Shown here: piece after piece, positions 1 to 64,000 of the stretch
How positions within the stretch are numbered: the first letter of the stretch is position 1
Layout: every line of letters begins with the position of its first letter
Origin: Spirochaetae bacterium HGW-Spirochaetae-1
Lineage (GTDB): Bacteria > Spirochaetota > UBA4802 > UBA5550
Length of the DNA: 64,000 bases
NCBI GenBank assembly: GCA_002839375.1
Contig: PGXY01000001.1
Span: forward strand, 310,001-374,000
Direction of reading: 5' to 3'
The notes under the pieces: generated by a model
Seen by the model: the letters and a program-made list of their open reading frames with translations, nothing else
Told to the model about the DNA's origin: nothing
Database searches by the model: none
Program-made: the position numbers and the translations under genes

Positions 1-1753
1 CAGACTCGCCGATATTTTCTAGCCTTTCCAGATAATCGAGGATTGGCATATCTGTTCCAATGTAAATTTTCTGATCTGCGATCTTTTTTTCCCATGGATG
101 GAATTCATAAACACGCGCCCCGTCCTTTCCGATTGAGATAAGATCCCTGTTCTGCCACGCGTTAAGGTGATTTTTCCCAAGTCCGGGAACATTATACACC
201 GGTTCATCGGTGCGGGCGAGTCCCGGCATAAGTCTCGACTCTTCCTTGTGCTCCTGCAGTATTCTTGCAATGGGAATACGGTAGTCGGCAGTTTCAGACT
301 TTCCCTTCGGGTAAAATGAATAATATGGATCAACACCGCAAAGCTTTATGAGACTCCGCAGCCTTGCTGCTTCGAAACGTCTTGAAATGTAAAACGTGAA
401 TACAAGCTGGTTGTAAATTGATATCCCCCGCGATTTTAGTTTTTCCGCCGCCTTCACAAACTCCGGTGTGACTTCAAGAGGATGCTGTATGTGAGTAATT
501 ACAGACAATTCCCTTCTGCCTGGAATTCTGAATGAGGCTAAGATATCACAGAGTGCATCAGTGAACCTCATTGGAAGGGTTACCAGAGTTCTTGTTCCTA
601 TCCTTATCCGCTTGATGTGATCAATCGCAGAAAGTTTCTGAAGAATATCTCTGATTTTTGAATCGGACAATACAAGAGGATCGCCTCCTGTTACCAGTAC
701 TTCGGAAATTGCCTCATGTTCCTCTATCCATCTGATTGCGGCTACGAGCTGATCTTTGTCTGCCATGGCACCCGGTTCAAGAGGGCCCTTTATTTCCCAA
801 TTACGCTGACAGTAAACGCAGATTTGTGGGCATGAATTGTACGCTTTCAGTATTACTATATCAGGATATCGCCGGGTGATAAGGTCTGTCGGGGATGTGT
901 CTGTTTCGAGCATAAAATCATTTATATTGTCTTCTCCGCATCCATTCTGAAAAGAATTGATGTAATTTTCAGGAAAGAGTACCTGCGCGCGCAATGCCCT
1001 GTCTTCGCCATTTCCGGACCTTTCGAAAAGGGAAGCATAATAGGGGGTTACTCCAAAGGGTATACCCAGGGAGTTGGCTCTTTTTATATTTTCTTTTTCT
1101 TTCTCTGTAAGAAATGCATAATCCGACAGGCTTTTTTCATCCCTGGCTATTTTCTGAAGATGCCAGTGCCAGTCAGTCCAGTTTCTCGTTTCTGCTCCCA
1201 TGCCGGCAAGGATCATTTTTTTGTTAGTATCTCTCAGCTCAATAAATTGATTATCAAGGCCGCATCTGTACAGGGACATTTTATTTTCCACATGCTTATG
1301 AATCAGATCAAGCTCCAGGGAGCGCGACTGAGCGGCGTCGCGTCCTTTCAGATCGCCTGTGTCAGCAAATGAGAACTCCGTGTTTTCGTGAAATCTGAAC
1401 TGACCCTCAATCCCTCTGACCAGGTGGCAGAGCTCAGCCCAGAAGGCTTCAGAGAGAGACGGGTCCGTTTTTCCCGCTGCCGCATTAATAAGTTCAGCCA
1501 GAACACTGAAACCCGCAAGTTTTTCGCTGCGCGGGTTAAGTATCCCTCTTAATACCCTGGCGCAGTCACGGATTATTATAAGGTCGAGATCATGCATGTC
1601 ACTGTCTTTATCCGAGTAAGTGATAAAATGCCTTTCATTAATGTGATTCAGCAGATTCTCTCTTATCTTGTGAATATCGTCTCCCGATCTTAATATTGAC
1701 CTCCAGCTTTCCGATAATGACAGGAAAAGCACTGATGTAAATTTTTCTTCCAT
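1..1753 (-). CDS. KamA-family radical SAM aminomutase-like protein (3' end cut by window)
   Basis: The frame is open from an ATG at 1753, preceded by a GAGG ribosome site, to the window edge (584 codons; the C-terminus is missing). Residues about 307-314 hold the radical SAM cluster motif CPQICVYC (CxxxCxxC). It is followed by a TGGDP motif (SAM binding) and a VPGLGKN stretch near residue 525, where lysine 2,3-aminomutases carry the PLP-binding lysine in a glycine-rich loop. In this family a [4Fe-4S] cluster cleaves SAM to start a PLP-dependent 2,3-amino shift. The N-terminus is about 180 residues longer than in classical lysine 2,3-aminomutase, so the substrate cannot be assigned; lysine, glutamate or another amino acid are all possible. 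The family call is firm and the substrate is unknown. Confidence 0.85.
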   Translation of the reverse strand, partial: MEEKFTSVLFLSLSESWRSILRSGDDIHKIRENLLNHINERHFITYSDKDSDMHDLDLIIIRDCARVLRGILNPRSEKLAGFSVLAELINAAAGKTDPSLSEAFWAELCHLVRGIEGQFRFHENTEFSFADTGDLKGRDAAQSRSLELDLIHKHVENKMSLYRCGLDNQFIELRDTNKKMILAGMGAETRNWTDWHWHLQKIARDEKSLSDYAFLTEKEKENIKRANSLGIPFGVTPYYASLFERSGNGEDRALRAQVLFPENYINSFQNGCGEDNINDFMLETDTSPTDLITRRYPDIVILKAYNSCPQICVYCQRNWEIKGPLEPGAMADKDQLVAAIRWIEEHEAISEVLVTGGDPLVLSDSKIRDILQKLSAIDHIKRIRIGTRTLVTLPMRFTDALCDILASFRIPGRRELSVITHIQHPLEVTPEFVKAAEKLKSRGISIYNQLVFTFYISRRFEAARLRSLIKLCGVDPYYSFYPKGKSETADYRIPIARILQEHKEESRLMPGLARTDEPVYNVPGLGKNHLNAWQNRDLISIGKDGARVYEFHPWEKKIADQKIYIGTDMPILDYLERLENIGES

Positions 1754-2131
1754 AAAAAACCTCTTAAAAATAATTCACGCTGTTCCGGGATTAATCAACA
1801 GGATATCTATATGAACTTCGCAAGGTTGGAACAGGTCTAGCGTAATGCTTTAATACATGGGAATTTCCGCCAGAAAATACGTTTCAGGAGATTAAATTCC
1901 CTTGTCCGCACCGTCGTCTGAAAACTGATTAGTAAATTAAAGGCAGTGGATGCCGGACAGGCAAGACTTTTTTTAAAAAAATTTGCTGTTCTGACCCCGA
2001 AGCTACTAGTTACACTGTCGGAGGTGGCAATGATTTATTTACGAGCCTGAATTGATAATAGAAGATAATCCTGCAATTAACAGACAACCTGAGGTCAATG
2101 AAATGATCCCCGTTGCCGATATTTGAAAGTG
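1754..2131. other. Intergenic region between divergent genes
   Basis: This 378-base stretch separates the divergent kamA-like and GH18-like genes and should hold both promoters. I see no convincing terminator or long ORF. The one notable element is a strong GGAGGTG ribosome site at 2020-2026 followed by a six-codon reading frame (2030-2050, MIYLRA, then TGA). It could be a leader peptide or the remnant of a decayed gene. Confidence 0.4.
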
Positions 2132-3157
2132 ATGAGTCATATGAGAGAAAGGATATTCATATATAGTTTATCGGCTCTATTGATGGTTTTTCTCGGTGTG
2201 AGTGGATCGTCTCAGAGTACTGAAAATCCTTTGGCGGGAGGGAAAAAACCCGTTGCCTTCAATGAGGTTTGGGCCTATCTCATGGCGGGAGAGGAAGGGA
2301 AGGTGACGGGCATTGAGCCCTTTACCGACGTATGCTATTTCAGTGCAGCCATAAATTATCGGGGAAAACTGGCGGGGCAGAAAAAGGCCCCGGCTGTTTT
2401 CGCGGGGAAAACAACAAGGGTTCATCTCGTCATTGCCGAATTGTCAAATCCTGCTCTCATGCACTTCTGCCTGAATACCGGTTATGGTCTGCGTTCCTCT
2501 CTTATTCGGGATATTGTCGATGCCGCTGCGGATTATCATGGCGTTCAGCTCGATTTTGAATCGGTACCCGCTGCTGAGAAAGATGCTTTTATCGGTTTTG
2601 TCAGAGAACTGCGGAGTGCGCTGGGTGGTAAAAAAATACTGAGCATAGCTGTCCCGCCCCGGCGGGTATCAGTGGATGATGCCTATGATTATGCGGCCCT
2701 GGCTGCCGTGTCGGACCGTATAATCGTCATGGCCTATGACCAGCATTGGAGTACAAGTTCGCCGGGAGCCGTGGCATCGCTCTGGTGGTGCCGCGAAGTG
2801 ACTGCCTATGCCAAAAGCCGGGTCAGTGCCGATAAGCTGATCATGGGAATTCCCCTTTTTGCCAGGGCATGGCAGGACAAGAAACTGGCCCGGGCCCTGA
2901 CCATGAATGGCCTGGAGGAAATCAAAAAGAACCGGAGTCCCGAGGTTCAGGTCTGCGACCGGAACGGTCCCTATTTCACCTACCGCGAGGATGTTACTGT
3001 CACTGTCTATTTTGATGACCTGGACTCGATAATGCAGAAAATGAAACTCTACTCCGGGGAGCGCATAAAGGGAATCTCTTTCTGGAGAATAGGCCAGGGG
3101 TCGCCCGATCTCTGGAGTTATATTGATGTCTCTGCAGTATCTTCTGTCGACAAATAG
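2132..3157 (+). CDS. Secreted glycoside hydrolase family 18-like protein
   Basis: About 341 residues. A hydrophobic N-terminal segment (IYSLSALLMVFLGVSG) indicates export. The centre carries GVQLDFES, matching the end of the GH18 DxxDxDxE catalytic signature with the general-acid Glu kept (about residue 143); the two upstream Asp positions are substituted, as in some YaaH-like members. Further GH18-like strands are IIVMAYDQHW, KLIMGIPLFARAW and GISFWRIG. GH18 enzymes cleave chitin or peptidoglycan-type beta-1,4 glycans by substrate-assisted catalysis, so an envelope or spore-lytic-like role is possible, but substrate and activity are inferred. The start is uncertain: TTG 2123, ATG 2132 and ATG 2141 are all in frame and none has a clear ribosome site. 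Confidence 0.75.
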   Translation: MSHMRERIFIYSLSALLMVFLGVSGSSQSTENPLAGGKKPVAFNEVWAYLMAGEEGKVTGIEPFTDVCYFSAAINYRGKLAGQKKAPAVFAGKTTRVHLVIAELSNPALMHFCLNTGYGLRSSLIRDIVDAAADYHGVQLDFESVPAAEKDAFIGFVRELRSALGGKKILSIAVPPRRVSVDDAYDYAALAAVSDRIIVMAYDQHWSTSSPGAVASLWWCREVTAYAKSRVSADKLIMGIPLFARAWQDKKLARALTMNGLEEIKKNRSPEVQVCDRNGPYFTYREDVTVTVYFDDLDSIMQKMKLYSGERIKGISFWRIGQGSPDLWSYIDVSAVSSVDK

Positions 3158-3261
3158 ATAATACTCCGTTGCAGAACATGCCGCGGAATTAAATTATACT
3201 TGATGAAAATCACACCGTGGTTATTAATGATGGCTATATTTCGGGCAAAAGGAGCATGATA

Positions 3262-4122
3262 ATGCAGAAAGCGAGAGTGGGCGTGATCGGAGGATCGGCC
3301 CTGTACGAGATAAACGGCGCCAGGGTCATTGAAGAGATACAGATGGATACACCCTGGGGAAAACCCTCTGACTCCATAAGCATTGTGGATATAGACGGGC
3401 ATCGGGCCGCCTTTCTTCCCCGTCACGGCCGTGGGCATGTCTATCTTCCCCATGAGGTGAACTACCGTGCCAATATCGCCGCCCTGAAGATGCTGGGTGT
3501 GGAGGAGATCATTGCCTTCTCGGCCGTGGGGAGCCTGAAGGAAGAAATTCCTCCGCGTGATTTTGTTATTCCCCGTCAGGTTATCGATCGTACCCGTTCG
3601 AGGCAAAGCTCTTTCTTCGGCAGCGGTGTAGCCGCCCATGTGGGATTTGCCGATCCGTTTTGCCTGCGGCTTCACGATATCATCATCCCCATAATCGGGG
3701 AAACGGGACTGAAATACCATACGGGAGAAACGCTTATCTGTATGGAGGGACCGGCCTTTTCAACAAGGGCCGAGAGTTTCCTCTACCGGTCCTGGGGAGC
3801 CGGCATTATAAACATGAGTACACTCCCCGAAGCAAAGCTGGCCAGGGAGGCCGAAATATGCTATGCCGTAATCTGCATGAGCACCGATTATGACTGCTGG
3901 CATGAAGAGGAAGAGGATGTCACTATTGACATGGTTATCAACAACCTCAACGCCAATGCCGATAACGCTAAGAAACTGATAAAGAAGATATTGATCTCTC
4001 TGAACGGCGACCGCTCATGTCCCTGCGCCGAGGCCGTGAAATATGCTGTTATCACGGCGCCGGAGAAACGCGACAGGACTCAGTGTGATAAACTGCGGAC
4101 TATACTGCCGCAGTACTTTTAG
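3262..4122 (+). CDS. mtnP: S-methyl-5'-thioadenosine phosphorylase
   Basis: 286 residues of the PNP/MTAP phosphorylase family. It shows the N-terminal GVIGGSALY phosphate-binding region, a PRHGRGH motif, CMEGPAFSTRAES, and NMSTLPEAKLAREAEICY followed by TDYDCW. The Asp of that last motif fits adenine-type (MTA) recognition. The enzyme splits methylthioadenosine with phosphate into adenine and methylthioribose-1-phosphate, salvaging by-products of polyamine synthesis and of SAM radical chemistry. The start at ATG 3262 is chosen because AAAGGAG lies seven bases upstream; longer in-frame starts lack a site and add no conserved sequence. Its stop overlaps the stop of the convergent downstream gene by four bases. 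Confidence 0.92.
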   Translation: MQKARVGVIGGSALYEINGARVIEEIQMDTPWGKPSDSISIVDIDGHRAAFLPRHGRGHVYLPHEVNYRANIAALKMLGVEEIIAFSAVGSLKEEIPPRDFVIPRQVIDRTRSRQSSFFGSGVAAHVGFADPFCLRLHDIIIPIIGETGLKYHTGETLICMEGPAFSTRAESFLYRSWGAGIINMSTLPEAKLAREAEICYAVICMSTDYDCWHEEEEDVTIDMVINNLNANADNAKKLIKKILISLNGDRSCPCAEAVKYAVITAPEKRDRTQCDKLRTILPQYF

Positions 4123-5129
4123 AGATGTTCATAGATGTAGTTTTTCAGAACGTTTCTGGCTGCGTCCGATATTTCCTCGAATTTCATGGTGTAATAATAA
4201 ACATTATCTTCGGGAATAGTGCTGTTGGCCATTATCTTTGTTGTGATGCTGAATTTAAAATCACTGATGGTGAACTCCAGTGTGTACCGGTGAGTATAGT
4301 CCTGCTTCTCTGATAGTCGTATGACCGACTCGTAATCGTTGAGCCTATATATGGTTCCCTGTACGGTCATCACATCTTCCACGGGGGTGTCCTGGACCCT
4401 GATCAGTTTACAGGGAATTATGACATCAAGATAGGGATGGCGGAATTCCTGATCACGCGTAAATTCTACCGGCATATTGATGGTAAGGAGATTGTCACTT
4501 AATTCCGCTGTTTCCGTATTAAAAGTATATTCAGCATCGCCGACACGCCATATATAAACCTTTATTCTGTTTTTCCCGGCAACGGGCTGCAGCTCCTTTT
4601 TCCCGCGGAAGAGCTTGATGGAAAGAACATTGTTCCCTATACCGGCCACCTTGCCGAAAAAGATGTTCCCATCCTCCGTGACAAAATAGAGGAGTTGGTT
4701 TATATCGATTTCTTTCAGGCTTTCCAGGGGCTTGCGCACCCTGGCGGCATGGTAGAGCTTCTCGTAGGTAATGGTGAGATCCTTGCAGATGGCGAAAAAG
4801 GATTCCTCGTCCTCATTGCGCTGTTTCATGAAAGTGAGCATTTTTCCCACGGCCCTTTCAAAAGAATCGGGGTCATGCAGAATCGTGTTGGGATTGGGGA
4901 GTTTCAGGATATCGATGATATTGGTGAGTACCTTTATCTGAAAATTTGAGAGTCCCAGGCGCTTGGTCTTAAAGAGAAAGAGCGAGTGGTCTTTAACCTT
5001 CTGATTTTTTTTAAACTGCAAGTATTTGAGTATTAAATAAATGATAATCAGGATAAAAAAAGCCAGCAGGGAGAATGAAACCTGCGTCGGCGATGCTTCA
5101 GGCCATTTAAATCCGAAGACGGTATCCAT
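4119..5129 (-). CDS. Membrane-anchored PilZ-like protein
   Basis: 336 residues. A single transmembrane helix (about residues 19-39, FSLLAFFILIIIYLILKYL) is followed by a helical region, then two beta-rich segments. From about residue 130 the sequence resembles PilZ-N/PilZ tandem proteins of spirochaetes: an Arg-containing FTRDQEFRHPY element leads into beta strands. The canonical RxxxR and D/NxSxxG c-di-GMP motifs are not clean, so c-di-GMP binding is only possible. Proteins of this type act in spirochaetes as c-di-GMP effectors near the flagellar motor or membrane. It is transcribed towards mtnP and overlaps its end by four bases. ATG 5129 has an AGAGG site just upstream. Confidence 0.55.
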   Translation of the reverse strand: MDTVFGFKWPEASPTQVSFSLLAFFILIIIYLILKYLQFKKNQKVKDHSLFLFKTKRLGLSNFQIKVLTNIIDILKLPNPNTILHDPDSFERAVGKMLTFMKQRNEDEESFFAICKDLTITYEKLYHAARVRKPLESLKEIDINQLLYFVTEDGNIFFGKVAGIGNNVLSIKLFRGKKELQPVAGKNRIKVYIWRVGDAEYTFNTETAELSDNLLTINMPVEFTRDQEFRHPYLDVIIPCKLIRVQDTPVEDVMTVQGTIYRLNDYESVIRLSEKQDYTHRYTLEFTISDFKFSITTKIMANSTIPEDNVYYYTMKFEEISDAARNVLKNYIYEHL

Positions 5130-5331
5130 GGTACCTCTCTTTTAGTTAATCCTGATTGTATGTGATTCCCCTGATCATTTATAATGGGAACCTTTTATAG
5201 GAACGTCCATATAATAAATTATTTGAGTTCCTTTATATAAAGTTTAATATATAATTATGTAATGTCAATAAAAAGTGATGACAATCACGTATATTTGTGC
5301 GTATATTGTGACCAATATCAGGTATGAGACA

Positions 5332-6177
5332 ATGATTATTGATGCACATGCACACATTTTTACTCCCGTCATGGTACAAAACCGTGATAATTATTTCAGC
5401 GATCCCAACTTCGCCCTACTGTACCGGAATCCATCGGCCCGCATGGTGACGCACCAGGGGCTTCTTGATACCATGGATTCCGACGGTATCGATCATTCCA
5501 TTGCCGTTGGTTTTCCCTGGCATGATTCCCGGTACTGCCGGGAACAGAATGAATACTTCGCCGATGTACATCAATTGTCGGGTTCCAGGATAAGCGCCTT
5601 CGGCTCAGTTCCCCTGGAACAGGACGCGAATCCCGGCGCCTGGGTCAGGGAAATCAAAGACATGGGTCTTGCCGGTATTGGTGAGACGGGTTTTTATGAG
5701 GGAGGTATGACTCCCAAATCAAGAAAATACCTGGGGAAGGTCATGGAGGCTGCTGCTGTGCATGAGCTCCCCCTGTGCCTTCACGTGAATGAGCCCGTTG
5801 GTCACCGGTATGCCGGTAAATATGAACCGGACCTGGCCGGGCTCTTTGATCTTGTTGCGGATTACAAAGATGCAGTTATTATCTTCGCGCACTGGGGCGG
5901 CGGATTGATTTTTTACGAGCTCATGCCTGAGGTTCGGGAACTATTCAGGAACTTCTATTATGATACAGCCGCATCGCCCTTTCTCTATGATAATAGTATT
6001 TATTCCGCGGCTCTCAATATTGCCGGTGCTGATAAAATATTGTTCGGCACGGACTATCCTCTTTTAAAAGCCGGGCGATACCTGGACCCCATACGGGAGA
6101 CCGTGCCCGCCGAAGAAGACCGGAATAAAATCCTGGGTGACAATGCCCGGCGCATTCTTATGCTGCCCGGTGCTTAA
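5332..6177 (+). CDS. Amidohydrolase-2 family metal-dependent hydrolase
   Basis: 281 residues forming an amidohydrolase TIM barrel. Metal-binding motifs appear in order: DAHAHI at the N-terminus (HxH), CLHVNEP mid-protein, FAHWGG, and GTDYP near the C-terminus. The family includes ACMSD-type decarboxylases and lactone or amide hydrolases; the sequence does not give the substrate. The start at ATG 5332 is preferred because the HxH strand normally begins within the first ten residues and an AGG lies nine bases upstream; an upstream in-frame GTG at 5275 would add an unrelated hydrophobic stretch. No operon partner is evident. Confidence 0.8.
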   Translation: MIIDAHAHIFTPVMVQNRDNYFSDPNFALLYRNPSARMVTHQGLLDTMDSDGIDHSIAVGFPWHDSRYCREQNEYFADVHQLSGSRISAFGSVPLEQDANPGAWVREIKDMGLAGIGETGFYEGGMTPKSRKYLGKVMEAAAVHELPLCLHVNEPVGHRYAGKYEPDLAGLFDLVADYKDAVIIFAHWGGGLIFYELMPEVRELFRNFYYDTAASPFLYDNSIYSAALNIAGADKILFGTDYPLLKAGRYLDPIRETVPAEEDRNKILGDNARRILMLPGA

Positions 6178-6222
6178 AACCGTCGGGCCAGTGCATTGCC
6201 GATTAACAGTGTTTTCCGAAAC

Positions 6223-7377
6223 TCAGATGTGAAAGAGAAATTTTCCAGCAAGAAGGACGAAGAACCCCGCTGTTATGAGCATCCCGAGAAGAAGGGCGCC
6301 CCTGCCCAGGGATTTGCCGGGATTGCTCTCCATTATTTTCATGGCAACCGAGGCCAGGCTCTGAACCAGGTTGACCGTATAGGAGATGAATACGAGGAAA
6401 AAAAGATACGTCCAGAAGCCTGCCATGGCAAGGCCGCTCCACAATGAATCGGCCGATTCAAGGCCGGCAGTGGGCAGTGACGGGAATGCTCCACTGCCCA
6501 GGAAGCCCGGGAATATTCCGGAATGGGGCAGAAGAGAGGGAAGCATTGTTCCTGCCGTTAGAGTAGTGACAGTCAGGGCCCCGGCCAGCAGGAGAAATAT
6601 CATTCCGGCAAAAAAAAGCGTCACGATGCTGATTATTCCCAGGTAGACCGGGATATTGATGTTCTCTACGATGAGAAATCGGGAAAAGCCTCCCACGGTA
6701 TGCACCAGGGAACGGGGCCTCAGGGCAATGAAGGCCATGAGGATGTTTTTACAATGCAGGATGAGCAGAATAAAAAGGGCGCATACCAGCATGAACCCAT
6801 GAAAAAACCCGGCATAGGCCGCTCCGAATTCACTCTTCATAAGATATACGGGAAGTATGACCAGGATAAATATGGCGGGAATGCCCATGGAAATGAAAGC
6901 CAGGGACGGCATGTCATGGACGATATCAGCCCGTGCCCCGGAGAAAATTAAATTTTTCCCGTTTTTTATCCGGAAGAAGAGGTTTTTCGAAAGCAGATAG
7001 AGATGCACATCGAAGGTCCACATGAAGAGCATGGCCATGATGAAAATAATAAAACCGCCCAGAAATATGTGCGTGGAAAAAAATGTCATGGTGCGTGACG
7101 CCGTCAGGGCTGCTATGGCAAAAATGCAGGTCCAGAAAAGCAAAAGGAAAAAGGTGATAAAAAAGTTTTTCCGGTTAAAGGAAAGATATATCCCCTCGAG
7201 AATATCAACGCCATGACTGAGAGGCTCAGGGACATGGTAGCTGAACCAGGCCTCTTTTTTCCTGTTGACGACAATACGGTGTCCGCAGTTTTCACAGAAA
7301 AAATAGACACGCTTGTCATCAACCTGGTCATCGGGCAGATGATATTTCTGGTTGCATTTCCCGCAGCGGATATCCAT
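6223..7377 (-). CDS. Zinc-ribbon multi-pass membrane protein
   Basis: 384 residues. The N-terminus is an MJ0042-type zinc ribbon, MDIRCGKCNQKYHLPDDQV, followed about 15 residues later by FFCENCG; the two CxxC pairs should bind one zinc. The rest has about seven transmembrane segments. This N-terminal ribbon plus membrane layout is common in deltaproteobacteria and spirochaetes, with unknown function. ATG 7377 is chosen because the ribbon normally starts at the initiator Met; a longer frame to 7467 would overlap the upstream lipoprotein gene. It lies 28 bases after that gene and probably shares its transcript. Confidence 0.65.
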   Translation of the reverse strand: MDIRCGKCNQKYHLPDDQVDDKRVYFFCENCGHRIVVNRKKEAWFSYHVPEPLSHGVDILEGIYLSFNRKNFFITFFLLLFWTCIFAIAALTASRTMTFFSTHIFLGGFIIFIMAMLFMWTFDVHLYLLSKNLFFRIKNGKNLIFSGARADIVHDMPSLAFISMGIPAIFILVILPVYLMKSEFGAAYAGFFHGFMLVCALFILLILHCKNILMAFIALRPRSLVHTVGGFSRFLIVENINIPVYLGIISIVTLFFAGMIFLLLAGALTVTTLTAGTMLPSLLPHSGIFPGFLGSGAFPSLPTAGLESADSLWSGLAMAGFWTYLFFLVFISYTVNLVQSLASVAMKIMESNPGKSLGRGALLLGMLITAGFFVLLAGKFLFHI

Positions 7378-7405
7378 TGTTTTTAAGACCGGATCCTGAA
7401 AATTG

Positions 7406-7681
7406 TTACTTGTTCTTTTGTTCTCCGAGCCGGATTTTTCCCAGTTCCTCCTGGATGGCTGTGTCATTTTCCACCTTCTCGGCGAACTTCTTATACTGGT
7501 CGAGAGTGTAACCGTATTTGCCGGCTATCTGCTCAATCGTCTCAGGCTTCTGGTCCGTGGTGGTAATTTCGATATCGATCTTGGCGAAATCCTGCACGGT
7601 CATTTCCTTGTTCTTCTTTCCGCATGAAAAGGTCAGTGCCGCGGCCATCATGATGGTGAATAATACTGTAAGATAACGCAT
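7406..7681 (-). CDS. Small lipoprotein
   Basis: 91 residues. A short signal peptide ends in a lipobox-like ALTFSC, so the Cys near residue 20 should be lipid-modified and the protein membrane-anchored. The mature part is charged and helical, with an IEQIAGKYGYTLDQYKKFAEK segment that might form an all-alpha adapter. A GGAGGC-like site precedes ATG 7681. It is probably cotranscribed with the downstream zinc-ribbon membrane protein. I do not recognise a family. Confidence 0.6.
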   Translation of the reverse strand: MRYLTVLFTIMMAAALTFSCGKKNKEMTVQDFAKIDIEITTTDQKPETIEQIAGKYGYTLDQYKKFAEKVENDTAIQEELGKIRLGEQKNK

Positions 7682-7742
7682 AATGCCTCCTGAAGGGTAA
7701 AAATAAAATTACATTTCAAGCATATATAATTTTTTATATATG

Positions 7743-8606
7743 TCAAGGAGAAATTCTCAGGACATAACAGTTCCATCCTTCCAGCGTTTCCATGTCCTCA
7801 ACGCGGAGTCCGTTGTTGGTAAAACAGAGGACCATCTCGTCATGCCAGATATGGCTGATACCGCTCAGTATGAGAGTTCCATGGGGCAGGAGCATTCCGT
7901 GCAGGGCTGGAAGATTGGGCTTGATAATGCCGGTCAGGAGATTGGCCGTAATGAGATCGTATCGCTGTTCCCCGCCATGAAGGGAAATGTCGGCCTGGAA
8001 TACGTTGATACCGGCGCACTCGTTGAGAGAGCAGTTGGACCGGGTCTTTGTCACGGCATCGGTTTCGATATCAAAGGCGTCTATGTGGCCGGCGCCCATG
8101 AGACATGCCAGAATGGCCAGGATGCCCGTTCCGGTTCCCACATCGAGAAAATGGAGACTGTTCTTCCTGTCGCGGGATAGCGGTGAGAGAAAGGCATGGA
8201 TTTTTTTAAGACAAAGCACCGTGGTGGGATGCCGTCCATCGCCGAAGGCATCGCGGGGATCCAGGAGTATCCGGTAGGGACGGGTGGAAGCTGTTTCGCT
8301 CACCGTGTCACTGCCGGCGAAGGGTTCAACGGATATCTCATCATTGATGACCGAGCCATGATAGTGCTCGAGCCAGGTGTACTTCCACTTTGAGTCAACA
8401 AGTTCGTGTATTTCCATGGACCCCGGTGGGAAATGGCCGGAGAGATTGTCGATTGCGTCGAAAATGGCAGTTATCACTATTGTTCCGTCACTCTCCCGGG
8501 CAGTGGAAAGGCTTTGCGCACCCAGGGAAAAGAGCTTGTCCGAAAGGCTATTTTCATTCCTTGAATGTATTCTGAAAATCACTGTATACATGGCACTACT
8601 TTTCAT
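7743..8606 (-). CDS. prmA: PrmA-like ribosomal protein L11 methyltransferase
   Basis: 287 residues with the PrmA layout: an N-terminal alpha/beta substrate-recognition half, then a Rossmann SAM-methyltransferase. The linker before the Rossmann fold has the PrmA-type DPRDAFGDGRHPTT (substrate loop), then motif I LDVGTGTGILAI, an acidic strand HIDAFDIETDAV and the catalytic-loop equivalent ITANLLTGI. PrmA trimethylates ribosomal protein L11 in the cytoplasm. The N-terminal half is poorly conserved, so a related protein methyltransferase remains possible. It begins 15 bases downstream of the thiolase terminator. Confidence 0.78.
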   Translation of the reverse strand: MKSSAMYTVIFRIHSRNENSLSDKLFSLGAQSLSTARESDGTIVITAIFDAIDNLSGHFPPGSMEIHELVDSKWKYTWLEHYHGSVINDEISVEPFAGSDTVSETASTRPYRILLDPRDAFGDGRHPTTVLCLKKIHAFLSPLSRDRKNSLHFLDVGTGTGILAILACLMGAGHIDAFDIETDAVTKTRSNCSLNECAGINVFQADISLHGGEQRYDLITANLLTGIIKPNLPALHGMLLPHGTLILSGISHIWHDEMVLCFTNNGLRVEDMETLEGWNCYVLRISP

Positions 8607-8620
8607 TCCTGCTCTAAAAT

Positions 8621-8650
8621 AAAAAAGGTGTCCGGCAGGACACCTTTTTT
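8621..8650 (-). terminator. Rho-independent terminator after thiolase
   Basis: A perfect 13-bp inverted repeat (AAAAAAGGTGTCC / GGACACCTTTTTT) with loop GGCA. A/T runs flank both sides, so it could work on either strand. It sits 18 bases past the end of the minus-strand thiolase gene. Confidence 0.9.
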
Positions 8651-8668
8651 ATTTTATATATGGTGAAA

Positions 8669-9847
8669 TTACATCTCGAAGGTGATGGCAGATCCCTGGC
8701 CGCCGCCGATGCAGAGAGTGGCGATGCCTTTTTTAGCTCCGCGTTTTTTCATCTCGTGGATCAGCGTGGTGATGATACGCGCTCCGGAAGCACCGATGGG
8801 ATGGCCGATGGCGATTGCGCCGCCGTTCACGTTGACCTTGGACAGGTCCCAGCCCAATTCCCTGTTGACTACGATGGCCTGTGTTGCGAAGGCTTCGTTG
8901 GCCTCAATGAGGTCCAGGTCTGCAGGATTCCAACCCGCTATTTTCAGCGCTTTGCGGCTGGCGGGGATGGGGCCTGTTCCCATGATGGCGGGATCAACGC
9001 CGGCCGACGCGTAGGATGCGATACGGGCCAGGGGCTTGATACCCAGTTCTTTTGCCTTGTCGGCCGACATGATTATTGCGGCTGCCGCGCCGTCATTGAT
9101 GCCCGAGGCGTTGCCGGCCGTTACAATGCCGTCTTTTTTGAAGGCCGGTTTGAGGCGTGCAAGGGCTTCCAGGGTTGTGCCGAACTTGGGATATTCGTCC
9201 GTATCGAATATTTTCGGGTCGCCTTTTTTCTGTGCTATCTCCACGGGCACTATCTCATCCTTGAATCGGCCTGCAGTAATAGCCGCCTCGGCCTTCTGCT
9301 GGCTTGCCAGGGAAAATGTATCAAGCTCCTCGCGGGTCAGCTTCCACTGCGCGCCCACATTCTCAGCCGTGATCCCCATGTGATACTGGTTGAAGGCATC
9401 CCAGAGACCGTCATTTATCATGACATCTATTATATTGTCGTTTCCCATACGGTAGCCATACCGGGCATTCATGAGCGCATAGGGAGCAAGGCTCATGTTT
9501 TCCATTCCGCCGGCCACAATGATATCGGCGTCTCCCGCCTTGATCATCTGGGCTGCCATAGACATGGAACGCAGACCTGAAGCACATACCTTGTTGATGG
9601 TCAGGGCCGGAACTTCCTGGGGAATGCCCGCTTTGATAAGGACCTGCCGCGCCGTGTTCTGTCCCTGTGCCGCCTGCAATACGTGGCCGAGCAGTACATT
9701 GTCCACCTGTTCCGGTTTCACATTGGCCCTCTTCAGGGCTTCTTTTACGGCGATGACGCCTAGATCAACCGCTGACACAGTCTTTAAAGCTCCTCCAAAG
9801 GAGCCAACGGGGGTTCTTACGATTGAAGCAATAACAACGTCCTTCAT
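8669..9847 (-). CDS. Acetyl-CoA acetyltransferase (thiolase)
   Basis: 392 residues, full length for a thiolase. The nucleophile Cys is in [11 protein letters not shown] (near residue 89), the His in [14 protein letters not shown], and the second catalytic Cys in [12 protein letters not shown]. The enzyme condenses two acetyl-CoA or thiolytically cleaves acetoacetyl-CoA, linking fatty or amino acid oxidation to central metabolism. The length and active-site segments fit the AtoB/PhaA biosynthetic-type group; chain-length preference is not decidable. A GAGAGG site precedes ATG 9847. It is monocistronic with a strong terminator and fits with the CoA-transferases and acyl-CoA dehydrogenase elsewhere in the window. 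Confidence 0.95.
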
Positions 9848-10075
9848 GTTTACCTCTCATCCTCTTTGATAGAATACAACAATCACTTTCTGCACATTCC
9901 AGCCCATAACCTTTTAGAAGCAATACAAAATCATTAAAATGTCCACAATTGATGAAAGGATTGTTATTAATTATTGCAGCTTTCTTTATTTTTTATGCTG
10001 CTGGGCAATAGTTAAATAGTGAGTGAATTTTTGTAAAGGAAAATATGGTATTTGCACCGCATTGGAAAGTACATT

Positions 10076-10108
10076 AAAAAGGGGCGGTTGATGAAGACCG
10101 CCCCTTTT
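10076..10108 (-). terminator. Rho-independent terminator after the MORN gene
   Basis: An inverted repeat AAAAAGGGGCGGT / ACCGCCCCTTTT with an eight-base loop (TGATGAAG). It lies 25 bases past the stop of the minus-strand MORN gene and ends the three-gene envelope operon (13077 to 10133). Confidence 0.9.
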
Positions 10109-10132
10109 GATATTTTGTCAGTATAGAGAGTT

Positions 10133-10804
10133 TTATTTTTCCCGCAGGAACTTTCCCTTTTCGAAGATGCCCGATATTTTGGAACCATCGATGCGATTGT
10201 AGGTTCCTTCTCCGTCCATGAGCCCATCCTTCCACTGTCCTGCATAGGAAAAACCGTTTTTCCAGCGGTAGGTTCCCTGGCCGTTCATCAGGTTGTTCTG
10301 CCATTGGCCTTCGTAGGTATCGCCGTTTGCCCAGGTCATGGTTCCCTGTCCGGCCATATTCCCGTCCTTCCATTCTCCGTTGTAGCGGTTGCCGTTTTTC
10401 CAGAGATAGGACCCTGTCCCGCTGCGTTCGCCTTTTTCGAAGTTTCCTTCATAGACCGAACCGTCGGGATAGGTGAAGGTCCCCTTGCCGCTGCGCTGAT
10501 CATTGGCAAATGAACCTTTGTATTGTGCTCCGCTCGTCCATGTGTAGGTCCCTTCCCCGGCCTTTGCACCGTCTTTGAAGTCGCCCTCATATCGGGACCC
10601 GTCTTTCCAGGTCATGTTTCCCTGGCCATCCTTTTTGCCGTCCTTGAATGTTCCCGTATAGGTGACCCCGTCGGGGTGCTGAATCTTTCCGGGCCCCTGT
10701 TTGCAGTTGCCTTCAACACAGCCTTCGGGCTTGCTGAACATGGCGCACCCTGACAGGAACAGGGGGACTATAATAGTCAGTACGATAGTTGTTTTACGTA
10801 TCAT
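10133..10804 (-). CDS. MORN-repeat lipoprotein
   Basis: 223 residues. A signal peptide ends at a lipobox LFLSGC, followed by a short Cys-containing linker and then seven full 23-residue MORN repeats plus a partial eighth (pattern YxGxFxxGxxxGxGxxxxxDG). MORN sheets bind membranes or act as scaffolds; in bacteria secreted MORN lipoproteins are common and mostly uncharacterised. The start at 10804 is preferred over 10822 because GGGAGGG lies just upstream of it and the longer frame would abut the preceding stop. It is the last gene of an apparent operon with two OmpL47-like genes. Confidence 0.85.
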   Translation of the reverse strand: MIRKTTIVLTIIVPLFLSGCAMFSKPEGCVEGNCKQGPGKIQHPDGVTYTGTFKDGKKDGQGNMTWKDGSRYEGDFKDGAKAGEGTYTWTSGAQYKGSFANDQRSGKGTFTYPDGSVYEGNFEKGERSGTGSYLWKNGNRYNGEWKDGNMAGQGTMTWANGDTYEGQWQNNLMNGQGTYRWKNGFSYAGQWKDGLMDGEGTYNRIDGSKISGIFEKGKFLREK

Positions 10805-10822
10805 CTTGTTCCCTCCCTGCAT

Positions 10823-11902
10823 TTATTCTGCAGTGGTATCCTTTACATCGGGCGGCACTACATCGATAAAAATAGTAAGAGATACCGGTGTGCTGGCATT
10901 GCCCACATTGTCCACGGCCATGGCCTCGATCCGGTGCTCGCCGAAAATGGAAAATTCTATCGCCTTCGTATAGGGAATCCATTTTTCTGCCTTGTCTATT
11001 TTGTAGAAGATCGTGGCAACACCGGAACCATCGTCGCCGGCGCTGATTTCATATTTGTTCGAAGAGGTGACGATATTTTTACCGTCCAAGGATTTCGGCT
11101 CCATGGCGGATTTTATATCCACTGCCGGTGCCGTGTTGTCCAGCGTCAGTGTGGCGCTGTTTCCCTGTACCGTCAGCGGCTCGTTTTCCGTTCCGTTCAG
11201 GATGAGCGTGAATGTTTCCGTTGTGTTGGTGACATTGTCAGAGCTTTTTACCTTCATGACCGCCTCGCCGGTCCCTGTTACGGAGAAGGAGGCATCATAG
11301 GGTTTGTATGTCTGGCCGTCCAGGCTGTAATCTATGGTTCCCGGTCCTGATGAGTTGTCCTGTGAAGTAATACTGAAGAGGTAGGTGCTGGAGATAAACA
11401 GCTTTTCTCCTCCCTTGTATACGGGCATGCTGGACTTCACCATGGTCACGGGAGGTGTATTGTCCACGGTAACTTCCATGGACCGGTCTTTTTCCCTGTT
11501 CCCCATTTTATCAACGCTGTAATAGGTGATGACATTTTTGCCCTCTGTTTCCAGGTTAAAGGGCTTCTCGAATGTCGCCTCCGGGCTTTCGTTTACTTTG
11601 AAAAAACTTTTATCGGTGAGCGCGTTGTCCGTGGCCGTGATATCATATTTTACACGGCTGTTGATATAGGTGGCCAGTCCGTCGTCATATACGGCTGCTT
11701 TCACCGACGCGTATTCCGCAGCTTTTGCTGCTTCTTTCTTGCCTTCCACTGCCGCCGTATCGGTATCCTTTACCGTATCTGCCGTTTTGTCTTCTGTTAC
11801 GATGGGACGATCATCGGTCACTGCATCCTGGGAAAAGGAGAATGATGAGATAAAAAGGGTCAGGATCAGTGCCATTAAGAGAGATATATTATTTTTTTTC
11901 AT
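10823..11902 (-). CDS. OmpL47-like secreted Ig-type repeat protein (paralogue 2)
   Basis: 359 residues. A signal peptide (MKKNNISLLMALILTLFISS) is followed by an acidic Ala/Thr-rich linker and about three beta-sandwich modules of roughly 90 residues. Each shows the OmpL47-type signature SGxxxIxYxLD...YxxPF...G.H.I...AVDNVGN. In Leptospira, OmpL47-type domains occur in surface or periplasmic proteins, some binding host matrix. No C-terminal beta-barrel or anchor is visible, so secretion into the periplasm or beyond is inferred. It lies 14 bases downstream of its paralogue and 18 bases upstream of the MORN lipoprotein. Confidence 0.75.
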   Translation of the reverse strand: MKKNNISLLMALILTLFISSFSFSQDAVTDDRPIVTEDKTADTVKDTDTAAVEGKKEAAKAAEYASVKAAVYDDGLATYINSRVKYDITATDNALTDKSFFKVNESPEATFEKPFNLETEGKNVITYYSVDKMGNREKDRSMEVTVDNTPPVTMVKSSMPVYKGGEKLFISSTYLFSITSQDNSSGPGTIDYSLDGQTYKPYDASFSVTGTGEAVMKVKSSDNVTNTTETFTLILNGTENEPLTVQGNSATLTLDNTAPAVDIKSAMEPKSLDGKNIVTSSNKYEISAGDDGSGVATIFYKIDKAEKWIPYTKAIEFSIFGEHRIEAMAVDNVGNASTPVSLTIFIDVVPPDVKDTTAE

Positions 11903-11916
11903 GTTTCACCTCCGCG

Positions 11917-13077
11917 TTATTTCTGTTCATTATCGTCGGTCAGGGCCTTGATGGTGGTGACCGGCGGTGCCGTATCGACATATACTGCCAGGGACACGGG
12001 CTCACTTATGTTGCCCACCTTGTCCACGGCCTTTGCCTCGATTATATGTTTGCCATGATCGTTGAATTTCAGAGGTTCCTTGTACTCACGGAACTGTTTT
12101 TCACCGTCGACTCGGACGAGAATGGCGTTTACACCCGATTCTTCATCGGCGGCCGAAACAGTGTAGATGTAAGGAACGGCAACGATATTTTTATCATTCT
12201 TTTTCGCCATCTCCTTGTCAGGCTTAATGGAAACATCGGGAGACTTGTCGTCGATGGTCAGGGTCACCATGGAATCGCTCACGTTGACGGCCTGTCCCTG
12301 CTGGTCCTGGGCCTGGAGAATAAAGCGTTTGGTGCTGATGGTGACATTGTCCGTGGACGTTATTTTCAGCGTGCTTTCCTTCTTGTCCTGGGGCAGTATA
12401 AAGGGATTGGCATAGGCTGCCATTTCATCGCTGTTGAGACCATATTCTATCCTGCTCACGCCGGAATACCGGTCCGTTGATCGTATGAAGAATACATGTG
12501 ACTTTGAGGCATAGAGCGTCTTTTCCTTCAGGATTACGGGCTTGTCGGCCAGAAGGGCCGTTTCCGGTGCCGAGTTATCCAGGACAAGGGTGAAGACGTT
12601 GCCGTTGCCGCGGCGTTCCATACGGTCGGCACTCTGGTATTTGATGACATGGGATCCTTCTTTGGTGAGCGTGAAGGGTTTTGAATATACCTTTTCCTCG
12701 CCGCTGTTTATGGAAAAATAAATTTTGTATGCTTCCACATCCTCGGGAGCGGAAAGTTTATAGGCCACCCTGTTGTTGATGTAGGTGTTGTAGCCGTCAA
12801 AATAGATCTTCGCTTCCCCGGCAGTGAACTTTATTTCATCGGGTTCGCCCACGATGGATATTGTCTTTACTGCCGTATCCTCTTTGTCCTCTGGAGCGGA
12901 AACGACTCCGGCCGGTTCCTCTTTTTTTATTGTTTCGGTATCGGCTGTAGTTGTATCTGCGGGTTTTTCAGTCGTCACTTCAGTGTCGCCTGCAGGCTGA
13001 TCCTGAGTGAAGGACAGGGTGGAAAAAGTAAGAATAATAACGAGCGAAATCATGAATGATAAAATTCGTTTGCTCAT
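11917..13077 (-). CDS. OmpL47-like secreted Ig-type repeat protein (paralogue 1)
   Basis: 386 residues, first gene of the envelope operon. A signal peptide (MSKRILSFMISLVIILTFS) is followed by a Thr/Glu-rich low-complexity stretch to about residue 70, then three OmpL47-type beta-sandwich modules including YSGVSRIEYGLNSD and ESGVNAILVRVDGE, each ending in a VDKVGN-like turn. It is clearly paralogous to the downstream gene (similar order and signatures), suggesting tandem duplication. GGAGG precedes ATG 13077. The upstream intergenic region holds a large palindrome that may control it. Confidence 0.75.
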   Translation of the reverse strand: MSKRILSFMISLVIILTFSTLSFTQDQPAGDTEVTTEKPADTTTADTETIKKEEPAGVVSAPEDKEDTAVKTISIVGEPDEIKFTAGEAKIYFDGYNTYINNRVAYKLSAPEDVEAYKIYFSINSGEEKVYSKPFTLTKEGSHVIKYQSADRMERRGNGNVFTLVLDNSAPETALLADKPVILKEKTLYASKSHVFFIRSTDRYSGVSRIEYGLNSDEMAAYANPFILPQDKKESTLKITSTDNVTISTKRFILQAQDQQGQAVNVSDSMVTLTIDDKSPDVSIKPDKEMAKKNDKNIVAVPYIYTVSAADEESGVNAILVRVDGEKQFREYKEPLKFNDHGKHIIEAKAVDKVGNISEPVSLAVYVDTAPPVTTIKALTDDNEQK

Positions 13078-13415
13078 CAGTGACCTCCGGTTTAAAGTAA
13101 TGAAGTAATGTGTAGTGCAGATGTTTAAATATGATGTGAACGAAATTATCCCTTTTCATATAAAAAATCAACTCAATTTCTGTCCGCAACGACAATTATT
13201 CTCATTTAACCCTGTTCAGGGTCATATATTCCGGTGCATACCCAGAATATACCGGTATGTACCGGAATATTCTTAACGGGGAACGGGTACATTGTTGAAA
13301 AATACTATACTAAACAGGAATAAATTCTTGCAATTATAACTATTTACCGCTATCTGCTGGATAAGGAACACATCCCCCGGTGTATAAACGTCAACGTTGT
13401 AACGCAGGTGCAGAC
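13078..13415. other. Intergenic region between divergent envelope genes
   Basis: 338 bases between the OmpL47-like operon (minus) and the VWA-like gene (plus). It contains the 45-base palindrome at 13226-13270 and otherwise A/T-rich sequence that probably holds both promoters. No further gene is supported. Confidence 0.6.
13226..13270. promoter_or_regulatory. Large imperfect palindrome, possible shared operator
   Basis: Arms 13226-13241 and 13255-13270 (ATATTCCGGTGCATAC and GTATGTACCGGAATAT) pair at 15 of 16 positions around a 13-base spacer. No T-run follows on either side, so it does not look like a terminator. Its place between divergent genes suggests a binding site for a dimeric regulator. 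Confidence 0.5.
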
Positions 13416-15065
13416 ATGATACTAAGAATTGTAGTGATGCTGATAGTGCTGGCAGGGACCGCGGCCCATGCCGATGTGGCGGTACTGCCCTACAGGGTTA
13501 AAAATCCCTCCGATTCCTTTGAAATGAATACCGGAGTGGAATATGCGAAGCTCCTGACCGTCGCAGTTTCATTGAAGTCAACCCTTACTGTTTTTCCTCA
13601 GCGTGATGTGTCCACCGCTCTCAAGACTTTTAAAATCGATACCCAGAAGCTCATTACGGCGGAAGATCTTGTTCTCCTGGGTGAAGGGAAATTCATCGAT
13701 TACATACTGGCGGGAACGATTACAAAACTTGACAGGGGATATGTTTCCGAGAGCGTCCTTTTTTCCGTGAGGGAGAAGAGGGTGCTGGCAAAGACAAAAA
13801 TAAACGCCGACACTCTTTTTGAACTGGCCGAGAGAGAGGTTCGTGAATCCTTTCCGCAGTTTGCAAAGAAGCAGAAGGATACGGGAAAAAAAAACCTGGA
13901 TATTGTCTTCATGATCGACATGTCCTACGGCATCAACAACGAATGGGAGCAGATTCAGGAAGGTATTATAGATATCTCCCGCAATTACATGGGAACTGAA
14001 GGAATAGATTCACGGGTCTACATAGTTCCCTATTCCGACCGATACACCTTCGACAAAAGCTTCGTTGCCGTGAACTCCATGAAAACACTCACGGACGGTC
14101 TTGGTAAGCTGAAGCCCGTGGGCGCTTTTAAAAAAGACAGCTTTGAAAAGGCGCTCCGGTATGCCGTACAGAGCATCATCTGGCGGCACGATGCGGGACA
14201 TATACTGGTCATTATTAACAACTCGCCCATTCCCCTTGCGGGTTTCCCGGAACGCTATGCCCTTGTGGCCAGGAAAAAGAAAATTCTCATCAACTCCCTG
14301 TCCCTGGGGAAACTGAAGTATGACACCAGCGAGTTCCAGGACCAGCTGGCCCATATAAGCGGCGGGAGGCATGAATACGCCGCCTATCATCAGAGGCTTT
14401 TTGATAAGGACGGCAAAAGCATCGATGTTTATTTTGAAGCCGGTCGCCTTTTTTATTCTCTCTATGGCGCGGTAAACTGGCACGATGGCATTCTCACGGT
14501 CAATCCTTACCAGCCTGGCATGGCCCGGGTCAGGGGAGGGCTTGATGAAATATACGATAACGGTTCCGGCAAATTAAAAAATCCCTATACCATTCCCGAG
14601 ATGTATCCTCTTCTTGCCGACGGGCATATCGTGAGCCATCAGAAACTGGAGACGAATATCCCGCGTCTTCTGCGAAAAATGATCACGGTCTCGGCCGGGG
14701 AGGATATGAAGACGGCGGGCAGGGTGCTCCTTTCCGACGGGACGCTTTCTCTGTGGGCCGATATCCCCGACGCTGCTTTTCTTGAATTTTATCGGCAGCG
14801 CATGCAGTCGGGCATCTATTCCACCCTGGGCGTGAGCATGCACAGCGACAGCGCCAGTCCCTATGGCATATCGGTGGTGGCCGTGGAAAACCGGTTAAAT
14901 TCCGACGACGTCCCGAAAATTCTCAAAACCGGTTTCAGTGAAATGATGAAGGACCGGGAATATCATATGTACAAGGGGCTTCTTTCTCCCTCGGTCTGGT
15001 TCGTCACGGTCAGGGTCCTGCAGATTAAGGCGTACCAGCAGCGTCGTGATATTCGCGATGAGTAG
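13416..15065 (+). CDS. Exported protein with TolB/CsgG-like N-domain and VWA-like domain
   Basis: 549 residues. A signal peptide (MILRIVVMLIVLAGTAAHA) leads into ADVAVLPYRV and an alpha/beta region to about residue 140 that resembles the TolB-N/CsgG/LpoB N-terminal domain (an AVLPF-type first strand and a later DYILAGTITKL strand). From about residue 160 a von Willebrand A-like fold starts with LDIVFMIDMSYGINNEW. The MIDAS DxSxS is degenerate (D-M-S-Y-G), so metal binding may be weak or lost. The C-terminal third is unrecognised. The start at ATG 13416 fits the signal peptide and an AGGTG site; a GTG at 13380 is also in frame. A periplasmic binding or scaffold role is inferred. Confidence 0.65.
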   Translation: MILRIVVMLIVLAGTAAHADVAVLPYRVKNPSDSFEMNTGVEYAKLLTVAVSLKSTLTVFPQRDVSTALKTFKIDTQKLITAEDLVLLGEGKFIDYILAGTITKLDRGYVSESVLFSVREKRVLAKTKINADTLFELAEREVRESFPQFAKKQKDTGKKNLDIVFMIDMSYGINNEWEQIQEGIIDISRNYMGTEGIDSRVYIVPYSDRYTFDKSFVAVNSMKTLTDGLGKLKPVGAFKKDSFEKALRYAVQSIIWRHDAGHILVIINNSPIPLAGFPERYALVARKKKILINSLSLGKLKYDTSEFQDQLAHISGGRHEYAAYHQRLFDKDGKSIDVYFEAGRLFYSLYGAVNWHDGILTVNPYQPGMARVRGGLDEIYDNGSGKLKNPYTIPEMYPLLADGHIVSHQKLETNIPRLLRKMITVSAGEDMKTAGRVLLSDGTLSLWADIPDAAFLEFYRQRMQSGIYSTLGVSMHSDSASPYGISVVAVENRLNSDDVPKILKTGFSEMMKDREYHMYKGLLSPSVWFVTVRVLQIKAYQQRRDIRDE

Positions 15066-15076
15066 ACGGGGTGATC

Positions 15077-16252
15077 CTAGAAGGAACGGGGAGAATTCCA
15101 GAGAAGATAACTGATGGTGTTGGAGTTGACCTCGTCGAGGGTGATTTTCCCGGCGGAAATAATTTCATTGACCTTCTGAATAAAATCCTTTTCCAGGGCA
15201 TCGAGCTTGACCGTGATCCGGTCAAATATCGAACGGGGCAGGATATCAAGAAAATAGATAAACGAGATCAGCTCCTCTTCGCGCTCCGCAAAGCGTTTTA
15301 TATATTCGCTCTCCATGGAAATCAGTATATTTGACACCGAGGCGAAGATGCTGGTAAAAAATGAATTCTCTATATTGATGTGAAGGAATGTCTTGAAAAC
15401 GCTGTATATCCAGTAAACTGTTTTATTGTTTATAATCCCGGTCCTGTGCTGTTCAATGAAGTTGATGACAAAAAACAGGGTGTTGAGGTCATAAGGCAGG
15501 GCGTTGGTGTGAATGTCCGCGGGCTCAAAGGATTCGATGTAGCTTATAAGTGAAGCCAGTTCATCGTCGGAGGTTTTCAGCTTATGCCAGTTGGTGAACT
15601 TGGAATTGAATCCCTTCAACCCGATAAGGGCCAGGGATTTTATTTCAATGCAGTAAATACCCTGAGCGATCTGGTAATAAAAATTCAGCAGGTCATCGGC
15701 CTGGAAAGTGAGAAGGCATTTCAATATGGGTTTCTGCAGATTGGGCTGCTCCTGGAATTCTTTTAAAATATCGGGGATATATTCACGCATTTTGAAGTGA
15801 CGGATTATTATGGTGTCGTCGGCGCAGAAAATCCTTTTTGACAGCCCCTGCTTGTACAGGTCTATATCCTTGAATATTTCCAGGTATATGTTGATGCGTG
15901 CGTAAAGGTCATCGATGATGTATTCGCGGATATTATCCTCGCCGGAGTGATTCTCGTCCATCTCGAAGACAATTTGATCAAGTAGCTCGATGAAATTGAC
16001 GGATATTTCATTGGGGTCCTGCAGTATGATAGGCCCGAAGTAGTCTCCGAATTCCCGGGTTGCTGTTATGGAAATTTTCCTCAGGGCGTCCTTTTTGCTG
16101 GGAGCCGACTGGAGCAGATCATAACATCGGCCGGCAATTTTCAGCAGGGCCTTTTCATTGAATTTTACGCCGCTTTCCATAACGGTTCTATTTTTATCTT
16201 TTTCCCAAATGATCATTTTACTAAAAGAATTGATAACCACTAGATATTCCAT
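15077..16252 (-). CDS. Unrecognised helical cytoplasmic protein
   Basis: About 391 residues from ATG 16252, with no signal peptide, membrane segment or known catalytic motif. The sequence is helical and acidic and ends in a region with ERITVKL-like amphipathic helices. The frame stays open to an ATG at 16417, but that would run through the palindrome at 16402-16421 and the first 55 residues look non-coding; in-frame starts at 16215 and 16178 are alternatives and none has a ribosome site. It ends 11 bases from the convergent VWA-like gene and is divergent from the CoA-transferases. Function unknown. Confidence 0.55.
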   Translation of the reverse strand: MEYLVVINSFSKMIIWEKDKNRTVMESGVKFNEKALLKIAGRCYDLLQSAPSKKDALRKISITATREFGDYFGPIILQDPNEISVNFIELLDQIVFEMDENHSGEDNIREYIIDDLYARINIYLEIFKDIDLYKQGLSKRIFCADDTIIIRHFKMREYIPDILKEFQEQPNLQKPILKCLLTFQADDLLNFYYQIAQGIYCIEIKSLALIGLKGFNSKFTNWHKLKTSDDELASLISYIESFEPADIHTNALPYDLNTLFFVINFIEQHRTGIINNKTVYWIYSVFKTFLHINIENSFFTSIFASVSNILISMESEYIKRFAEREEELISFIYFLDILPRSIFDRITVKLDALEKDFIQKVNEIISAGKITLDEVNSNTISYLLWNSPRSF

Positions 16253-16401
16253 CAAATATATGTCGAGTTTTTTTTGGAGATTATGGGGTAAAGTGCATGA
16301 ATTAGTGTCCTCTGAAAAGAACCGTATTTTCGGCAACTTTTCTGTTGGAAATTCTAAAAAAAATACAAAAGGACTTGACAGAGGTTTTTTGTTGATACCA
16401 T

Positions 16402-16421
16402 TTGGTTGGTTGTCCAATCAA
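16402..16421. promoter_or_regulatory. Palindromic operator, site A
   Basis: TTGGTTGG-TTGT-CCAATCAA; the arms match at 7 of 8 positions. It shares the pattern TTGRTTGGnnnnYCAAYCAW with sites B and C near the two CoA-transferase genes. The geometry fits a TetR-type dimer; the regulator is not in the window. Confidence 0.5.
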
Positions 16422-16643
16422 TTAATACCCTGATGATAAGTGATTGGATTTTCAGTTATGTAATATTTTACTTGCATTTCTAAAACTGGAGCGCAGATAT
16501 TATTTGTTGAAAATATATCTGCCTCCAGGGCTTTTTTAAAGAGGGGGGAGGTGCTGCACGTTTCGGTGTTATCATTGAAGAGCGGACGCGGAAAAAGCAA
16601 AAGTCCGGGGACTTTATGAATGAATATGTATGTTTTAAAAAAT

Positions 16644-16663
16644 TTGGTTGGACGTCCAATTAA
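16644..16663. promoter_or_regulatory. Palindromic operator, site B
   Basis: TTGGTTGGAC-GTCCAATTAA; 8 of 10 arm positions pair. It lies 163 bases upstream of the first CoA-transferase start and has the same half-sites and spacing as site A. Confidence 0.55.
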
Positions 16664-16825
16664 AAGCCATCTGTACGGTATTCATTCATAAATTTTTCTT
16701 GAAATGGTAAAGTATACCGGCAGGTGCGGCTACTTCAGACAAAAGGCAGAAGAAAGAATCGGGTGCCTGTTCAAAACAGACAGAGAACCGGCATCGGTAA
16801 TTTTCAATTTTTATGGAGGTATCAC

Positions 16826-18049
16826 ATGCGAGGAATGCTCGATGGCGTTCGTGTTCTTGATTTTACTGCAAATGTCTCAGGCCCGGCAACAACAACGTTT
16901 CTTGTCGATATGGGTGCAGAGGTAATCAAGATTGAAAAACCGGGGCTTGGCGATGACTCGAGGCTTTTTCCGCCTCACTTAAACGGATTCTCAACGCCCT
17001 TTATTGTCATGAACAGGGGTAAAAAAGGAATGGTTATCGACCTTAAAAAGGCAGAGGGAAAACAGCTTTTTAAAGAGCTGGTATCCAATGCCGATGTTCT
17101 GGTTGAAAACCACAAACCGGGTACAATGGAAAAATATGGACTGGGATATGATGAGCTGGAAAAGATCAACCCCAAGCTGGTCATGCTTTCCCTTTCCGGT
17201 TACGGACAATATGGTCCTTTGGCCGACAGGCCGGCTTACGATTCAATCATCCAGGCAAGGACTGGATTTATGGCTACGACAGGTTTTCCCGACGGTCCAC
17301 CGACAAAAGGCGGTCCAATCCTTATCGACCTTGCCACAGCCATGCAGGCCGCTTTTGGCATATGTGCCGCACTGTATGCCCGCGAAAAAACCGGCAAAGG
17401 TGAATTTCTTGATATGTCCATGTATGATGTGGGTATAAACCTCATGGCGGGGACCTGGACAAATTATACAGTTACGGGAAAATCCCAGCAGCGTACCGGG
17501 AACCGCTATCCCTATGTAACCCCCTTCGATACCTATAAGGCGAAGGATGGTTATTTCATGATATGCAGCGCCGGTGATATTACATTCCATAAGATATGCG
17601 ATGCCATGGGTCATCCCGAAATGAAGACCGATGAGCGTTTTAACAATCTCTTTACACGGAATGCCAATGAGCCCGTGCTTACAGCCACAATCCAGGAGTG
17701 GGTATCAAAGCATACTCTCGAGGAGCTCGAGGCCATATCGGTTAAGTTTGATTTTCCCGGAGCTCCCGTACTTGAGGTAAGTGAAGTCATAGAACATCCT
17801 CATACAAAGGCGCGGGGTCTCCATGTGAATGTTGAACAGCCCAACAGGGGAACCGTTGACATTTACGGCCCGCCGCTAAAGGCGCGCAATAGCAGCATCA
17901 AGGTTCAGGGACCGGCTCCTGAACATGGTCAGCACACCGAATGGGTGTTGAAGGAAATATTGAACAAGTCCGAGAGCGAGATCGATGAGATCATCGAAAC
18001 CGGTGCCGTGGGCACGGTAAAAACCAGGGAATCAATGGCAGTCAAATAA
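16826..18049 (+). CDS. Class III (CaiB/BaiF) acyl-CoA transferase, first copy
   Basis: 407 residues of the CaiB/BaiF/formyl-CoA transferase family: N-terminal MRGMLDGVRVLDFT, then DMGAEVIKIEKP (CoA binding), ADVLVENHKPGTM, the strongly conserved LSGYGQYGP, and GEFLDMSMYD, whose last Asp sits where the family's catalytic Asp forms the acyl anhydride. Such enzymes move CoA between carboxylic acids in the cytoplasm; the acid is not predictable. The start at 16826 is set by GGAGG at 16815-16819. The following gene is a close paralogue with its own operator, and a strong terminator separates them. Confidence 0.9.
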   Translation: MRGMLDGVRVLDFTANVSGPATTTFLVDMGAEVIKIEKPGLGDDSRLFPPHLNGFSTPFIVMNRGKKGMVIDLKKAEGKQLFKELVSNADVLVENHKPGTMEKYGLGYDELEKINPKLVMLSLSGYGQYGPLADRPAYDSIIQARTGFMATTGFPDGPPTKGGPILIDLATAMQAAFGICAALYAREKTGKGEFLDMSMYDVGINLMAGTWTNYTVTGKSQQRTGNRYPYVTPFDTYKAKDGYFMICSAGDITFHKICDAMGHPEMKTDERFNNLFTRNANEPVLTATIQEWVSKHTLEELEAISVKFDFPGAPVLEVSEVIEHPHTKARGLHVNVEQPNRGTVDIYGPPLKARNSSIKVQGPAPEHGQHTEWVLKEILNKSESEIDEIIETGAVGTVKTRESMAVK

Positions 18050-18115
18050 TGCGGCAATCCATCTACCCCTTCAGTAGATCTTCATTTATAATGCGGGATC
18101 TTCAGGTTAGTTTTA

Positions 18116-18159
18116 TTACAGCCCCCTTAACGGGGGGCTGTAATATTTCTCTTTTTTTC
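18116..18159 (+). terminator. Rho-independent terminator after the first CoA-transferase
   Basis: An 11-bp stem TTACAGCCCCC / GGGGGCTGTAA (18116-18143, loop TTAACG) followed by a T-rich stretch ending in seven Ts. It separates the two CoA-transferase transcripts. Confidence 0.9.
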
Positions 18160-18167
18160 AGGTATTA

Positions 18168-18187
18168 TTGATTGGTCAATCAACCAT
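18168..18187. promoter_or_regulatory. Palindromic operator, site C
   Basis: TTGATTGG-TCAA-TCAACCAT, 66 bases upstream of the second CoA-transferase and just after the first gene's terminator. The left half matches sites A and B; the right half matches 6 of 8. An inner, tighter palindrome TTGATTGGTCAATCAA is also present. Confidence 0.5.
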
Positions 18188-18252
18188 AAAATATAAATAT
18201 AAACATAAATATAGTATGTATATAAAAAATAAAATTATTGGAGGATAAAAAA

Positions 18253-19473
18253 ATGAGAGGAATGCTTGATGGTGTTCGTGTAATTGATTTTACCGCTAAT
18301 ATTTCCGGTCCTGCCACAACACAGTTTCTTACAGACATGGGGGCCGAGGTTATCAAGGTGGAAAAGCCCGGCGGTGAGGACGCACGGTTTTTCCCTCCTT
18401 ACAAGAATGGATTTTCCGGTTCTTTCCTCGTCATGAACAGGGGCAAAAAGGCTATCACCATTGATGTGAAAAATCCCGAAGGTGTAATGCTTTTTAAGGA
18501 GCTTGTGGGAACGGCCGATGTACTGGTGGAAAATTTCAGGCCCGGTGTTATGAATAAACTGGGTCTCGGCTATGATGTATTGAAAGAAGTTAATCCGAAG
18601 CTGGTCATGCTGTCCCTGTCGGGATACGGCCAGTATGGTCCGCTTTCCCATCTTCCCGCCTATGATTCCATCATGCAGGCCATGTCAGGTTTTATGAGTT
18701 CCACGGGCTATGATGGAGGTGAACCTCTCAAAACCGGTTCTATTGTCCTGGATCTGGCCACGGCCATGAACAGCGCCTTTTCCATCTGCGCGGCTCTTTT
18801 TGCCAGGGAACGGACCGGTGAGGGGGAATATCTTGATATATCCATGTACGATACGGCCGTGAATCTGCTGGAGGTTAAATGGGTGGATTATACCATAAAC
18901 GGGAATTTGCCACGGCGTACAGGGAATCGCTATCCCCATGTCACTCCCTTTGATTCCTATAAAACCATGGATGGACATGTGATGATCTGTTGTGCCGGAG
19001 ATAAAACATTCCAGACGCTGTGTAATGGCATGGGCATGCCGGACCTCATAAAGGATGAACGCTTCTGCAATTTTTTCAAGAGGAATGAAAATGAATCAGA
19101 ATTAAAGAAGATAGTTGAAGATTGGGCCGCTGATAAAACGTCAGAACAGGTTTTCAAGGTTCTCAGTGAAAACGGGGCACCGGTGGCTCCGATAAATGAT
19201 ATCAAGGCAGTATTTGAACATCCCCATACCGAGGCACGGGGCCTGAAGGTTGATGTTGATCAGCCCGGCGCCGGCATTATAAGCATCTATGGACCGTCCC
19301 AGAAGGCGCGGAACAGCGAGATAAAAAACCGGGGATACTCGCCCAGGGTAGGCGAGCATAATCTCTGGCTCCTGGAGACTGTCCTGGGTAAGGGCGGCGC
19401 AGAGATGAAGTCCATTTTGGCATCAGGGGCCATGGGACCGGTATCTGAAGAGGTGAAGGCTAAAATACAATAA
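18253..19473 (+). CDS. Class III (CaiB/BaiF) acyl-CoA transferase, second copy
   Basis: 406 residues, collinear with the preceding gene throughout: MRGMLDGVRVIDFT, DMGAEVIKVEKP, ADVLVENFRPGVM, LSGYGQYGP and GEYLDISMYD with the catalytic Asp. The two proteins are nearly identical in their core motifs but differ in the C-terminal third, so a duplication followed by substrate divergence is likely. The ribosome site GGAGG (18240-18244) fixes the ATG at 18253. It has its own operator-like palindrome and terminator, so the two copies can be expressed separately. The substrate is unknown. Confidence 0.9.
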   Translation: MRGMLDGVRVIDFTANISGPATTQFLTDMGAEVIKVEKPGGEDARFFPPYKNGFSGSFLVMNRGKKAITIDVKNPEGVMLFKELVGTADVLVENFRPGVMNKLGLGYDVLKEVNPKLVMLSLSGYGQYGPLSHLPAYDSIMQAMSGFMSSTGYDGGEPLKTGSIVLDLATAMNSAFSICAALFARERTGEGEYLDISMYDTAVNLLEVKWVDYTINGNLPRRTGNRYPHVTPFDSYKTMDGHVMICCAGDKTFQTLCNGMGMPDLIKDERFCNFFKRNENESELKKIVEDWAADKTSEQVFKVLSENGAPVAPINDIKAVFEHPHTEARGLKVDVDQPGAGIISIYGPSQKARNSEIKNRGYSPRVGEHNLWLLETVLGKGGAEMKSILASGAMGPVSEEVKAKIQ

Positions 19474-19816
19474 GGGAACTTCTATAAGGGAACCTTGGAA
19501 CATTAAATTTTGAATGTTCCCATAATTTATCCGAATTCAGTGCAATGATAATGATACCTCCATAGTACATAACATTGTATTTTCATAACGGGATCTCTAA
19601 CACGGGTCCCGTTTTTTTTGATAAAAGAATGATAATCAAGAGGAAAAGGGGGCCAGGACAATGATATCCCGCCCTTCAGTGTTCTGGCCCCGGTTCAGGT
19701 TATACATACTTTTGTTGACAGCTGACGTGTGCAGGGAGAACCTGCAATCCTGTTATCGTGATATGGAAGCGCTTTACCCGATAATAAAAAGAAATATTAA
19801 CAAACAGGGGTGACCA
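19474..19816. other. Intergenic region after the second CoA-transferase
   Basis: 343 bases holding the terminator at 19587-19619 and probably the promoter of the ferredoxin-nitroreductase gene. I see no gene or repeat in the rest. Confidence 0.6.
19587..19619 (+). terminator. Rho-independent terminator after the second CoA-transferase
   Basis: AACGGGA / TCCCGTT stem with a 13-base loop, followed by eight Ts. It lies 113 bases past the stop codon, on the same strand. Confidence 0.8.
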
Positions 19817-20710
19817 ATGAAACTGCTGCCGGAAATAAATCATAAAAAATGCATTCTCTGTAAAAAATGTGTCTCTATTTGTCCCAAAGACATCCTGGCC
19901 ATTGACGATAACCGTATTGTGACAAACGCCGAGGAATGCATGCTCTGTTCCCATTGCTATGATATCTGTCCAGCCGATGCCATCAGTTTTGATCCATCTG
20001 CGTTGAGAAAGCCCGAGTTTAAAGGCCTTTCCTATCGTGAGCAGGTGAAGGAAAAGAAGGATATTCAGGCCGGGGAGCTTATAAATATCATCCGCTCCAG
20101 GAGAAGCGTCAGGAAGTATCGTGAACGGGAGGTATCCGATTCGGTTATCGACGATCTCATCAGCTTTGCCGTGACGGCCCCTTCGGGGAGCAACTGTCAG
20201 AACTGGGAATTTGCGGTCATCAATGGCAGAGAGAAGGTGTGGGGGCTTGCCCGGGAAATAAAAACATTTTTTGAGAAAATAAACAGGCTGGTCGAAAATC
20301 CTTTCCTGCGATACGGGACCATCCCTTTCATAGGCACGAAGCTTCTTAGATATTATAACAGAAATTATGCAAGCGTGAAAATGGCCATGGCCGAAGCGGA
20401 GAGGGGAAATGACCGGCTGTTCCACGGTGCCCCGACGGTCATAATAATTCATGGCAGCCTGGAGGGGAGCACGCCGCTGGAAGATGCCCAGTATGCCTCT
20501 TACAATATGACCATCCTTGCCCACGCCCTGGGTCTGGGTACCTGCTATATCGGCTATGCCGTGGAGTCCATAAACCGGGCTCCGGGCATAAAGAAGTCCA
20601 TGGGTATACCCGGTAAAAACAGGATACTTGCCGTGTTGACTCTGGGATATCCGGCCGTCACTTTTAAAAAACATTCTCTCCGGAAGCCCTGGAGTGTAGT
20701 GAAAATATAA
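19817..20710 (+). CDS. Ferredoxin-nitroreductase fusion protein
   Basis: 297 residues. The N-terminus is a 2[4Fe-4S] ferredoxin module with CILCKKCVSICP and CMLCSHCYDICP (both CxxCxxCxxxCP). From about residue 90 follows a nitroreductase fold: RSRRSVRKYREREV, then APSGSNCQNWEF (FMN binding), and a C-terminal HALGLGTCYIGYA strand. Nitroreductase-family flavoproteins reduce nitro, quinone or enone groups; the fused ferredoxin implies a low-potential ferredoxin electron source, typical of anaerobes. A GGGG-type site precedes ATG 19817. Position after the CoA-transferases suggests, but does not show, a link to acyl-CoA metabolism. Confidence 0.88.
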   Translation: MKLLPEINHKKCILCKKCVSICPKDILAIDDNRIVTNAEECMLCSHCYDICPADAISFDPSALRKPEFKGLSYREQVKEKKDIQAGELINIIRSRRSVRKYREREVSDSVIDDLISFAVTAPSGSNCQNWEFAVINGREKVWGLAREIKTFFEKINRLVENPFLRYGTIPFIGTKLLRYYNRNYASVKMAMAEAERGNDRLFHGAPTVIIIHGSLEGSTPLEDAQYASYNMTILAHALGLGTCYIGYAVESINRAPGIKKSMGIPGKNRILAVLTLGYPAVTFKKHSLRKPWSVVKI

Positions 20711-20879
20711 ATTAATTCTTGCCTTATGGAAAGGCGTGTCGTATATTAGTGTTTAACAGGCACAAAGGGCGAAAAATCAGGCTCAATTTCCCCTCCGGTT
20801 CCTTTTTATAAGGGGAAGAATTTATGCGTGGGTGAAAGCTAGATTTTTAAATGTGCCTATGATTACCAGGGAGGGAATT

Positions 20880-21053
20880 ATGGATATTAAAGGAATTTCC
20901 GGTCCGACACCAATGCAAAAAACCAGCCGTCAGGTATCCAGGGATTACACCGACTCCGTAACCACGGACAAGAATAACATGGATACCCTTGACAAGATTA
21001 AGGAAAATACAAAGGGGGCTATGAAGGGGAAAAAAATCGATACCTCGGCCTGA
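20880..21053 (+). CDS. Small hydrophilic protein
   Basis: 57 residues, starting at an ATG with a strong GGGAGGG site (20869-20875) that excludes the longer frame from 20832. The protein is hydrophilic, Lys/Asp/Thr-rich, with no signal peptide or membrane helix. The ribosome site is the main evidence that it is real. It converges with the diguanylate cyclase gene, whose stop lies 18 bases away. Function unknown. Confidence 0.5.
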   Translation: MDIKGISGPTPMQKTSRQVSRDYTDSVTTDKNNMDTLDKIKENTKGAMKGKKIDTSA

Positions 21054-21071
21054 TAAGGGTTTGTCCCTGTT

Positions 21072-22985
21072 TCAATTTATCGATTTATAAAACAGGTACC
21101 TGTTCTTGCCTGATTTTTTGGCCAGGTACATGGCTTTATCGGCCTTTTTAATGAGATCTTCAGAATTCATGCTGTCCGTGGGGAAAAGACTTATGCCGAT
21201 GCTGGCAGTGAAGCGGATATGCTTTTCATTGATGATGAAGCTGTTGTGCATGGCCGAGAGAATTTTTTCCGCAGTCTGCATGGCGTCATTGCTGTCCTTT
21301 ATTCCCGGTATGAGAAATGCGAATTCATCGCCGCCCAGTCTTCCCAGCGTGTCCGATTTACGCAGGAGTTTTCCCAGCCTGTCCGAGAGTTCTTGGAGAG
21401 TTTTGTCCCCGGTTTCATGGCCGTATTCATCATTGACTTCTTTAAAACCGTCCAGATCCATGTAAAAAACGGCGAATTCGCTTTTTTCGCGCAGTGACTG
21501 TTCAATTATCATCTTCAGCCGGTCATAGAAAAGCCACCGGTTCGGCACGCCCGTAAGCTGGTCGTAGTGAGCCATGTTCTCAAGTTTTTCACTGGCCATG
21601 GCCAGCTCCCGTGTTCTTTCCCTGACCTTCTCCTCCAGTCCCCTGTTCATTTCTTCCATTTTAAGATGCGTTTTTTCCAGTGTTATATTTTTAAGCTCCA
21701 GGTCGGCGGATTTTTTCCGGAGTGATGCCGACAGTATTTCCACGTCGCGGAATGAATGGGAAAATTTAAATGAAAGGAGAAAGGCCTGGGAAAAAATGAA
21801 CATTAAAAGCCCCGCCGGAATGAAGTAGCCGGTATGTATAATTCCATCATCATGGAGTATGTCATTGAGCGCCGTGAGAAAGAGCAGAAGAAACCCCGCG
21901 AGGAGTATGAAGCCCCCCTCCCGCCTTCGTAAGAGTGAAAGGATAAGCGCATAAAGAATATACAGGCCCGTCAGTACGGCAAATGCCTGATATCCATGGG
22001 CGGTGAAGGTGTAGAACCAGGAAGGTGTAATTATTATGATAACGGAGATGACAAGACTCACGGCCTGAATTATCCGCACTATGACTTTATTCATTTCTTC
22101 GGGATACAGGGAAAAAGCAAACATGGCCAGAAGGGGAACCGTTGCCACAAAGGAGAGATACTCCAGCCTGTTGATGACCAGCCATGACAGGCCGGGGAAG
22201 ATATGTGTAAGGTAGTATTCGCCGGAAACCATGATGCGTACGGCGATAAAAAGGCAGACCAGAGAGAAATAGAGGAGTGACCGGGACTGCCGTTTCAGGA
22301 TAATATAGAGAGACAGATGATACAGGAACATGATAAGGATAGCACCGAGAAGGAACAGGTTGAGGCCGAGATTTTTTTCCCTCAGAGATGCAATATCGCA
22401 GGGAGTCCCCATGAGAATAGCATGCCATGAGCCGCCGACGCGGTGATGAAAATTGGATATATGCAGAACGAGGTCCATGTCCTTCCGCTCGTTGTGAAAG
22501 TTAACAATCTGCGGTTTCAGGCCGGGGTGTGAGCTGTCCCTGGTTTCTCCCACCCGGCCGTTTTCAGCCACGAGTGTGCCGTTGATGAAAAGACGGTATG
22601 CCGTTGCCATGAAAATGATCTTGAAGGCCACATCTCCCGGCGGGACAGAGGTCAAACGCAGGTGGTAAGTGGCAAAACCATTCCCCCCGATTTTTTCATG
22701 AACTGCCGGCGTGTCATTCCAGGCTCCGGGAACGGTGATATACGATGGTTCATCGGTGGGGTGTTCCATCAGGAATAACTCCGGTGCAATGAACTTTTTC
22801 CAGTGGAATTCCCATTCTCCCGCCAGTGGTATGGGGCCCGTTTTTCGTATATCCACGCCCTGACAATCCAGAATTCCCTTCTGCGCACGGGGCAGGATAT
22901 TTTCTGTTTTATTCCGGCATGAAGGAAGAATAAAAAAGGCAATAAGGATCAACAGGATCAGATGTTTGTACGCAGGTATCTTCAT
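21072..22985 (-). CDS. Membrane diguanylate cyclase (7TMR-DISM, GGDEF)
   Basis: 637 residues. An N-terminal lipobox-like FFILPSC at about residues 17-23 may anchor it. An extracytoplasmic 7TMR-DISMED2-like beta domain (about 50-190) is followed by seven transmembrane helices (190-400), a coiled coil (about 400-475) and a GGDEF domain with DQLTGVPNRW, FYMDLDGFKEVND and RLGGDEFAFLIPG. The inhibitory I-site RKSD stands five residues before GGDEF. It should sense an extracellular ligand and make c-di-GMP at the membrane. ATG 22985 has no clear ribosome site; a TTG at 23021 is in frame. PilZ-like proteins elsewhere in the window are possible readers. Confidence 0.85.
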   Translation of the reverse strand: MKIPAYKHLILLILIAFFILPSCRNKTENILPRAQKGILDCQGVDIRKTGPIPLAGEWEFHWKKFIAPELFLMEHPTDEPSYITVPGAWNDTPAVHEKIGGNGFATYHLRLTSVPPGDVAFKIIFMATAYRLFINGTLVAENGRVGETRDSSHPGLKPQIVNFHNERKDMDLVLHISNFHHRVGGSWHAILMGTPCDIASLREKNLGLNLFLLGAILIMFLYHLSLYIILKRQSRSLLYFSLVCLFIAVRIMVSGEYYLTHIFPGLSWLVINRLEYLSFVATVPLLAMFAFSLYPEEMNKVIVRIIQAVSLVISVIIIITPSWFYTFTAHGYQAFAVLTGLYILYALILSLLRRREGGFILLAGFLLLFLTALNDILHDDGIIHTGYFIPAGLLMFIFSQAFLLSFKFSHSFRDVEILSASLRKKSADLELKNITLEKTHLKMEEMNRGLEEKVRERTRELAMASEKLENMAHYDQLTGVPNRWLFYDRLKMIIEQSLREKSEFAVFYMDLDGFKEVNDEYGHETGDKTLQELSDRLGKLLRKSDTLGRLGGDEFAFLIPGIKDSNDAMQTAEKILSAMHNSFIINEKHIRFTASIGISLFPTDSMNSEDLIKKADKAMYLAKKSGKNRYLFYKSIN

Positions 22986-23084
22986 AAGGTGAATTAATAT
23001 CCCATCCAGTCTGAATAGCAATAATTTTTTTCAGAAATAGTTCAATAGTGCCGGTACTCCTTCGTTGTATATAGCAGAGGGGTA

Positions 23085-24095
23085 ATGATGATGATCAGGA
23101 TTATAATCTCAGCGGCACTGGTAATGGCATTCTTCAGAGGACCGCTTTCCGCCGGGCTGCAGATAAATGAATTTGTCACCGATTCGGTCCATGACTGGGT
23201 TGAGATCGTCTTTCGCAGCGATGATCGGGATTCCATGGACGTATCATCGCTTTACGTTACCATGTATTACGGCACAAATGAGCCGCTGGCATCGGAGCCG
23301 GTGACCCTGTACAGTTATGACAGGCCGGAAACGGCCTATGATGATCGGTTTCTCGTCGTTCATCTCACGGAACCCGGGGGACAGGATGAAACCGATGGCC
23401 TGGGAGATGTCAATGGTAACGGGTGCCGCGATGTGTACTGTAATAATTACACGAGCAGCCTGTGGAACTCCGATGGGGTAGTGGCCATCGACACCGATGA
23501 TGATCCGTCCAACGGGGGTATTATCGATTTTGCGGCTTACTCCAACCGCGACGGTTCCATGAACAGTTCCATAGGCTCTTACATCGATGATGCCGCAAAC
23601 TGCGGTCAATGGATCTGTGAAACCGGAGAAGATCTGCAGGGGCGGTGTATTGATATTGGTCTGCAGGGATTGCTGCCATACCAGGGTGTCTCGCGCATAT
23701 CAACGGCGGATACAAATTCCCTGCAGGATTTCATGGTCACGAAATACCAGACTCCGGGACGGGAAAACATAACGAATATTTCTGTGAAGAAGCGAAGGCT
23801 CGTCAGGAGTCTTAAGAAGCGCATTGCCGTAAAATTCACGGCCGATGTGGAAATCCCCCTTTTTGTCTATGAACAGTCCAACCTGCGGTTCCGGGTTTTT
23901 ACCGTCACGGGAATCATGGTCTATGAATCTCCGCTCTTTGAATCGGTTCAGCCCGGATATTTTTCCGTCCATTGGAGGAACAGCGGAAGGAGACGCAGGG
24001 CCGGTGCTGGTATGTATATCGGGCTTGTAGAGTCAACGGAATCGAAGAGGAAAATCGCCGGAACTGAAACCATCTACCTGGTGGTGGTGCCATGA
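23085..24095 (+). CDS. Secreted lamin-tail-like protein with FlgD-type C-domain
   Basis: 336 residues. A signal peptide (IIISAALVMAFFRGPLSA) is followed by a beta-sandwich opening with LQINEFVTDSVHDWVEIVF, the lamin-tail domain hallmark INE...DWVEL. The middle has DVNGNGCRDVY (Ca-binding-like) and four Cys. The C-terminus (about 255-336) looks like FlgD-Ig or Por-secretion-tail sandwiches, with FRVFTVTGIMVYE and AGAGMYIGLVES. Bacterial lamin-tail domains are often found with extracellular nucleases and DNA-handling proteins. GAGGGG precedes overlapping starts at 23085-23091. It is followed by two outer-membrane barrel genes and probably forms an operon with them. Confidence 0.65.
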   Translation: MMMIRIIISAALVMAFFRGPLSAGLQINEFVTDSVHDWVEIVFRSDDRDSMDVSSLYVTMYYGTNEPLASEPVTLYSYDRPETAYDDRFLVVHLTEPGGQDETDGLGDVNGNGCRDVYCNNYTSSLWNSDGVVAIDTDDDPSNGGIIDFAAYSNRDGSMNSSIGSYIDDAANCGQWICETGEDLQGRCIDIGLQGLLPYQGVSRISTADTNSLQDFMVTKYQTPGRENITNISVKKRRLVRSLKKRIAVKFTADVEIPLFVYEQSNLRFRVFTVTGIMVYESPLFESVQPGYFSVHWRNSGRRRRAGAGMYIGLVESTESKRKIAGTETIYLVVVP

Positions 24096-24182
24096 AAGCG
24101 CTCAGTATGGATCCGGTACGGTGTCCCGTAGTCCGCCGGCAGGGAAACGGGCGTTGTCATGGCCGGGATAGGAAGACGACAT

Positions 24183-25508
24183 ATGTCTAAAATACTATTG
24201 ATCCTGTTATGCGGAAAGGCCTTATTCTCCTCCTTTGAATACAGCCCTGTCGGAGCGTCAAAACTTTTTCCGGTCACGGAGGCGGCCGTGGAATACACTG
24301 TTCCCGGAAGGGCTGACCGCGCCTGTTATGCCGTACTGTCGGCCACACCATCACTCGGCTTTTCCTTCGAGCAGCCCTATTCCCTGAAGGATCTCATGGC
24401 GGGAATGACCGTTTTTACCATGCCTGCCGGCAATCTGGGATTTATGATATCATGGGCCCATTTCGGCATGGAAGGGTACCGGGAAAACACTGTCAGGAGC
24501 GGCATGGGCTATACCTTCGGTAAAATTTTTACCACGGGAATCGACGCTGCCTGGTGCAACCTGGGAATAGACATCGATTCCATCACCGTGGAGAAAAATT
24601 ATTTCGACCTGCAGTGGTCCGCGGTTCTTTCATTATTTTCATTGCTGGATCTGTCTTTCACGCTGGAAAACATCAGGGCTATGATTTATGATGAAAGGGA
24701 TTCCCTTCTGCAGCCCCGGTGGAGCAGCGGTATCCGGTTTGTACCGGTCCGGGGATTTTCACTGATCTGGAATATCTCGAAGTCATCGGGGACCCTGCTG
24801 AACACCATTTCAGCAACGGCGCATATCCTGCCCGCTTTTTCGCTGAGTATGGGCTATGTTCGTGAGACCACAGCATGCTCTGCAGCCGCCGTTCTTCTGT
24901 ACGGGCATGTCAGTTCATCATACTGCCTGAAGTTTCATCCCTACCTGGGGGCCACACATTCTTTCAGCGTAACTCTCATGTATGATCATATCGCGCTGCC
25001 CTCCCTTCAGTTTGATTCGATGAAAAGCACGTCAAGCCGGCGGAAAAAAATTCGTGAAAAGATAAATATCAATGTTTGTACGCTTGAGGAACTGACCGGT
25101 ATTCCCGTTGTGAATGAAGACTACGCCGAAAGGATATATAAATACCGGCAGCTCATCGGTCCGGTCTCGGAAAAATCCCTCTATCAGATTGGAATGAACA
25201 GCGCTGATATCAAGGAGCTCCATGAATACGCCCATGGTTTTGCCCGGGAAGAAAAGCGGGACAATGCCGGTGATAACCACGGCAAAAAGGGAAAGCGGCA
25301 GGAACAAAAAGGATTATACCATGAGGAGCGACGCAGGATGTTTGTACTCCTGGTCGATGCGGGGATACGCCCCCTGGCGTCCCTGAAAATAACTGAACAG
25401 GCTAAAGAGGGAGGGCTGGTTGCCGTAGACCGCTATCTCAGGGAAGCGGGCGAGCTTGATGACGGCGATAAGGAAAAGGTGAGAAAGATATGCGCCTCCT
25501 TCCGGTAA
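24183..25508 (+). CDS. Outer-membrane barrel-like protein with ComEA-like helix-hairpin-helix
   Basis: 441 residues. A signal peptide (MSKILLILLCGKALFSS) is followed by about 260 residues of alternating amphipathic beta strands (outer-membrane barrel or PorV-like). From residue 293 a helix-hairpin-helix segment begins: KININVCTLEELTGIPVV, then AERIYKYRQLIGPVSEKSL, matching the ComEA-type non-specific DNA-binding repeat. A Lys/Glu-rich linker and a C-terminal helical region follow. ATG 24183 is preceded by AGGAAG. It overlaps the next gene by 19 bases (translational coupling). A DNA-binding role outside the cytoplasm is inferred from the HhH plus signal peptide. Confidence 0.65.
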   Translation: MSKILLILLCGKALFSSFEYSPVGASKLFPVTEAAVEYTVPGRADRACYAVLSATPSLGFSFEQPYSLKDLMAGMTVFTMPAGNLGFMISWAHFGMEGYRENTVRSGMGYTFGKIFTTGIDAAWCNLGIDIDSITVEKNYFDLQWSAVLSLFSLLDLSFTLENIRAMIYDERDSLLQPRWSSGIRFVPVRGFSLIWNISKSSGTLLNTISATAHILPAFSLSMGYVRETTACSAAAVLLYGHVSSSYCLKFHPYLGATHSFSVTLMYDHIALPSLQFDSMKSTSSRRKKIREKININVCTLEELTGIPVVNEDYAERIYKYRQLIGPVSEKSLYQIGMNSADIKELHEYAHGFAREEKRDNAGDNHGKKGKRQEQKGLYHEERRRMFVLLVDAGIRPLASLKITEQAKEGGLVAVDRYLREAGELDDGDKEKVRKICASFR

Positions 25509-27091
25509 TGATCATTGTGACAATAATGGGCCTTGCTGTGAGCGCTGATCATCTATGGGGTGCCCGTTACGAGGTGAGCGGTGAATACCGGAGGGATGTC
25601 ATCGATTATGATGAAAACCGAAGGGAGTTTTCACGGGAGAAGGTGCTGGTCGATTTTGACGGTGATATAACCCTTTTTCTGGCTCATTCCTATGTGCGGA
25701 CCCTGGAGGAGCACGATATTGCCTGGAATATTTTTATAAACAATATTCTCCCCGGCAGCAGCCTGATCATGGGCAATTTTATGATTCACTGCGGCTCGGG
25801 ACTCATCGTGGGTGTGCGGCAGTATGAATCGTCCAGCCCTTTCGCATCGCGGCCCTTTCCCACTGCCTCCTTTGTTGTAAAGCCGGCCTATTCCGGGAGC
25901 CCGGTCTATTCCTTTCATGGAATCGCCGCGAGCCAGAAATTCCTGTTTGAGCCGCTATCGTGCTCATTGTATTCATTTTACTCCATGCGTCCCCGTTTTA
26001 TCAGCGAGGATGATTTCAAAGAACGAAAGGTCGGTTCTTCCCTGGGCACCATCAACGGCAAGACCGGGGAACGATTTCCATCGGTGGAACCCGTATACAT
26101 CAGGAACTTCGGGCTCACGGCGGAAATAAAAGGCAATGATTCATGCAGCCTGCAGATGCAGTACATGGGAACCGATCTTACCGACAGCAGGCTCAGGGCG
26201 CTCTCGTGGGATTTTCGCGAAGACCTTCCGCAGGAAAGCGGCCTTGACGGTGTGACGGGATTAAGCATTTTTGCCCGGTACGGCGATGATTATTTTGATG
26301 CCTACGCCGAGGCAGCCATGACGGGAAAGTCCCGGACCGGGAAGCGCGGTTATATATGGAATGACGGGTATGCTTTTTCCGGCGGGATCAGGCTTCGCCA
26401 TCCCCTCTTTGCCCTGGCCTGTACCTCGACCATGACAGGGAACAATTACTATGCTCCCGATTCATCCACGGCCGGGTTGCCGCGCCGGGAATGGGACATG
26501 GCCCTTTCGGTCCGTCCATGGGGAGCACTGGAGGCCGGCGCTTCCCATACGGGTGAAAGAAAAACGGTTCCCGGCCTTTATGAAAAAGACCTTCGATCAA
26601 AAATCCGGGAACGATGTTATGTGAAGTGGCACGGCAAAAAACTTGAAACGCTCCTGGACCTGTCCTGGATACATAAGGAAGGAAGCGGCAATGAAGAAAA
26701 AGAAATCCACGGCAAAGGTGATGTGTCCTGTTTCCTGGGAAAACGGGTCAGGGCCGACCTGGGTGCGCTATCCTTCCATTCGGTTACCTGTCAAAAAACA
26801 TCGTGGAGCGTGATGACGGGGATGGCAGTTACGCCCATCGATATCCTTGCCATCGCCTTCAGCTACGTACGGGTACAGGCCGATAAAAAGGTTCCCCTTT
26901 ACCTGGTGGTCCTGCCTCTGCAGAATGCGCTGGCATCGGGAATCAGTGAAAGGGGTGCGGGCAATATCCTGGCCTGCAAGCTGGCTCTGAAATCGGGTCA
27001 CGGTGGTTTTTCCCTGCGCTATGAACAACATCTGGGACAGGACGGCAAAGGAGAAAGCAGGCTCGAGGCATCGGGGAGATTGTGGTGGTAA
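25490..27091 (+). CDS. Large outer-membrane beta-barrel protein
   Basis: 533 residues. A signal peptide (LLPVMIIVTIMGLAVSA) is followed by strand-turn-strand patterns throughout (about 20-24 amphipathic strands), ending in SRLEASGRLWW with the aromatic C-terminal residue typical of BAM substrates. No plug or enzyme motif is seen. It starts inside the preceding HhH-barrel gene (19-base overlap), so the two are coupled. It could be the pore partner of that protein; transport of DNA or another polymer is a hypothesis. Confidence 0.6.
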   Translation: MRLLPVMIIVTIMGLAVSADHLWGARYEVSGEYRRDVIDYDENRREFSREKVLVDFDGDITLFLAHSYVRTLEEHDIAWNIFINNILPGSSLIMGNFMIHCGSGLIVGVRQYESSSPFASRPFPTASFVVKPAYSGSPVYSFHGIAASQKFLFEPLSCSLYSFYSMRPRFISEDDFKERKVGSSLGTINGKTGERFPSVEPVYIRNFGLTAEIKGNDSCSLQMQYMGTDLTDSRLRALSWDFREDLPQESGLDGVTGLSIFARYGDDYFDAYAEAAMTGKSRTGKRGYIWNDGYAFSGGIRLRHPLFALACTSTMTGNNYYAPDSSTAGLPRREWDMALSVRPWGALEAGASHTGERKTVPGLYEKDLRSKIRERCYVKWHGKKLETLLDLSWIHKEGSGNEEKEIHGKGDVSCFLGKRVRADLGALSFHSVTCQKTSWSVMTGMAVTPIDILAIAFSYVRVQADKKVPLYLVVLPLQNALASGISERGAGNILACKLALKSGHGGFSLRYEQHLGQDGKGESRLEASGRLWW

Positions 27092-27136
27092 TGAACAAAA
27101 CTGCATTTATATATTGACAGAACGAACAGGCTGGAT

Positions 27137-27529
27137 ATGCCCTGTATTATGCAGGATAAACCTTATGTACGGATTCATTGCTGGCTGGAGAAGGAAGGAG
27201 GAGTCCTTTTCGGCCTGGGGCGCATGCAGCTTCTCAGGAAGATCGAGGAGTATGGTTCCCTGAAAAAGGCGGCCGAGGAAATGGGCATGTCCTACCGGGG
27301 GGCCTGGGGAAAGATAAAGAGGACCGAGGAATTGCTGGGCAACAACCTGATTGAAAAGATCAGCAACAAAGAAGGATATCGCCTCACGGCATTCGGCAGG
27401 GAGCTCATTGAGATGTATATGAACTGGATCAGCTCAGTGGAGGATTTCGCCTTTGCCAGGGCTGGAGAGATATTTCCCTGGCCTCTTGAAAGTGATAAAG
27501 GATCGGTTTCGCCATCCGACGACGATTGA
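27137..27529 (+). CDS. ModE-like winged-helix regulator (single N-domain)
   Basis: 130 residues. The fold fits the N-terminal DNA-binding half of ModE: FGLGRMQLLRKIEEYGSLKKAAEEMGMSYRGAWGKIK with helix-turn-helix residues about 37-57, then LTAFGRELIEMY. The C-terminal molybdate-binding (TOBE/Mop) half is absent, and no molybdate transport genes are nearby. Such short ModE-like proteins occur widely. It follows the barrel cluster by 45 bases on the same strand, so it may be cotranscribed. The start is 27137 or 27149. Confidence 0.75.
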   Translation: MPCIMQDKPYVRIHCWLEKEGGVLFGLGRMQLLRKIEEYGSLKKAAEEMGMSYRGAWGKIKRTEELLGNNLIEKISNKEGYRLTAFGRELIEMYMNWISSVEDFAFARAGEIFPWPLESDKGSVSPSDDD

Positions 27530-27643
27530 TGTATTTGCACAGATGTCTGCGAAAGCCTTTCATTATCTTGCAATACCCGCTGTAAATCCATATCTTTTTT
27601 AAATAGCAAGACGTATCGATAGTATCTGCCGGATAAAAAATTA

Positions 27644-27693
27644 TTGACAATAGGGGAATATATATTTAAAGTTAACTTTAACTTTAAATATAT
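27644..27693 (+). promoter_or_regulatory. Promoter with nested palindromes of the MerR/acyl-CoA dehydrogenase operon
   Basis: A consensus -35 TTGACA (27644-27649) is followed by a perfect 14-bp inverted repeat ATATATTTAAAGTT / AACTTTAAATATAT (27660-27673 and 27680-27693), inside which TTAAAGTTAACTTTAA (27666-27681) is itself a perfect 16-bp palindrome. A palindrome just after the -35 and over the -10 region is the usual MerR-family operator layout. The MerR gene starts 10 bases later. Confidence 0.75.
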
Positions 27694-27702
27694 GGAGACG
27701 GT

Positions 27703-28113
27703 ATGGCAGAAAATGAAACCTTCACCATATCTGAGCTGGCTTCACAGCTGGATATCAGTGCTTCGACGATCCGCTTTTATGAGGAGAAAGGCCTCATCTC
27801 ACCGGCGCGGACTCCCGGCAACCAGAGAGTGTACAACAAAAAGGACCGTACCAGGCTGAAGCTCATTCTGCGTGGAAAGCATTTCGGTGCGTCACTGGAG
27901 CAGATTTCCGAGATGATAGGTTTTGCCGACAGCGAAATAAATGAAGTGAGTCAGATTCAGAAAAGCCTGGAGTACATAGAGAAGCGTTTTAAGGATATTC
28001 AGCAGAAGCGGGAGGAACTGGCACTTTTCGAGAAGGACCTGCTGGCCCTGCGCGACAATCTCAGGAAAAGGCATGATGAACTGACGGCCAGAAAATCAAA
28101 AAAGGGACAATAG
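27703..28113 (+). CDS. MerR-family transcriptional regulator
   Basis: 136 residues. The N-terminal winged helix is typical: FTISELASQLDISASTIRFYEEKGLI (residues 6-31), then RVYNKKDRTRLKLILRGK. The C-terminus (about 80-136) is one long coiled coil for dimerisation, with no Cys metal site, as in LiuR-like MerR regulators of branched-chain and fatty acid degradation. It sits behind a palindromic promoter (27644-27693) and 39 bases ahead of an acyl-CoA dehydrogenase, so autoregulation and control of that gene are likely. The effector, possibly an acyl-CoA, is inferred. Confidence 0.88.
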   Translation: MAENETFTISELASQLDISASTIRFYEEKGLISPARTPGNQRVYNKKDRTRLKLILRGKHFGASLEQISEMIGFADSEINEVSQIQKSLEYIEKRFKDIQQKREELALFEKDLLALRDNLRKRHDELTARKSKKGQ

Positions 28114-28152
28114 AATAATAACCTTGGCGATGTAAGCGACAGGAGGCATGAC

Positions 28153-29400
28153 ATGTTTGATTTTTTAATGACGGAAGAACAGAAAAAATTGCGCAACGAA
28201 GCGCGGGATTTTACCAGGTGGGTTCCCAGGGAAATGATCCTGGACATGGATGCTGAAAAAATCCAGTTTCCCCATGAATACCTGAAAGAGGCCGGGAGAC
28301 GGAACCTTCTGGGTATACGTCTTCCCGCGGAATACGGCGGGCGGGGCCTTGGCTGGGTCGATGATGTCATTGTCGCCGAGGAGATCGGTGTGGCAAGCTA
28401 TTCTCTCGCCTGCCTTTGGGGCGTGGGTGCCGATATCGTTGCCGAGGCCGTGATTGAGTTCGGCAATGAGGAGCTGAAAAAGGAAATTGTTGTTCCCCTT
28501 TTGAAAGGTGATGTTTACGCCGCGGAATGCCTGACGGAACCCCGGGGCGGGTCCGATTTCTTCGGGGCCGCTACGACGGCCAGAAAAGACGGTGATGACT
28601 GGATACTGACAGGGCAGAAGAGGTTTATCGTCGGTGCCGAGGGAGCCGACTGGTTCCTGGTTTATGCAGTCACCGATCCGTCGGCGCCTCCCCACAAGAG
28701 GATCACGGCCTTCATGGTTCCCCGGACAAAAGGTGTTGAGTCAAAATATATCTACGGACTCATGGGAGTCCGGGGCGGCGGCGCCGGGCGTGTTATATTC
28801 GACGAGGTGCGCGTTCCCGGCCGGTATGCCCTGAACGGCATTAATGGCGGGTATGAGGTTTTTATCAGGATGATGATTCCCGAAAGACTGGGAACGGCGG
28901 CCATGACCATCGGGTCCGTGCGTCCAGCTATAGAGATAGCCACGGCATATACATCGAAGAGAAAGGCCTTCGGTCAGCCCATCATGAATTTCCAGGCCGT
29001 GGGTTTCAAGGTCTCCGATTCGGTGATGAAACTGGACGCCTGCCGGTCCCTGGCATACACAACGGCCCTGGCCGTGGATGCCGGTTCGGTTCATGCCGGG
29101 AGGATACGCCGGATGGTCTCGGAATCGAAGAAATTCATCACTGAGACGGCCTGGGAAATCGCCAATAACTGCATGCAGGTCATGGGCGGAATTGGGTATA
29201 CAAATGTGTATCCCCTGGAAAGGATTGTCAGGGATATCCGGCTTTCCATGATCTGGGTAGGGTCAAATGAAATCATGCAGCTCATTATTCAGAACGAATG
29301 GTACAAGGAATACGCAAAGGTGATATCCAAAGAGAATGTCCGCGACGTGGAGGCCGATGCTGTTAACGCCGATCAGTCCGACGAAAAGATATTTGAATAG
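28153..29400 (+). CDS. Acyl-CoA dehydrogenase
   Basis: 415 residues, full-length acyl-CoA dehydrogenase. FAD-binding strands include AECLTEPRGGSDFFG and ILTGQKRFI; the C-terminal helical domain has RKAFGQPI and MGGIGYTNVYPLERIVRD. The usual catalytic Glu in the YEGT motif is replaced (MIWVGSNEI, Val369), while PERLG supplies Glu244 at the position used by isovaleryl-CoA and long-chain acyl-CoA dehydrogenases. It probably oxidises an acyl-CoA to the enoyl-CoA; chain specificity is unknown. It has a GGAGG site and is cotranscribed with MerR. Odd: a 25-residue acidic tail follows the catalytic domain. Confidence 0.92.
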   Translation: MFDFLMTEEQKKLRNEARDFTRWVPREMILDMDAEKIQFPHEYLKEAGRRNLLGIRLPAEYGGRGLGWVDDVIVAEEIGVASYSLACLWGVGADIVAEAVIEFGNEELKKEIVVPLLKGDVYAAECLTEPRGGSDFFGAATTARKDGDDWILTGQKRFIVGAEGADWFLVYAVTDPSAPPHKRITAFMVPRTKGVESKYIYGLMGVRGGGAGRVIFDEVRVPGRYALNGINGGYEVFIRMMIPERLGTAAMTIGSVRPAIEIATAYTSKRKAFGQPIMNFQAVGFKVSDSVMKLDACRSLAYTTALAVDAGSVHAGRIRRMVSESKKFITETAWEIANNCMQVMGGIGYTNVYPLERIVRDIRLSMIWVGSNEIMQLIIQNEWYKEYAKVISKENVRDVEADAVNADQSDEKIFE

Positions 29401-29477
29401 CCGAGGACACTGTAAAATAGTTTGACAGAAGAGACCTTTTTTTTTATATTTATTCCGGGCACCAGGGAGGGTTAATT

Positions 29478-30194
29478 ATGAAAATTGCATCGGATGTGAG
29501 AGATGGCGCGGCTCTTCCGGTGAGGAGCGGCAATCCATCCCGGAATAACATGCCTCAAGGCGGTCCAGTCAGTAAATCAACGCAGGATAGACTTTTCGAT
29601 CATCAAGTGCAGCAATCCATATTAGCACGTCTTGCCATGGAACGATCAATGGGAGATGCTCTCAGCATCGCCCAGGTCTCGCAGAGCCTGATTCAGAAGG
29701 CCATCATTATTTCCGCACAGCTTCGGAATATCGCATCGCAGGCCATGATCGAGGGTAAAATCGATCAGGCTGCGCTTTCCCAGGCCGTTTCCGAAATTCC
29801 CGGTGATGTGCAGCGTGAGGAACCGGCGGTTGCGGCCCAGCTCCAGAGAGTTATCAATATTCCCGCTGCTGAGATGGGACGCATAAACGCCGCGGGAGAA
29901 ATCGAAGAAATGAGGAAGATCGGCGAGGCCATGACTCTTGGAACAATTCCCTCCGTTGTAGGATTCGACGCCCTTGATGGGCGGCTTCAGGGGAAATCGC
30001 GTGGTGCCGGCGAGATCATTTCGAAGCTCCAGGAAATGATGGGGAAAACTCTGGCGGAATATCCTTCCGGTACGGAAGGGGTGATGACCCCCGTGTCGGC
30101 CCGGACAGCACAGAACATCGTGGAATATCCGAAAACGGCATTAATTGCCCAGGGTAATTTAGCCCGGGAAGCCGTAAATACCATCCTCGATTAA
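29478..30194 (+). CDS. Unrecognised helical protein
   Basis: 238 residues with an AGGGAGGG site before ATG 29478. No signal peptide or membrane segment. The N-terminal 30 residues are Ser/Pro/Asn-rich; residues 50-120 form long amphipathic helices (LSIAQVSQSLIQKAIIISAQL), recalling secreted rod or flagellar-associated coils; the C-terminus is Ala-rich. It ends in A/T-rich repeats. I do not recognise a family, and coding is supported by the ribosome site and intact frame. Confidence 0.5.
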   Translation: MKIASDVRDGAALPVRSGNPSRNNMPQGGPVSKSTQDRLFDHQVQQSILARLAMERSMGDALSIAQVSQSLIQKAIIISAQLRNIASQAMIEGKIDQAALSQAVSEIPGDVQREEPAVAAQLQRVINIPAAEMGRINAAGEIEEMRKIGEAMTLGTIPSVVGFDALDGRLQGKSRGAGEIISKLQEMMGKTLAEYPSGTEGVMTPVSARTAQNIVEYPKTALIAQGNLAREAVNTILD

Positions 30195-30384
30195 TTTTTT
30201 ATCATAAAAATTATTGAAAAGCGGTAATTATCTTGACTTTTTTAAATTAATTATTTATTTAATTATCTCAGGTATCCCACATGCCGTTCCTTTTCAGTAT
30301 TATCTCAAAAGCAGTGTAATTGATTTTTCAGCACCATGTCGGGTGGGGGTTTAAATAATTAATTTTTTTTCAATTTTGGAAAAA

Positions 30385-30432
30385 AATTAATTTACTTAAT
30401 TAATTTACTCAATTAATGTAGTAAATTAATTG
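30385..30432. repeat. 13-bp direct repeats and inverted repeat
   Basis: AATTAATTTACTT (30385-30397) and AATTAATTTACTC (30398-30410) are tandem 13-bp copies, followed by a degenerate third. CAATTAAT (30410-30417) and ATTAATTG (30425-30432) form a perfect inverted repeat. It sits 55 bases upstream of the gene at 30487. It may bind a regulator or be a local A/T-rich melting element. Confidence 0.5.
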
Positions 30433-30486
30433 ACTATCGTGCGGGACTCCGGGCCCTGTAATAGAGAATGGTTATTGATAATAGAA

Positions 30487-31311
30487 ATGCCTAAAAAAAG
30501 AGAATTCAAATCCGGGCTGAGAAGTCCGCACACCAATACGGCTCTTGTGATTCCTTTCTATACCGGGGAAAACGGAACTTACTCCCCTGAGAAAAGAATC
30601 GATGGACCCGATATCTATAAAGCCGTCGCAACTTATTATAAATCCCTGGAAGAAAGCAGCCATCGCTATGCGGCATCGGAGATGGGCAACTGTTTCGCCG
30701 TTCAGCTGGCGCGACATGTGCTTGATTCCCTGGCGGACCATCCCTCGCCGGTGAAAGCCGACGCCAGACTTTCTGAAGACTTCTATGAATCCGTAGCGGA
30801 CAAAATAAAAAAGATATCCCTGTTCGATGAGATCAACAACGATGAAGATATTCTTCTTATTCATCTGAAGCAGATGGTCTCCTTGTTGAAGAGTTCCGGG
30901 ATTATCTCTGTAAAAAACAGGAAGGTCTCGCGGATCGAAGATGATATTTCCACTCGTTCACTGTATTTTCTGCTCATCAACTCGTTCTGGAACCGGGTCA
31001 GCTGGGAGGATATATTCCCTTCCAATGATGAGGCAGCCCGTGCTCTTCATGCGGACCGTACGATTATGAGGGATCTGCTGCTCAGGCAGAAGAAAAGGGT
31101 TTTCATTCATAAGCTGGCCAATGAATTTTTTGAAATGACCGGATTTGCGGCGGAAAATGATCTCATGTCCATTTCTTTTCTTGATTTCTATCTTTTCTCC
31201 TGGTTGAAACATTTTAATGTAATCCGATATATCGAATCTTCCTCCAGTTATGCCGTATCAATCGAGTTGACCGATATGGGCAGCAGGCTTCTGGCATCAT
31301 TGAATAACTAA
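30487..31311 (+). CDS. Unrecognised protein with a winged-helix-like C-terminus
   Basis: 274 residues from ATG 30487 (an in-frame TTG at 30430 would read through the repeat element). No export signal. The C-terminus (about 220-270) has FSWLKHFNVIRYIESSSSYAVSIELTDMGSRLL, a pattern typical of the wing and last helix of winged-helix domains. The middle is helical. Could be a DNA-binding protein acting on the adjacent repeats, but this is inference. It is followed by a lipoprotein gene 18 bases downstream. Confidence 0.5.
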   Translation: MPKKREFKSGLRSPHTNTALVIPFYTGENGTYSPEKRIDGPDIYKAVATYYKSLEESSHRYAASEMGNCFAVQLARHVLDSLADHPSPVKADARLSEDFYESVADKIKKISLFDEINNDEDILLIHLKQMVSLLKSSGIISVKNRKVSRIEDDISTRSLYFLLINSFWNRVSWEDIFPSNDEAARALHADRTIMRDLLLRQKKRVFIHKLANEFFEMTGFAAENDLMSISFLDFYLFSWLKHFNVIRYIESSSSYAVSIELTDMGSRLLASLNN

Positions 31312-31329
31312 TCACACAGGGATAGAATT

Positions 31330-31956
31330 ATGAAAAAGATGGTCCTGTTTATCGCTCTTATTGCAGGCATATCATGCTCATCCTACTCAATTAAAACGGT
31401 TTTTGAAAACTCAAAGGATATATCTCGCCTGAAAAAATCGGGCATACTGTTTCGTATGCCTAACAGCAGCATCGTCCCCTTCTCTGAGAACCAGCTGAAT
31501 CTTCTGTACTTTCTTGAAGGCTATAAGACTGTCAACGATGTCATGATTATTAAAAATCCAGGTATGGAGCTCCAGCAGTATACCTCGGAGATCAATCGCT
31601 TTTATCAGCTATCCGATGAAAACGAGTTTCTGACCTATAAGTCCATGGGTGTGGTCAAACTATATCTTCGTGATAACAGGGAGGCCATAGACAAGATCAT
31701 GCAGGAAAATGGTCTCGACAGTCTTATCCTGTATGAAGTGGACGGACATTATTCCGCTGAACTGCAATATCTGGATATTAATTCAGTAGTGGCGGTGGTT
31801 GATGCGGAAAAGAATATAGTCTTCATGGACCATCAGTCCAACGGCTATGATATTAATGAAATTAACACTGAACGGGTTAGAAAAGCTCTTCTGGACAAAA
31901 TAAGCAACAGGCTCCTCACTACCCTCGATGACATAGGATTTATAAAAGAGAAATAA
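31330..31956 (+). CDS. Lipoprotein of unknown function
   Basis: 208 residues. A signal peptide with a lipobox (LIAGISC, Cys at about 16) indicates a membrane lipoprotein. The mature protein is alpha/beta with no recognised motif. It probably shares a transcript with the gene ending at 31311. Its stop lies eight bases from the 3' end of the convergent tmRNA gene. Confidence 0.6.
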   Translation: MKKMVLFIALIAGISCSSYSIKTVFENSKDISRLKKSGILFRMPNSSIVPFSENQLNLLYFLEGYKTVNDVMIIKNPGMELQQYTSEINRFYQLSDENEFLTYKSMGVVKLYLRDNREAIDKIMQENGLDSLILYEVDGHYSAELQYLDINSVVAVVDAEKNIVFMDHQSNGYDINEINTERVRKALLDKISNRLLTTLDDIGFIKEK

Positions 31957-31964
31957 AAATACTG

Positions 31965-32317
31965 TGGAGACGGCGGGAGTCGAACCCGCGTCCTACAAAA
32001 TAGCCATACAGCGTCTACATGTTTATCCTGCTCATTTATTTCCAACTTTCAGGCCAGGAACAGGAACCGTCATTGAAAGTCTCGCCCCCTGTTGTTTCAC
32101 CCGCCACTCCGGGAGTTGAATATCGGGCTATCCTCTGTATTTGACGCCTCTAAGTATTCCAGAGGAGCGAATATCTTAGAGACGTAGCAGTTCTTAGGCT
32201 GCTAGTGCAAAATTATTGTTTGCAGTTAAATTTTTTCTGCCACGTTTTACGAGATGACAGCGCACTCGACATGCAGCTATACGTCTACACTTGCAGTCGA
32301 AACCATAATTCGTCCCC
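31965..32317 (-). ncRNA. ssrA: Transfer-messenger RNA (tmRNA)
   Basis: 353 nt on the minus strand, from GGGGAC at 32317 to discriminator A at 31965. The tRNA-like ends pair (GGGGAC with GUCUCC) and the 3' part has the T-arm GGGTTCGACTCCC. The CCA end is not encoded. The tag frame (32223-32194) reads GCA AAC AAT AAT TTT GCA CTA GCA GCC TAA, giving ANNNFALAA with the conserved ALAA proteolysis end. Pseudoknot-forming G/C blocks lie between tag and 3' end. tmRNA and SmpB rescue stalled ribosomes and tag truncated proteins for degradation. Confidence 0.96.
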
Positions 32318-32326
32318 TGCACTTAC

Positions 32327-32355
32327 AAAATACAGAGCGACCTTGTTTTTGTCAA
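32327..32355 (-). promoter_or_regulatory. ssrA promoter
   Basis: On the minus strand: -35 TTGACA (32355-32350), a 17-base spacer and -10 TATTTT (32332-32327), ending nine bases before the tmRNA 5' end. A near-consensus sigma-70 promoter, fitting a constitutively transcribed RNA. Confidence 0.85.
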
Positions 32356-32507
32356 TCGATTGCGGGTCCTGTTAGGGATAAACCGGCATATATTCTGAAA
32401 ATTAACGTAAAAGCTCTTTCTCAGGGGGGATATGAATACAAATGATAATTGACATGAGAGATTTTTGATTGAAATGTGTTGTAAATATTATATATCAGGA
32501 TGACGAT

Positions 32508-33047
32508 ATGAAGTCAACAATGCGGCACATCATTACTCTGTTTTTAATACAGCTATTTTTTCTCACCGGCGCCTTTAGTCTCTCCTGCAGTAACAGGGAT
32601 GAGGCTCAGGCCGAGAAGGAAAAGGTAACCGGGGCTTTTCAGGTTGGGGAAAAGGTCGTCCCATTGCAGCTGAACGATATTGTCGGGTCCTGGAGGTTGA
32701 AATATCCTGATAATTACGGCTATGATTTCAGGTTTTACAAAAACTACCGGTCGCTGGTAGTTTTATATCTTAATAATGACGCTCTTCTTTTTAAGGGCGT
32801 GTATACCATTGAAGAAACCAATCAGATACGTATTAATATTTATGAGATGAAAAGGGAAAATAACGTGAAAAACGTTAACGCAGGGAGCGGTTTTATCAAA
32901 GCCAAATCCTCCTATTTTCTTTTCAGAGGGGCTGCCGAAAAGGGGAAAAAACCCGCCACGCTCATACTGAATCCGGTTAAGATATTTATTGACGGCAATG
33001 ATTCCGATGGATATTTCGAACCTGTCATGCGGCTGAAACGATTGTAG
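32508..33047 (+). CDS. Lipoprotein of unknown function
   Basis: 179 residues from ATG 32508, with AGGA seven bases upstream. A hydrophobic signal segment ends in a lipobox-like AFSLSC. The mature part is beta-rich, with DIVGSWRLKYPDNYGYDFRFY resembling lipocalin-like small-ligand barrels (GxW near the start of the fold), but this is weak. It is followed 16 bases later by an alpha/beta hydrolase gene. Confidence 0.6.
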   Translation: MKSTMRHIITLFLIQLFFLTGAFSLSCSNRDEAQAEKEKVTGAFQVGEKVVPLQLNDIVGSWRLKYPDNYGYDFRFYKNYRSLVVLYLNNDALLFKGVYTIEETNQIRINIYEMKRENNVKNVNAGSGFIKAKSSYFLFRGAAEKGKKPATLILNPVKIFIDGNDSDGYFEPVMRLKRL

Positions 33048-33063
33048 GGATTTAGCAGAATTG

Positions 33064-33816
33064 ATGAAAACAGAAAATATACGGATTTTAAATAACAGGG
33101 GACTGGATCTGGCGGGTCGTCATCACGTCGGCAGCGATGCTGCCTCTTCCTGTGTGATTTACAGTCATGGCCTCTTCTCCAGCAAGGATGCCTATAAAAT
33201 AAACCGGCTCTCCGGGGACATCGTGGAGGCGGGATACGGTCTTCTCACCTTTGATTTTTCCTTTGCCGGGGATAATGACCGTAATGTTTCAGAGATATCC
33301 ATCGTGCAGGAGGTGGAGGACCTGCGAAGCGCCGTGCGCTGCATGCTTGAACAGGGTTACTCTTCTGTTCACCTCGTGGGTTCCAGCATGGGTGGGGTTG
33401 TGTCTCTTCTTTTTGCGGCGGATCCCGGTGAAGCGATCATAGAATCCATGGTTATCATTGCCACACCTGTGCAGCTCACCGATATCCTTACTGATTTGCA
33501 CCGGGTGAATATTGACGATCTGCCCGATGAGGGCTATACTTCTATAGAAGGGATTCCCCTGACAAATCGTTTTTTCAAGGAATTAAAATCGATAGATGTG
33601 GCCGGTGCGGTCAGGCGGATCATGGCCCCGGTGCTCATTATCCACGGCGCCGGGGACGCAGTCGTTCCTGCCGCCAATGCCTATGCGATTGAAGGCTTGT
33701 TGAAAGGTGAAAAAAAACTGGTCATGATCGATGACGGCGATCATAATCTTACCAGGGAATCGGATATCGCGATACTGAAAAACCGGATTATACCCTGGCT
33801 GCAGAGAGGATTGTGA
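33064..33816 (+). CDS. Alpha/beta hydrolase
   Basis: 250 residues, single-domain alpha/beta hydrolase. The oxyanion region is YSHGLFSSKDAY, the nucleophile elbow LVGSSMGGVVS, the acid LIIHGAGDAVVP and the His GDHNL. No signal peptide, so cytoplasmic. Close to the YqiA/DUF1749-like or esterase groups; the substrate is unknown. The first ATG at 33064 is preferred to TTG 33061. It lies between a lipoprotein gene and a small membrane protein gene, all on one strand. Confidence 0.85.
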   Translation: MKTENIRILNNRGLDLAGRHHVGSDAASSCVIYSHGLFSSKDAYKINRLSGDIVEAGYGLLTFDFSFAGDNDRNVSEISIVQEVEDLRSAVRCMLEQGYSSVHLVGSSMGGVVSLLFAADPGEAIIESMVIIATPVQLTDILTDLHRVNIDDLPDEGYTSIEGIPLTNRFFKELKSIDVAGAVRRIMAPVLIIHGAGDAVVPAANAYAIEGLLKGEKKLVMIDDGDHNLTRESDIAILKNRIIPWLQRGL

Positions 33817-33820
33817 TCCC

Positions 33821-34210
33821 ATGAATTATTATATATCCCTGTATATTTTAACAGCAGGAATTATTATCACTCTCATGGGAATTATGGAAATTTTGAAGCC
33901 CGTTTTGGCTTTTTCCCTGTGGAAAAGATGGGCAGAACACAGGCTGTTTTTTTTACATGGCATTCTTCTCATGGCGGGCGGATTTCCGCTCACCATCTAT
34001 AGCGGAAGATTTTCCGGTGTCATATTCGCCATAGGAATCATACTGGTGATGACGGGACCCTTTGTTCTTCTCTACCCCGGAAAATTCGCCCGCACATTTC
34101 AAACGGCCTCGGAGGAAATGGATCAGGACGGGGAGAAAAAAATAATTTATATCGAGGCCGTTTTTCGTATTGCCGCGGGAATGCTTTTTATCGGCAGCTA
34201 TGTTTTGTAG
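33821..34210 (+). CDS. Small four-helix membrane protein
   Basis: 129 residues with about four transmembrane helices (residues 4-24, 43-63, 66-88 and 110-128), separated by short charged loops. No recognised motif; layout similar to DUF2065-like or YeaQ-like small membrane proteins. It begins four bases after the alpha/beta hydrolase stop and is probably cotranscribed. Function unknown. Confidence 0.6.
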   Translation: MNYYISLYILTAGIIITLMGIMEILKPVLAFSLWKRWAEHRLFFLHGILLMAGGFPLTIYSGRFSGVIFAIGIILVMTGPFVLLYPGKFARTFQTASEEMDQDGEKKIIYIEAVFRIAAGMLFIGSYVL

Positions 34211-34295
34211 CAGGCCCGGGACGTATCAAGCTGGTTACAGAGTTATTCAGTGAAGCGAATGCATATCAATAATTATTGAACATACAGGAGTCACC

Positions 34296-37200
34296 ATGGA
34301 GTATATAAACATCGATCGGACACGGCGAAACAACGGCAAGGTCCATTCCTTCTCCAGCGTCTGCGAAGGGCATGGTTCAGCCGGAGATCTGGTAAAGGAT
34401 ACGGGATACTGGAGCAGCGAGAGGCGCAACGCGGCCATAACGGAATATGTCATCATCGAACATGAGGAGACCGTCACCGCCGATTATATAGAAATGATTC
34501 CTTCCCCGGGCGGCCCTGCCGCTTTTCCGCGGGGATTCCGTTTTGAGGGAAGCCTGGATAATATCGTGTGGAAGGTGATTCACACGGAAAAAGAATATGA
34601 ACTGGAAACAGCCTGTTGCCGGATTGATGTGCCGCTGATGCGGTTTAAGTATCTGAAAGTGGTGATTACGGAACCGGCCTTTTGCAATGAAAAACATTAT
34701 TCAGAAATTGGCAGTATCGTGACGGGAATATCGGGCCTTCATGAAATTATCGTGAGCAGCTCGCGGTCGTCCCAGCATGATGGAGCGAGGCTTATCGATG
34801 GTGATACCCGGAGCAGCTGGCAGTCTGCTGTAAACTCCAGCAGTACGGCCGAGTATGTCATGGCTGACCTGGGGAGTATATATTCCGTAAGCCGGATCAT
34901 TCTTCTTTCATCATCCAACGGCTTTCCCGAGGATTTCAACCTGGCGGTCAGCATTGACAACAGCCTGTGGACCACTGTTTTCGAGGAGAAGAACTTCAAG
35001 GCAGAACTGAATAGGAAATATTTCTGGGAAACGGGAGTTATCCCTGCCCGGTATGTACGCCTCGAAGCCAAGGGAGTGAGATTGTTCTCGGGAGAGTACG
35101 GCGTTCAGCTGGGTGGACTGGAAATAATGGCGGTCATGACGGATTCGGATCATACGCATAATATCGGGGATATAACTCCCCATGCTTCCATTTTCCAGGC
35201 AGGAGTCGTAAAGTTCGCCAAAGATGGAGAGGATATTTCGGGAGCGGCAGTACAGGGGAGTGATCGCAGGCTCCGGGATGCAACGACGCTGTTCAAGGGC
35301 ATTGTGCAGTTTGCGGAAGACGGCGACGATTCCGACACCCTGGCAGTCCAGGCATCGGACATGCGTCTCAAGCTTGCCACTGAGTATAACCCGGGAATTG
35401 TCCGTTTTGCCTATGACCGCGAAAATCAGCCCGGGACCGCGGTACAGGGGAATGATTCAAGGATACAGGAGGCGACAACAGACAGTTTCGGCATTGCCAA
35501 GCTGTGTCCCGACGGACTCTACACCGATCACGGTGTTGTTCTGGGGAGCGATTCGCGCCTCAGAAAAGCGACCACTGAGAAACATGGCATCTGCCGGCTG
35601 TCACCCGATGGAGAGAGCATCGCCGGCTCCGTGGTCCAGTCCAATGACAGGAGGCTGCGGGACGCAACGACGCTTTATAAGGGGATTGCCGAGCTTGCCG
35701 AGGACGGTGAAGACAGAGAGGGTGTTGTGGTTCAGGGCAATGACCGTCGCCTGAAGGATGCAACAACCATATCCAGGGGAATCGCCGAGCTTGCCGAGGA
35801 CGGTGAAGACAGGGAGGGTGTTGTGGTTCAGGGCAATGACCGCCGCCTGAAGGATGCAACAACCATATCCAGGGGGATCGCCGAACTTGCCGAGGACGGC
35901 GAGGACAGGGGAGGCGTCGTGGTCCAGGGTAATGACCGCCGTCTGAAAGACGCCACGACAGAATCGAAGGGAATTGTGGAACTTGCCGATGATGGAGAGA
36001 GCCTTCCCGGTGTTGTCGTACAGGGTAATGATAAAAGACTTCGCGATGCAACGGAAACCTCCAGGGGCATCATGCAGTTTGCCGTTGACGGTTCCGATTT
36101 ACCGCTGTCTGCCGTGCAGGGAAGTGACCGCAGGTTGAAGGATGCCACTACAGCCGCCAAAGGCATCATGCAGTTTGCCGTGGATGGTTCTGATTCACCG
36201 CTGATGGCGGTACAGGGTAATGATCGGCGTCTGAAGGATGCCTCCACCACGGCAAAGGGGATAGTGGAGCTTGCCGAAGACGGCGAGGACCGTCCTGCCG
36301 TTGTTGTGCAAGGGAGCGACCGGCGTCTGAAGGACGCCTCTGAAACGTCAAAGGGCATCATGCGCTTCGCACGAAACGGCGAAGATAAGGGCAATGCAGC
36401 AGTGCAGGGCGATGACCGACGTTTGAAGGATGCCTCTACTACATCGAAAGGGATAGTGGAGCTGGCCGAAGACGGTGAGGATAAAAGCGGTGTCGCAGTC
36501 CAGGGTGATGACAGGCGTTTGAAGGATGCCTCTACTACATCGAAAGGGATCGTGGAACTTGCCGGTGACGGAGAGAACCTTCCCGGTGTTGTCGTACAGG
36601 GTAATGACCGGCGTCTGAAAAACGCCACCACGGAGGCCACCGGTATAGTGCGTCTGGCCAGAAACGGGGTAAACAAAGAAGGAATTGCCGTACAGGCCAA
36701 CGATGCGAGATTATATGATGCACGGGAGTCATTGCCTCATTCGCACGACTATGCCCGCACAAAACATGAATTCAACACTCACCAGGGGACTATCAGTATA
36801 AAAGAATCAAAGAGCCAGGCCTTTAATGATATAACGCCTCCCTCCGATCATTCTACGATCATACATGGATACAACAGTTCAAGGGAAAACGGATCCATAG
36901 GGTTAGCCGGTGTTGCGGGGATTCTGTCGGAAAAGACCATACAGTCCTATGGCGTGGTAGGGCACAGCAATCATGTCGGTGTACGTGGGCAGGCTCCGGG
37001 GGGCGCCGAGGTGAAGGGATGCGGTGTTCTCGGTGTCTCCCGTTTCGGGGCTGGTGGTGTTTTTGCCAGCGAACACGACTATTCACTGGTGGCTGATGGA
37101 TACGGGAGTATTTCTCGCTATGATGACTCCATAAACCTGATGGGGAACGGCGATGCGCTGCTGGTCAACGGACGTTCGCATTTTAACGGTCCCATGAGTG

Positions 37201-37637
37201 TTCATAATGGGGGAGAGGAAAACCAGTTTCCCGGAAATATAGTGGAGTATTTCGAGGTTGATGAGGTGGAATACGTATCACCCGGCGACCTTTTAGTTGT
37301 AAGCGAAATGGGGAATGCAGTGCTATCCCGGTCAAGAAAGGAATACAACAGGTCCGTCATCGGTGTCGTGGCGGGAAATCCGCTCATCGCCATTAACAAC
37401 AGCGGACAGGAACAGAAGGTGTATCCCGTGGCCCTGGTGGGAAAAACGCTGTGTAAGGTTGATGCCCGCATCAGTCCCGTGAAACCAGGAGATCTCATCG
37501 TGGCGTCCGGTACTCCCGGATGCGGTATGGTGGGCAAAGTTGATTCTTTTGAAAAGATAGGCACGGTTATCGGAAAGGCCATGGATAGGCTGGAAGAGGG
37601 TATCGGCATTATTTCAGTTTTCATTACCCATCTGTGA
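34296..37637 (+). CDS. Large discoidin-like/tail-fibre-repeat protein
   Basis: 1113 residues, no signal peptide. Two discoidin (F5/8C)-like beta-sandwich domains come first (about 1-145 and 148-285; the second has ARLIDGDTRSSWQS). A THNIGDITPH linker leads to 16 contiguous 32-residue repeats (297-808), consensus ATTxSKGIVELAEDGEDxxG then VVVQGNDRRLKD, strongly like phage tail-fibre repeats. The C-terminus (about 820-1113) is glycine-rich beta sheet, ending in a module (VSPGDLLVVSEMGNAVLS, later VKPGDLIVASGTPG) found at the ends of large fibre or chaperone-like proteins, possibly self-cleaving. No phage genes surround it. A surface-binding fibre exported by an unknown route, or part of a contractile device, are options. 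Confidence 0.75.
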   Translation: MEYINIDRTRRNNGKVHSFSSVCEGHGSAGDLVKDTGYWSSERRNAAITEYVIIEHEETVTADYIEMIPSPGGPAAFPRGFRFEGSLDNIVWKVIHTEKEYELETACCRIDVPLMRFKYLKVVITEPAFCNEKHYSEIGSIVTGISGLHEIIVSSSRSSQHDGARLIDGDTRSSWQSAVNSSSTAEYVMADLGSIYSVSRIILLSSSNGFPEDFNLAVSIDNSLWTTVFEEKNFKAELNRKYFWETGVIPARYVRLEAKGVRLFSGEYGVQLGGLEIMAVMTDSDHTHNIGDITPHASIFQAGVVKFAKDGEDISGAAVQGSDRRLRDATTLFKGIVQFAEDGDDSDTLAVQASDMRLKLATEYNPGIVRFAYDRENQPGTAVQGNDSRIQEATTDSFGIAKLCPDGLYTDHGVVLGSDSRLRKATTEKHGICRLSPDGESIAGSVVQSNDRRLRDATTLYKGIAELAEDGEDREGVVVQGNDRRLKDATTISRGIAELAEDGEDREGVVVQGNDRRLKDATTISRGIAELAEDGEDRGGVVVQGNDRRLKDATTESKGIVELADDGESLPGVVVQGNDKRLRDATETSRGIMQFAVDGSDLPLSAVQGSDRRLKDATTAAKGIMQFAVDGSDSPLMAVQGNDRRLKDASTTAKGIVELAEDGEDRPAVVVQGSDRRLKDASETSKGIMRFARNGEDKGNAAVQGDDRRLKDASTTSKGIVELAEDGEDKSGVAVQGDDRRLKDASTTSKGIVELAGDGENLPGVVVQGNDRRLKNATTEATGIVRLARNGVNKEGIAVQANDARLYDARESLPHSHDYARTKHEFNTHQGTISIKESKSQAFNDITPPSDHSTIIHGYNSSRENGSIGLAGVAGILSEKTIQSYGVVGHSNHVGVRGQAPGGAEVKGCGVLGVSRFGAGGVFASEHDYSLVADGYGSISRYDDSINLMGNGDALLVNGRSHFNGPMSVHNGGEENQFPGNIVEYFEVDEVEYVSPGDLLVVSEMGNAVLSRSRKEYNRSVIGVVAGNPLIAINNSGQEQKVYPVALVGKTLCKVDARISPVKPGDLIVASGTPGCGMVGKVDSFEKIGTVIGKAMDRLEEGIGIISVFITHL
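35184..36719 (+). repeat. 16 tandem 96-bp coding repeats
   Basis: Sixteen in-frame units of exactly 96 bases inside the large repeat protein gene, with no insertions. Units 6, 7 and 8 (35664-35951) are almost identical, pointing to recent duplication; outer units have diverged. The copy number could vary between strains. Confidence 0.9.
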
Positions 37638-37692
37638 AAACAGGCTGTTGTGAATATCACACTGTAAGAGAGACAGAATGATTCAGGAAGCT

Positions 37693-37726
37693 TGCTGAAA
37701 AACCGTACTACCGGGGTTTTTCAGCA
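37693..37726 (+). terminator. Terminator after the large repeat protein
   Basis: A perfect 12-bp inverted repeat TGCTGAAAAACC / GGTTTTTCAGCA with a 10-base loop, 55 bases past the stop codon. The T-run is within the stem, so it may also be read on the minus strand after the gene ending at 37783. Confidence 0.75.
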
Positions 37727-37782
37727 GACATTTGTTATATGTGATAATATATTCCCGGGGTTAGACTCCCCGCATGCGGATA

Positions 37783-38415
37783 TCAGGGATTGAGTTTTTT
37801 AAGTATTTCCAGTTCTGTTTTATTAAACACCTTGAACTGGTATTCATTCAATTCTTTGGCGATTTCCTTCGAAATATAGGTGATTCTCCTGCAGAAGGGC
37901 TTTTTTTCGTAACGGTCCACCCACATGATTATGATTGTTTTATCCGAGTCCCATGCCATGGCGCCCTGATTGTCTTTCATGTTTTCGCTGCTTGATTCTC
38001 CATATTTTTCCGTAAGCTTTTTTTTCACATCCTCCATGGCAATGTAGGGAAATTTCAGGGCGACATAGAATAGCTTTCCCTCATCCTTTTTTTCCTCCGG
38101 TGACGCCGTACCTGCAGGAGCGGCGGATTCCTCTTTTTTTTCAACACCGTCGGGAATGGCAGCGGGATCAATGTAGAAGAAGCCGTAAATATACTGCAGC
38201 TCCCCGTCTTTGGATAGTATGATTTTCCTTTCATCGGTATAGGCAAGTTTTCCGTTTATCTTATCCCTGGCGTCACTGAGCATGGTCCCCCAGGAAATAT
38301 TGCCATATCCGTCGGGAAGGTTTTTTGCGGTTGTACCTCCCGTATCCTGAGCAGGAGCAAGCAAAGCCGTGAATATGAAGAAAGGAACAAGTATGGCAAA
38401 GGTGATTTTTTTCAT
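37783..38415 (-). CDS. Exported protein of unknown function
   Basis: 210 residues from ATG 38415. A signal peptide (KKITFAILVPFFIFTALLAPAQ) is followed by GYGNISWGTMLSDARDKI, a pattern seen in spirochaete exported proteins, a Glu/Ala/Pro linker (about 85-105) and an alpha/beta C-terminal part. A longer frame to 38457 lacks a ribosome site. I do not recognise the family. Confidence 0.6.
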   Translation of the reverse strand: MKKITFAILVPFFIFTALLAPAQDTGGTTAKNLPDGYGNISWGTMLSDARDKINGKLAYTDERKIILSKDGELQYIYGFFYIDPAAIPDGVEKKEESAAPAGTASPEEKKDEGKLFYVALKFPYIAMEDVKKKLTEKYGESSSENMKDNQGAMAWDSDKTIIIMWVDRYEKKPFCRRITYISKEIAKELNEYQFKVFNKTELEILKKLNP

Positions 38416-38652
38416 TATTAATAACCCATATTTCATTATTAGTAATAATATCGGCAAAAGATAGGGTAAAAAAAGAGTATTAATTACTACTGTTCTAAGT
38501 CAAATAGACAATTTAATGTAAAATGGAAATATCACTCTTTATGGCTCGTTCATGATAATAGCGATAAAATCGTGCAGGGCGGGGATTTTATATTTGACAT
38601 AAATGATTAATACCGTGTCTTATTATGGCTTTCTTATGGAAAGGAGTTGTTT

Positions 38653-39318
38653 TTGAATATAAGCAGGATATATATATGTATTGTGATGCTTTTTGCGATT
38701 TCCTGTTCCGGAGCGCGGGAAGTCCAGAAGAGAGATAATCTCGGCAGGGTGTCGGCGGTCTCCTATTATGATGGCAATGCACTCATTCGAACTGAAGAAT
38801 TCAGCTACTATGGCAATTCCCATAATCCATGGGCCATAATTTACAAGAAAAAGAAAGGCCTCGAACTGAAACCTTACCGGGAAGAGGAGTATGTTTTCAG
38901 TAATAATAACCTGGAAAGGATATCCTTTTTTGTCTATAGAGGGGGAGAAAAGGAAAAAGCGGGGATGATCAGGTACTTTTATAAATCGGAGCGGACCGAC
39001 AGGATAGAGTATTATACTTATAGGAAAGAACAACAGCAATTTTTTATTTTTGGCCTCGAACAGCACTTTTACAATGGTGATGAAATGACTTCGAGGCGGA
39101 TAATCGAATTTGAATTCAATGGCCAGACTCAGAAATCGATGCAGATAGGTCAGTATGTAGTCTATTACGAGAAAGGCTCGATTTCCTGGATGCATTCCTG
39201 GATTATGAATAAAAAATCCAAAAAAATTGTTGAAAAAAAGGAATTTAACAGTGATCTGATAAGTAACAAGGTTGCCTTTATCGAGGATTTTTATATGCAG
39301 CGTTCAAGGGGCAAATAA
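38653..39318 (+). CDS. Lipoprotein of unknown function
   Basis: About 221 residues. A short signal with a lipobox LFAISC. The mature part alternates Tyr-rich beta hairpins (ISFFVYRGGEKEKAG, TDRIEYYTYRKEQQQ), like antitoxin-type YD or MORN-like sheets, but without true MORN repeats. The start is set at TTG 38653 because AAGGAG lies six bases upstream; TTG 38647 is too close. It is 20 bases upstream of thioredoxin on the same strand. Confidence 0.6.
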   Translation: MNISRIYICIVMLFAISCSGAREVQKRDNLGRVSAVSYYDGNALIRTEEFSYYGNSHNPWAIIYKKKKGLELKPYREEEYVFSNNNLERISFFVYRGGEKEKAGMIRYFYKSERTDRIEYYTYRKEQQQFFIFGLEQHFYNGDEMTSRRIIEFEFNGQTQKSMQIGQYVVYYEKGSISWMHSWIMNKKSKKIVEKKEFNSDLISNKVAFIEDFYMQRSRGK

Positions 39319-39338
39319 GTTTAGGAGGCAGGAAAGAA

Positions 39339-39653
39339 ATGGGAAATATTCTGGAAGTGAGCAGCGGTACGTTTGATGCGGAAGTAATTAAGGCGGGAGG
39401 AAAGGTTCTTGTCGATTTCTGGGCTCCGTGGTGCGGTCCCTGCAGGATGCAGACGCCTATCCTGGAGCGTCTTACCCAGGATGCAGGTGTGAAGGCGAAA
39501 ATAGTAAAACTGAACACCGATGAATCCCCCGAGGTGGCACAAAAAATGAATATAACCTCTATCCCCACTTTAATAATTTTCAAAGATGGCAAGGAAGTGG
39601 ACAGGATGATAGGTGTTCAACCTGAGGAAGCACTTAAGGCCAAACTGGCCTGA
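39339..39653 (+). CDS. trxA: Thioredoxin
   Basis: 104 residues, normal length. The active site is VDFWAPWCGPCR (Cys-Gly-Pro-Cys) and the cis-Pro is in SIPTLIIF. It reduces disulfides in cytoplasmic proteins using thioredoxin reductase, which is not in this window. AGGAGG is close to ATG 39339. Together with Dtd and the HtrA protease nearby it forms a quality-control neighbourhood, though each gene has its own spacing. Confidence 0.95.
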   Translation: MGNILEVSSGTFDAEVIKAGGKVLVDFWAPWCGPCRMQTPILERLTQDAGVKAKIVKLNTDESPEVAQKMNITSIPTLIIFKDGKEVDRMIGVQPEEALKAKLA

Positions 39654-39689
39654 TATATCCTTACGCGGAATTGTTAAATAGAAAAAGCA

Positions 39690-40139
39690 ATGCGCGCAGT
39701 CATTCAAAGAGTTTTACAGGCGACAGTTGAAGTGGAGGGCCGTATTATTGCTTCCATTGATACGGGTCTCCTGGTTCTCATCGGCATCCATTCCGATGAT
39801 TCCCATGATGATATGAAATATATTATCGGTAAGATCATGGGGCTCCGGATTTTTAACGATGACCGGGAACTTATGAATCGTTCAGTGCAGGATGTTGAGG
39901 GCGGTGTACTGCTTGTCCCCCAGTTTACCTTGTATGGAGATGCACGCAGGGGAAACCGGCCCTCTTATTCCAGCGCCATGCCGCCGGCCGAGGCCGGGCC
40001 GTTTTTTTCAGATTTTCTTGATCATTTCCGTTCCGTCCATCCCGGCGCCGTAGCTGGAGTTTTCGGCGCGGATATGAAAGTCTCGCTGACAAACTGGGGA
40101 CCCGTTACCATCCTTCTGGACAGCAGCAAAATTCTCTGA
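39690..40139 (+). CDS. dtd: D-aminoacyl-tRNA deacylase
   Basis: 149 residues, full-length Dtd. N-terminal MRAVIQRVLQATVEVEG, the PQFTLYGD active-site motif and NWGPVTILLDS with the cross-subunit Gly-cis-Pro. Dtd hydrolyses D-amino acids (and glycine) from tRNAs, preventing misincorporation. It lies 36 bases after trxA, same strand, without a strong ribosome site. Confidence 0.95.
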   Translation: MRAVIQRVLQATVEVEGRIIASIDTGLLVLIGIHSDDSHDDMKYIIGKIMGLRIFNDDRELMNRSVQDVEGGVLLVPQFTLYGDARRGNRPSYSSAMPPAEAGPFFSDFLDHFRSVHPGAVAGVFGADMKVSLTNWGPVTILLDSSKIL

Positions 40140-40190
40140 GTCGTTGATCCGGGAGTGTTACATAATTTTTTCCGCAATACAGGTGAAACC

Positions 40191-40400
40191 ATGTTAAAAA
40201 GCAGGTTCGTTATCATATCAGTATCATTGGCAGTTGCAGTAGCCTGCGCCTCTGCGGGATGCAAGGAAAAGAAAAAACCCAACATGGTGGATATGGAGCA
40301 GTTTGAATTTGACGGCTCAAGCAATGACCGTTATCTTTTTAAAGATACTATCGAAGAACAAAAAAAACGCGATGAGCAATATAAAAAGGACAATTTTTAA
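40191..40400 (+). CDS. Small lipoprotein
   Basis: 69 residues from ATG 40191 (AGGTG site; the longer frame from 40155 lacks one). Signal peptide with a lipobox ACASAGC, then a short Lys-rich and acidic hydrophilic part. It is followed directly by the HtrA gene (24 bases), so cotranscription is likely. Function unknown. Confidence 0.6.
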   Translation: MLKSRFVIISVSLAVAVACASAGCKEKKKPNMVDMEQFEFDGSSNDRYLFKDTIEEQKKRDEQYKKDNF

Positions 40401-40424
40401 TTGAGTCCGATCGAGGATACTGCA

Positions 40425-41567
40425 ATGAGACAAAAATTGAAATTCATTATTCCCGTGCTTCTGCTTTCGGGAGTTATTTTCCTTAACCAGTTTTCATGTC
40501 TTAAAAATGAAGACACGGGTCCCCAGGTTTTCGGTAATACGGAGGAATCACCCCTGAAAAAGGACGGTGAGGCTGCCAAGGCCTGTGAAATACAGGACAA
40601 TTTCAGAAAGATATTTGAGATGTACCGGGACAGTGTCGTCTTCATAACCACGGAACAGCTGGTGCGGGTGCGCCCCCATCCATTTTTTGATGACCCCCAT
40701 ATGAGGGAATTTTTCGGCGGCGGGAGGAGCCAGGTTCAGAAGCGCACTGGACTGGGCACCGGTTTCATTATTTCCCGGGATGGATATATATGCACAAATT
40801 ACCATGTTGTTCAGAATGTGGATAAGGTTTTCGTGAAGGTAAAGGAAAAGCATTATGAGGCCCAGATCATAGGTTTGGATAAAAGAACCGATATAGCCCT
40901 CCTGAAGGTCAAAGCAGACGGAGACCTGAAGCCGGTTTATTTCGGTGATTCTGACAAGGTCAATGTGGGGGATTGGGCAATTGCCATTGGGAATCCCTTC
41001 GGCCTGGACAGAACTTTTACCGTGGGAGTCATAAGCGCCGTGGGGCGCAGTGATGTGGATATGATGGGCGGCTCCCATATCCAGACCGATGCCTCGATCA
41101 ATCCCGGCAATTCGGGAGGTCCCCTCATTAATATTTATGGCGAGGTGGTTGGGATAAACCGCATGATTTATTCCAACAGCGGCGGATACATGGGAATCGG
41201 CTTTGCCATCCCCATCAATACGGCTCGCTCCATATTGGCCCAGCTGCAGAAATTCAAGCAAGTCAAGCGCGGCTACCTGGGGGTGAGCGTACTTGAACTG
41301 ACTGACCGGAATGCCCAGGAGCTTGGACTTCCCGCAAATGAGGGGTCCTTCGTGGGCGAAGTAGTCCAGCGGAGCCCGGCCGACCGGGGAGGCATAAAAG
41401 TCGGCGATGTTATTATTGAAATCAACGGTATTCCCGTGAAAAACTATAAGGACCTGCTGAATATAGTGGGCCAGATACCCATCGGCCAGAGAATCAAGGT
41501 CATGGTATGGAGAGACCGGAAGAAGGTCGCCATGTATGTAACCATAACGGAGAGACCCAAAGAATAA
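40425..41567 (+). CDS. HtrA/DegQ-type periplasmic serine protease
   Basis: 380 residues. A signal segment ends near QFSC, so it may be a lipoprotein or cleaved. Protease domain (about 60-265): His in YICTNYHVVQNV, Asp in KRTDIALL, Ser in INPGNSGGPLIN. One PDZ domain follows (about 270-375) with RGYLGVSVLEL and GGIKVGDVIIEINGIPV. One PDZ instead of two is like DegS, but the protein lacks a long anchor. It degrades or refolds damaged envelope proteins. ATG 40425 has GAGG eight bases upstream. Confidence 0.93.
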   Translation: MRQKLKFIIPVLLLSGVIFLNQFSCLKNEDTGPQVFGNTEESPLKKDGEAAKACEIQDNFRKIFEMYRDSVVFITTEQLVRVRPHPFFDDPHMREFFGGGRSQVQKRTGLGTGFIISRDGYICTNYHVVQNVDKVFVKVKEKHYEAQIIGLDKRTDIALLKVKADGDLKPVYFGDSDKVNVGDWAIAIGNPFGLDRTFTVGVISAVGRSDVDMMGGSHIQTDASINPGNSGGPLINIYGEVVGINRMIYSNSGGYMGIGFAIPINTARSILAQLQKFKQVKRGYLGVSVLELTDRNAQELGLPANEGSFVGEVVQRSPADRGGIKVGDVIIEINGIPVKNYKDLLNIVGQIPIGQRIKVMVWRDRKKVAMYVTITERPKE

Positions 41568-41579
41568 CGGCACGGTAAA

Positions 41580-43235
41580 TCAGGGGAACGATCTTGTTTT
41601 TACCAGCCGATGAACCTCCTCCGTATCTGAGAGGAGGTTTTTGTCCCAGGTGTCCCTGTCAAAGGGGAAGAATGTCCAGGACTCCAGGTCCTGGCCGGTG
41701 ATGGAGAGAAAGCGTTCCATGGAGAGCCATCGGTGGTAGGTTGTGGTCAGGCTGTTCCTGGTTATGTGCACATCGAGAAATCCCCAGGAGAGCTCTCCGT
41801 AGAGATGATATTTTTCCGTTATGGCATCGTGCTGGTACAGCCCGTAGTCAGAATTCCGGTCATGGACCCATGTTTTCCACTGCCTGTTTTTTCTTGTCAT
41901 GATGTAATGGTCCAGCCTTGACCCCCCTCCGCCATTGATGACATAGAGCGTGCCATTCCAGTCCGTATCACGATCGATCCAGAAGGCTTCATAGTGGTGA
42001 TCATGTCCCATGAGGACCAGGTCGACGCGGTATCTGCTGAAAAGATCCAGGTACTGTTTTTTCAGCAGTTCATTCATGCCGAAATCTCCGGTGCTTATGG
42101 GCGGAACATGCATTCCCACAACAATCCATTTCTTACCGGAATTTGCCCGAAGATCATCCCTGATGAAATTGTATTGATCCTTTCCGGTTATTCCATTAAT
42201 GCCGCCGAAACCGTCGAAGGTATTAATTATGAGAAAGTGGGCGTTTTCGTAATCAAAGGAAAAGTACCGGGGCTGGCGGAAAAAATAGTGCAGGTTGCCG
42301 CCATGGTCATCATATAGTTCATGGTTGCCCGGTACGGTGATCGTGGGATACCGGGACAGGAGGTATTTGCCGTTGAGAAAAAAATATTCCCATGAGAGCA
42401 GGTCTCTGCCGTGATGGGCAATGTCACCGAGCAGGAGAAGGAAAGACGGCTCTGCCGGTGATGTATCGTAAAATCGGCGTGCCACCATGGATATTTCCCC
42501 GAAGAAGGTGTGACCATAATGCCCGTGGTTGGATGAATCACCGATATTCAGGAAGTGAAAGTCATTGCGCTGAGCGGGATCGGGCGGTGTCACGAAGGAG
42601 AATATCTCGTCGCTGAGCATAGGTATGGTGTAGTAGTAAGTTGTTGAGGGTGAAAGCTTATGAAACCGGACCTCGTGGCGTTTGCCGTCCCCGCCGGGAA
42701 TTTCAAAAATGGGCCGCATCGTATTCCTCTCGGGCCGTGTTCCATACAGAAGATAAGCCTTTTCTTCTGATGTGCCGGGATCAAACCACCAGATGGACCT
42801 GGTTTTGACGTCAAAGCCAGATCCTCCCTTCCCGGTGAACCCGAGACTGGGTCCGACGGACCAGATCAGTTCCTCCGGGGCCGTTGGTTTCGCCCCGTGC
42901 ATATAGTCGTGGTATATGGGGGGAAGAAAAATGACGCCGGTGAGGACGGCTGCATCGATGATAAGTGCAGCGGCTAAAAGCGGCAATAGATGTTTGATTC
43001 GGGTGTTATTGCCGGGATTTGTTATAAGACGGACCGCTGTGCCCAGCAGGAGTCCCAGGATGGCGATATCCGCCATGGCCATTAATATTATTTTATACGC
43101 ATAACCGGCTGAAAGGTGGATGGCCAGGTTGTCCATGCCGACGATATGGAGGGTCAGAGCCGTATAGCAGAGCAGGCTCACAAAAGAGGATAAAAAGACA
43201 CCGATGATGATATATGATCCTGACAATTTTTGCAT
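41580..43235 (-). CDS. Membrane metallophosphoesterase (purple acid phosphatase-like)
   Basis: 551 residues. Three or four N-terminal transmembrane helices (about 1-110) anchor it; then a fibronectin-like beta domain with LSPSTTYYYTI, and a metallophosphoesterase domain with LNIGDSSNHG, LLLLGDIAHHG, TVPGNHELYD and, later, GMHVPP and LMGHDHHYE. These fit the dinuclear metal ligands of the calcineurin-like phosphatases, though the first DxH is changed to D-S-S. The outward-facing enzyme probably hydrolyses phosphate esters. The start is 43235. Convergent with the HtrA gene. Confidence 0.82.
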   Translation of the reverse strand: MQKLSGSYIIIGVFLSSFVSLLCYTALTLHIVGMDNLAIHLSAGYAYKIILMAMADIAILGLLLGTAVRLITNPGNNTRIKHLLPLLAAALIIDAAVLTGVIFLPPIYHDYMHGAKPTAPEELIWSVGPSLGFTGKGGSGFDVKTRSIWWFDPGTSEEKAYLLYGTRPERNTMRPIFEIPGGDGKRHEVRFHKLSPSTTYYYTIPMLSDEIFSFVTPPDPAQRNDFHFLNIGDSSNHGHYGHTFFGEISMVARRFYDTSPAEPSFLLLLGDIAHHGRDLLSWEYFFLNGKYLLSRYPTITVPGNHELYDDHGGNLHYFFRQPRYFSFDYENAHFLIINTFDGFGGINGITGKDQYNFIRDDLRANSGKKWIVVGMHVPPISTGDFGMNELLKKQYLDLFSRYRVDLVLMGHDHHYEAFWIDRDTDWNGTLYVINGGGGSRLDHYIMTRKNRQWKTWVHDRNSDYGLYQHDAITEKYHLYGELSWGFLDVHITRNSLTTTYHRWLSMERFLSITGQDLESWTFFPFDRDTWDKNLLSDTEEVHRLVKTRSFP

Positions 43236-43542
43236 AGATCCATAATTGCATTGTATGCAGCCTGCCCGTGCCTGAAGTATGGATATTCCCTCATCCTCTA
43301 TGGGCATGGCCGGCGGGAATTTTTGTGCAGATTCGCATATAGGGGAATAAATCTCAACAATTTCCTCGAATAGATATGAAAAAAGCTTGATTCCGGGGTG
43401 GGCTCATCGCTCTACTGGTAACGATTTTGATTTATCGCACTTTATTGCAAAATAGGCTGAATTATTGTCTTTTATTGTCTTCAGAGCGGGAAAAGGGCTA
43501 TTTTATTATTAAACATGGTTGTTAACCGGAGGAAGGGGGCAT

Positions 43543-43743
43543 ATGGACGATTCTTTGAAAAAATTTTTCTATATTTTCGGTATCATTGCCGCTGTTTATC
43601 TGCTTTTTCGCTACATAATTCCAATTCTGTTTAAAGTACTGGGATGGGTAGTGGGAACTCTGTTTACCATATTGCTGTGGGTCATTATAGCTGTTATGAT
43701 TGTTGCGGCCGTGGGATACATAATACAGCTTTTTAAAAAATAA
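43543..43743 (+). CDS. Small two-helix membrane protein
   Basis: 66 residues. Two hydrophobic stretches (about 8-28 and 32-60) predicted to span the membrane; short Lys ends. ATG 43543 is supported by GGAGGAAGGGGG at 43528-43539. It stands 83 bases upstream of the PBP1A gene, whose leader holds a hexamer repeat. Function unknown. Confidence 0.6.
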   Translation: MDDSLKKFFYIFGIIAAVYLLFRYIIPILFKVLGWVVGTLFTILLWVIIAVMIVAAVGYIIQLFKK

Positions 43744-43786
43744 TTGTTGATTAATAAGGATAATTCTAATCTTGTCATTGAATCTG

Positions 43787-43816
43787 ATATCCATATCCAT
43801 ATCCATATCCATATCC
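43787..43816 (+). repeat. Hexanucleotide tandem repeat (ATATCC x5)
   Basis: Five perfect ATATCC copies ending 10 bases before the PBP1A start codon and next to its presumed GGGA ribosome site. Replication slippage here would change the leader length and might tune expression. Confidence 0.85.
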
Positions 43817-43826
43817 GGGAAAATCT

Positions 43827-46208
43827 ATGACGCAGAGCCGATTTAATAAAATTGAAAAAGTTTCTATCATTCTTGTATTTGTCTTTTCGGTAGTCGGCGG
43901 ATTGATATCGGGATTTATTAATTCAGAGATAAAGAACTATACCGGGATTGAAAACCTCAAGCAATTTCAACCCAGTATCCCCACACGGATTTACGACGTA
44001 AACGGTGAACTGATAGCCGAACTGTTTCAGGAAAAACGCGATCTGGTTTCCTTCGAGGAGCTGCCCCAGAGCCTCATAAATGCATTTCTTGCCGCTGAGG
44101 ACCAGAATTTTTATGATCACTTCGGTATTGATGTCATGGCAATTGTTCGGGCCATGGGGAAAAATGTTATAGCGTCCATTAAGTCCTTCAGGCCCACCAT
44201 CGTACAGGGCGGATCAACCATAACGCAGCAGCTGGCGAAGAGGCTTTTTACGGCGGGAGAACGGACCATTGCCAGGAAGGCCCTGGAGGCGGTCCTGGCC
44301 TTCCAGATTGAGAAGTTTTTTTCAAAGGAACAGATTCTGGAGATGTATTTCAACCAGATATATCTTGGCCATGGCTGCCACGGCATTTCATCGGCAGCTC
44401 AATTCTTTTTCAATAAAGATGTAAAATACCTGTCAGTGGCGGAAAGTTCTGTTCTGGCCGCTCTTCCCTCGAAACCCAATGGATATTCACCACTCAAATA
44501 TCCCCGTGAAGCGTATATAAAACACCGGGATACTCTGACAAGGATGGTCGATGCCGGTTTTCTGGATAAAGCTGCCGCTGATAAAACATATGAAGAATTC
44601 TGGCCGCCCTTCCTGGAATCTCTCCGGTGTGAATTTCCCACAAAAACAGCCCTGACAAAATATGAAGACCAGGCCCCCTATTTTACCGATTATGTCCGTC
44701 AGATACTGCTCTCACGTTTCGGCAAGGATGTGGTTTATAATGAAGGACTAAGTGTCTATACAACTCTCGATCTCAAGAGACAGTATTCAGCCCAGAAATA
44801 CCTGATGAGGGGGCTTGCGAAACAGAACGAGGTCTCTTCAAAGGCCAATGCCATGTATAACATGGCCCTGGACAGAAACCTTTTTACGGCTTACAGCCAG
44901 CTTTCCATGATTTTCAGCCTGCCGGGAATTCTGGTAAAAAACGATGATGAAACTACCTTTAAAAAACTGATGGTCGATGATTATATAGATTCTATTGACG
45001 CCCTGACACTGCTTATCGATTCGCCTGCATTCAACGATTCTCTGGAATCCTTCAGGGTTCTCACATCAGGAATTTCCACCTCCATGAAAGTAGAGGGCGC
45101 CATACTTTCCATAGAGCCGAGCACAGGGTATATCAGCACCATGGTGGGCGGTTCCGAATACAATGTTTCAAATCAGTACAACCGGGCTATACAGGCCAGG
45201 CGTCAGCCCGGCTCATCCTTCAAGCCTTTCGTTTATGGTGCGGGCATAGAAGCCAGGAAAATCAATGCGGCAACAGTTCTTCCCGATGCACCTATCATGG
45301 ATATCGATGCCCAGGGTGAGGCATGGACACCGGGTAACTATGAGGGCGATTTTTCGGGAATGGTGCAAATTCGCAGGGCCCTTGCCTCATCGATCAATAT
45401 TATATCGGTGAGAATATTCGACCTGGTCGGAGCCGAAAAGATAATCGAATATGCATCAAGGATACTGAAAGTTCCCGAATCCCGGTTTAATCCCAATCCG
45501 TCATTGGCCCTGGGTGTAACGGAGCTGACACCCTTTGAAATGGCCGCCGGTTATGCCATTTACGCCAACCGGGGAAGGGATGTAATTCCCTTTGCCATAC
45601 GGTATGTAAACGACAGGGATGGCAATGAACTGGCAAATATTGAAGAGGAAGTGGGCAGAATAATCGCGCTCAAGGAAATGAACGGCACCATACAGGTAGT
45701 GGCTGAAGACGTGGTGTATATCATGACCTCTCTGATGCAGGATGTTGTGGACAGGGGAACGGCAAATGAGGCTATACGCTCTACTGCGGGTTTTACCAAG
45801 AAGGCAGCGGGGAAAACGGGGACGACATCGAACTGGACCGATGCATGGTTCTGCGGATTTACACCGGATCTAGCGGCTGTTGTATGGATAGGCTATGATA
45901 AGCCCTTCATGTCTCTGGGAAAACATCAGGCGGGAGCGGCTGTTGCGGCGCCTATCTGGGGCTATTATATGAAGGATATTTATAATGGCCTGCCTGATCC
46001 GGTATTTCCGGAAAAACCGGCTACGGTTACATACTGCGGCGTATGCGAGTATACCGGGATGATCCCGGGACCCACGTGTACAAAGGTGATTGGCGATCTG
46101 ATGCTTAGCGGAAGCGGTCCAACCAAGGTTTGTGACGGGCAGCATTATAAAATGAAGTCGGTTTTGGACAGATATCTCGAGACGGAAGGTCTTAAACCCG
46201 AGGATTAG
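43827..46208 (+). CDS. mrcA: Bifunctional penicillin-binding protein 1A
   Basis: 793 residues. One transmembrane anchor (about 12-32) is followed by a GT51 glycosyltransferase domain with AAEDQNFYDHFG (catalytic Glu), QGGSTITQQLAK and GHGCHGISSAAQFFF. The transpeptidase domain has the serine SxxK in PGSSFKPF, SxN in ASSINIISV and KTG in AAGKTGTTS. A ~100-residue helical insertion lies between the two domains. The protein polymerises and cross-links peptidoglycan at the outer face of the inner membrane. A Cys-containing C-terminal tail is unusual but not rare. Confidence 0.95.
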   Translation: MTQSRFNKIEKVSIILVFVFSVVGGLISGFINSEIKNYTGIENLKQFQPSIPTRIYDVNGELIAELFQEKRDLVSFEELPQSLINAFLAAEDQNFYDHFGIDVMAIVRAMGKNVIASIKSFRPTIVQGGSTITQQLAKRLFTAGERTIARKALEAVLAFQIEKFFSKEQILEMYFNQIYLGHGCHGISSAAQFFFNKDVKYLSVAESSVLAALPSKPNGYSPLKYPREAYIKHRDTLTRMVDAGFLDKAAADKTYEEFWPPFLESLRCEFPTKTALTKYEDQAPYFTDYVRQILLSRFGKDVVYNEGLSVYTTLDLKRQYSAQKYLMRGLAKQNEVSSKANAMYNMALDRNLFTAYSQLSMIFSLPGILVKNDDETTFKKLMVDDYIDSIDALTLLIDSPAFNDSLESFRVLTSGISTSMKVEGAILSIEPSTGYISTMVGGSEYNVSNQYNRAIQARRQPGSSFKPFVYGAGIEARKINAATVLPDAPIMDIDAQGEAWTPGNYEGDFSGMVQIRRALASSINIISVRIFDLVGAEKIIEYASRILKVPESRFNPNPSLALGVTELTPFEMAAGYAIYANRGRDVIPFAIRYVNDRDGNELANIEEEVGRIIALKEMNGTIQVVAEDVVYIMTSLMQDVVDRGTANEAIRSTAGFTKKAAGKTGTTSNWTDAWFCGFTPDLAAVVWIGYDKPFMSLGKHQAGAAVAAPIWGYYMKDIYNGLPDPVFPEKPATVTYCGVCEYTGMIPGPTCTKVIGDLMLSGSGPTKVCDGQHYKMKSVLDRYLETEGLKPED

Positions 46209-46308
46209 CCGTGATAAATTACAAATTTTTATATTACGCGATGAATAATTGTTGATAAAACGTCATTTTTTTGATTCAATGGATACGTCATTAAAATTGG
46301 AGTAACAT

Positions 46309-46803
46309 ATGTATAAAGTCGGAGATAACATTGTTTACCCTATGCACGGTGTAGGGCTGATCGAAACGATAGAAAAAAAAGTAATTCTTGGAAAGAGAAC
46401 CGAGTTTTATATGATCAATATAATCAATAGTGGTATGAAGGTCATGATTCCGGTAAAAAACGCCGATGAAATCGGCATCCGCAGTATTATTCCTAAAAAA
46501 GACATTAAAAAAGTAGTGGAAATACTGACCAAGGATAATGTGAGCCAGGAAGAGGACTGGAAGCTGAGATATCAAAATAATATTGAGAAGGTTAAAAGCG
46601 GCTCTATATTTACCGTTTCGGAAGTTGCACGGGATCTTTACCGCAGAGGCTGTGAAAAGGAATTGTCGATAATGGAGCGCAAGCTTTATGAAAACGCTTA
46701 TCAGCTGATAACACATGAACTGGCACTGGTAAAAAAAGTTGATATCGAAGAGGCGGGAAATTTTGTTTCTGAGGCGCTCTCATCTTTTCAGAATAAAAAA
46801 TAA
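46309..46803 (+). CDS. carD: CarD/CdnL-family RNA polymerase-binding regulator
   Basis: 164 residues, complete. The N-terminal Tudor-like RID domain (about 1-60) begins [16 protein letters not shown] and binds the RNA polymerase beta subunit; the C-terminal helical domain (about 75-164), with [10 protein letters not shown] and [17 protein letters not shown], contacts promoter DNA and stabilises open complexes. GGAG precedes ATG 46309. The next gene is a PIN/TRAM protein, an arrangement also common in Firmicutes, but the ispD-ispF genes that often follow are missing. Confidence 0.93.
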
Positions 46804-47044
46804 GAATCGTTATTTCAAAACAACCTGATTGAATCGTCACACTCGATCAGGAAAATGGGGAAGTCAGGATTATTTTACAGGAATTGTCGCTCTTCATCCA
46901 AAGATTACAGAAGCCATTTTTTAATTACATCGTATTGCACCGCATCCGTTTCACCTTAAAGCCACTATACTGTATTTTATACGTCTCTTTATTGTAAAAA
47001 CCCGTTTTATATTGAATGCAATACTATTTAAGGAGTTATCCCAT

Positions 47045-48040
47045 ATGATTATATTTTTCAGGATTGTTTTTATTCTTACATCAACATTATTTTCAGCGCT
47101 ATATTTTATGCAATTTTCCATACGGGCTTCCGCCATTGCCGCTGTCGTGGCATCTATACTGGCTCTTGTTTCCATTATCATAATTGAATACGTTTCGCAT
47201 ACCGTTTCTTCGCGGTCGCTGCTGTCGGCCGTAACAGGCCTGATTGTCGGTTTTATTCTGGGCCATCTTATCTGTGCCGCTTTTGATTCAATCCCCCTGG
47301 GAATACTTCCTCAATATGCCGGCATAATAAGGCCTGTCATCTACCATGTGGTTGGTTTTGCCGTAATGATGTTTTTTGTCATTAAGCAGGATGAGATCGT
47401 CCTGCTTGACAGAATTGCACCTTGCCGTGTTGAAGAGGGAGAAGTAGAGATACCCTATAAAATTCTTGATACCAGCGTAATCATCGACGGCAGGATCGCC
47501 GATATTTGTGACACCGGTTTTCTTGAGGGGATTCTGGTTATTCCCAATTTTGTCCTCAATGAACTGCAGATGATTGCCGATTCGGCAGATTCTATTAAAA
47601 GGAACCGGGGTAGAAGGGGACTCGATATTCTGAATAAAATGCAGAAGGATCAGTCCATCATGGTGAAGATATCGGACCTGGATTTTCCCGAAATTCATGA
47701 GGTTGACGCGAAGCTTGTGCAGCTTGGGAAAGTCATGAAGGGCAAAATCATTACCAATGATTTTAATCTCAACAAGGTTGCCGAATTTCACGGTGTCCAG
47801 GTGCTGAACATAAACCAGCTTTCCAATGCGCTGAAACCGGTTGTACTGCCCGGCGAGGAAATGACCGTTATGCTTATCAAAGAGGGGAAAGATCCTAATC
47901 AGGCTATCGGGTATCTGGATGACGGAACAATGGTGGTTGTGGAAAACGGCAGAAGAAAGCTCAATGAGCAGGTGGATGTAATAGTCACATCGGTTCTGCA
48001 GACAACGGCGGGAAGAATGATTTTTACCAGGCTGAAATAA
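47045..48040 (+). CDS. PIN/TRAM membrane protein (YacL-like)
   Basis: 331 residues. Four N-terminal transmembrane helices (about 1-115), a PIN-type RNase domain (about 135-260) with [30 protein letters not shown] and [12 protein letters not shown] (the acidic quartet), then a C-terminal TRAM-like RNA-binding domain (about 270-331). It should be a membrane-anchored, metal-dependent RNase-like protein, as in Bacillus YacL. AAGGAG lies nine bases before ATG 47045. It is the CarD-downstream gene. Confidence 0.9.
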
Positions 48041-48050
48041 CTCCTATAAC

Positions 48051-48638
48051 ATGATGTATGCGGACAAAAGAGTGTTGTCGATTTTCGGGAGTCCCCGGGG
48101 AAAGGGATATTCATCGGTCATTCACCATCATTTGTTGGATGGCATTAAGCGACATAGCCTGGAAGTAGAAGAATTTCATGTCCATGACCGTGATATCCGG
48201 CCCTGCACTGCTTGTGGTCATTGCATAGAAAAGTTTTCCTGTATCCATGATGATGACATGTCCCGGATATATCCCCTGCTCAGGGATACAGCCATGATTA
48301 CCATCTCATCACCGGTTTATTTTTCCGGTTTAAACGGGAAATTGAAAATATTTATAGATCGGTGCCAGGTCCTCTGGGAATTAAACCGGAGAGCACCCGG
48401 GGATATTGCCGGGAAAGAGGCCCTGTTTGTGTCAGCGGCAGGTTCGGATTACCCCCATGTTTTTGTTCCTTCAAAAATAACTATCAGGCACCTCTTCAAC
48501 TCTCTCAGGGCCCGTTTCAACGAGGATGATTATATTCTTCTGGCAGGGACTGATTCGATGACGGAAGTACCCCATGAGGTGCGCGAAAAGACAACCGGTT
48601 TGGCCGTAAAATATGCCGGGAGACTGATTGAACTGTAA
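48051..48638 (+). CDS. Iron-sulfur flavoprotein, NADPH-dependent FMN reductase family
   Basis: 195 residues. Flavodoxin-like fold with SIFGSPRGKGYSS (FMN phosphate loop) and a cluster CTACGHCIEKFSC, the compact Cys motif of archaeal/clostridial iron-sulfur flavoproteins; ISSPVYFSGLNGKLKIF forms the second FMN loop. Likely a cytoplasmic electron carrier using FMN and a [4Fe-4S] cluster, suited to anaerobic metabolism. It starts 11 bases after the PIN/TRAM gene. Confidence 0.85.
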   Translation: MMYADKRVLSIFGSPRGKGYSSVIHHHLLDGIKRHSLEVEEFHVHDRDIRPCTACGHCIEKFSCIHDDDMSRIYPLLRDTAMITISSPVYFSGLNGKLKIFIDRCQVLWELNRRAPGDIAGKEALFVSAAGSDYPHVFVPSKITIRHLFNSLRARFNEDDYILLAGTDSMTEVPHEVREKTTGLAVKYAGRLIEL

Positions 48639-48680
48639 TGATTTTTCAAGCCATAAAATGAGATAAAGGGAGTATCGGCA

Positions 48681-49952
48681 ATGAAGCTTATATCAAATGT
48701 CACCGTGGCTGTTAAAAAAGGGACACTTTCACAGATAATAGAAGAGTTCAGTGCCGGTGAATGCTTTGTCAGGAGTATGCAGGCTCTGGAGAGGAATCTG
48801 TACCAGATGGAAATCATCTATGATGACAGAAATCTTTTCAACGCCTGTATGGACAGCCTGAAAAAAATGTCCGATAAATATGCGATTGTTTCCGTTAAAA
48901 ACTCACTGGAGGAAATGATAAAAGGGGGGATTCTTTCCGTAAAAGGGAAAATGCCGCTGGAGCAGTACAGTGATTTTGAGATGGGACTTCTGGGAGCCGT
49001 GGAGCTTGCCCTTGAAAAGATCGAAAATGACGAGGGAAATGCTTTTTCGGGTATTCTGAAAAATGTAGGTGTCATTACCGGGGTCAGAGCCAGGGAAGAT
49101 CTTCGGTCGAAGGCGATATTCAGCCGGTTTGTTCAGGCCGAAAGGGATTGTGCCATACTGGGTCGCTTTTCCGGGTTGAACGGATTGCCCGTGGCCATTA
49201 ATTTCAACCAGCCCGAGGATTTTATTAAAACATTGCGGGGAATTGAATCCTCTTTTGCAGCACTCCGTATCACGGGCATTGAAGAGGCTGATTTATTTTT
49301 CTACGAGCAGATATTCTCGGAGCTGCATGTTCCGGTCATTTCACGTGATCTTGACGATATACCCGTGTACATGCTCTCACTTCTGAACCGTCTTTCACTG
49401 AAAAATAAAATTCATCCGTCCGATACTACCGTTGGCATAATGGGGATGGATATCAGCGCCATCAGGCTTACACGGCTGTTGAAGAAATCTCGTTTCGGCC
49501 GGGTTCTCGGTTATGATCAGAATGAAAAGGCGCTTCTTTCCTTTGAGAACGAAGGCGGCCTGGCCACCTCAACGGAGAATATATTCAGCAATACCGATGT
49601 TATACTGCTGATGAAAAATAATTTTGAATATGAAGAATATGAGAAGCTGCGGCCGGGCCAGCTTATTATCTCTCTTTTGGGGCCTCGTGATGTTGACCTG
49701 AATATGTTGAAGGAACGAGGGGTCAGGGAATTCGTTCAGGGAGATGTTCAGAACCTCTCATGGATTTTTCCAGGCATGGTCGTGGGTGTTCTTAATGCCG
49801 GTTTAAAGACTATTGACGATATGAGAATTATCGAGCTGGCGAAAAAAACGGCGAATCTGCTGGCCGTCGATTATTCCTTTCCCGATTTGTTCGGAGACAT
49901 TCATTCATTAATTGCTGATCTTCTCGATCCCGTGGTCCTGCATGATCGCTGA
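48681..49952 (+). CDS. Malic-enzyme-like pseudoenzyme with N-terminal ACT domain
   Basis: 423 residues. An ACT-like N-terminal domain (about 1-75) is followed by a malic-enzyme-like region and a Rossmann NAD domain (about 250-420). The register follows ACT-type malic enzymes: GGILSVKGKMPLE, LGRFSGLNGLPVAIN, HVPVISRDLDDIPV, VGIMGMDISAIRLTRLL. Key residues are lost: the catalytic Tyr motif YTPGVA is GLLGAVE, the metal-binding DDQHGT is RDLDDIP, and the GxGxxG loop is GMDISA. It probably cannot decarboxylate malate and may be a sensor or regulatory subunit. It is 42 bases after the flavoprotein gene; function is inference. Confidence 0.65.
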   Translation: MKLISNVTVAVKKGTLSQIIEEFSAGECFVRSMQALERNLYQMEIIYDDRNLFNACMDSLKKMSDKYAIVSVKNSLEEMIKGGILSVKGKMPLEQYSDFEMGLLGAVELALEKIENDEGNAFSGILKNVGVITGVRAREDLRSKAIFSRFVQAERDCAILGRFSGLNGLPVAINFNQPEDFIKTLRGIESSFAALRITGIEEADLFFYEQIFSELHVPVISRDLDDIPVYMLSLLNRLSLKNKIHPSDTTVGIMGMDISAIRLTRLLKKSRFGRVLGYDQNEKALLSFENEGGLATSTENIFSNTDVILLMKNNFEYEEYEKLRPGQLIISLLGPRDVDLNMLKERGVREFVQGDVQNLSWIFPGMVVGVLNAGLKTIDDMRIIELAKKTANLLAVDYSFPDLFGDIHSLIADLLDPVVLHDR

Positions 49953-49981
49953 TGTTCTATCGGAAAAATACGGTCACGGTC

Positions 49982-50752
49982 CTACTTTTCCGTTACAAAC
50001 ACCCACTTCACATTTTCATAATTGAAGACCCTGTAGGTGATCGTTCTGCCTTCAGGGAGTTTGAGATGACGGGGGGAGGCCTCATGGCCGGCGCCGATAT
50101 CAATGCTGCTGAAATATGCACAGGGAGTATCAATCAGGTTCCTCTCCGCATGGTATCGGTAGGTGCCGTCCATACCCACAATGGCTGTGTTGGGTTCAAC
50201 GAGTTCCATGATTTTTGAAATGTCAACCTGGAGGATGAGAAGACCGGGAAAGGAATTATCTCCGCTTACCTTTCCTGATACGAAGATGAGGTCAGTACCA
50301 TCGAAATTACTGAACCTGCGCACATCGGAAAAATAAACACCCTCGGCTTTTTTGTTGTAGCATTCCTCCAGTACGCTGTTTTTAAGATGACTCCGCACGT
50401 TTTTGGAAAAAATCTCGTTATTATCCCTGGTGTAAATGATGATGCCGCCGGCATTGATGAGAATGTAATCTGAGTATATTCCTTCGGTGACAGCGTTGAG
50501 CATCCTGGTGATATTTTCCCTTTCGAGAAGGTAGTATTTTTTCCCTCCGGCATTCATGTTCTGAAGATGACTGAGATTTTTAACTATATCCTGACTCACA
50601 ATTACCTGCCTTGCATTATCAAGATCGCTCCGGCATCGTATAAAGAACTGAGTCAGCTGATCCTTGTTTCCAGTCACGGGTTTTTCAACAGGCGGTTTGG
50701 TGGTACATGAGGCCAGGAAAATAAGGATAAATAACAGCAGGGGATTCTTCAT
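49982..50752 (-). CDS. Cache-domain lipoprotein
   Basis: 256 residues. A signal peptide with lipobox LIFLASC; start at ATG 50752 set by GGAG. The mature protein has an extracytoplasmic dCache-like fold: a long N-terminal helix (about 45-75), YILINAGGIIIYTRDNNEI, EGVYFSDVRRF and LILQVDISKIMELV. Cache domains bind small ligands for chemoreceptors and kinases, but here no transmembrane signalling partner is fused, so it may act as a separate binding protein. Neighbours give no partner. Confidence 0.7.
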   Translation of the reverse strand: MKNPLLLFILIFLASCTTKPPVEKPVTGNKDQLTQFFIRCRSDLDNARQVIVSQDIVKNLSHLQNMNAGGKKYYLLERENITRMLNAVTEGIYSDYILINAGGIIIYTRDNNEIFSKNVRSHLKNSVLEECYNKKAEGVYFSDVRRFSNFDGTDLIFVSGKVSGDNSFPGLLILQVDISKIMELVEPNTAIVGMDGTYRYHAERNLIDTPCAYFSSIDIGAGHEASPRHLKLPEGRTITYRVFNYENVKWVFVTEK

Positions 50753-51070
50753 GATTATCTCCGGAAAATCAGTGATGCTCAATGCTATTGATATAATCGA
50801 AAAAAGACCTTTGGGACTTTAACGACAAATATATCATGGAACGTAAATAGGGCAAAATAACTGCTTCTGCATATTTTATTACTTGATTTTTTCGGCTCTA
50901 TGGAGTTGATACTATAGTGCCTGATATGTCCATGACAAGAATACCATCGAATAGGGAAAGTTCTGGCATGATGAAGTATCAAATTTTAAAAATAAAGATA
51001 CAGGGCCGATTTTTATTTTGCTTCTCCTTAATGATTTTCGTATTTTAATGATAAAATGGGGGTAGATGAT

Positions 51071-51307
51071 ATGAATTTATTTCACCTTGTGAGAAGGAAA
51101 TTATCTCTTCCTTTTTCCAATATATTCTCAGATGCAGGCCGGAACGGAGAAATAGAAACAGCACATGAACGGCAACCTGGCGGAGTGAACAGAAATGAGG
51201 AAAGGCGAAGGGCCACCAAGCGTGATAGAATATTGTATTACGCCCAAATATTTTCCGAGGGAGTTGAAGATAGAAGAAAGAACTTTCTCGACAGAAGGAC
51301 AGGCTGA
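51071..51307 (+). CDS. Small basic protein
   Basis: 78 residues from ATG 51071 (GGGGG site; ATG 51056 is also in frame). Rich in Arg and Glu, no membrane helix; ends in NFLDRRTG. Coding is supported by the ribosome site and a terminator that overlaps its stop codon. It converges with a PilZ-like gene. Function unknown. Confidence 0.5.
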   Translation: MNLFHLVRRKLSLPFSNIFSDAGRNGEIETAHERQPGGVNRNEERRRATKRDRILYYAQIFSEGVEDRRKNFLDRRTG

Positions 51308-51325
51308 TCCTGTCAGTTCTTCTTT
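51298..51325 (+). terminator. Terminator overlapping the stop of the small basic protein
   Basis: GACAGG / CCTGTC stem (51298-51303 and 51309-51314) with loop CTGAT, followed by a T-rich stretch. The stem includes the last codons and stop of the upstream gene. Confidence 0.7.
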
Positions 51326-52410
51326 TATTCGAATGATACAGCTCTTAGAAAACGGTTGTAATTATCCAGACTGAATTCATCCATATCCTTTATCTCAAAG
51401 CCTACCTTGATGACCCTGTTTTCAAGAATATCTATATGCCGGACATCGGCAAGCATGGAAGCTTTTTTATTCCTGGGCAGGAGAATGTCCAGCGCCACAT
51501 TTACGTTTTCTTTATAATATGACAGATGATTACGATCGCGGAAAACTATACCAAGACCATTTTGGGAAATATCTGAAAGCGGAAGAGGCTGTTGGGCTAT
51601 GGAAAAAATATTATATTCCATTCCCAGGTCTTCAATATGATTTACTATACGCCGTACTACGGGGATCACCCCCGAGCTGAAGGGTGATGTATGATTCGAC
51701 TGGACATAGCCGTAGGGAATTTTTGCCTTGAACATAATGGGCATGGATAATTCCGCCACGTACTGTTTATGCGCTTTAAGAAAAGAGTCATACTCGTAAA
51801 TATTTTTCATGTAATATTCGAGGAGTTCTTCCTCGGTGGTATTTTTCGCATTGTTAAAATCTGCAATATATAGGGGCTTTTTGTTTTTCAGAAAAAACTC
51901 CATGCGGGAATCGTTGGGTTCCTGGCCGGTGAAGTGTATTTTCATCAATTCGAAGGGTTTTTTCCCGTCAAATTTAATCATTTCCCTGATTTTATCCATC
52001 TGCACCCTGCGGTTGCTCAGATCATTTTCTATGATGTGTCGGGAAATGATATTGGTTGCAAAGGCTATTCTATTTTTTTCAGAGCTCAGTATTTCCCTGG
52101 TATCCTGTCGCGGTGATGTGATTATCTGAATATTCGAAGGATTGAAATACAGTATATCCGCTGCCTGTCTTACAAGACTCGCATTGACACATATGAGGTT
52201 CCTTTTAACCCTGGTCAGAATCTGGCAGTTTACCGGCAGGGTAACGCCGAAAGGGACTTTTATCGTTGCCAGTCCCTTGTCAAATTGCAGAAATGAAACT
52301 TCAATGTTTTTATCCCGTAATTTCAGGAATACCTTGCGGCCAATAAAGAACTTATTGAAGATTTCACCAAAGGACCCCCTGCTGCTGATGGTCTGCACTT
52401 CCTTTAACAT
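51325..52410 (-). CDS. PilZ-like protein (DUF1577-like)
   Basis: 361 residues from ATG 52410 (GGAGG site). An N-terminal beta-rich domain (about 20-110) and a helical middle are followed by a C-terminal PilZ-like barrel (about 255-361) with LPLSDISQNGLGIVF (the DISxxGLGI signature) and RVIKVGFEIKDMDEF. The RxxxR motif at the domain edge is less clear. This layout resembles leptospiral PilZ/DUF1577 proteins, from memory. It should be a c-di-GMP effector; the target is unknown. The diguanylate cyclase gene divergently upstream is a candidate source of the signal. Confidence 0.7.
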   Translation of the reverse strand: MLKEVQTISSRGSFGEIFNKFFIGRKVFLKLRDKNIEVSFLQFDKGLATIKVPFGVTLPVNCQILTRVKRNLICVNASLVRQAADILYFNPSNIQIITSPRQDTREILSSEKNRIAFATNIISRHIIENDLSNRRVQMDKIREMIKFDGKKPFELMKIHFTGQEPNDSRMEFFLKNKKPLYIADFNNAKNTTEEELLEYYMKNIYEYDSFLKAHKQYVAELSMPIMFKAKIPYGYVQSNHTSPFSSGVIPVVRRIVNHIEDLGMEYNIFSIAQQPLPLSDISQNGLGIVFRDRNHLSYYKENVNVALDILLPRNKKASMLADVRHIDILENRVIKVGFEIKDMDEFSLDNYNRFLRAVSFE

Positions 52411-52446
52411 GTTGGCCTCCCCATTGCGCCCACGGCAAGAAATCAT

Positions 52447-52829
52447 TTCACTTCAGTTTTATCTTCGGCTTATTTCCCCGGAATTGTATTAATAATGTAT
52501 ATACATACGGGAGTGAAGACCAGTAATGAAGAAATTCTCATACAAAATAACTTCGGATTATTTAATCATAGATTTTTATTGATGAATATAATAACTATCT
52601 TGTTTTATTAAAAATTTATGCTAGAATTGGACAATACTGTATTTTTTAACAGAAAAGCCGATATAAAAGTGTGCTCTTTGAACCTATATATGAGAAAATG
52701 CTATGTTAAAGTTTTTTATATGCAAGAGTAAATAATTATTGCGGATTATGGATAAATATCCTTTTTATGCAATTCATTCTTCACCTGTTCCGTTGATGTT
52801 AATGTGTGGATGGCAACTGGTATTGATAC
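52447..52829. other. Divergent intergenic region between PilZ-like and diguanylate cyclase genes
   Basis: 383 A/T-rich bases that should hold both promoters. A perfect 12-bp palindrome ATGTATATACAT is at 52495-52506. No convincing gene, RNA or terminator seen. Confidence 0.5.
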
Positions 52830-54215
52830 ATGGCAAAATCTGTTAATAATAAAAATAAAAATAAACCGGCCGATGAAGCGGCCAGGTTGAAAGAAAAACA
52901 GGCTGAAAACCGGGAACTGAAGAAGGAGATCGGCAAGTTACAGTCACAGATTGACGGTCTGAAGGAAAGTTTTGAACTCATCAGTGTCAGCCACCAGGCA
53001 TCGGTGGAACTGCTGGTCGATTTTCTTTATGACATGGAGTACTTTAAGTACAAATCGAGCTTTGTTGATATCGATATCAAGCTCCGTCCCGGCAGCGAGG
53101 AAACGCTTAAAAACTACGGCAGGAACATTAAAAATTTTTTCATGAAGGAACTGCGCTGTACCTACCTTTTTATTAAATGCAGCGGTATTTTTGAGGAAAG
53201 AAAGGATATCATAAAGGTGACGGCGCAGCAGAAGCTGAAAGATACAACGGAGTATGATACCACCAGGAGTCTTGTCAGCTATGTCGACCTGGTTGACCTT
53301 GACCTGCCGGAACGTAAAATCGGGAGGATCATAATCGGCAGGTTCCCCTACAGGGACGCACGCAAGGAATCACGTTTTAACCAGAAGATGGAAGAAGAGA
53401 TACTGCTCACCAAGCGGCTTCTTGAAAATTCCGTATCGGCGCGTCAGAACAAAGAGCTGGCCGTAAAGGACGCTCTGACCGGCCTGAACACACGGAAAAT
53501 AATGGAGGAGCGGCTGAATGAAGAATTCAAGAGCCTGGACTTTTTCGGGAAGCTCCCTTCGATAGAAACCCAGCTGCTGCAGATAATCATGAAGGCCGAC
53601 GGCCAGCCGGCAAAAATAATACGGAACATGTTTTTCATGGAAATGGATACCAATGACGAGGGACTTTTTAAACGCTCCCTGGAGAGCCTCCAGTCTGACG
53701 GGATCATCTCGGTTTTTAAAGATAAATACCTGGGAGAGTTCGAGGATTTTCTGTTTTTTGAAAATTCAAAACTGAAATACAATCTTTACATTGCCATGTT
53801 TGACCTGGATCATTTTAAGGATGTTAATGATAACTGGGGAGGACATGCCGTGGGGGACCGCGTCCTGAAATCTTTTTCGGAGATATTGAAAAAATATATT
53901 AGAACTACCGATATGCCCATCAGGTACGGCGGCGAAGAATTCATGATCATCTTTCCCCGCGTGGGATCTTCCACTAAAATCATAGAAACGCTGGAACGCA
54001 TAAGGCTCGAATGCGAAGAAAATCTCATCATCAAAAAGAACGGCAAGATGAGAAATGTCACTGTATCAATCGGCCTTACCCAGCTGAGCAAGTATGACAG
54101 GAATATCGAGCAGATAATCAAACGGGCCGATGCGGCACTCTATCGCGCTAAAAAGCGCAGAAACCGTGTAGTATTCTATGATCAGGAAAAAAACGGCTAT
54201 ACACGCGTTCTCTGA
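52830..54215 (+). CDS. Diguanylate cyclase with a winged-helix-like insertion
   Basis: 461 residues, cytoplasmic. A coiled coil (about 15-50) and a sensor-like alpha/beta region (55-190) precede the GGDEF domain. The domain starts with DALTGLNTRK (214-223) but the next block, FDLDHFKDVND (from 324), comes about 75 residues later than normal; in between, residues 238-316 read like a winged helix (LLQIIMKADGQPAKI, then LESLQSDGIISVF). RYGGEEF (365-371) is active-type and RTTD five residues upstream is the product-inhibition I-site. It should make c-di-GMP; the insertion may bind DNA or another partner. Start ATG 52830. Confidence 0.85.
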   Translation: MAKSVNNKNKNKPADEAARLKEKQAENRELKKEIGKLQSQIDGLKESFELISVSHQASVELLVDFLYDMEYFKYKSSFVDIDIKLRPGSEETLKNYGRNIKNFFMKELRCTYLFIKCSGIFEERKDIIKVTAQQKLKDTTEYDTTRSLVSYVDLVDLDLPERKIGRIIIGRFPYRDARKESRFNQKMEEEILLTKRLLENSVSARQNKELAVKDALTGLNTRKIMEERLNEEFKSLDFFGKLPSIETQLLQIIMKADGQPAKIIRNMFFMEMDTNDEGLFKRSLESLQSDGIISVFKDKYLGEFEDFLFFENSKLKYNLYIAMFDLDHFKDVNDNWGGHAVGDRVLKSFSEILKKYIRTTDMPIRYGGEEFMIIFPRVGSSTKIIETLERIRLECEENLIIKKNGKMRNVTVSIGLTQLSKYDRNIEQIIKRADAALYRAKKRRNRVVFYDQEKNGYTRVL

Positions 54216-54269
54216 GAACCCCCTCCCTCCATCATACCCGTACAGCTGAGTTCAATCCGGCATATAGTT

Positions 54270-56651
54270 TCAGTCTATTTTTTCCAGGGGCGTATATTTT
54301 TCCAGGAATGTTTTCCTGCCGCTGGTGAAGTTAATGGTGAGCTTGATATTGTCACCGGTCCCTTCGATATTCAGTATTATTCCCGATCCGTAGCGTGGAT
54401 GCATTACGCGTTCTCTGAGCCTGAATCGCGATATATCCTTAGAGGCTTCTTCGTCGAGCTCATTATCTGCCCTTACGGGGACAGGCTTATCCGTCTGTAT
54501 GACATCATTGTTTACGGCGCCGCGCAGGGATCTGCTGCTGATCGTTCCGTAACTGCCTGTCCCGCCTGCCGGAGACGCACTGCCATAGGAAGACCTGCGG
54601 GCTGACGATGAACCGTAATCATTTCCATGCCCATTGCCGTTGTAGTAGGTGCTTTTTTTCAGTGATTCCGGTATCTCGCCTATGAAGCGTGAAGGCTCCC
54701 GGTATTCCACGCCAAGGAAAGATCTCCGAATCTCGGCATTGGTTATGAAGATTCTCTCTTTCGCCCTGGTAATTCCCACGTAGCACAGCCGACGTTCCTC
54801 TTCGATTCCCTCTTCGGAGTCAATTGAGAACTTGTGGGGGAAAGTATTTTCCTCCATACCGGTAAGGAAGACAACGGGGAATTCCAGGCCCTTGGCATTA
54901 TGCACTGTCATGAGGGTGATGGTGTTGTCCCTCTCCTCGACGGGAATTTCTTCATCGGAGGTGTCTTCTGAAGTGAGGAGGGAAATATCCTGAAGAAAAT
55001 CCTGGAGAAGGGCTTCGGGATTGGCATTCTCATAATCAAATACGCTGTTTATGAATTCATCCAGGTTTTCCAGGCGGGCAGTGCTTTCCGATGTTTTCTC
55101 CTCCTGGAGGTCGCGCCGGTATCCCGAGAGTTCGATGATATCGTTTGCCAGGGTGGAAAGTTTTACACGCGCCGGGACATCGGCATTTATTTCCATGGTG
55201 TTTTTCATAAGGGTCCTGAAGAGATCGAGACCCTTGGGAACCTTGCCGGTGAGCAGCTCATCGCGGATGACCTCCCACGGCGTTTTATCAGCCTGGCGGG
55301 CTGTCTCCATGATCCGGTCGATCGTGGCCTTTCCAACTCCACGTGACGGTGTATTTATGATTCGTAAAAGTGAAACAGTATCTTTGGGATTGACCACGAA
55401 GCGGAGATAGGCCACGATGTCCTTGATCTCCTTCCTGTCGTAAAATTTCAACCCGCCGATGACCCTGTAGGGGATATTCTGTCTCCTCAGCTGCTCTTCA
55501 AACAAGCGGGACTGTGCATTAGTCCGGTAAAATATTGAGAAATCTTTGTTCCGGTATTTTTCTCGGTGCTTCAATGAGATGAGTGTATTGACAACATATT
55601 CGGCCTCGCCGTATTCATTGTTGGTCTGGCAGTGCACAACGGGTTCGCCGTCGCCGCACTGTGCTTCCAGGTCTTTCTCCTTGCGGTATAGATTGTTGCG
55701 GATGACCGATGATGCGGCATTGAGGATGGGTTCCGTGGACCGGTAGTTCTCCCGCAGGGTTATGACACGGGCGTTCTGATAGTCCTTCTCAAAGTCCAGA
55801 ATGTTCCGGATGTCGGCACCACGCCAGGAATATATGGACTGGTCATCATCGCCCACCACGCATATGTTTTTCGTGGCCGAGGCAAGATACCGGGCGATGA
55901 GGTACTGTGCGTAATTGGTGTCCTGGTACTCATCTATCATAAAGTAGCGCCATTGTCTCTGCAGCGTCTGAAGAGTCTCCGGCGAGGATCGAAGCAGTTC
56001 CACGGTTTTGATAAGGAGATCGTTAAAATCCAGGGCATTCTGGGATGCCATTATTTCATGATATTTATTATAGACCTCCTGAAAATTGAAGGCAAAGTGA
56101 TCCGGCATGGCCGCATCGGCGGCCGCACCCTCGAGGAGTGAAGCCTTATCTTTCACTTCCGATATGCGCGAAACGATCATGGAGGGTTTGATTTTCTTCG
56201 GGTCCAGCTTCATTTCCATGAGGATTTCCTTTACCACCGATGTCTGATCGGACTGGTCAAAGATTGAGAAATTCCGTGGAATGGCAATATGATCGCCGAA
56301 ACGGCGGAGGATGTATACCGAGGCTGAATGAAAAGTCTTGATGAAAACACTGTTCCCCTCGGGGCCGATAAGATTTATAATGCGCGTCTTCATCTCCTCG
56401 GCAGCTTTATTGGTGAAAGTGACGGCGAAAATAGCATAGGGCGGTATGCCGTTGGCCCTTATCAGGTGGGCTATACGGTGTGTTATTACACGTGTTTTAC
56501 CGGAACCCGCCCCGGCCAGGATAAGAAGGGGGCCCTCGGTATGAATCACGGCATTTTTCTGATTATCGTTAAGGCTGCTTAAAAGGTCCATGTAACTGTT
56601 TACCACATGATAGGGATGAATAACCGAATACCAGCTTTTCGGTGTTTCCAT
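54270..56651 (-). CDS. pcrA: UvrD/PcrA-family DNA helicase
   Basis: About 793 residues. Superfamily 1A motifs in order: SLNDNQKNAV (Q motif), ILAGAGSGKTRVI (Walker A), DEYQDTN (Walker B), VVGDDDQSIYSWRGAD (III), TLRENYRS (IV), TVHNAKGLEFPVVF (V) and CYVGITRAKE (VI). A C-terminal Tudor-like domain (RVMHPRYGSGIIL) binds RNA polymerase in PcrA. It unwinds 3'-5' in repair and restart and removes stalled polymerase. The start is ATG 56651 or 56591; neither has a clear ribosome site. Confidence 0.95.
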   Translation of the reverse strand: METPKSWYSVIHPYHVVNSYMDLLSSLNDNQKNAVIHTEGPLLILAGAGSGKTRVITHRIAHLIRANGIPPYAIFAVTFTNKAAEEMKTRIINLIGPEGNSVFIKTFHSASVYILRRFGDHIAIPRNFSIFDQSDQTSVVKEILMEMKLDPKKIKPSMIVSRISEVKDKASLLEGAAADAAMPDHFAFNFQEVYNKYHEIMASQNALDFNDLLIKTVELLRSSPETLQTLQRQWRYFMIDEYQDTNYAQYLIARYLASATKNICVVGDDDQSIYSWRGADIRNILDFEKDYQNARVITLRENYRSTEPILNAASSVIRNNLYRKEKDLEAQCGDGEPVVHCQTNNEYGEAEYVVNTLISLKHREKYRNKDFSIFYRTNAQSRLFEEQLRRQNIPYRVIGGLKFYDRKEIKDIVAYLRFVVNPKDTVSLLRIINTPSRGVGKATIDRIMETARQADKTPWEVIRDELLTGKVPKGLDLFRTLMKNTMEINADVPARVKLSTLANDIIELSGYRRDLQEEKTSESTARLENLDEFINSVFDYENANPEALLQDFLQDISLLTSEDTSDEEIPVEERDNTITLMTVHNAKGLEFPVVFLTGMEENTFPHKFSIDSEEGIEEERRLCYVGITRAKERIFITNAEIRRSFLGVEYREPSRFIGEIPESLKKSTYYNGNGHGNDYGSSSARRSSYGSASPAGGTGSYGTISSRSLRGAVNNDVIQTDKPVPVRADNELDEEASKDISRFRLRERVMHPRYGSGIILNIEGTGDNIKLTINFTSGRKTFLEKYTPLEKID

Positions 56652-56820
56652 AATTGACAAGTGTTTTACATTTTTTACTTTTCTTTTTGTATAAAAAGGA
56701 CTATATTTTAAATGGTTATGTGTGTAATGTTTTAACTATTATAACACCCACTATGTATGTGTCATTGTGATATATGTAAAAAACACTTGCAATTATTTAC
56801 TACATATTAGAGAGTGACTT

Positions 56821-56847
56821 TGAGAGTGGGTAACCACTCTCTTTTTT
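56821..56847 (+). terminator. Intrinsic terminator upstream of the rimP operon
   Basis: GAGAGTGG / CCACTCTC (56821-56828 and 56833-56840) with loop GTAA, followed by seven Ts. It lies on the plus strand 73 bases before rimP, where no plus-strand gene ends, so it could be a leader attenuator. A second GAGAGTG at 56810-56816 could pair with the same arm and compete with the hairpin. Confidence 0.75.
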
Positions 56848-56919
56848 TACTTTCATGATTCCCGTTTAGCATTTTAATCTTTATATAAGGAAGAAAATAC
56901 TTACATTTTAATTAGCTGT

Positions 56920-57357
56920 ATGATAAAAGACGATATTGCCCGATTGATTCATGAAGCGGCCCAGGACCTGGGCATGATGATTTATGAATTTTCCATATAC
57001 CTAAAGGGAGAGAACACCAAGCTGACCATACGCATTGACAAACTCGATGGTGTATCACATAAAGATTGTGAAATGTACAGCAGCCTCCTTTCCGACAAGC
57101 TCGATGCAGCACAAATTATAGCGAATTATTCACTGGAAGTATCATCGCCCGGCTTAAATAGAAAAATCAGAGATTATGAGGAATTCACACGATTCATAAA
57201 TGCCCCGGTGAAGCTCGTCGTCGACAGGGAAGACATGAGAGAGGCGATAAAAGGAATTTTAAAAGCGGTTGACAGGGACGGTGTTACTATTTCCACTGAA
57301 AAAGAAGAGATGATTATCTCTTTTAAAAATATATCGCAAGCAAATCTTGATTATTGA
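56920..57357 (+). CDS. rimP: Ribosome maturation factor RimP
   Basis: 145 residues. RimP N-domain (about 1-80) with LIHEAAQDLGMMIYEF and IDKLDGVSHKDCEMYS, then the SPGLNRKI turn and an SH3-like C-domain (from about 90). RimP assists 30S subunit maturation. First gene of the nusA operon, 14 bases before nusA, as in most bacteria. ATG 56920 has no strong ribosome site. Confidence 0.92.
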   Translation: MIKDDIARLIHEAAQDLGMMIYEFSIYLKGENTKLTIRIDKLDGVSHKDCEMYSSLLSDKLDAAQIIANYSLEVSSPGLNRKIRDYEEFTRFINAPVKLVVDREDMREAIKGILKAVDRDGVTISTEKEEMIISFKNISQANLDY

Positions 57358-57371
57358 ATGGATAATGGGAA

Positions 57372-58778
57372 ATGAGCAATAACTTTTTTGAAGCACTTCA
57401 TCAGATTGCCACGGATAAGGGTATACCCAGGGAAGAGATCGAGGACATCGTTGAATCGGCGATGCTTTCGGCTTACAAGAAGCAGTATGGAACCATTGAA
57501 AATGTAAAAGTCGTTTTTGACAGGGATAACAATACTGTTCTGGTACGATCAAAAAAAATGGTGGTCAACAGGCCAACCAATCCTGCTGAAGAGATTGCCT
57601 ATAAGGAAGCAGTTGAGATCAAGGCCGATGTGAGTCTTGGAGACGATATCGATGTGGAGGAAAATCCTCTAGAGTCCTTTGGACGCATCGCTGCCCAGAC
57701 CGCGAAGCAGGTGATTATTCAGAAGATCAAGGAATCGGAAAAGAACATCGTATACAATGAGTTCAAGGAAAAAGAAGGCGAGCTGATCAACGGCTATCTT
57801 CAGAGAAAGACCCGCGACGCCATGTATGTCGAACTGGGACGGACAGAAGGTGTTCTGCCCTCGCGCGAGCAGTCTCCACTGGAGCATTATAAAACAGGAG
57901 ATCGGGTGAAAGCCCTTATCCTCAAGGTGCAGAAAGTATCGAAGGGCCCAGGCATTGTTTTATCAAGGGCTCATCCGAAATTCATTGAAAAGCTTTTTGA
58001 AATGGAGATTCCTGAAATATATGATAATGTAGTTAAAATCATCAAAGTTGTGCGGGAACCGGGACTCAGGACAAAGGTGGCGGTGGCCAGTGAACGTGAT
58101 GACGTCGATTCCGTGGGCGCCTGTGTCGGTATGCGGGGAATCAGGATCCAATCCATCGTTCGTGAGCTGGAAGGCGAAAAGATCGATGTCGTTGAATGGT
58201 ATGATGATAAGAAAATAATGGCGGCGAACGCTCTTATTCCCGCCAAGGCCAGGGAAATTGTAGAGACGGCCAGCGGTGGAGTAATTGCCGTGGTCGATTC
58301 CGATCATTACTCTTTTGCCGTGGGAAAGGGCGGGCATAATGTCCGTCTCGCATCGAAACTCTGCGGGTTTGATATCGACATTAAGACCGATGACCAGTTC
58401 AGGGAATTTCTCACTTCATCAGAATCGCGCGCCATGGTGGAACAGCTCTTCTCCAAAACCAATGAAGACGAGACATCTCTTGAAGAGCTGCCCGGTATCG
58501 ATACGCGGACCAGGACCCTCCTGGAATCGGGCGGTGTTTTCTCAATTGAGGATCTTGTTGAAAAATCTTTTGAAGAGCTGATAAAAATCGATGGTATCGG
58601 AGAGAAAACAGCGCAGAAGATTCTTGATATAATCGCCGAAACGGTTGATTTCGAAGAAGACGAAGAGGACGAAGAAGACGAAGAAGAAAACGGCGATGGA
58701 GACATCGAGGATAATGAAAATAAAACTGAAGAAGAGGTAGCTGGGGAAACAGACGAAACAGAAAAGTCGGAAGAATAA
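57372..58778 (+). CDS. nusA: Transcription factor NusA
   Basis: 468 residues. N-terminal polymerase-binding domain (about 1-120), S1 domain (about 130-200), two KH domains (200-350) with VGKGGHNVRLAS, then a helix-hairpin-helix region (about 370-420, ELPGIDTRTRTLLESGG and KIDGIGEKTAQKIL) and a strongly acidic tail rich in Glu and Asp. NusA controls pausing, termination and antitermination. A terminator-like hairpin upstream of the operon is a possible site for self-regulation. Confidence 0.96.
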   Translation: MSNNFFEALHQIATDKGIPREEIEDIVESAMLSAYKKQYGTIENVKVVFDRDNNTVLVRSKKMVVNRPTNPAEEIAYKEAVEIKADVSLGDDIDVEENPLESFGRIAAQTAKQVIIQKIKESEKNIVYNEFKEKEGELINGYLQRKTRDAMYVELGRTEGVLPSREQSPLEHYKTGDRVKALILKVQKVSKGPGIVLSRAHPKFIEKLFEMEIPEIYDNVVKIIKVVREPGLRTKVAVASERDDVDSVGACVGMRGIRIQSIVRELEGEKIDVVEWYDDKKIMAANALIPAKAREIVETASGGVIAVVDSDHYSFAVGKGGHNVRLASKLCGFDIDIKTDDQFREFLTSSESRAMVEQLFSKTNEDETSLEELPGIDTRTRTLLESGGVFSIEDLVEKSFEELIKIDGIGEKTAQKILDIIAETVDFEEDEEDEEDEEENGDGDIEDNENKTEEEVAGETDETEKSEE

Positions 58779-58817
58779 TTTCGAAACAAATAAAAAAAAA
58801 GGAATATAATAATTTTC

Positions 58818-61541
58818 ATGAAGGCTATTGATATCGCGACACGAAACCATATCTCTGAAGAAGATGTTTTTGAAGTATGCAAGGAGCTTGGCATAAAGCG
58901 TGATCAAGAGAGTGAGATCTCTGATCAGGATGTTTTTCTTATAGAGAAAAAAATTGAGGTTATTAAAACCAAAAAAGCACAGCGTGTTGAAAGCATCAAG
59001 AAGGGAAAGAAGATAAAGCTGAAGCGTAAAGTGCATGTTTCCAAGGAAATAAAAGAAAAACAGGCTGGAGATGTTCAGCACCGGCAGGACATGGATGAAA
59101 AGCATTCAATATCCGATGAAGATAAAGAAATAATTGTAGCAGAAGAAACCGGAGCTGCAGCGACCGGGGAAGCGAAAAGAGATATAGCTGACAAGCCGGA
59201 TGGGGCCGCTGTTCATCCTGAAAGGGAAAAACGGAGCGAAGGCACGGCTTACAGGGGAGATACATCCAGACCGAGACGTGAAGGAGAAGGCCCCCGCAGG
59301 GAAGGAAGCACATCAGGCCAGAGACCTGCAGGAGCGGGACCCCGCAGGGAAGGGAGCACACCAGGCCAGAGACCTGCAGGAACAGGCCCCCGCGGTACTG
59401 GAGGAAGTCCCGGCCAGAGACCTGGAGGCTATGGTCAGCGCAGGGAAGGAAGCGGCCCCGGTCAGAGACCTGCAGGAACCGGACCCCGTCCGGGAGGAGG
59501 CCCCGGTCAGAGAACTGGAGGTTATGGTTCCCGTCCGGGAGGAGGCCCCGGTCAGAGACCCGGAGGCTCAGGACCCCGTCCAGGAGGAGGTCCCGGTCAG
59601 AGAACTGAAGCACCGAGGGAGACTCCCGTTGAAGGGCTCGATGATGAGAAGAGAAGAAGAAAGCCCAAGGACAAGGATAAGGAAAAAGAAAAGGACTCCA
59701 AGAAGAAATATAAAAAAGAAAAATTTGAAGAGAAGTCCATTGAAATAAGGAAAAAGACTTCATCCTATCAGAAAAAAGAAATTTCCGCACCGACGGTAAT
59801 AAACATAACGGAAAACGTTTCTGTCGGCGAATTGGCGAAAAAAATGAACATCAAGGTTAATGAGGTTATCGCCAAACTCATGAAAATGGGAGAGATGGTC
59901 ACCATTAACCAGATCATTGATGCCGAAACTGCTACAATTCTGGCATCAGAGTATGGAACGGAAGTAAAGGTTGTATCCCTTTATGATGAGACGATCATCA
60001 AGCACGAAGAGGAGGACAGACCTGAAGATTATGAGAACCGGCCCCCCGTTGTCACTGTAATGGGGCATGTTGACCATGGTAAGACAAAGCTTCTCGATGC
60101 TATCCGCAAAACAAAGGTTGCCGAACAGGAGCACGGCGGCATAACACAGCATATAGGCGCCTATGTTGTCACTGTGGGTGATAAAAAAATTACCTTCCTG
60201 GATACACCGGGACACGCCGCTTTTACAACTATGAGGGCGCGTGGGGCACAGATTACCGATATTGTCATTCTTGTCATTGCAGCCAATGACGGTGTAATGC
60301 CCCAGACCATTGAGGCTATAGATCACGCCCGTGCAGCGGGAGTTCCCATCATTGTAGCCATTAATAAGATTGATCTTGAGGAAGCCAATATTAAGAAGGT
60401 AAAAAACGAGCTTACAGCTTATGAGCTCATACCCGAAGAATGGGGAGGCACAACCCTTTTCGCCGAGATCAGTGCTAAGAAGGGGATCAATATAGACGGT
60501 CTCCTGGAATTGGTACTGATACAATCGGAAATGCTCGAGCTCAAGGGGAATAAAAAGGTTCTGGCCAAGGGAGTTGTTATTGAATCTAAACTGGATTCCG
60601 GCCGGGGACCTGTTGCAACGATGTTGGTTCAGAGGGGCGTGCTTCATGCCGGAGATCCCTTTATCGTGGGACACTATTCGGGAAAAGTCCGTGCAATGTT
60701 CGACGACCAGGGGAAAGAGATAAAAGAGGCAGGGCCTTCTACTCCCGTCGAGATACTGGGTATTTCCGGTATTCCCAGCGCGGGAGATCCTTTTGAATGT
60801 GTGGAAACAGAAAAGCTTGCCAAGCAGGTTTCCCAGAAGCGTCTTGAATACAAACGTATCGAATCAGCCAAGAAGGTGAGAAAGGTTACGCTGGAATCTC
60901 TCAACGAAATGATTAAGGACGGGGAGGTTCAGGAGCTGTGTATCATAGTCAAGGCCGACGTTGACGGTTCTGCCCAGGCTCTCAACGAGGCGCTGGTTAA
61001 GCTTTCCACCAGTGAGGTTCGAGTCAAGGTCATTCACGCCGGGGCCGGCAGTATCAACGATTCAGACGTTATGCTGGCATCGGCTTCCAACGCGGTTATC
61101 ATCGGTTACCATGTCCGTCCTACGGGTAAAGTGGCTGATCTTGCCGAGAGAGAAAATGTCTCCATCAAATTTTACAATATCATATTTGAGGCGACGGATG
61201 CGATCAGGGCAGCCATGGAAGGAATGCTCTCGCCTGAAATCAAAGAGGAAATACTCGGCGTCGGTGAAGTGCGTCAGGTATTTAAAATATCCAAGGTGGG
61301 AACCATCGCCGGGGCCTTTATGACATCGGGGAAAATTACAAGAAAATCCAAAATGCGTCTGATCAGGGATGGCGTTGTAGTACATGAGGGTGGACTCAAA
61401 TCACTGAAGCGATTCAAGGACGACGCATCAGAAGTTGTGGTTGGACAGGAATTCGGCTTTGCCCTCGAAAATTTTAATGATCTGAAGGAAAAGGACACCT
61501 TTGAGGCATTCCAGCTTATTGAAGTGGCAAAAGTTCTCTAG
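58818..61541 (+). CDS. infB: Translation initiation factor IF-2
   Basis: 907 residues. The N-terminal region is basic, then a long disordered Arg/Gly/Pro/Gln-rich stretch (about 150-275) with repeats like GPGQRPAG. From about residue 410 the GTPase starts: [18 protein letters not shown] (G1), [10 protein letters not shown] (G3), AINKID (G4), followed by domains II-IV with [16 protein letters not shown] and the C-terminal fMet-tRNA-binding part. IF-2 recruits initiator tRNA to the 30S subunit and drives subunit joining. The ylxR/ylxQ genes found between nusA and infB in Firmicutes are absent. Confidence 0.97.
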
Positions 61542-61572
61542 AATATCTCAGCTGGATGTGTAATGATAAAAT

Positions 61573-61956
61573 ATGGCGTATAGAAAAGACAAACTGGAAG
61601 AGATGATCAGAAGGCTCATTTCGGAGCTGATCATCAGGGAATTAAAAGATCCACGCATTGGTTTTACAACAATAACCAAGGTGGAGTTAAACAAGGATTA
61701 TTCTGATGCGAAGGTCGGTGTTTCCGTTCTGGGTACACCGAGAGAAATACGCAAAACGCTGGAGGGACTGCGGTCTGCCAGTGGTTTTATCCAGCATTAT
61801 ATCGGGAAGAACATGCGTCTCAGGCATGTGCCGAAAATAAACTTTACACTGGATTCATCCATTGCCGAAGGAGTGAGGATGGTTGGTCTCATTGACAACC
61901 TGGAGTATTCAGCCGAAGACGGCGATGACGAAGAATTGCCGGAATCGGAAGAATAG
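61573..61956 (+). CDS. rbfA: Ribosome-binding factor A
   Basis: 127 residues, KH-like fold: RLISELIIRELKDPRIGFTTITKVELNKDYSDAKVGVSV, then MRLRHVPKINFTLDSS, the typical RbfA C-terminal part, and an acidic tail. RbfA aids 16S rRNA 5'-end processing in the 30S subunit, mainly in the cold. 31 bases after infB. Confidence 0.94.
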   Translation: MAYRKDKLEEMIRRLISELIIRELKDPRIGFTTITKVELNKDYSDAKVGVSVLGTPREIRKTLEGLRSASGFIQHYIGKNMRLRHVPKINFTLDSSIAEGVRMVGLIDNLEYSAEDGDDEELPESEE

Positions 61957-61979
61957 AGGAACCGTATAAGACTGGTATT

Positions 61980-62918
61980 GTGAGTATCTCCAGATTACAG
62001 AACGCTGTTCTTTTAATTAATAAGCCCGAGGGATTGACATCATTTGAAACCGTTGCCAGGGTTAGGAAATTAATACAGATAAAGAAGATCGGACACTCGG
62101 GGACTCTGGATAAATTCGCCTCGGGACTTCTGGTTATCTGTACTGGCTGGGCAACAAAGCTGACAAGGTTTTTTCTTGAGAGTAATAAGGAATATATAGC
62201 CGTTGTGCAGCTGGGTATCACCACCGACACCGGTGACGGGGAAGGCGAGATTATTGAAAAAAAGTCCTTTGAGGGAATCACCGCTGAGGATTTTTCAGCC
62301 GCGGCAGGTCATTTCAAGGGAGAGCAGATGCAGCTTCCGCCCCGGTATTCGGCTCTGAAGGTAAAGGGAAGCCGGGCCTCTGACCTGGCAAGAAACGGTG
62401 AACTGGTTGAACTCGAGCGGCGCAGAATTTTTATATATGCCATTGAAGGCCTTGAAAGCGATCCCGGATCGGGCAGGTTTACCATAAAAGTCCGTTGCTC
62501 AAAGGGAACCTATATACGTTCGTTAGCCCGCGATATCGGTGAAAAACTGGGAACCGGGGCATATCTCGCGGAATTGGTAAGAACACAATCGGGCAATTTT
62601 TCCCTGGAACAGGCAGTTACTCTGGAAGAACTTGAGCAATACCTGGCCGGGATGGAAACAGAAAAAAACTTCACATTGGAACCCGCCGAGGCACTTCGCG
62701 ATTTTAACAGGATTACCGTACAATCCGAGGCGGTACCAAGAATTTTTAATGGAGCCTGGTTTCAGATCGAGGAAACAACGGATATAGAGTATCGCGATGA
62801 GGAGAAAAAAAGGTTCCTTATTATGGATACGGAAAAAAATTTAATTGCAATCGCCGATGTAGATATTGATAAATGGCACATTACGTATCTGAATGTGTTT
62901 AATAATCAGCTATTTTAA
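61980..62918 (+). CDS. truB: tRNA pseudouridine-55 synthase
   Basis: 312 residues. TruB motifs: INKPEGLTSFETV (I), KKIGHSGTLDKFASGLLVICTGWATKLT with the catalytic Asp (II), QLGITTDTGDGEG and PPRYSALKVKG, then KGTYIRSLARDIG. It makes pseudouridine at position 55 of the tRNA T-loop. The start appears to be GTG 61980, 23 bases after rbfA. Confidence 0.94.
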   Translation: MSISRLQNAVLLINKPEGLTSFETVARVRKLIQIKKIGHSGTLDKFASGLLVICTGWATKLTRFFLESNKEYIAVVQLGITTDTGDGEGEIIEKKSFEGITAEDFSAAAGHFKGEQMQLPPRYSALKVKGSRASDLARNGELVELERRRIFIYAIEGLESDPGSGRFTIKVRCSKGTYIRSLARDIGEKLGTGAYLAELVRTQSGNFSLEQAVTLEELEQYLAGMETEKNFTLEPAEALRDFNRITVQSEAVPRIFNGAWFQIEETTDIEYRDEEKKRFLIMDTEKNLIAIADVDIDKWHITYLNVFNNQLF

Positions 62919-63054
62919 TATATAGACGTTACAATAGAGCAATTTATTAAGCTCTTTAAGTCCTTCGCCAAAGAACTGACGTTGATATATATGAAAATAT
63001 TATTTATAATTGTACATTTGAAATTTCAACATTGAGGAGGATAAATAATTCACT

Positions 63055-63312
63055 ATGTCAGGAAAAAGTGAAGTAATCGAAAAGTACAGGACTCATGAAA
63101 GTGATACAGGTTCTCCTGAGGTTCAGGTCGCATTGCTGACCGAACGTATCAATCACCTGACTGAGCATTTTAAGATTCATAAGAAAGACCACCATTCACG
63201 CAGAGGTTTGCTGAAGCTGGTTGGTCAGAGAAGAAGACTGCTCGGGTATCTTAAGAAAAAAGATCTCGAGAGATACAGAAGCGTAATCCAATCCCTGGGT
63301 CTCAGAAGATAG
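63055..63312 (+). CDS. rpsO: Ribosomal protein S15
   Basis: 85 residues, slightly short but complete: [51 protein letters not shown] ribosome site at 63033-63039. S15 binds 16S rRNA helix h22 and often represses its own translation by binding its mRNA leader. Located between truB and pnp, as in many genomes. Confidence 0.96.
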
Positions 63313-63382
63313 GGAATGGTAATTTATTAAAAAGACCTCCACGGATGCCTCTTACCCTTTTTTGCGGTGAGGAGATCAGTGT

Positions 63383-63447
63383 CAGAATATAGGAGCCAGA
63401 AGTCGGTATAAATTGTTTTTATGTCGATTTCTGACTTCTGAATTCTG
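63383..63447 (+). promoter_or_regulatory. Leader hairpin between rpsO and pnp
   Basis: CAGAAGTC (63397-63404) pairs with GACTTCTG (63433-63440), and CAGAAT (63383-63388) with ATTCTG (63442-63447), forming an extended stem with a side bulge. In Escherichia coli a similar stem before pnp is cut by RNase III for PNPase self-control; the same role here is inference. Confidence 0.5.
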
Positions 63448-63513
63448 GCACCGTACAAGAATCTCATTACATCTGTGGAAGTCTTTTATCTTATTTAAAG
63501 AGAGGTACTTGTA

Positions 63514-64000
63514 ATGAGTATAGATTACAACATCGAGGTTGGAAAAGGACGTCTTAATTTTAATACCGGCTACCTGGCCAAGCAGGCGCATGGAGCTGTT
63601 GTCGTTTCCTATGGAGAAACGATCGTCTTTGCTACGGCCGTTATTGACAAAAATGTCCGTGAAGGACAGGATTTTTTCCCTTTAACAGTGGATTATCGGG
63701 AGAAATCTTATGCCGCTGGAAAAATTCCCGGTGGTTTTATTAAAAGGGAATCACGTCCCTCGGATCGTGAAACTCTGGTTTGCAGGCTCACCGACAGGCC
63801 ACTGCGGCCTCTGTTTCCCCCGGATTTCATCAATGAAGTCCAGATTATAATTTATGTTCTTTCCCATGACAAGCAGAATCAGCCCGATGTGCTTGCCATC
63901 AACGCCGCATCGGCAGCTCTCAGTGTTTCCGGCATTCCCTTCAGGGGACCCGTAGGCGCTGTGAGAGTGGGAAGAATAGGCGGAGAGCTGGTTGTTAATC
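63514..64000 (+). CDS. pnp: Polyribonucleotide nucleotidyltransferase (5' part, cut by window)
   Basis: The first 162 residues are in the window: [57 protein letters not shown] and [12 protein letters not shown], all typical of the first RNase PH domain of PNPase. PNPase degrades RNA 3'-5' by phosphorolysis and works in mRNA decay. Start ATG 63514 has GAGAGG 10 bases upstream. The rest lies beyond the window. Confidence 0.97.

Follow-up and report, generated by a model that had tools for sequence, protein, structure and literature searches.

How does a protein that resembles phage tail fibres come to stand among ordinary cellular genes in a spirochaete, and what might it do there? The open reading frame in question (34296..37637, + strand, stop codon included) lies in a 64,000-nucleotide stretch of DNA, here called the window, and encodes a fibre-like protein of 1113 residues, the family of which we call F0. 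Its ATG start is preceded by a ribosome-binding site, AGGAG, at 34286-34290. An earlier note on this DNA had described two discoidin-like domains, 16 gapless 32-residue repeats of tail-fibre likeness and a glycine-rich C-terminal module, with neither signal peptide nor phage neighbours. It had offered three explanations: an adhesin leaving the cell by an unusual export route, a component of a contractile injection or tailocin-like device encoded elsewhere, and a domesticated phage gene. The description was borne out on all these points, and the last explanation fits best of the three, given remote kinship to T4 and phi29 proteins and no link to tail genes.

The N-terminal part of F0 belongs with the F5/8 type C (discoidin) domain proteins. 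Pfam PF00754 scored 77.7 bits against a cut-off of 28.2 (E 1.1e-21), in two stretches. In an AlphaFold2 monomer model the first 280 residues formed two confidently folded discoidin domains (pLDDT mostly >85), for which the best Foldseek matches were tandem CBM32 and neuropilin b1b2. Domain 1 covers approximately residues 1-147 (34296..34736, +; pLDDT ~90). Domain 2, at approximately residues 148-281 (34737..35138, +), was matched by PF00754 over residues 153-260 and, in a PDB search, by the CBM32 structure 5zu6 (E 7e-7).

Residues 303-814 (35202..36737, +) comprise exactly 16 consecutive 32-residue units with zero insertions or deletions; units 6-8 are near-identical at the DNA level as well, with a 96-bp period. 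A profile built from three-repeat stretches of 15 proteins was searched against PDB sequences. Its top match was gp34, the proximal subunit of T4-type long tail fibres (E 6e-4), and three entries of the short fibre gp12 were found among the next five (E 0.02-0.04); a trp-attenuation protein scored 0.016 in the same search. Single sequences matched PHROG tail collar fibre families. These matches point to a remote relationship in sequence between the F0 repeats and those of T4 gp34 and gp12, although with so short a repeat they, and the C-terminal matches described below, could be convergent. Each unit was modelled as strand-strand-helix, at low confidence. The low confidence of the monomer models for the repeats and C-terminus is what an intertwined trimer should give, but a wrong idea would give it too.

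The number of units proved far more constant than the sequence around them. Complete homologues carried 8 (n=27), 16 (n=11), 15 (n=5), 14 (n=2) or 10, 9 and 7 units (n=1 each), and none exceeded 16. All 27 complete homologues on the Leptospira side have 8 units and an array of exactly 256 residues, whereas the parts around the array vary in length (N-terminal 279-321 residues, C-terminal 248-289) and pairwise identity falls as low as 28%. On the window's side 14-16 units predominate; the low counts there, from metagenome-assembled genomes (MAGs), may reflect assembly collapse. The full homologue alignment contained zero small insertions or deletions inside units. In long arrays, position identifies units 1-4 and the final unit, while those in the middle are homogenised. 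Doubling of an 8-unit array to give 16 was not supported, unit i being not specially similar to unit i+8. We infer from the constant unit number that length is under selection; slow turnover could produce the same constancy.

Downstream of the repeats lies a His/Gly-rich linker module (approximately residues 815-975; 36738..37220, +) with the motifs HxHxYA, GVxGHS and GCGVLGxSRFGAGGVF. It is conserved in an alignment of 17-18 homologues, has no family match and could not be folded as a monomer. The C-terminal domain (approximately residues 976-1113; 37221..37634, +) appears to be a remote relative of the phi29 gp12 chaperone and Peptidase_G2. With a profile of the last ~135 residues, the first PDB match was the C-terminal domain of the phi29 preneck appendage, 3gqh (E 0.0015). 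Peptidase_G2 (PF11962), named in the earlier note as a family to search for, gave sub-threshold matches in 7 of 17 homologues; its best score, 20.4 bits, lies under the Pfam cut-off of 25. The C-terminal part as a monomer had a mean pLDDT of 38, and this model was not used.

In the alignment, an xxVExFE motif of the F0 domain falls where the cleaved phage domain begins. The phi29 gp12 protein cuts itself between Ser691 and Asp692, directly before an AEYFE motif. Gly980-Asn981 of F0 aligns with this pair; the aspartate position holds Asn or Gly in all 15 aligned homologues from the order and other residues in Leptospira. Self-cleavage of F0 is unlikely because the phage Ser-Asp pair is Gly-Asn, and judging by these residues the domain probably stays attached and uncut. 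No paralogues of the module were found elsewhere in the same genome. Plasmids of Streptomyces, Rhodococcus and Paraburkholderia encode small stand-alone proteins that terminate in this module too (L024:12019-12963, L025:11563-12363 and L026:11503-12360), each with an uncharacterised gene directly downstream; the Streptomyces and Paraburkholderia copies retain the aspartate of the cleavage pair.

F0 is single-copy in its own genome, and the word 'orphan' used for it earlier did not survive comparison: the gene was present in 43 of the 46 genomes examined of its order, covering all seven families, and in Leptospira, Turneriella and related families. Outside the order it occurs only in families on this Leptospira/Turneriella side, and 82 of 393 sampled genomes of the phylum had a match to the C-terminal part. 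Named relatives come from Spirochaetes MAGs and Leptospiraceae/Leptospirales, including the second replicon of L. interrogans and a Turneriella plasmid. In a tree of the non-repeat parts, a branch with full support separates the 8-repeat sequences from all others. This distribution and tree pattern argue for an old cellular gene rather than a mobile one, and the sequences indicate vertical inheritance across the spirochaete class of Leptospira, Turneriella and the window's order. A phage origin through close relatives was rejected, none being found in viral contigs or phage records; phage and viral sets returned weak tail-fibre matches only, with E near 1. A short repeat match on a Patescibacteria contig (L128:6001-6174; 52% over one to two units, E 4e-6), the sole one labelled outside Spirochaetota in that scan, is possibly due to chance or misbinning.

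We favour, with moderate confidence, the reading of F0 as a phage-type fibre that has been domesticated and serves as a tether of fixed length. Three chains would probably associate through the C-terminal chaperone-like module, whereupon the 32-residue units would stack into a trimeric rod, its length set by their number. Six discoidin domains, of a carbohydrate-binding type, would then sit at the N-terminal end of the trimer. Most likely, such a rod would act as a tether or spacer within some cellular structure belonging to this spirochaete class. The protein would be made in the cytoplasm without Sec export and possibly acts inside the cell.

The main rival, which we consider doubtful, is a surface adhesin: the trimeric fibre would leave the cell by a Sec-independent route, such as lysis or an unrecognised exporter, and its discoidin domains would bind host or matrix glycans. 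Discoidin/CBM32 domains usually bind extracellular carbohydrates, the best solved relatives of those in F0 are CBM32 domains, and receptor binding is typical of the fibre architecture. However, no hydrophobic segment was found at the F0 N-terminus, nor any convincing signal peptide or membrane anchor among the homologues. Across 67 homologue sequences, a set in which some genomes were entered twice and a few starts are over-extended, median N-terminal hydrophobicity lay far under that of neighbours with apparent signal peptides. A Pfam scan of F0 found no YadA-type anchor domain, and F0 does not fit the pattern of a Sec-exported trimeric autotransporter adhesin. Repeat number is usually variable in adhesins but fixed in F0, and F0 is kept as one core copy in many uncultured lineages, which also speaks against this role.

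The genes around F0 in the window were read from their sequences as non-phage: an acyl-CoA dehydrogenase, a thioredoxin, a D-aminoacyl-tRNA deacylase and an HtrA-type protease, besides a tmRNA gene (31964-32317, -; tag ANNNFALAA). No phage genes were found among the neighbours examined. Genes for an alpha/beta hydrolase and a 129-residue membrane protein lie upstream on the same strand (33061..34210, +); no family but the window's has them beside F0. The most conserved neighbour in the order is the convergent gene F1 (37783..38457, -), encoding a 224-residue protein with a hydrophobic N-terminal segment and no Pfam family; we do not assume a functional tie. Outside the window's family, most families of the order have as divergent neighbour F2, which encodes a protein of ~320 residues (loci L030, L046, L022 and L023; alignment A7). 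F2 is present, nearly always in single copy, in nearly every F0-bearing genome, and had no convincing match in Pfam, NCBIfam, PDB or PADLOC. A phospholipase D-like protein usually follows it in the order. In the window's family the F2-F0 linkage is lost, and F2 lies at G000:C5:312407-313441 (L132).

In Leptospira relatives, ~20 loci preserve a block of F2, a Fis/AAA regulator, ParA, ParB, an HTH_36 protein and F0, to which metF may be added (loci L022, L046 and L098-L123). L. interrogans has the block on its second replicon, of 350 kb, and Turneriella has part of it on the 25-kb plasmid pTURPA.01; hence it is perhaps the core of a second replicon. A cytoplasmic role for F0 in maintaining that replicon would suit this retained linkage, and F2 is also the divergent neighbour in most families of the window's order, but such a role seems improbable to us: F0 lies away from parAB in the window's order and away from F2 in the window's family, the linkage may be an inherited gene order near an origin, and no F0 domain points to DNA work.

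Elsewhere in the genome of F0 lies a contractile prophage of Mu type (G000:C2:404229-428000; L130 and L131), whose genes include those for integrase, baseplate J, hub, tape measure and sheath. It was recovered by the genome search for baseplate and sheath genes that the earlier note had suggested and contains the genome's only Baseplate_J gene. Its sheath was matched by the PHROG family phrog_165 and missed by Pfam PF04984. The T4 tube family PF06841 had no match in the genome, nor in the control, so this result is uninformative. A device of this kind was among the earlier note's options: F0 would be the fibre with which a prophage, tailocin or injection system, its contractile tail being encoded at another place in the genome, binds a receptor. 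This would suit the phage-type repeats and chaperone-like C-terminus of F0 and the presence of this prophage at 405-428 kb, but is very improbable, because of the order's 46 genomes 2 contain the sheath family and 11 Baseplate_J, far fewer than carry F0, while the prophage carries its own small candidate fibre gene beside the baseplate (weak BppL_N match) and F0 is vertically inherited among housekeeping genes.

Returning to the fixed-length tether, a bolder version can be proposed, which we hold to be rather unlikely. In one spirochaete class the phage-type trimeric rod would have become a molecular ruler and core component, with its length selected (exactly 8 units in one half of the class, ~16 in the other) to bridge a gap of constant width in some cell structure that has yet to be described. 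It would work with F2 and, in Leptospira relatives, be coupled to the replicon-partition locus.

A few cases are known in which cells use parts of phage fibres. We found no account of a core protein that is single-copy, extends across a whole class and is built largely of such parts without tail machinery, and the function of F0 seems undescribed in the literature. With the repeat number fixed, selection on length can be tested cleanly, and direct functional testing is feasible because the gene is present in Leptospira, laboratory strains among them. The genera that carry F0 include that of the leptospirosis agent. Study of F0 also draws attention to F2, a protein conserved across the same spirochaete class.

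Among the known proteins closest to F0 are those annotated as 'discoidin domain-containing protein' on the L. interrogans second replicon and on pTURPA.01 of Turneriella parva, which by architecture and tree are F0 orthologues. They differ from the window's protein in having 8 repeats instead of 16, and their annotation is by domain alone; a literature search on Leptospira and discoidin returned nothing relevant, and no paper on these orthologues was found. The repeat itself recalls T4 gp34 and gp12. In the crystal the gp34 repeat is a trimeric alpha/beta fibre unit: a strand begins at a glycine, the chain comes back through a loop, and a short helix then lies against the three-fold axis (PMC5537660). 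F0 shares the tandem arrangement, the unit of ~32-33 residues, the glycine at the predicted strand start and, in the model, the short helix at the end (PMC5537660), whereas its units are gapless and fixed in number and have no accompanying tail genes. The helix cap is also different, being Thr/Ser-Pro in gp34 and Asn/Ser-Asp without proline in F0, where the glycine is invariant. At the C-terminus, the phi29 preneck appendage gp12 is the best PDB match and shares a motif with F0, yet F0 falls below the Peptidase_G2 cut-off and is without the Ser-Asp cleavage pair. A precedent for a cellular protein with a tailspike-type trimeric stalk and chaperone is the animal transcription factor MYRF, whose trimerising chaperone domain is of phage type (PMC8326128). 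Unlike F0, MYRF is eukaryotic and membrane-bound and has another active site, a Ser-Lys dyad.
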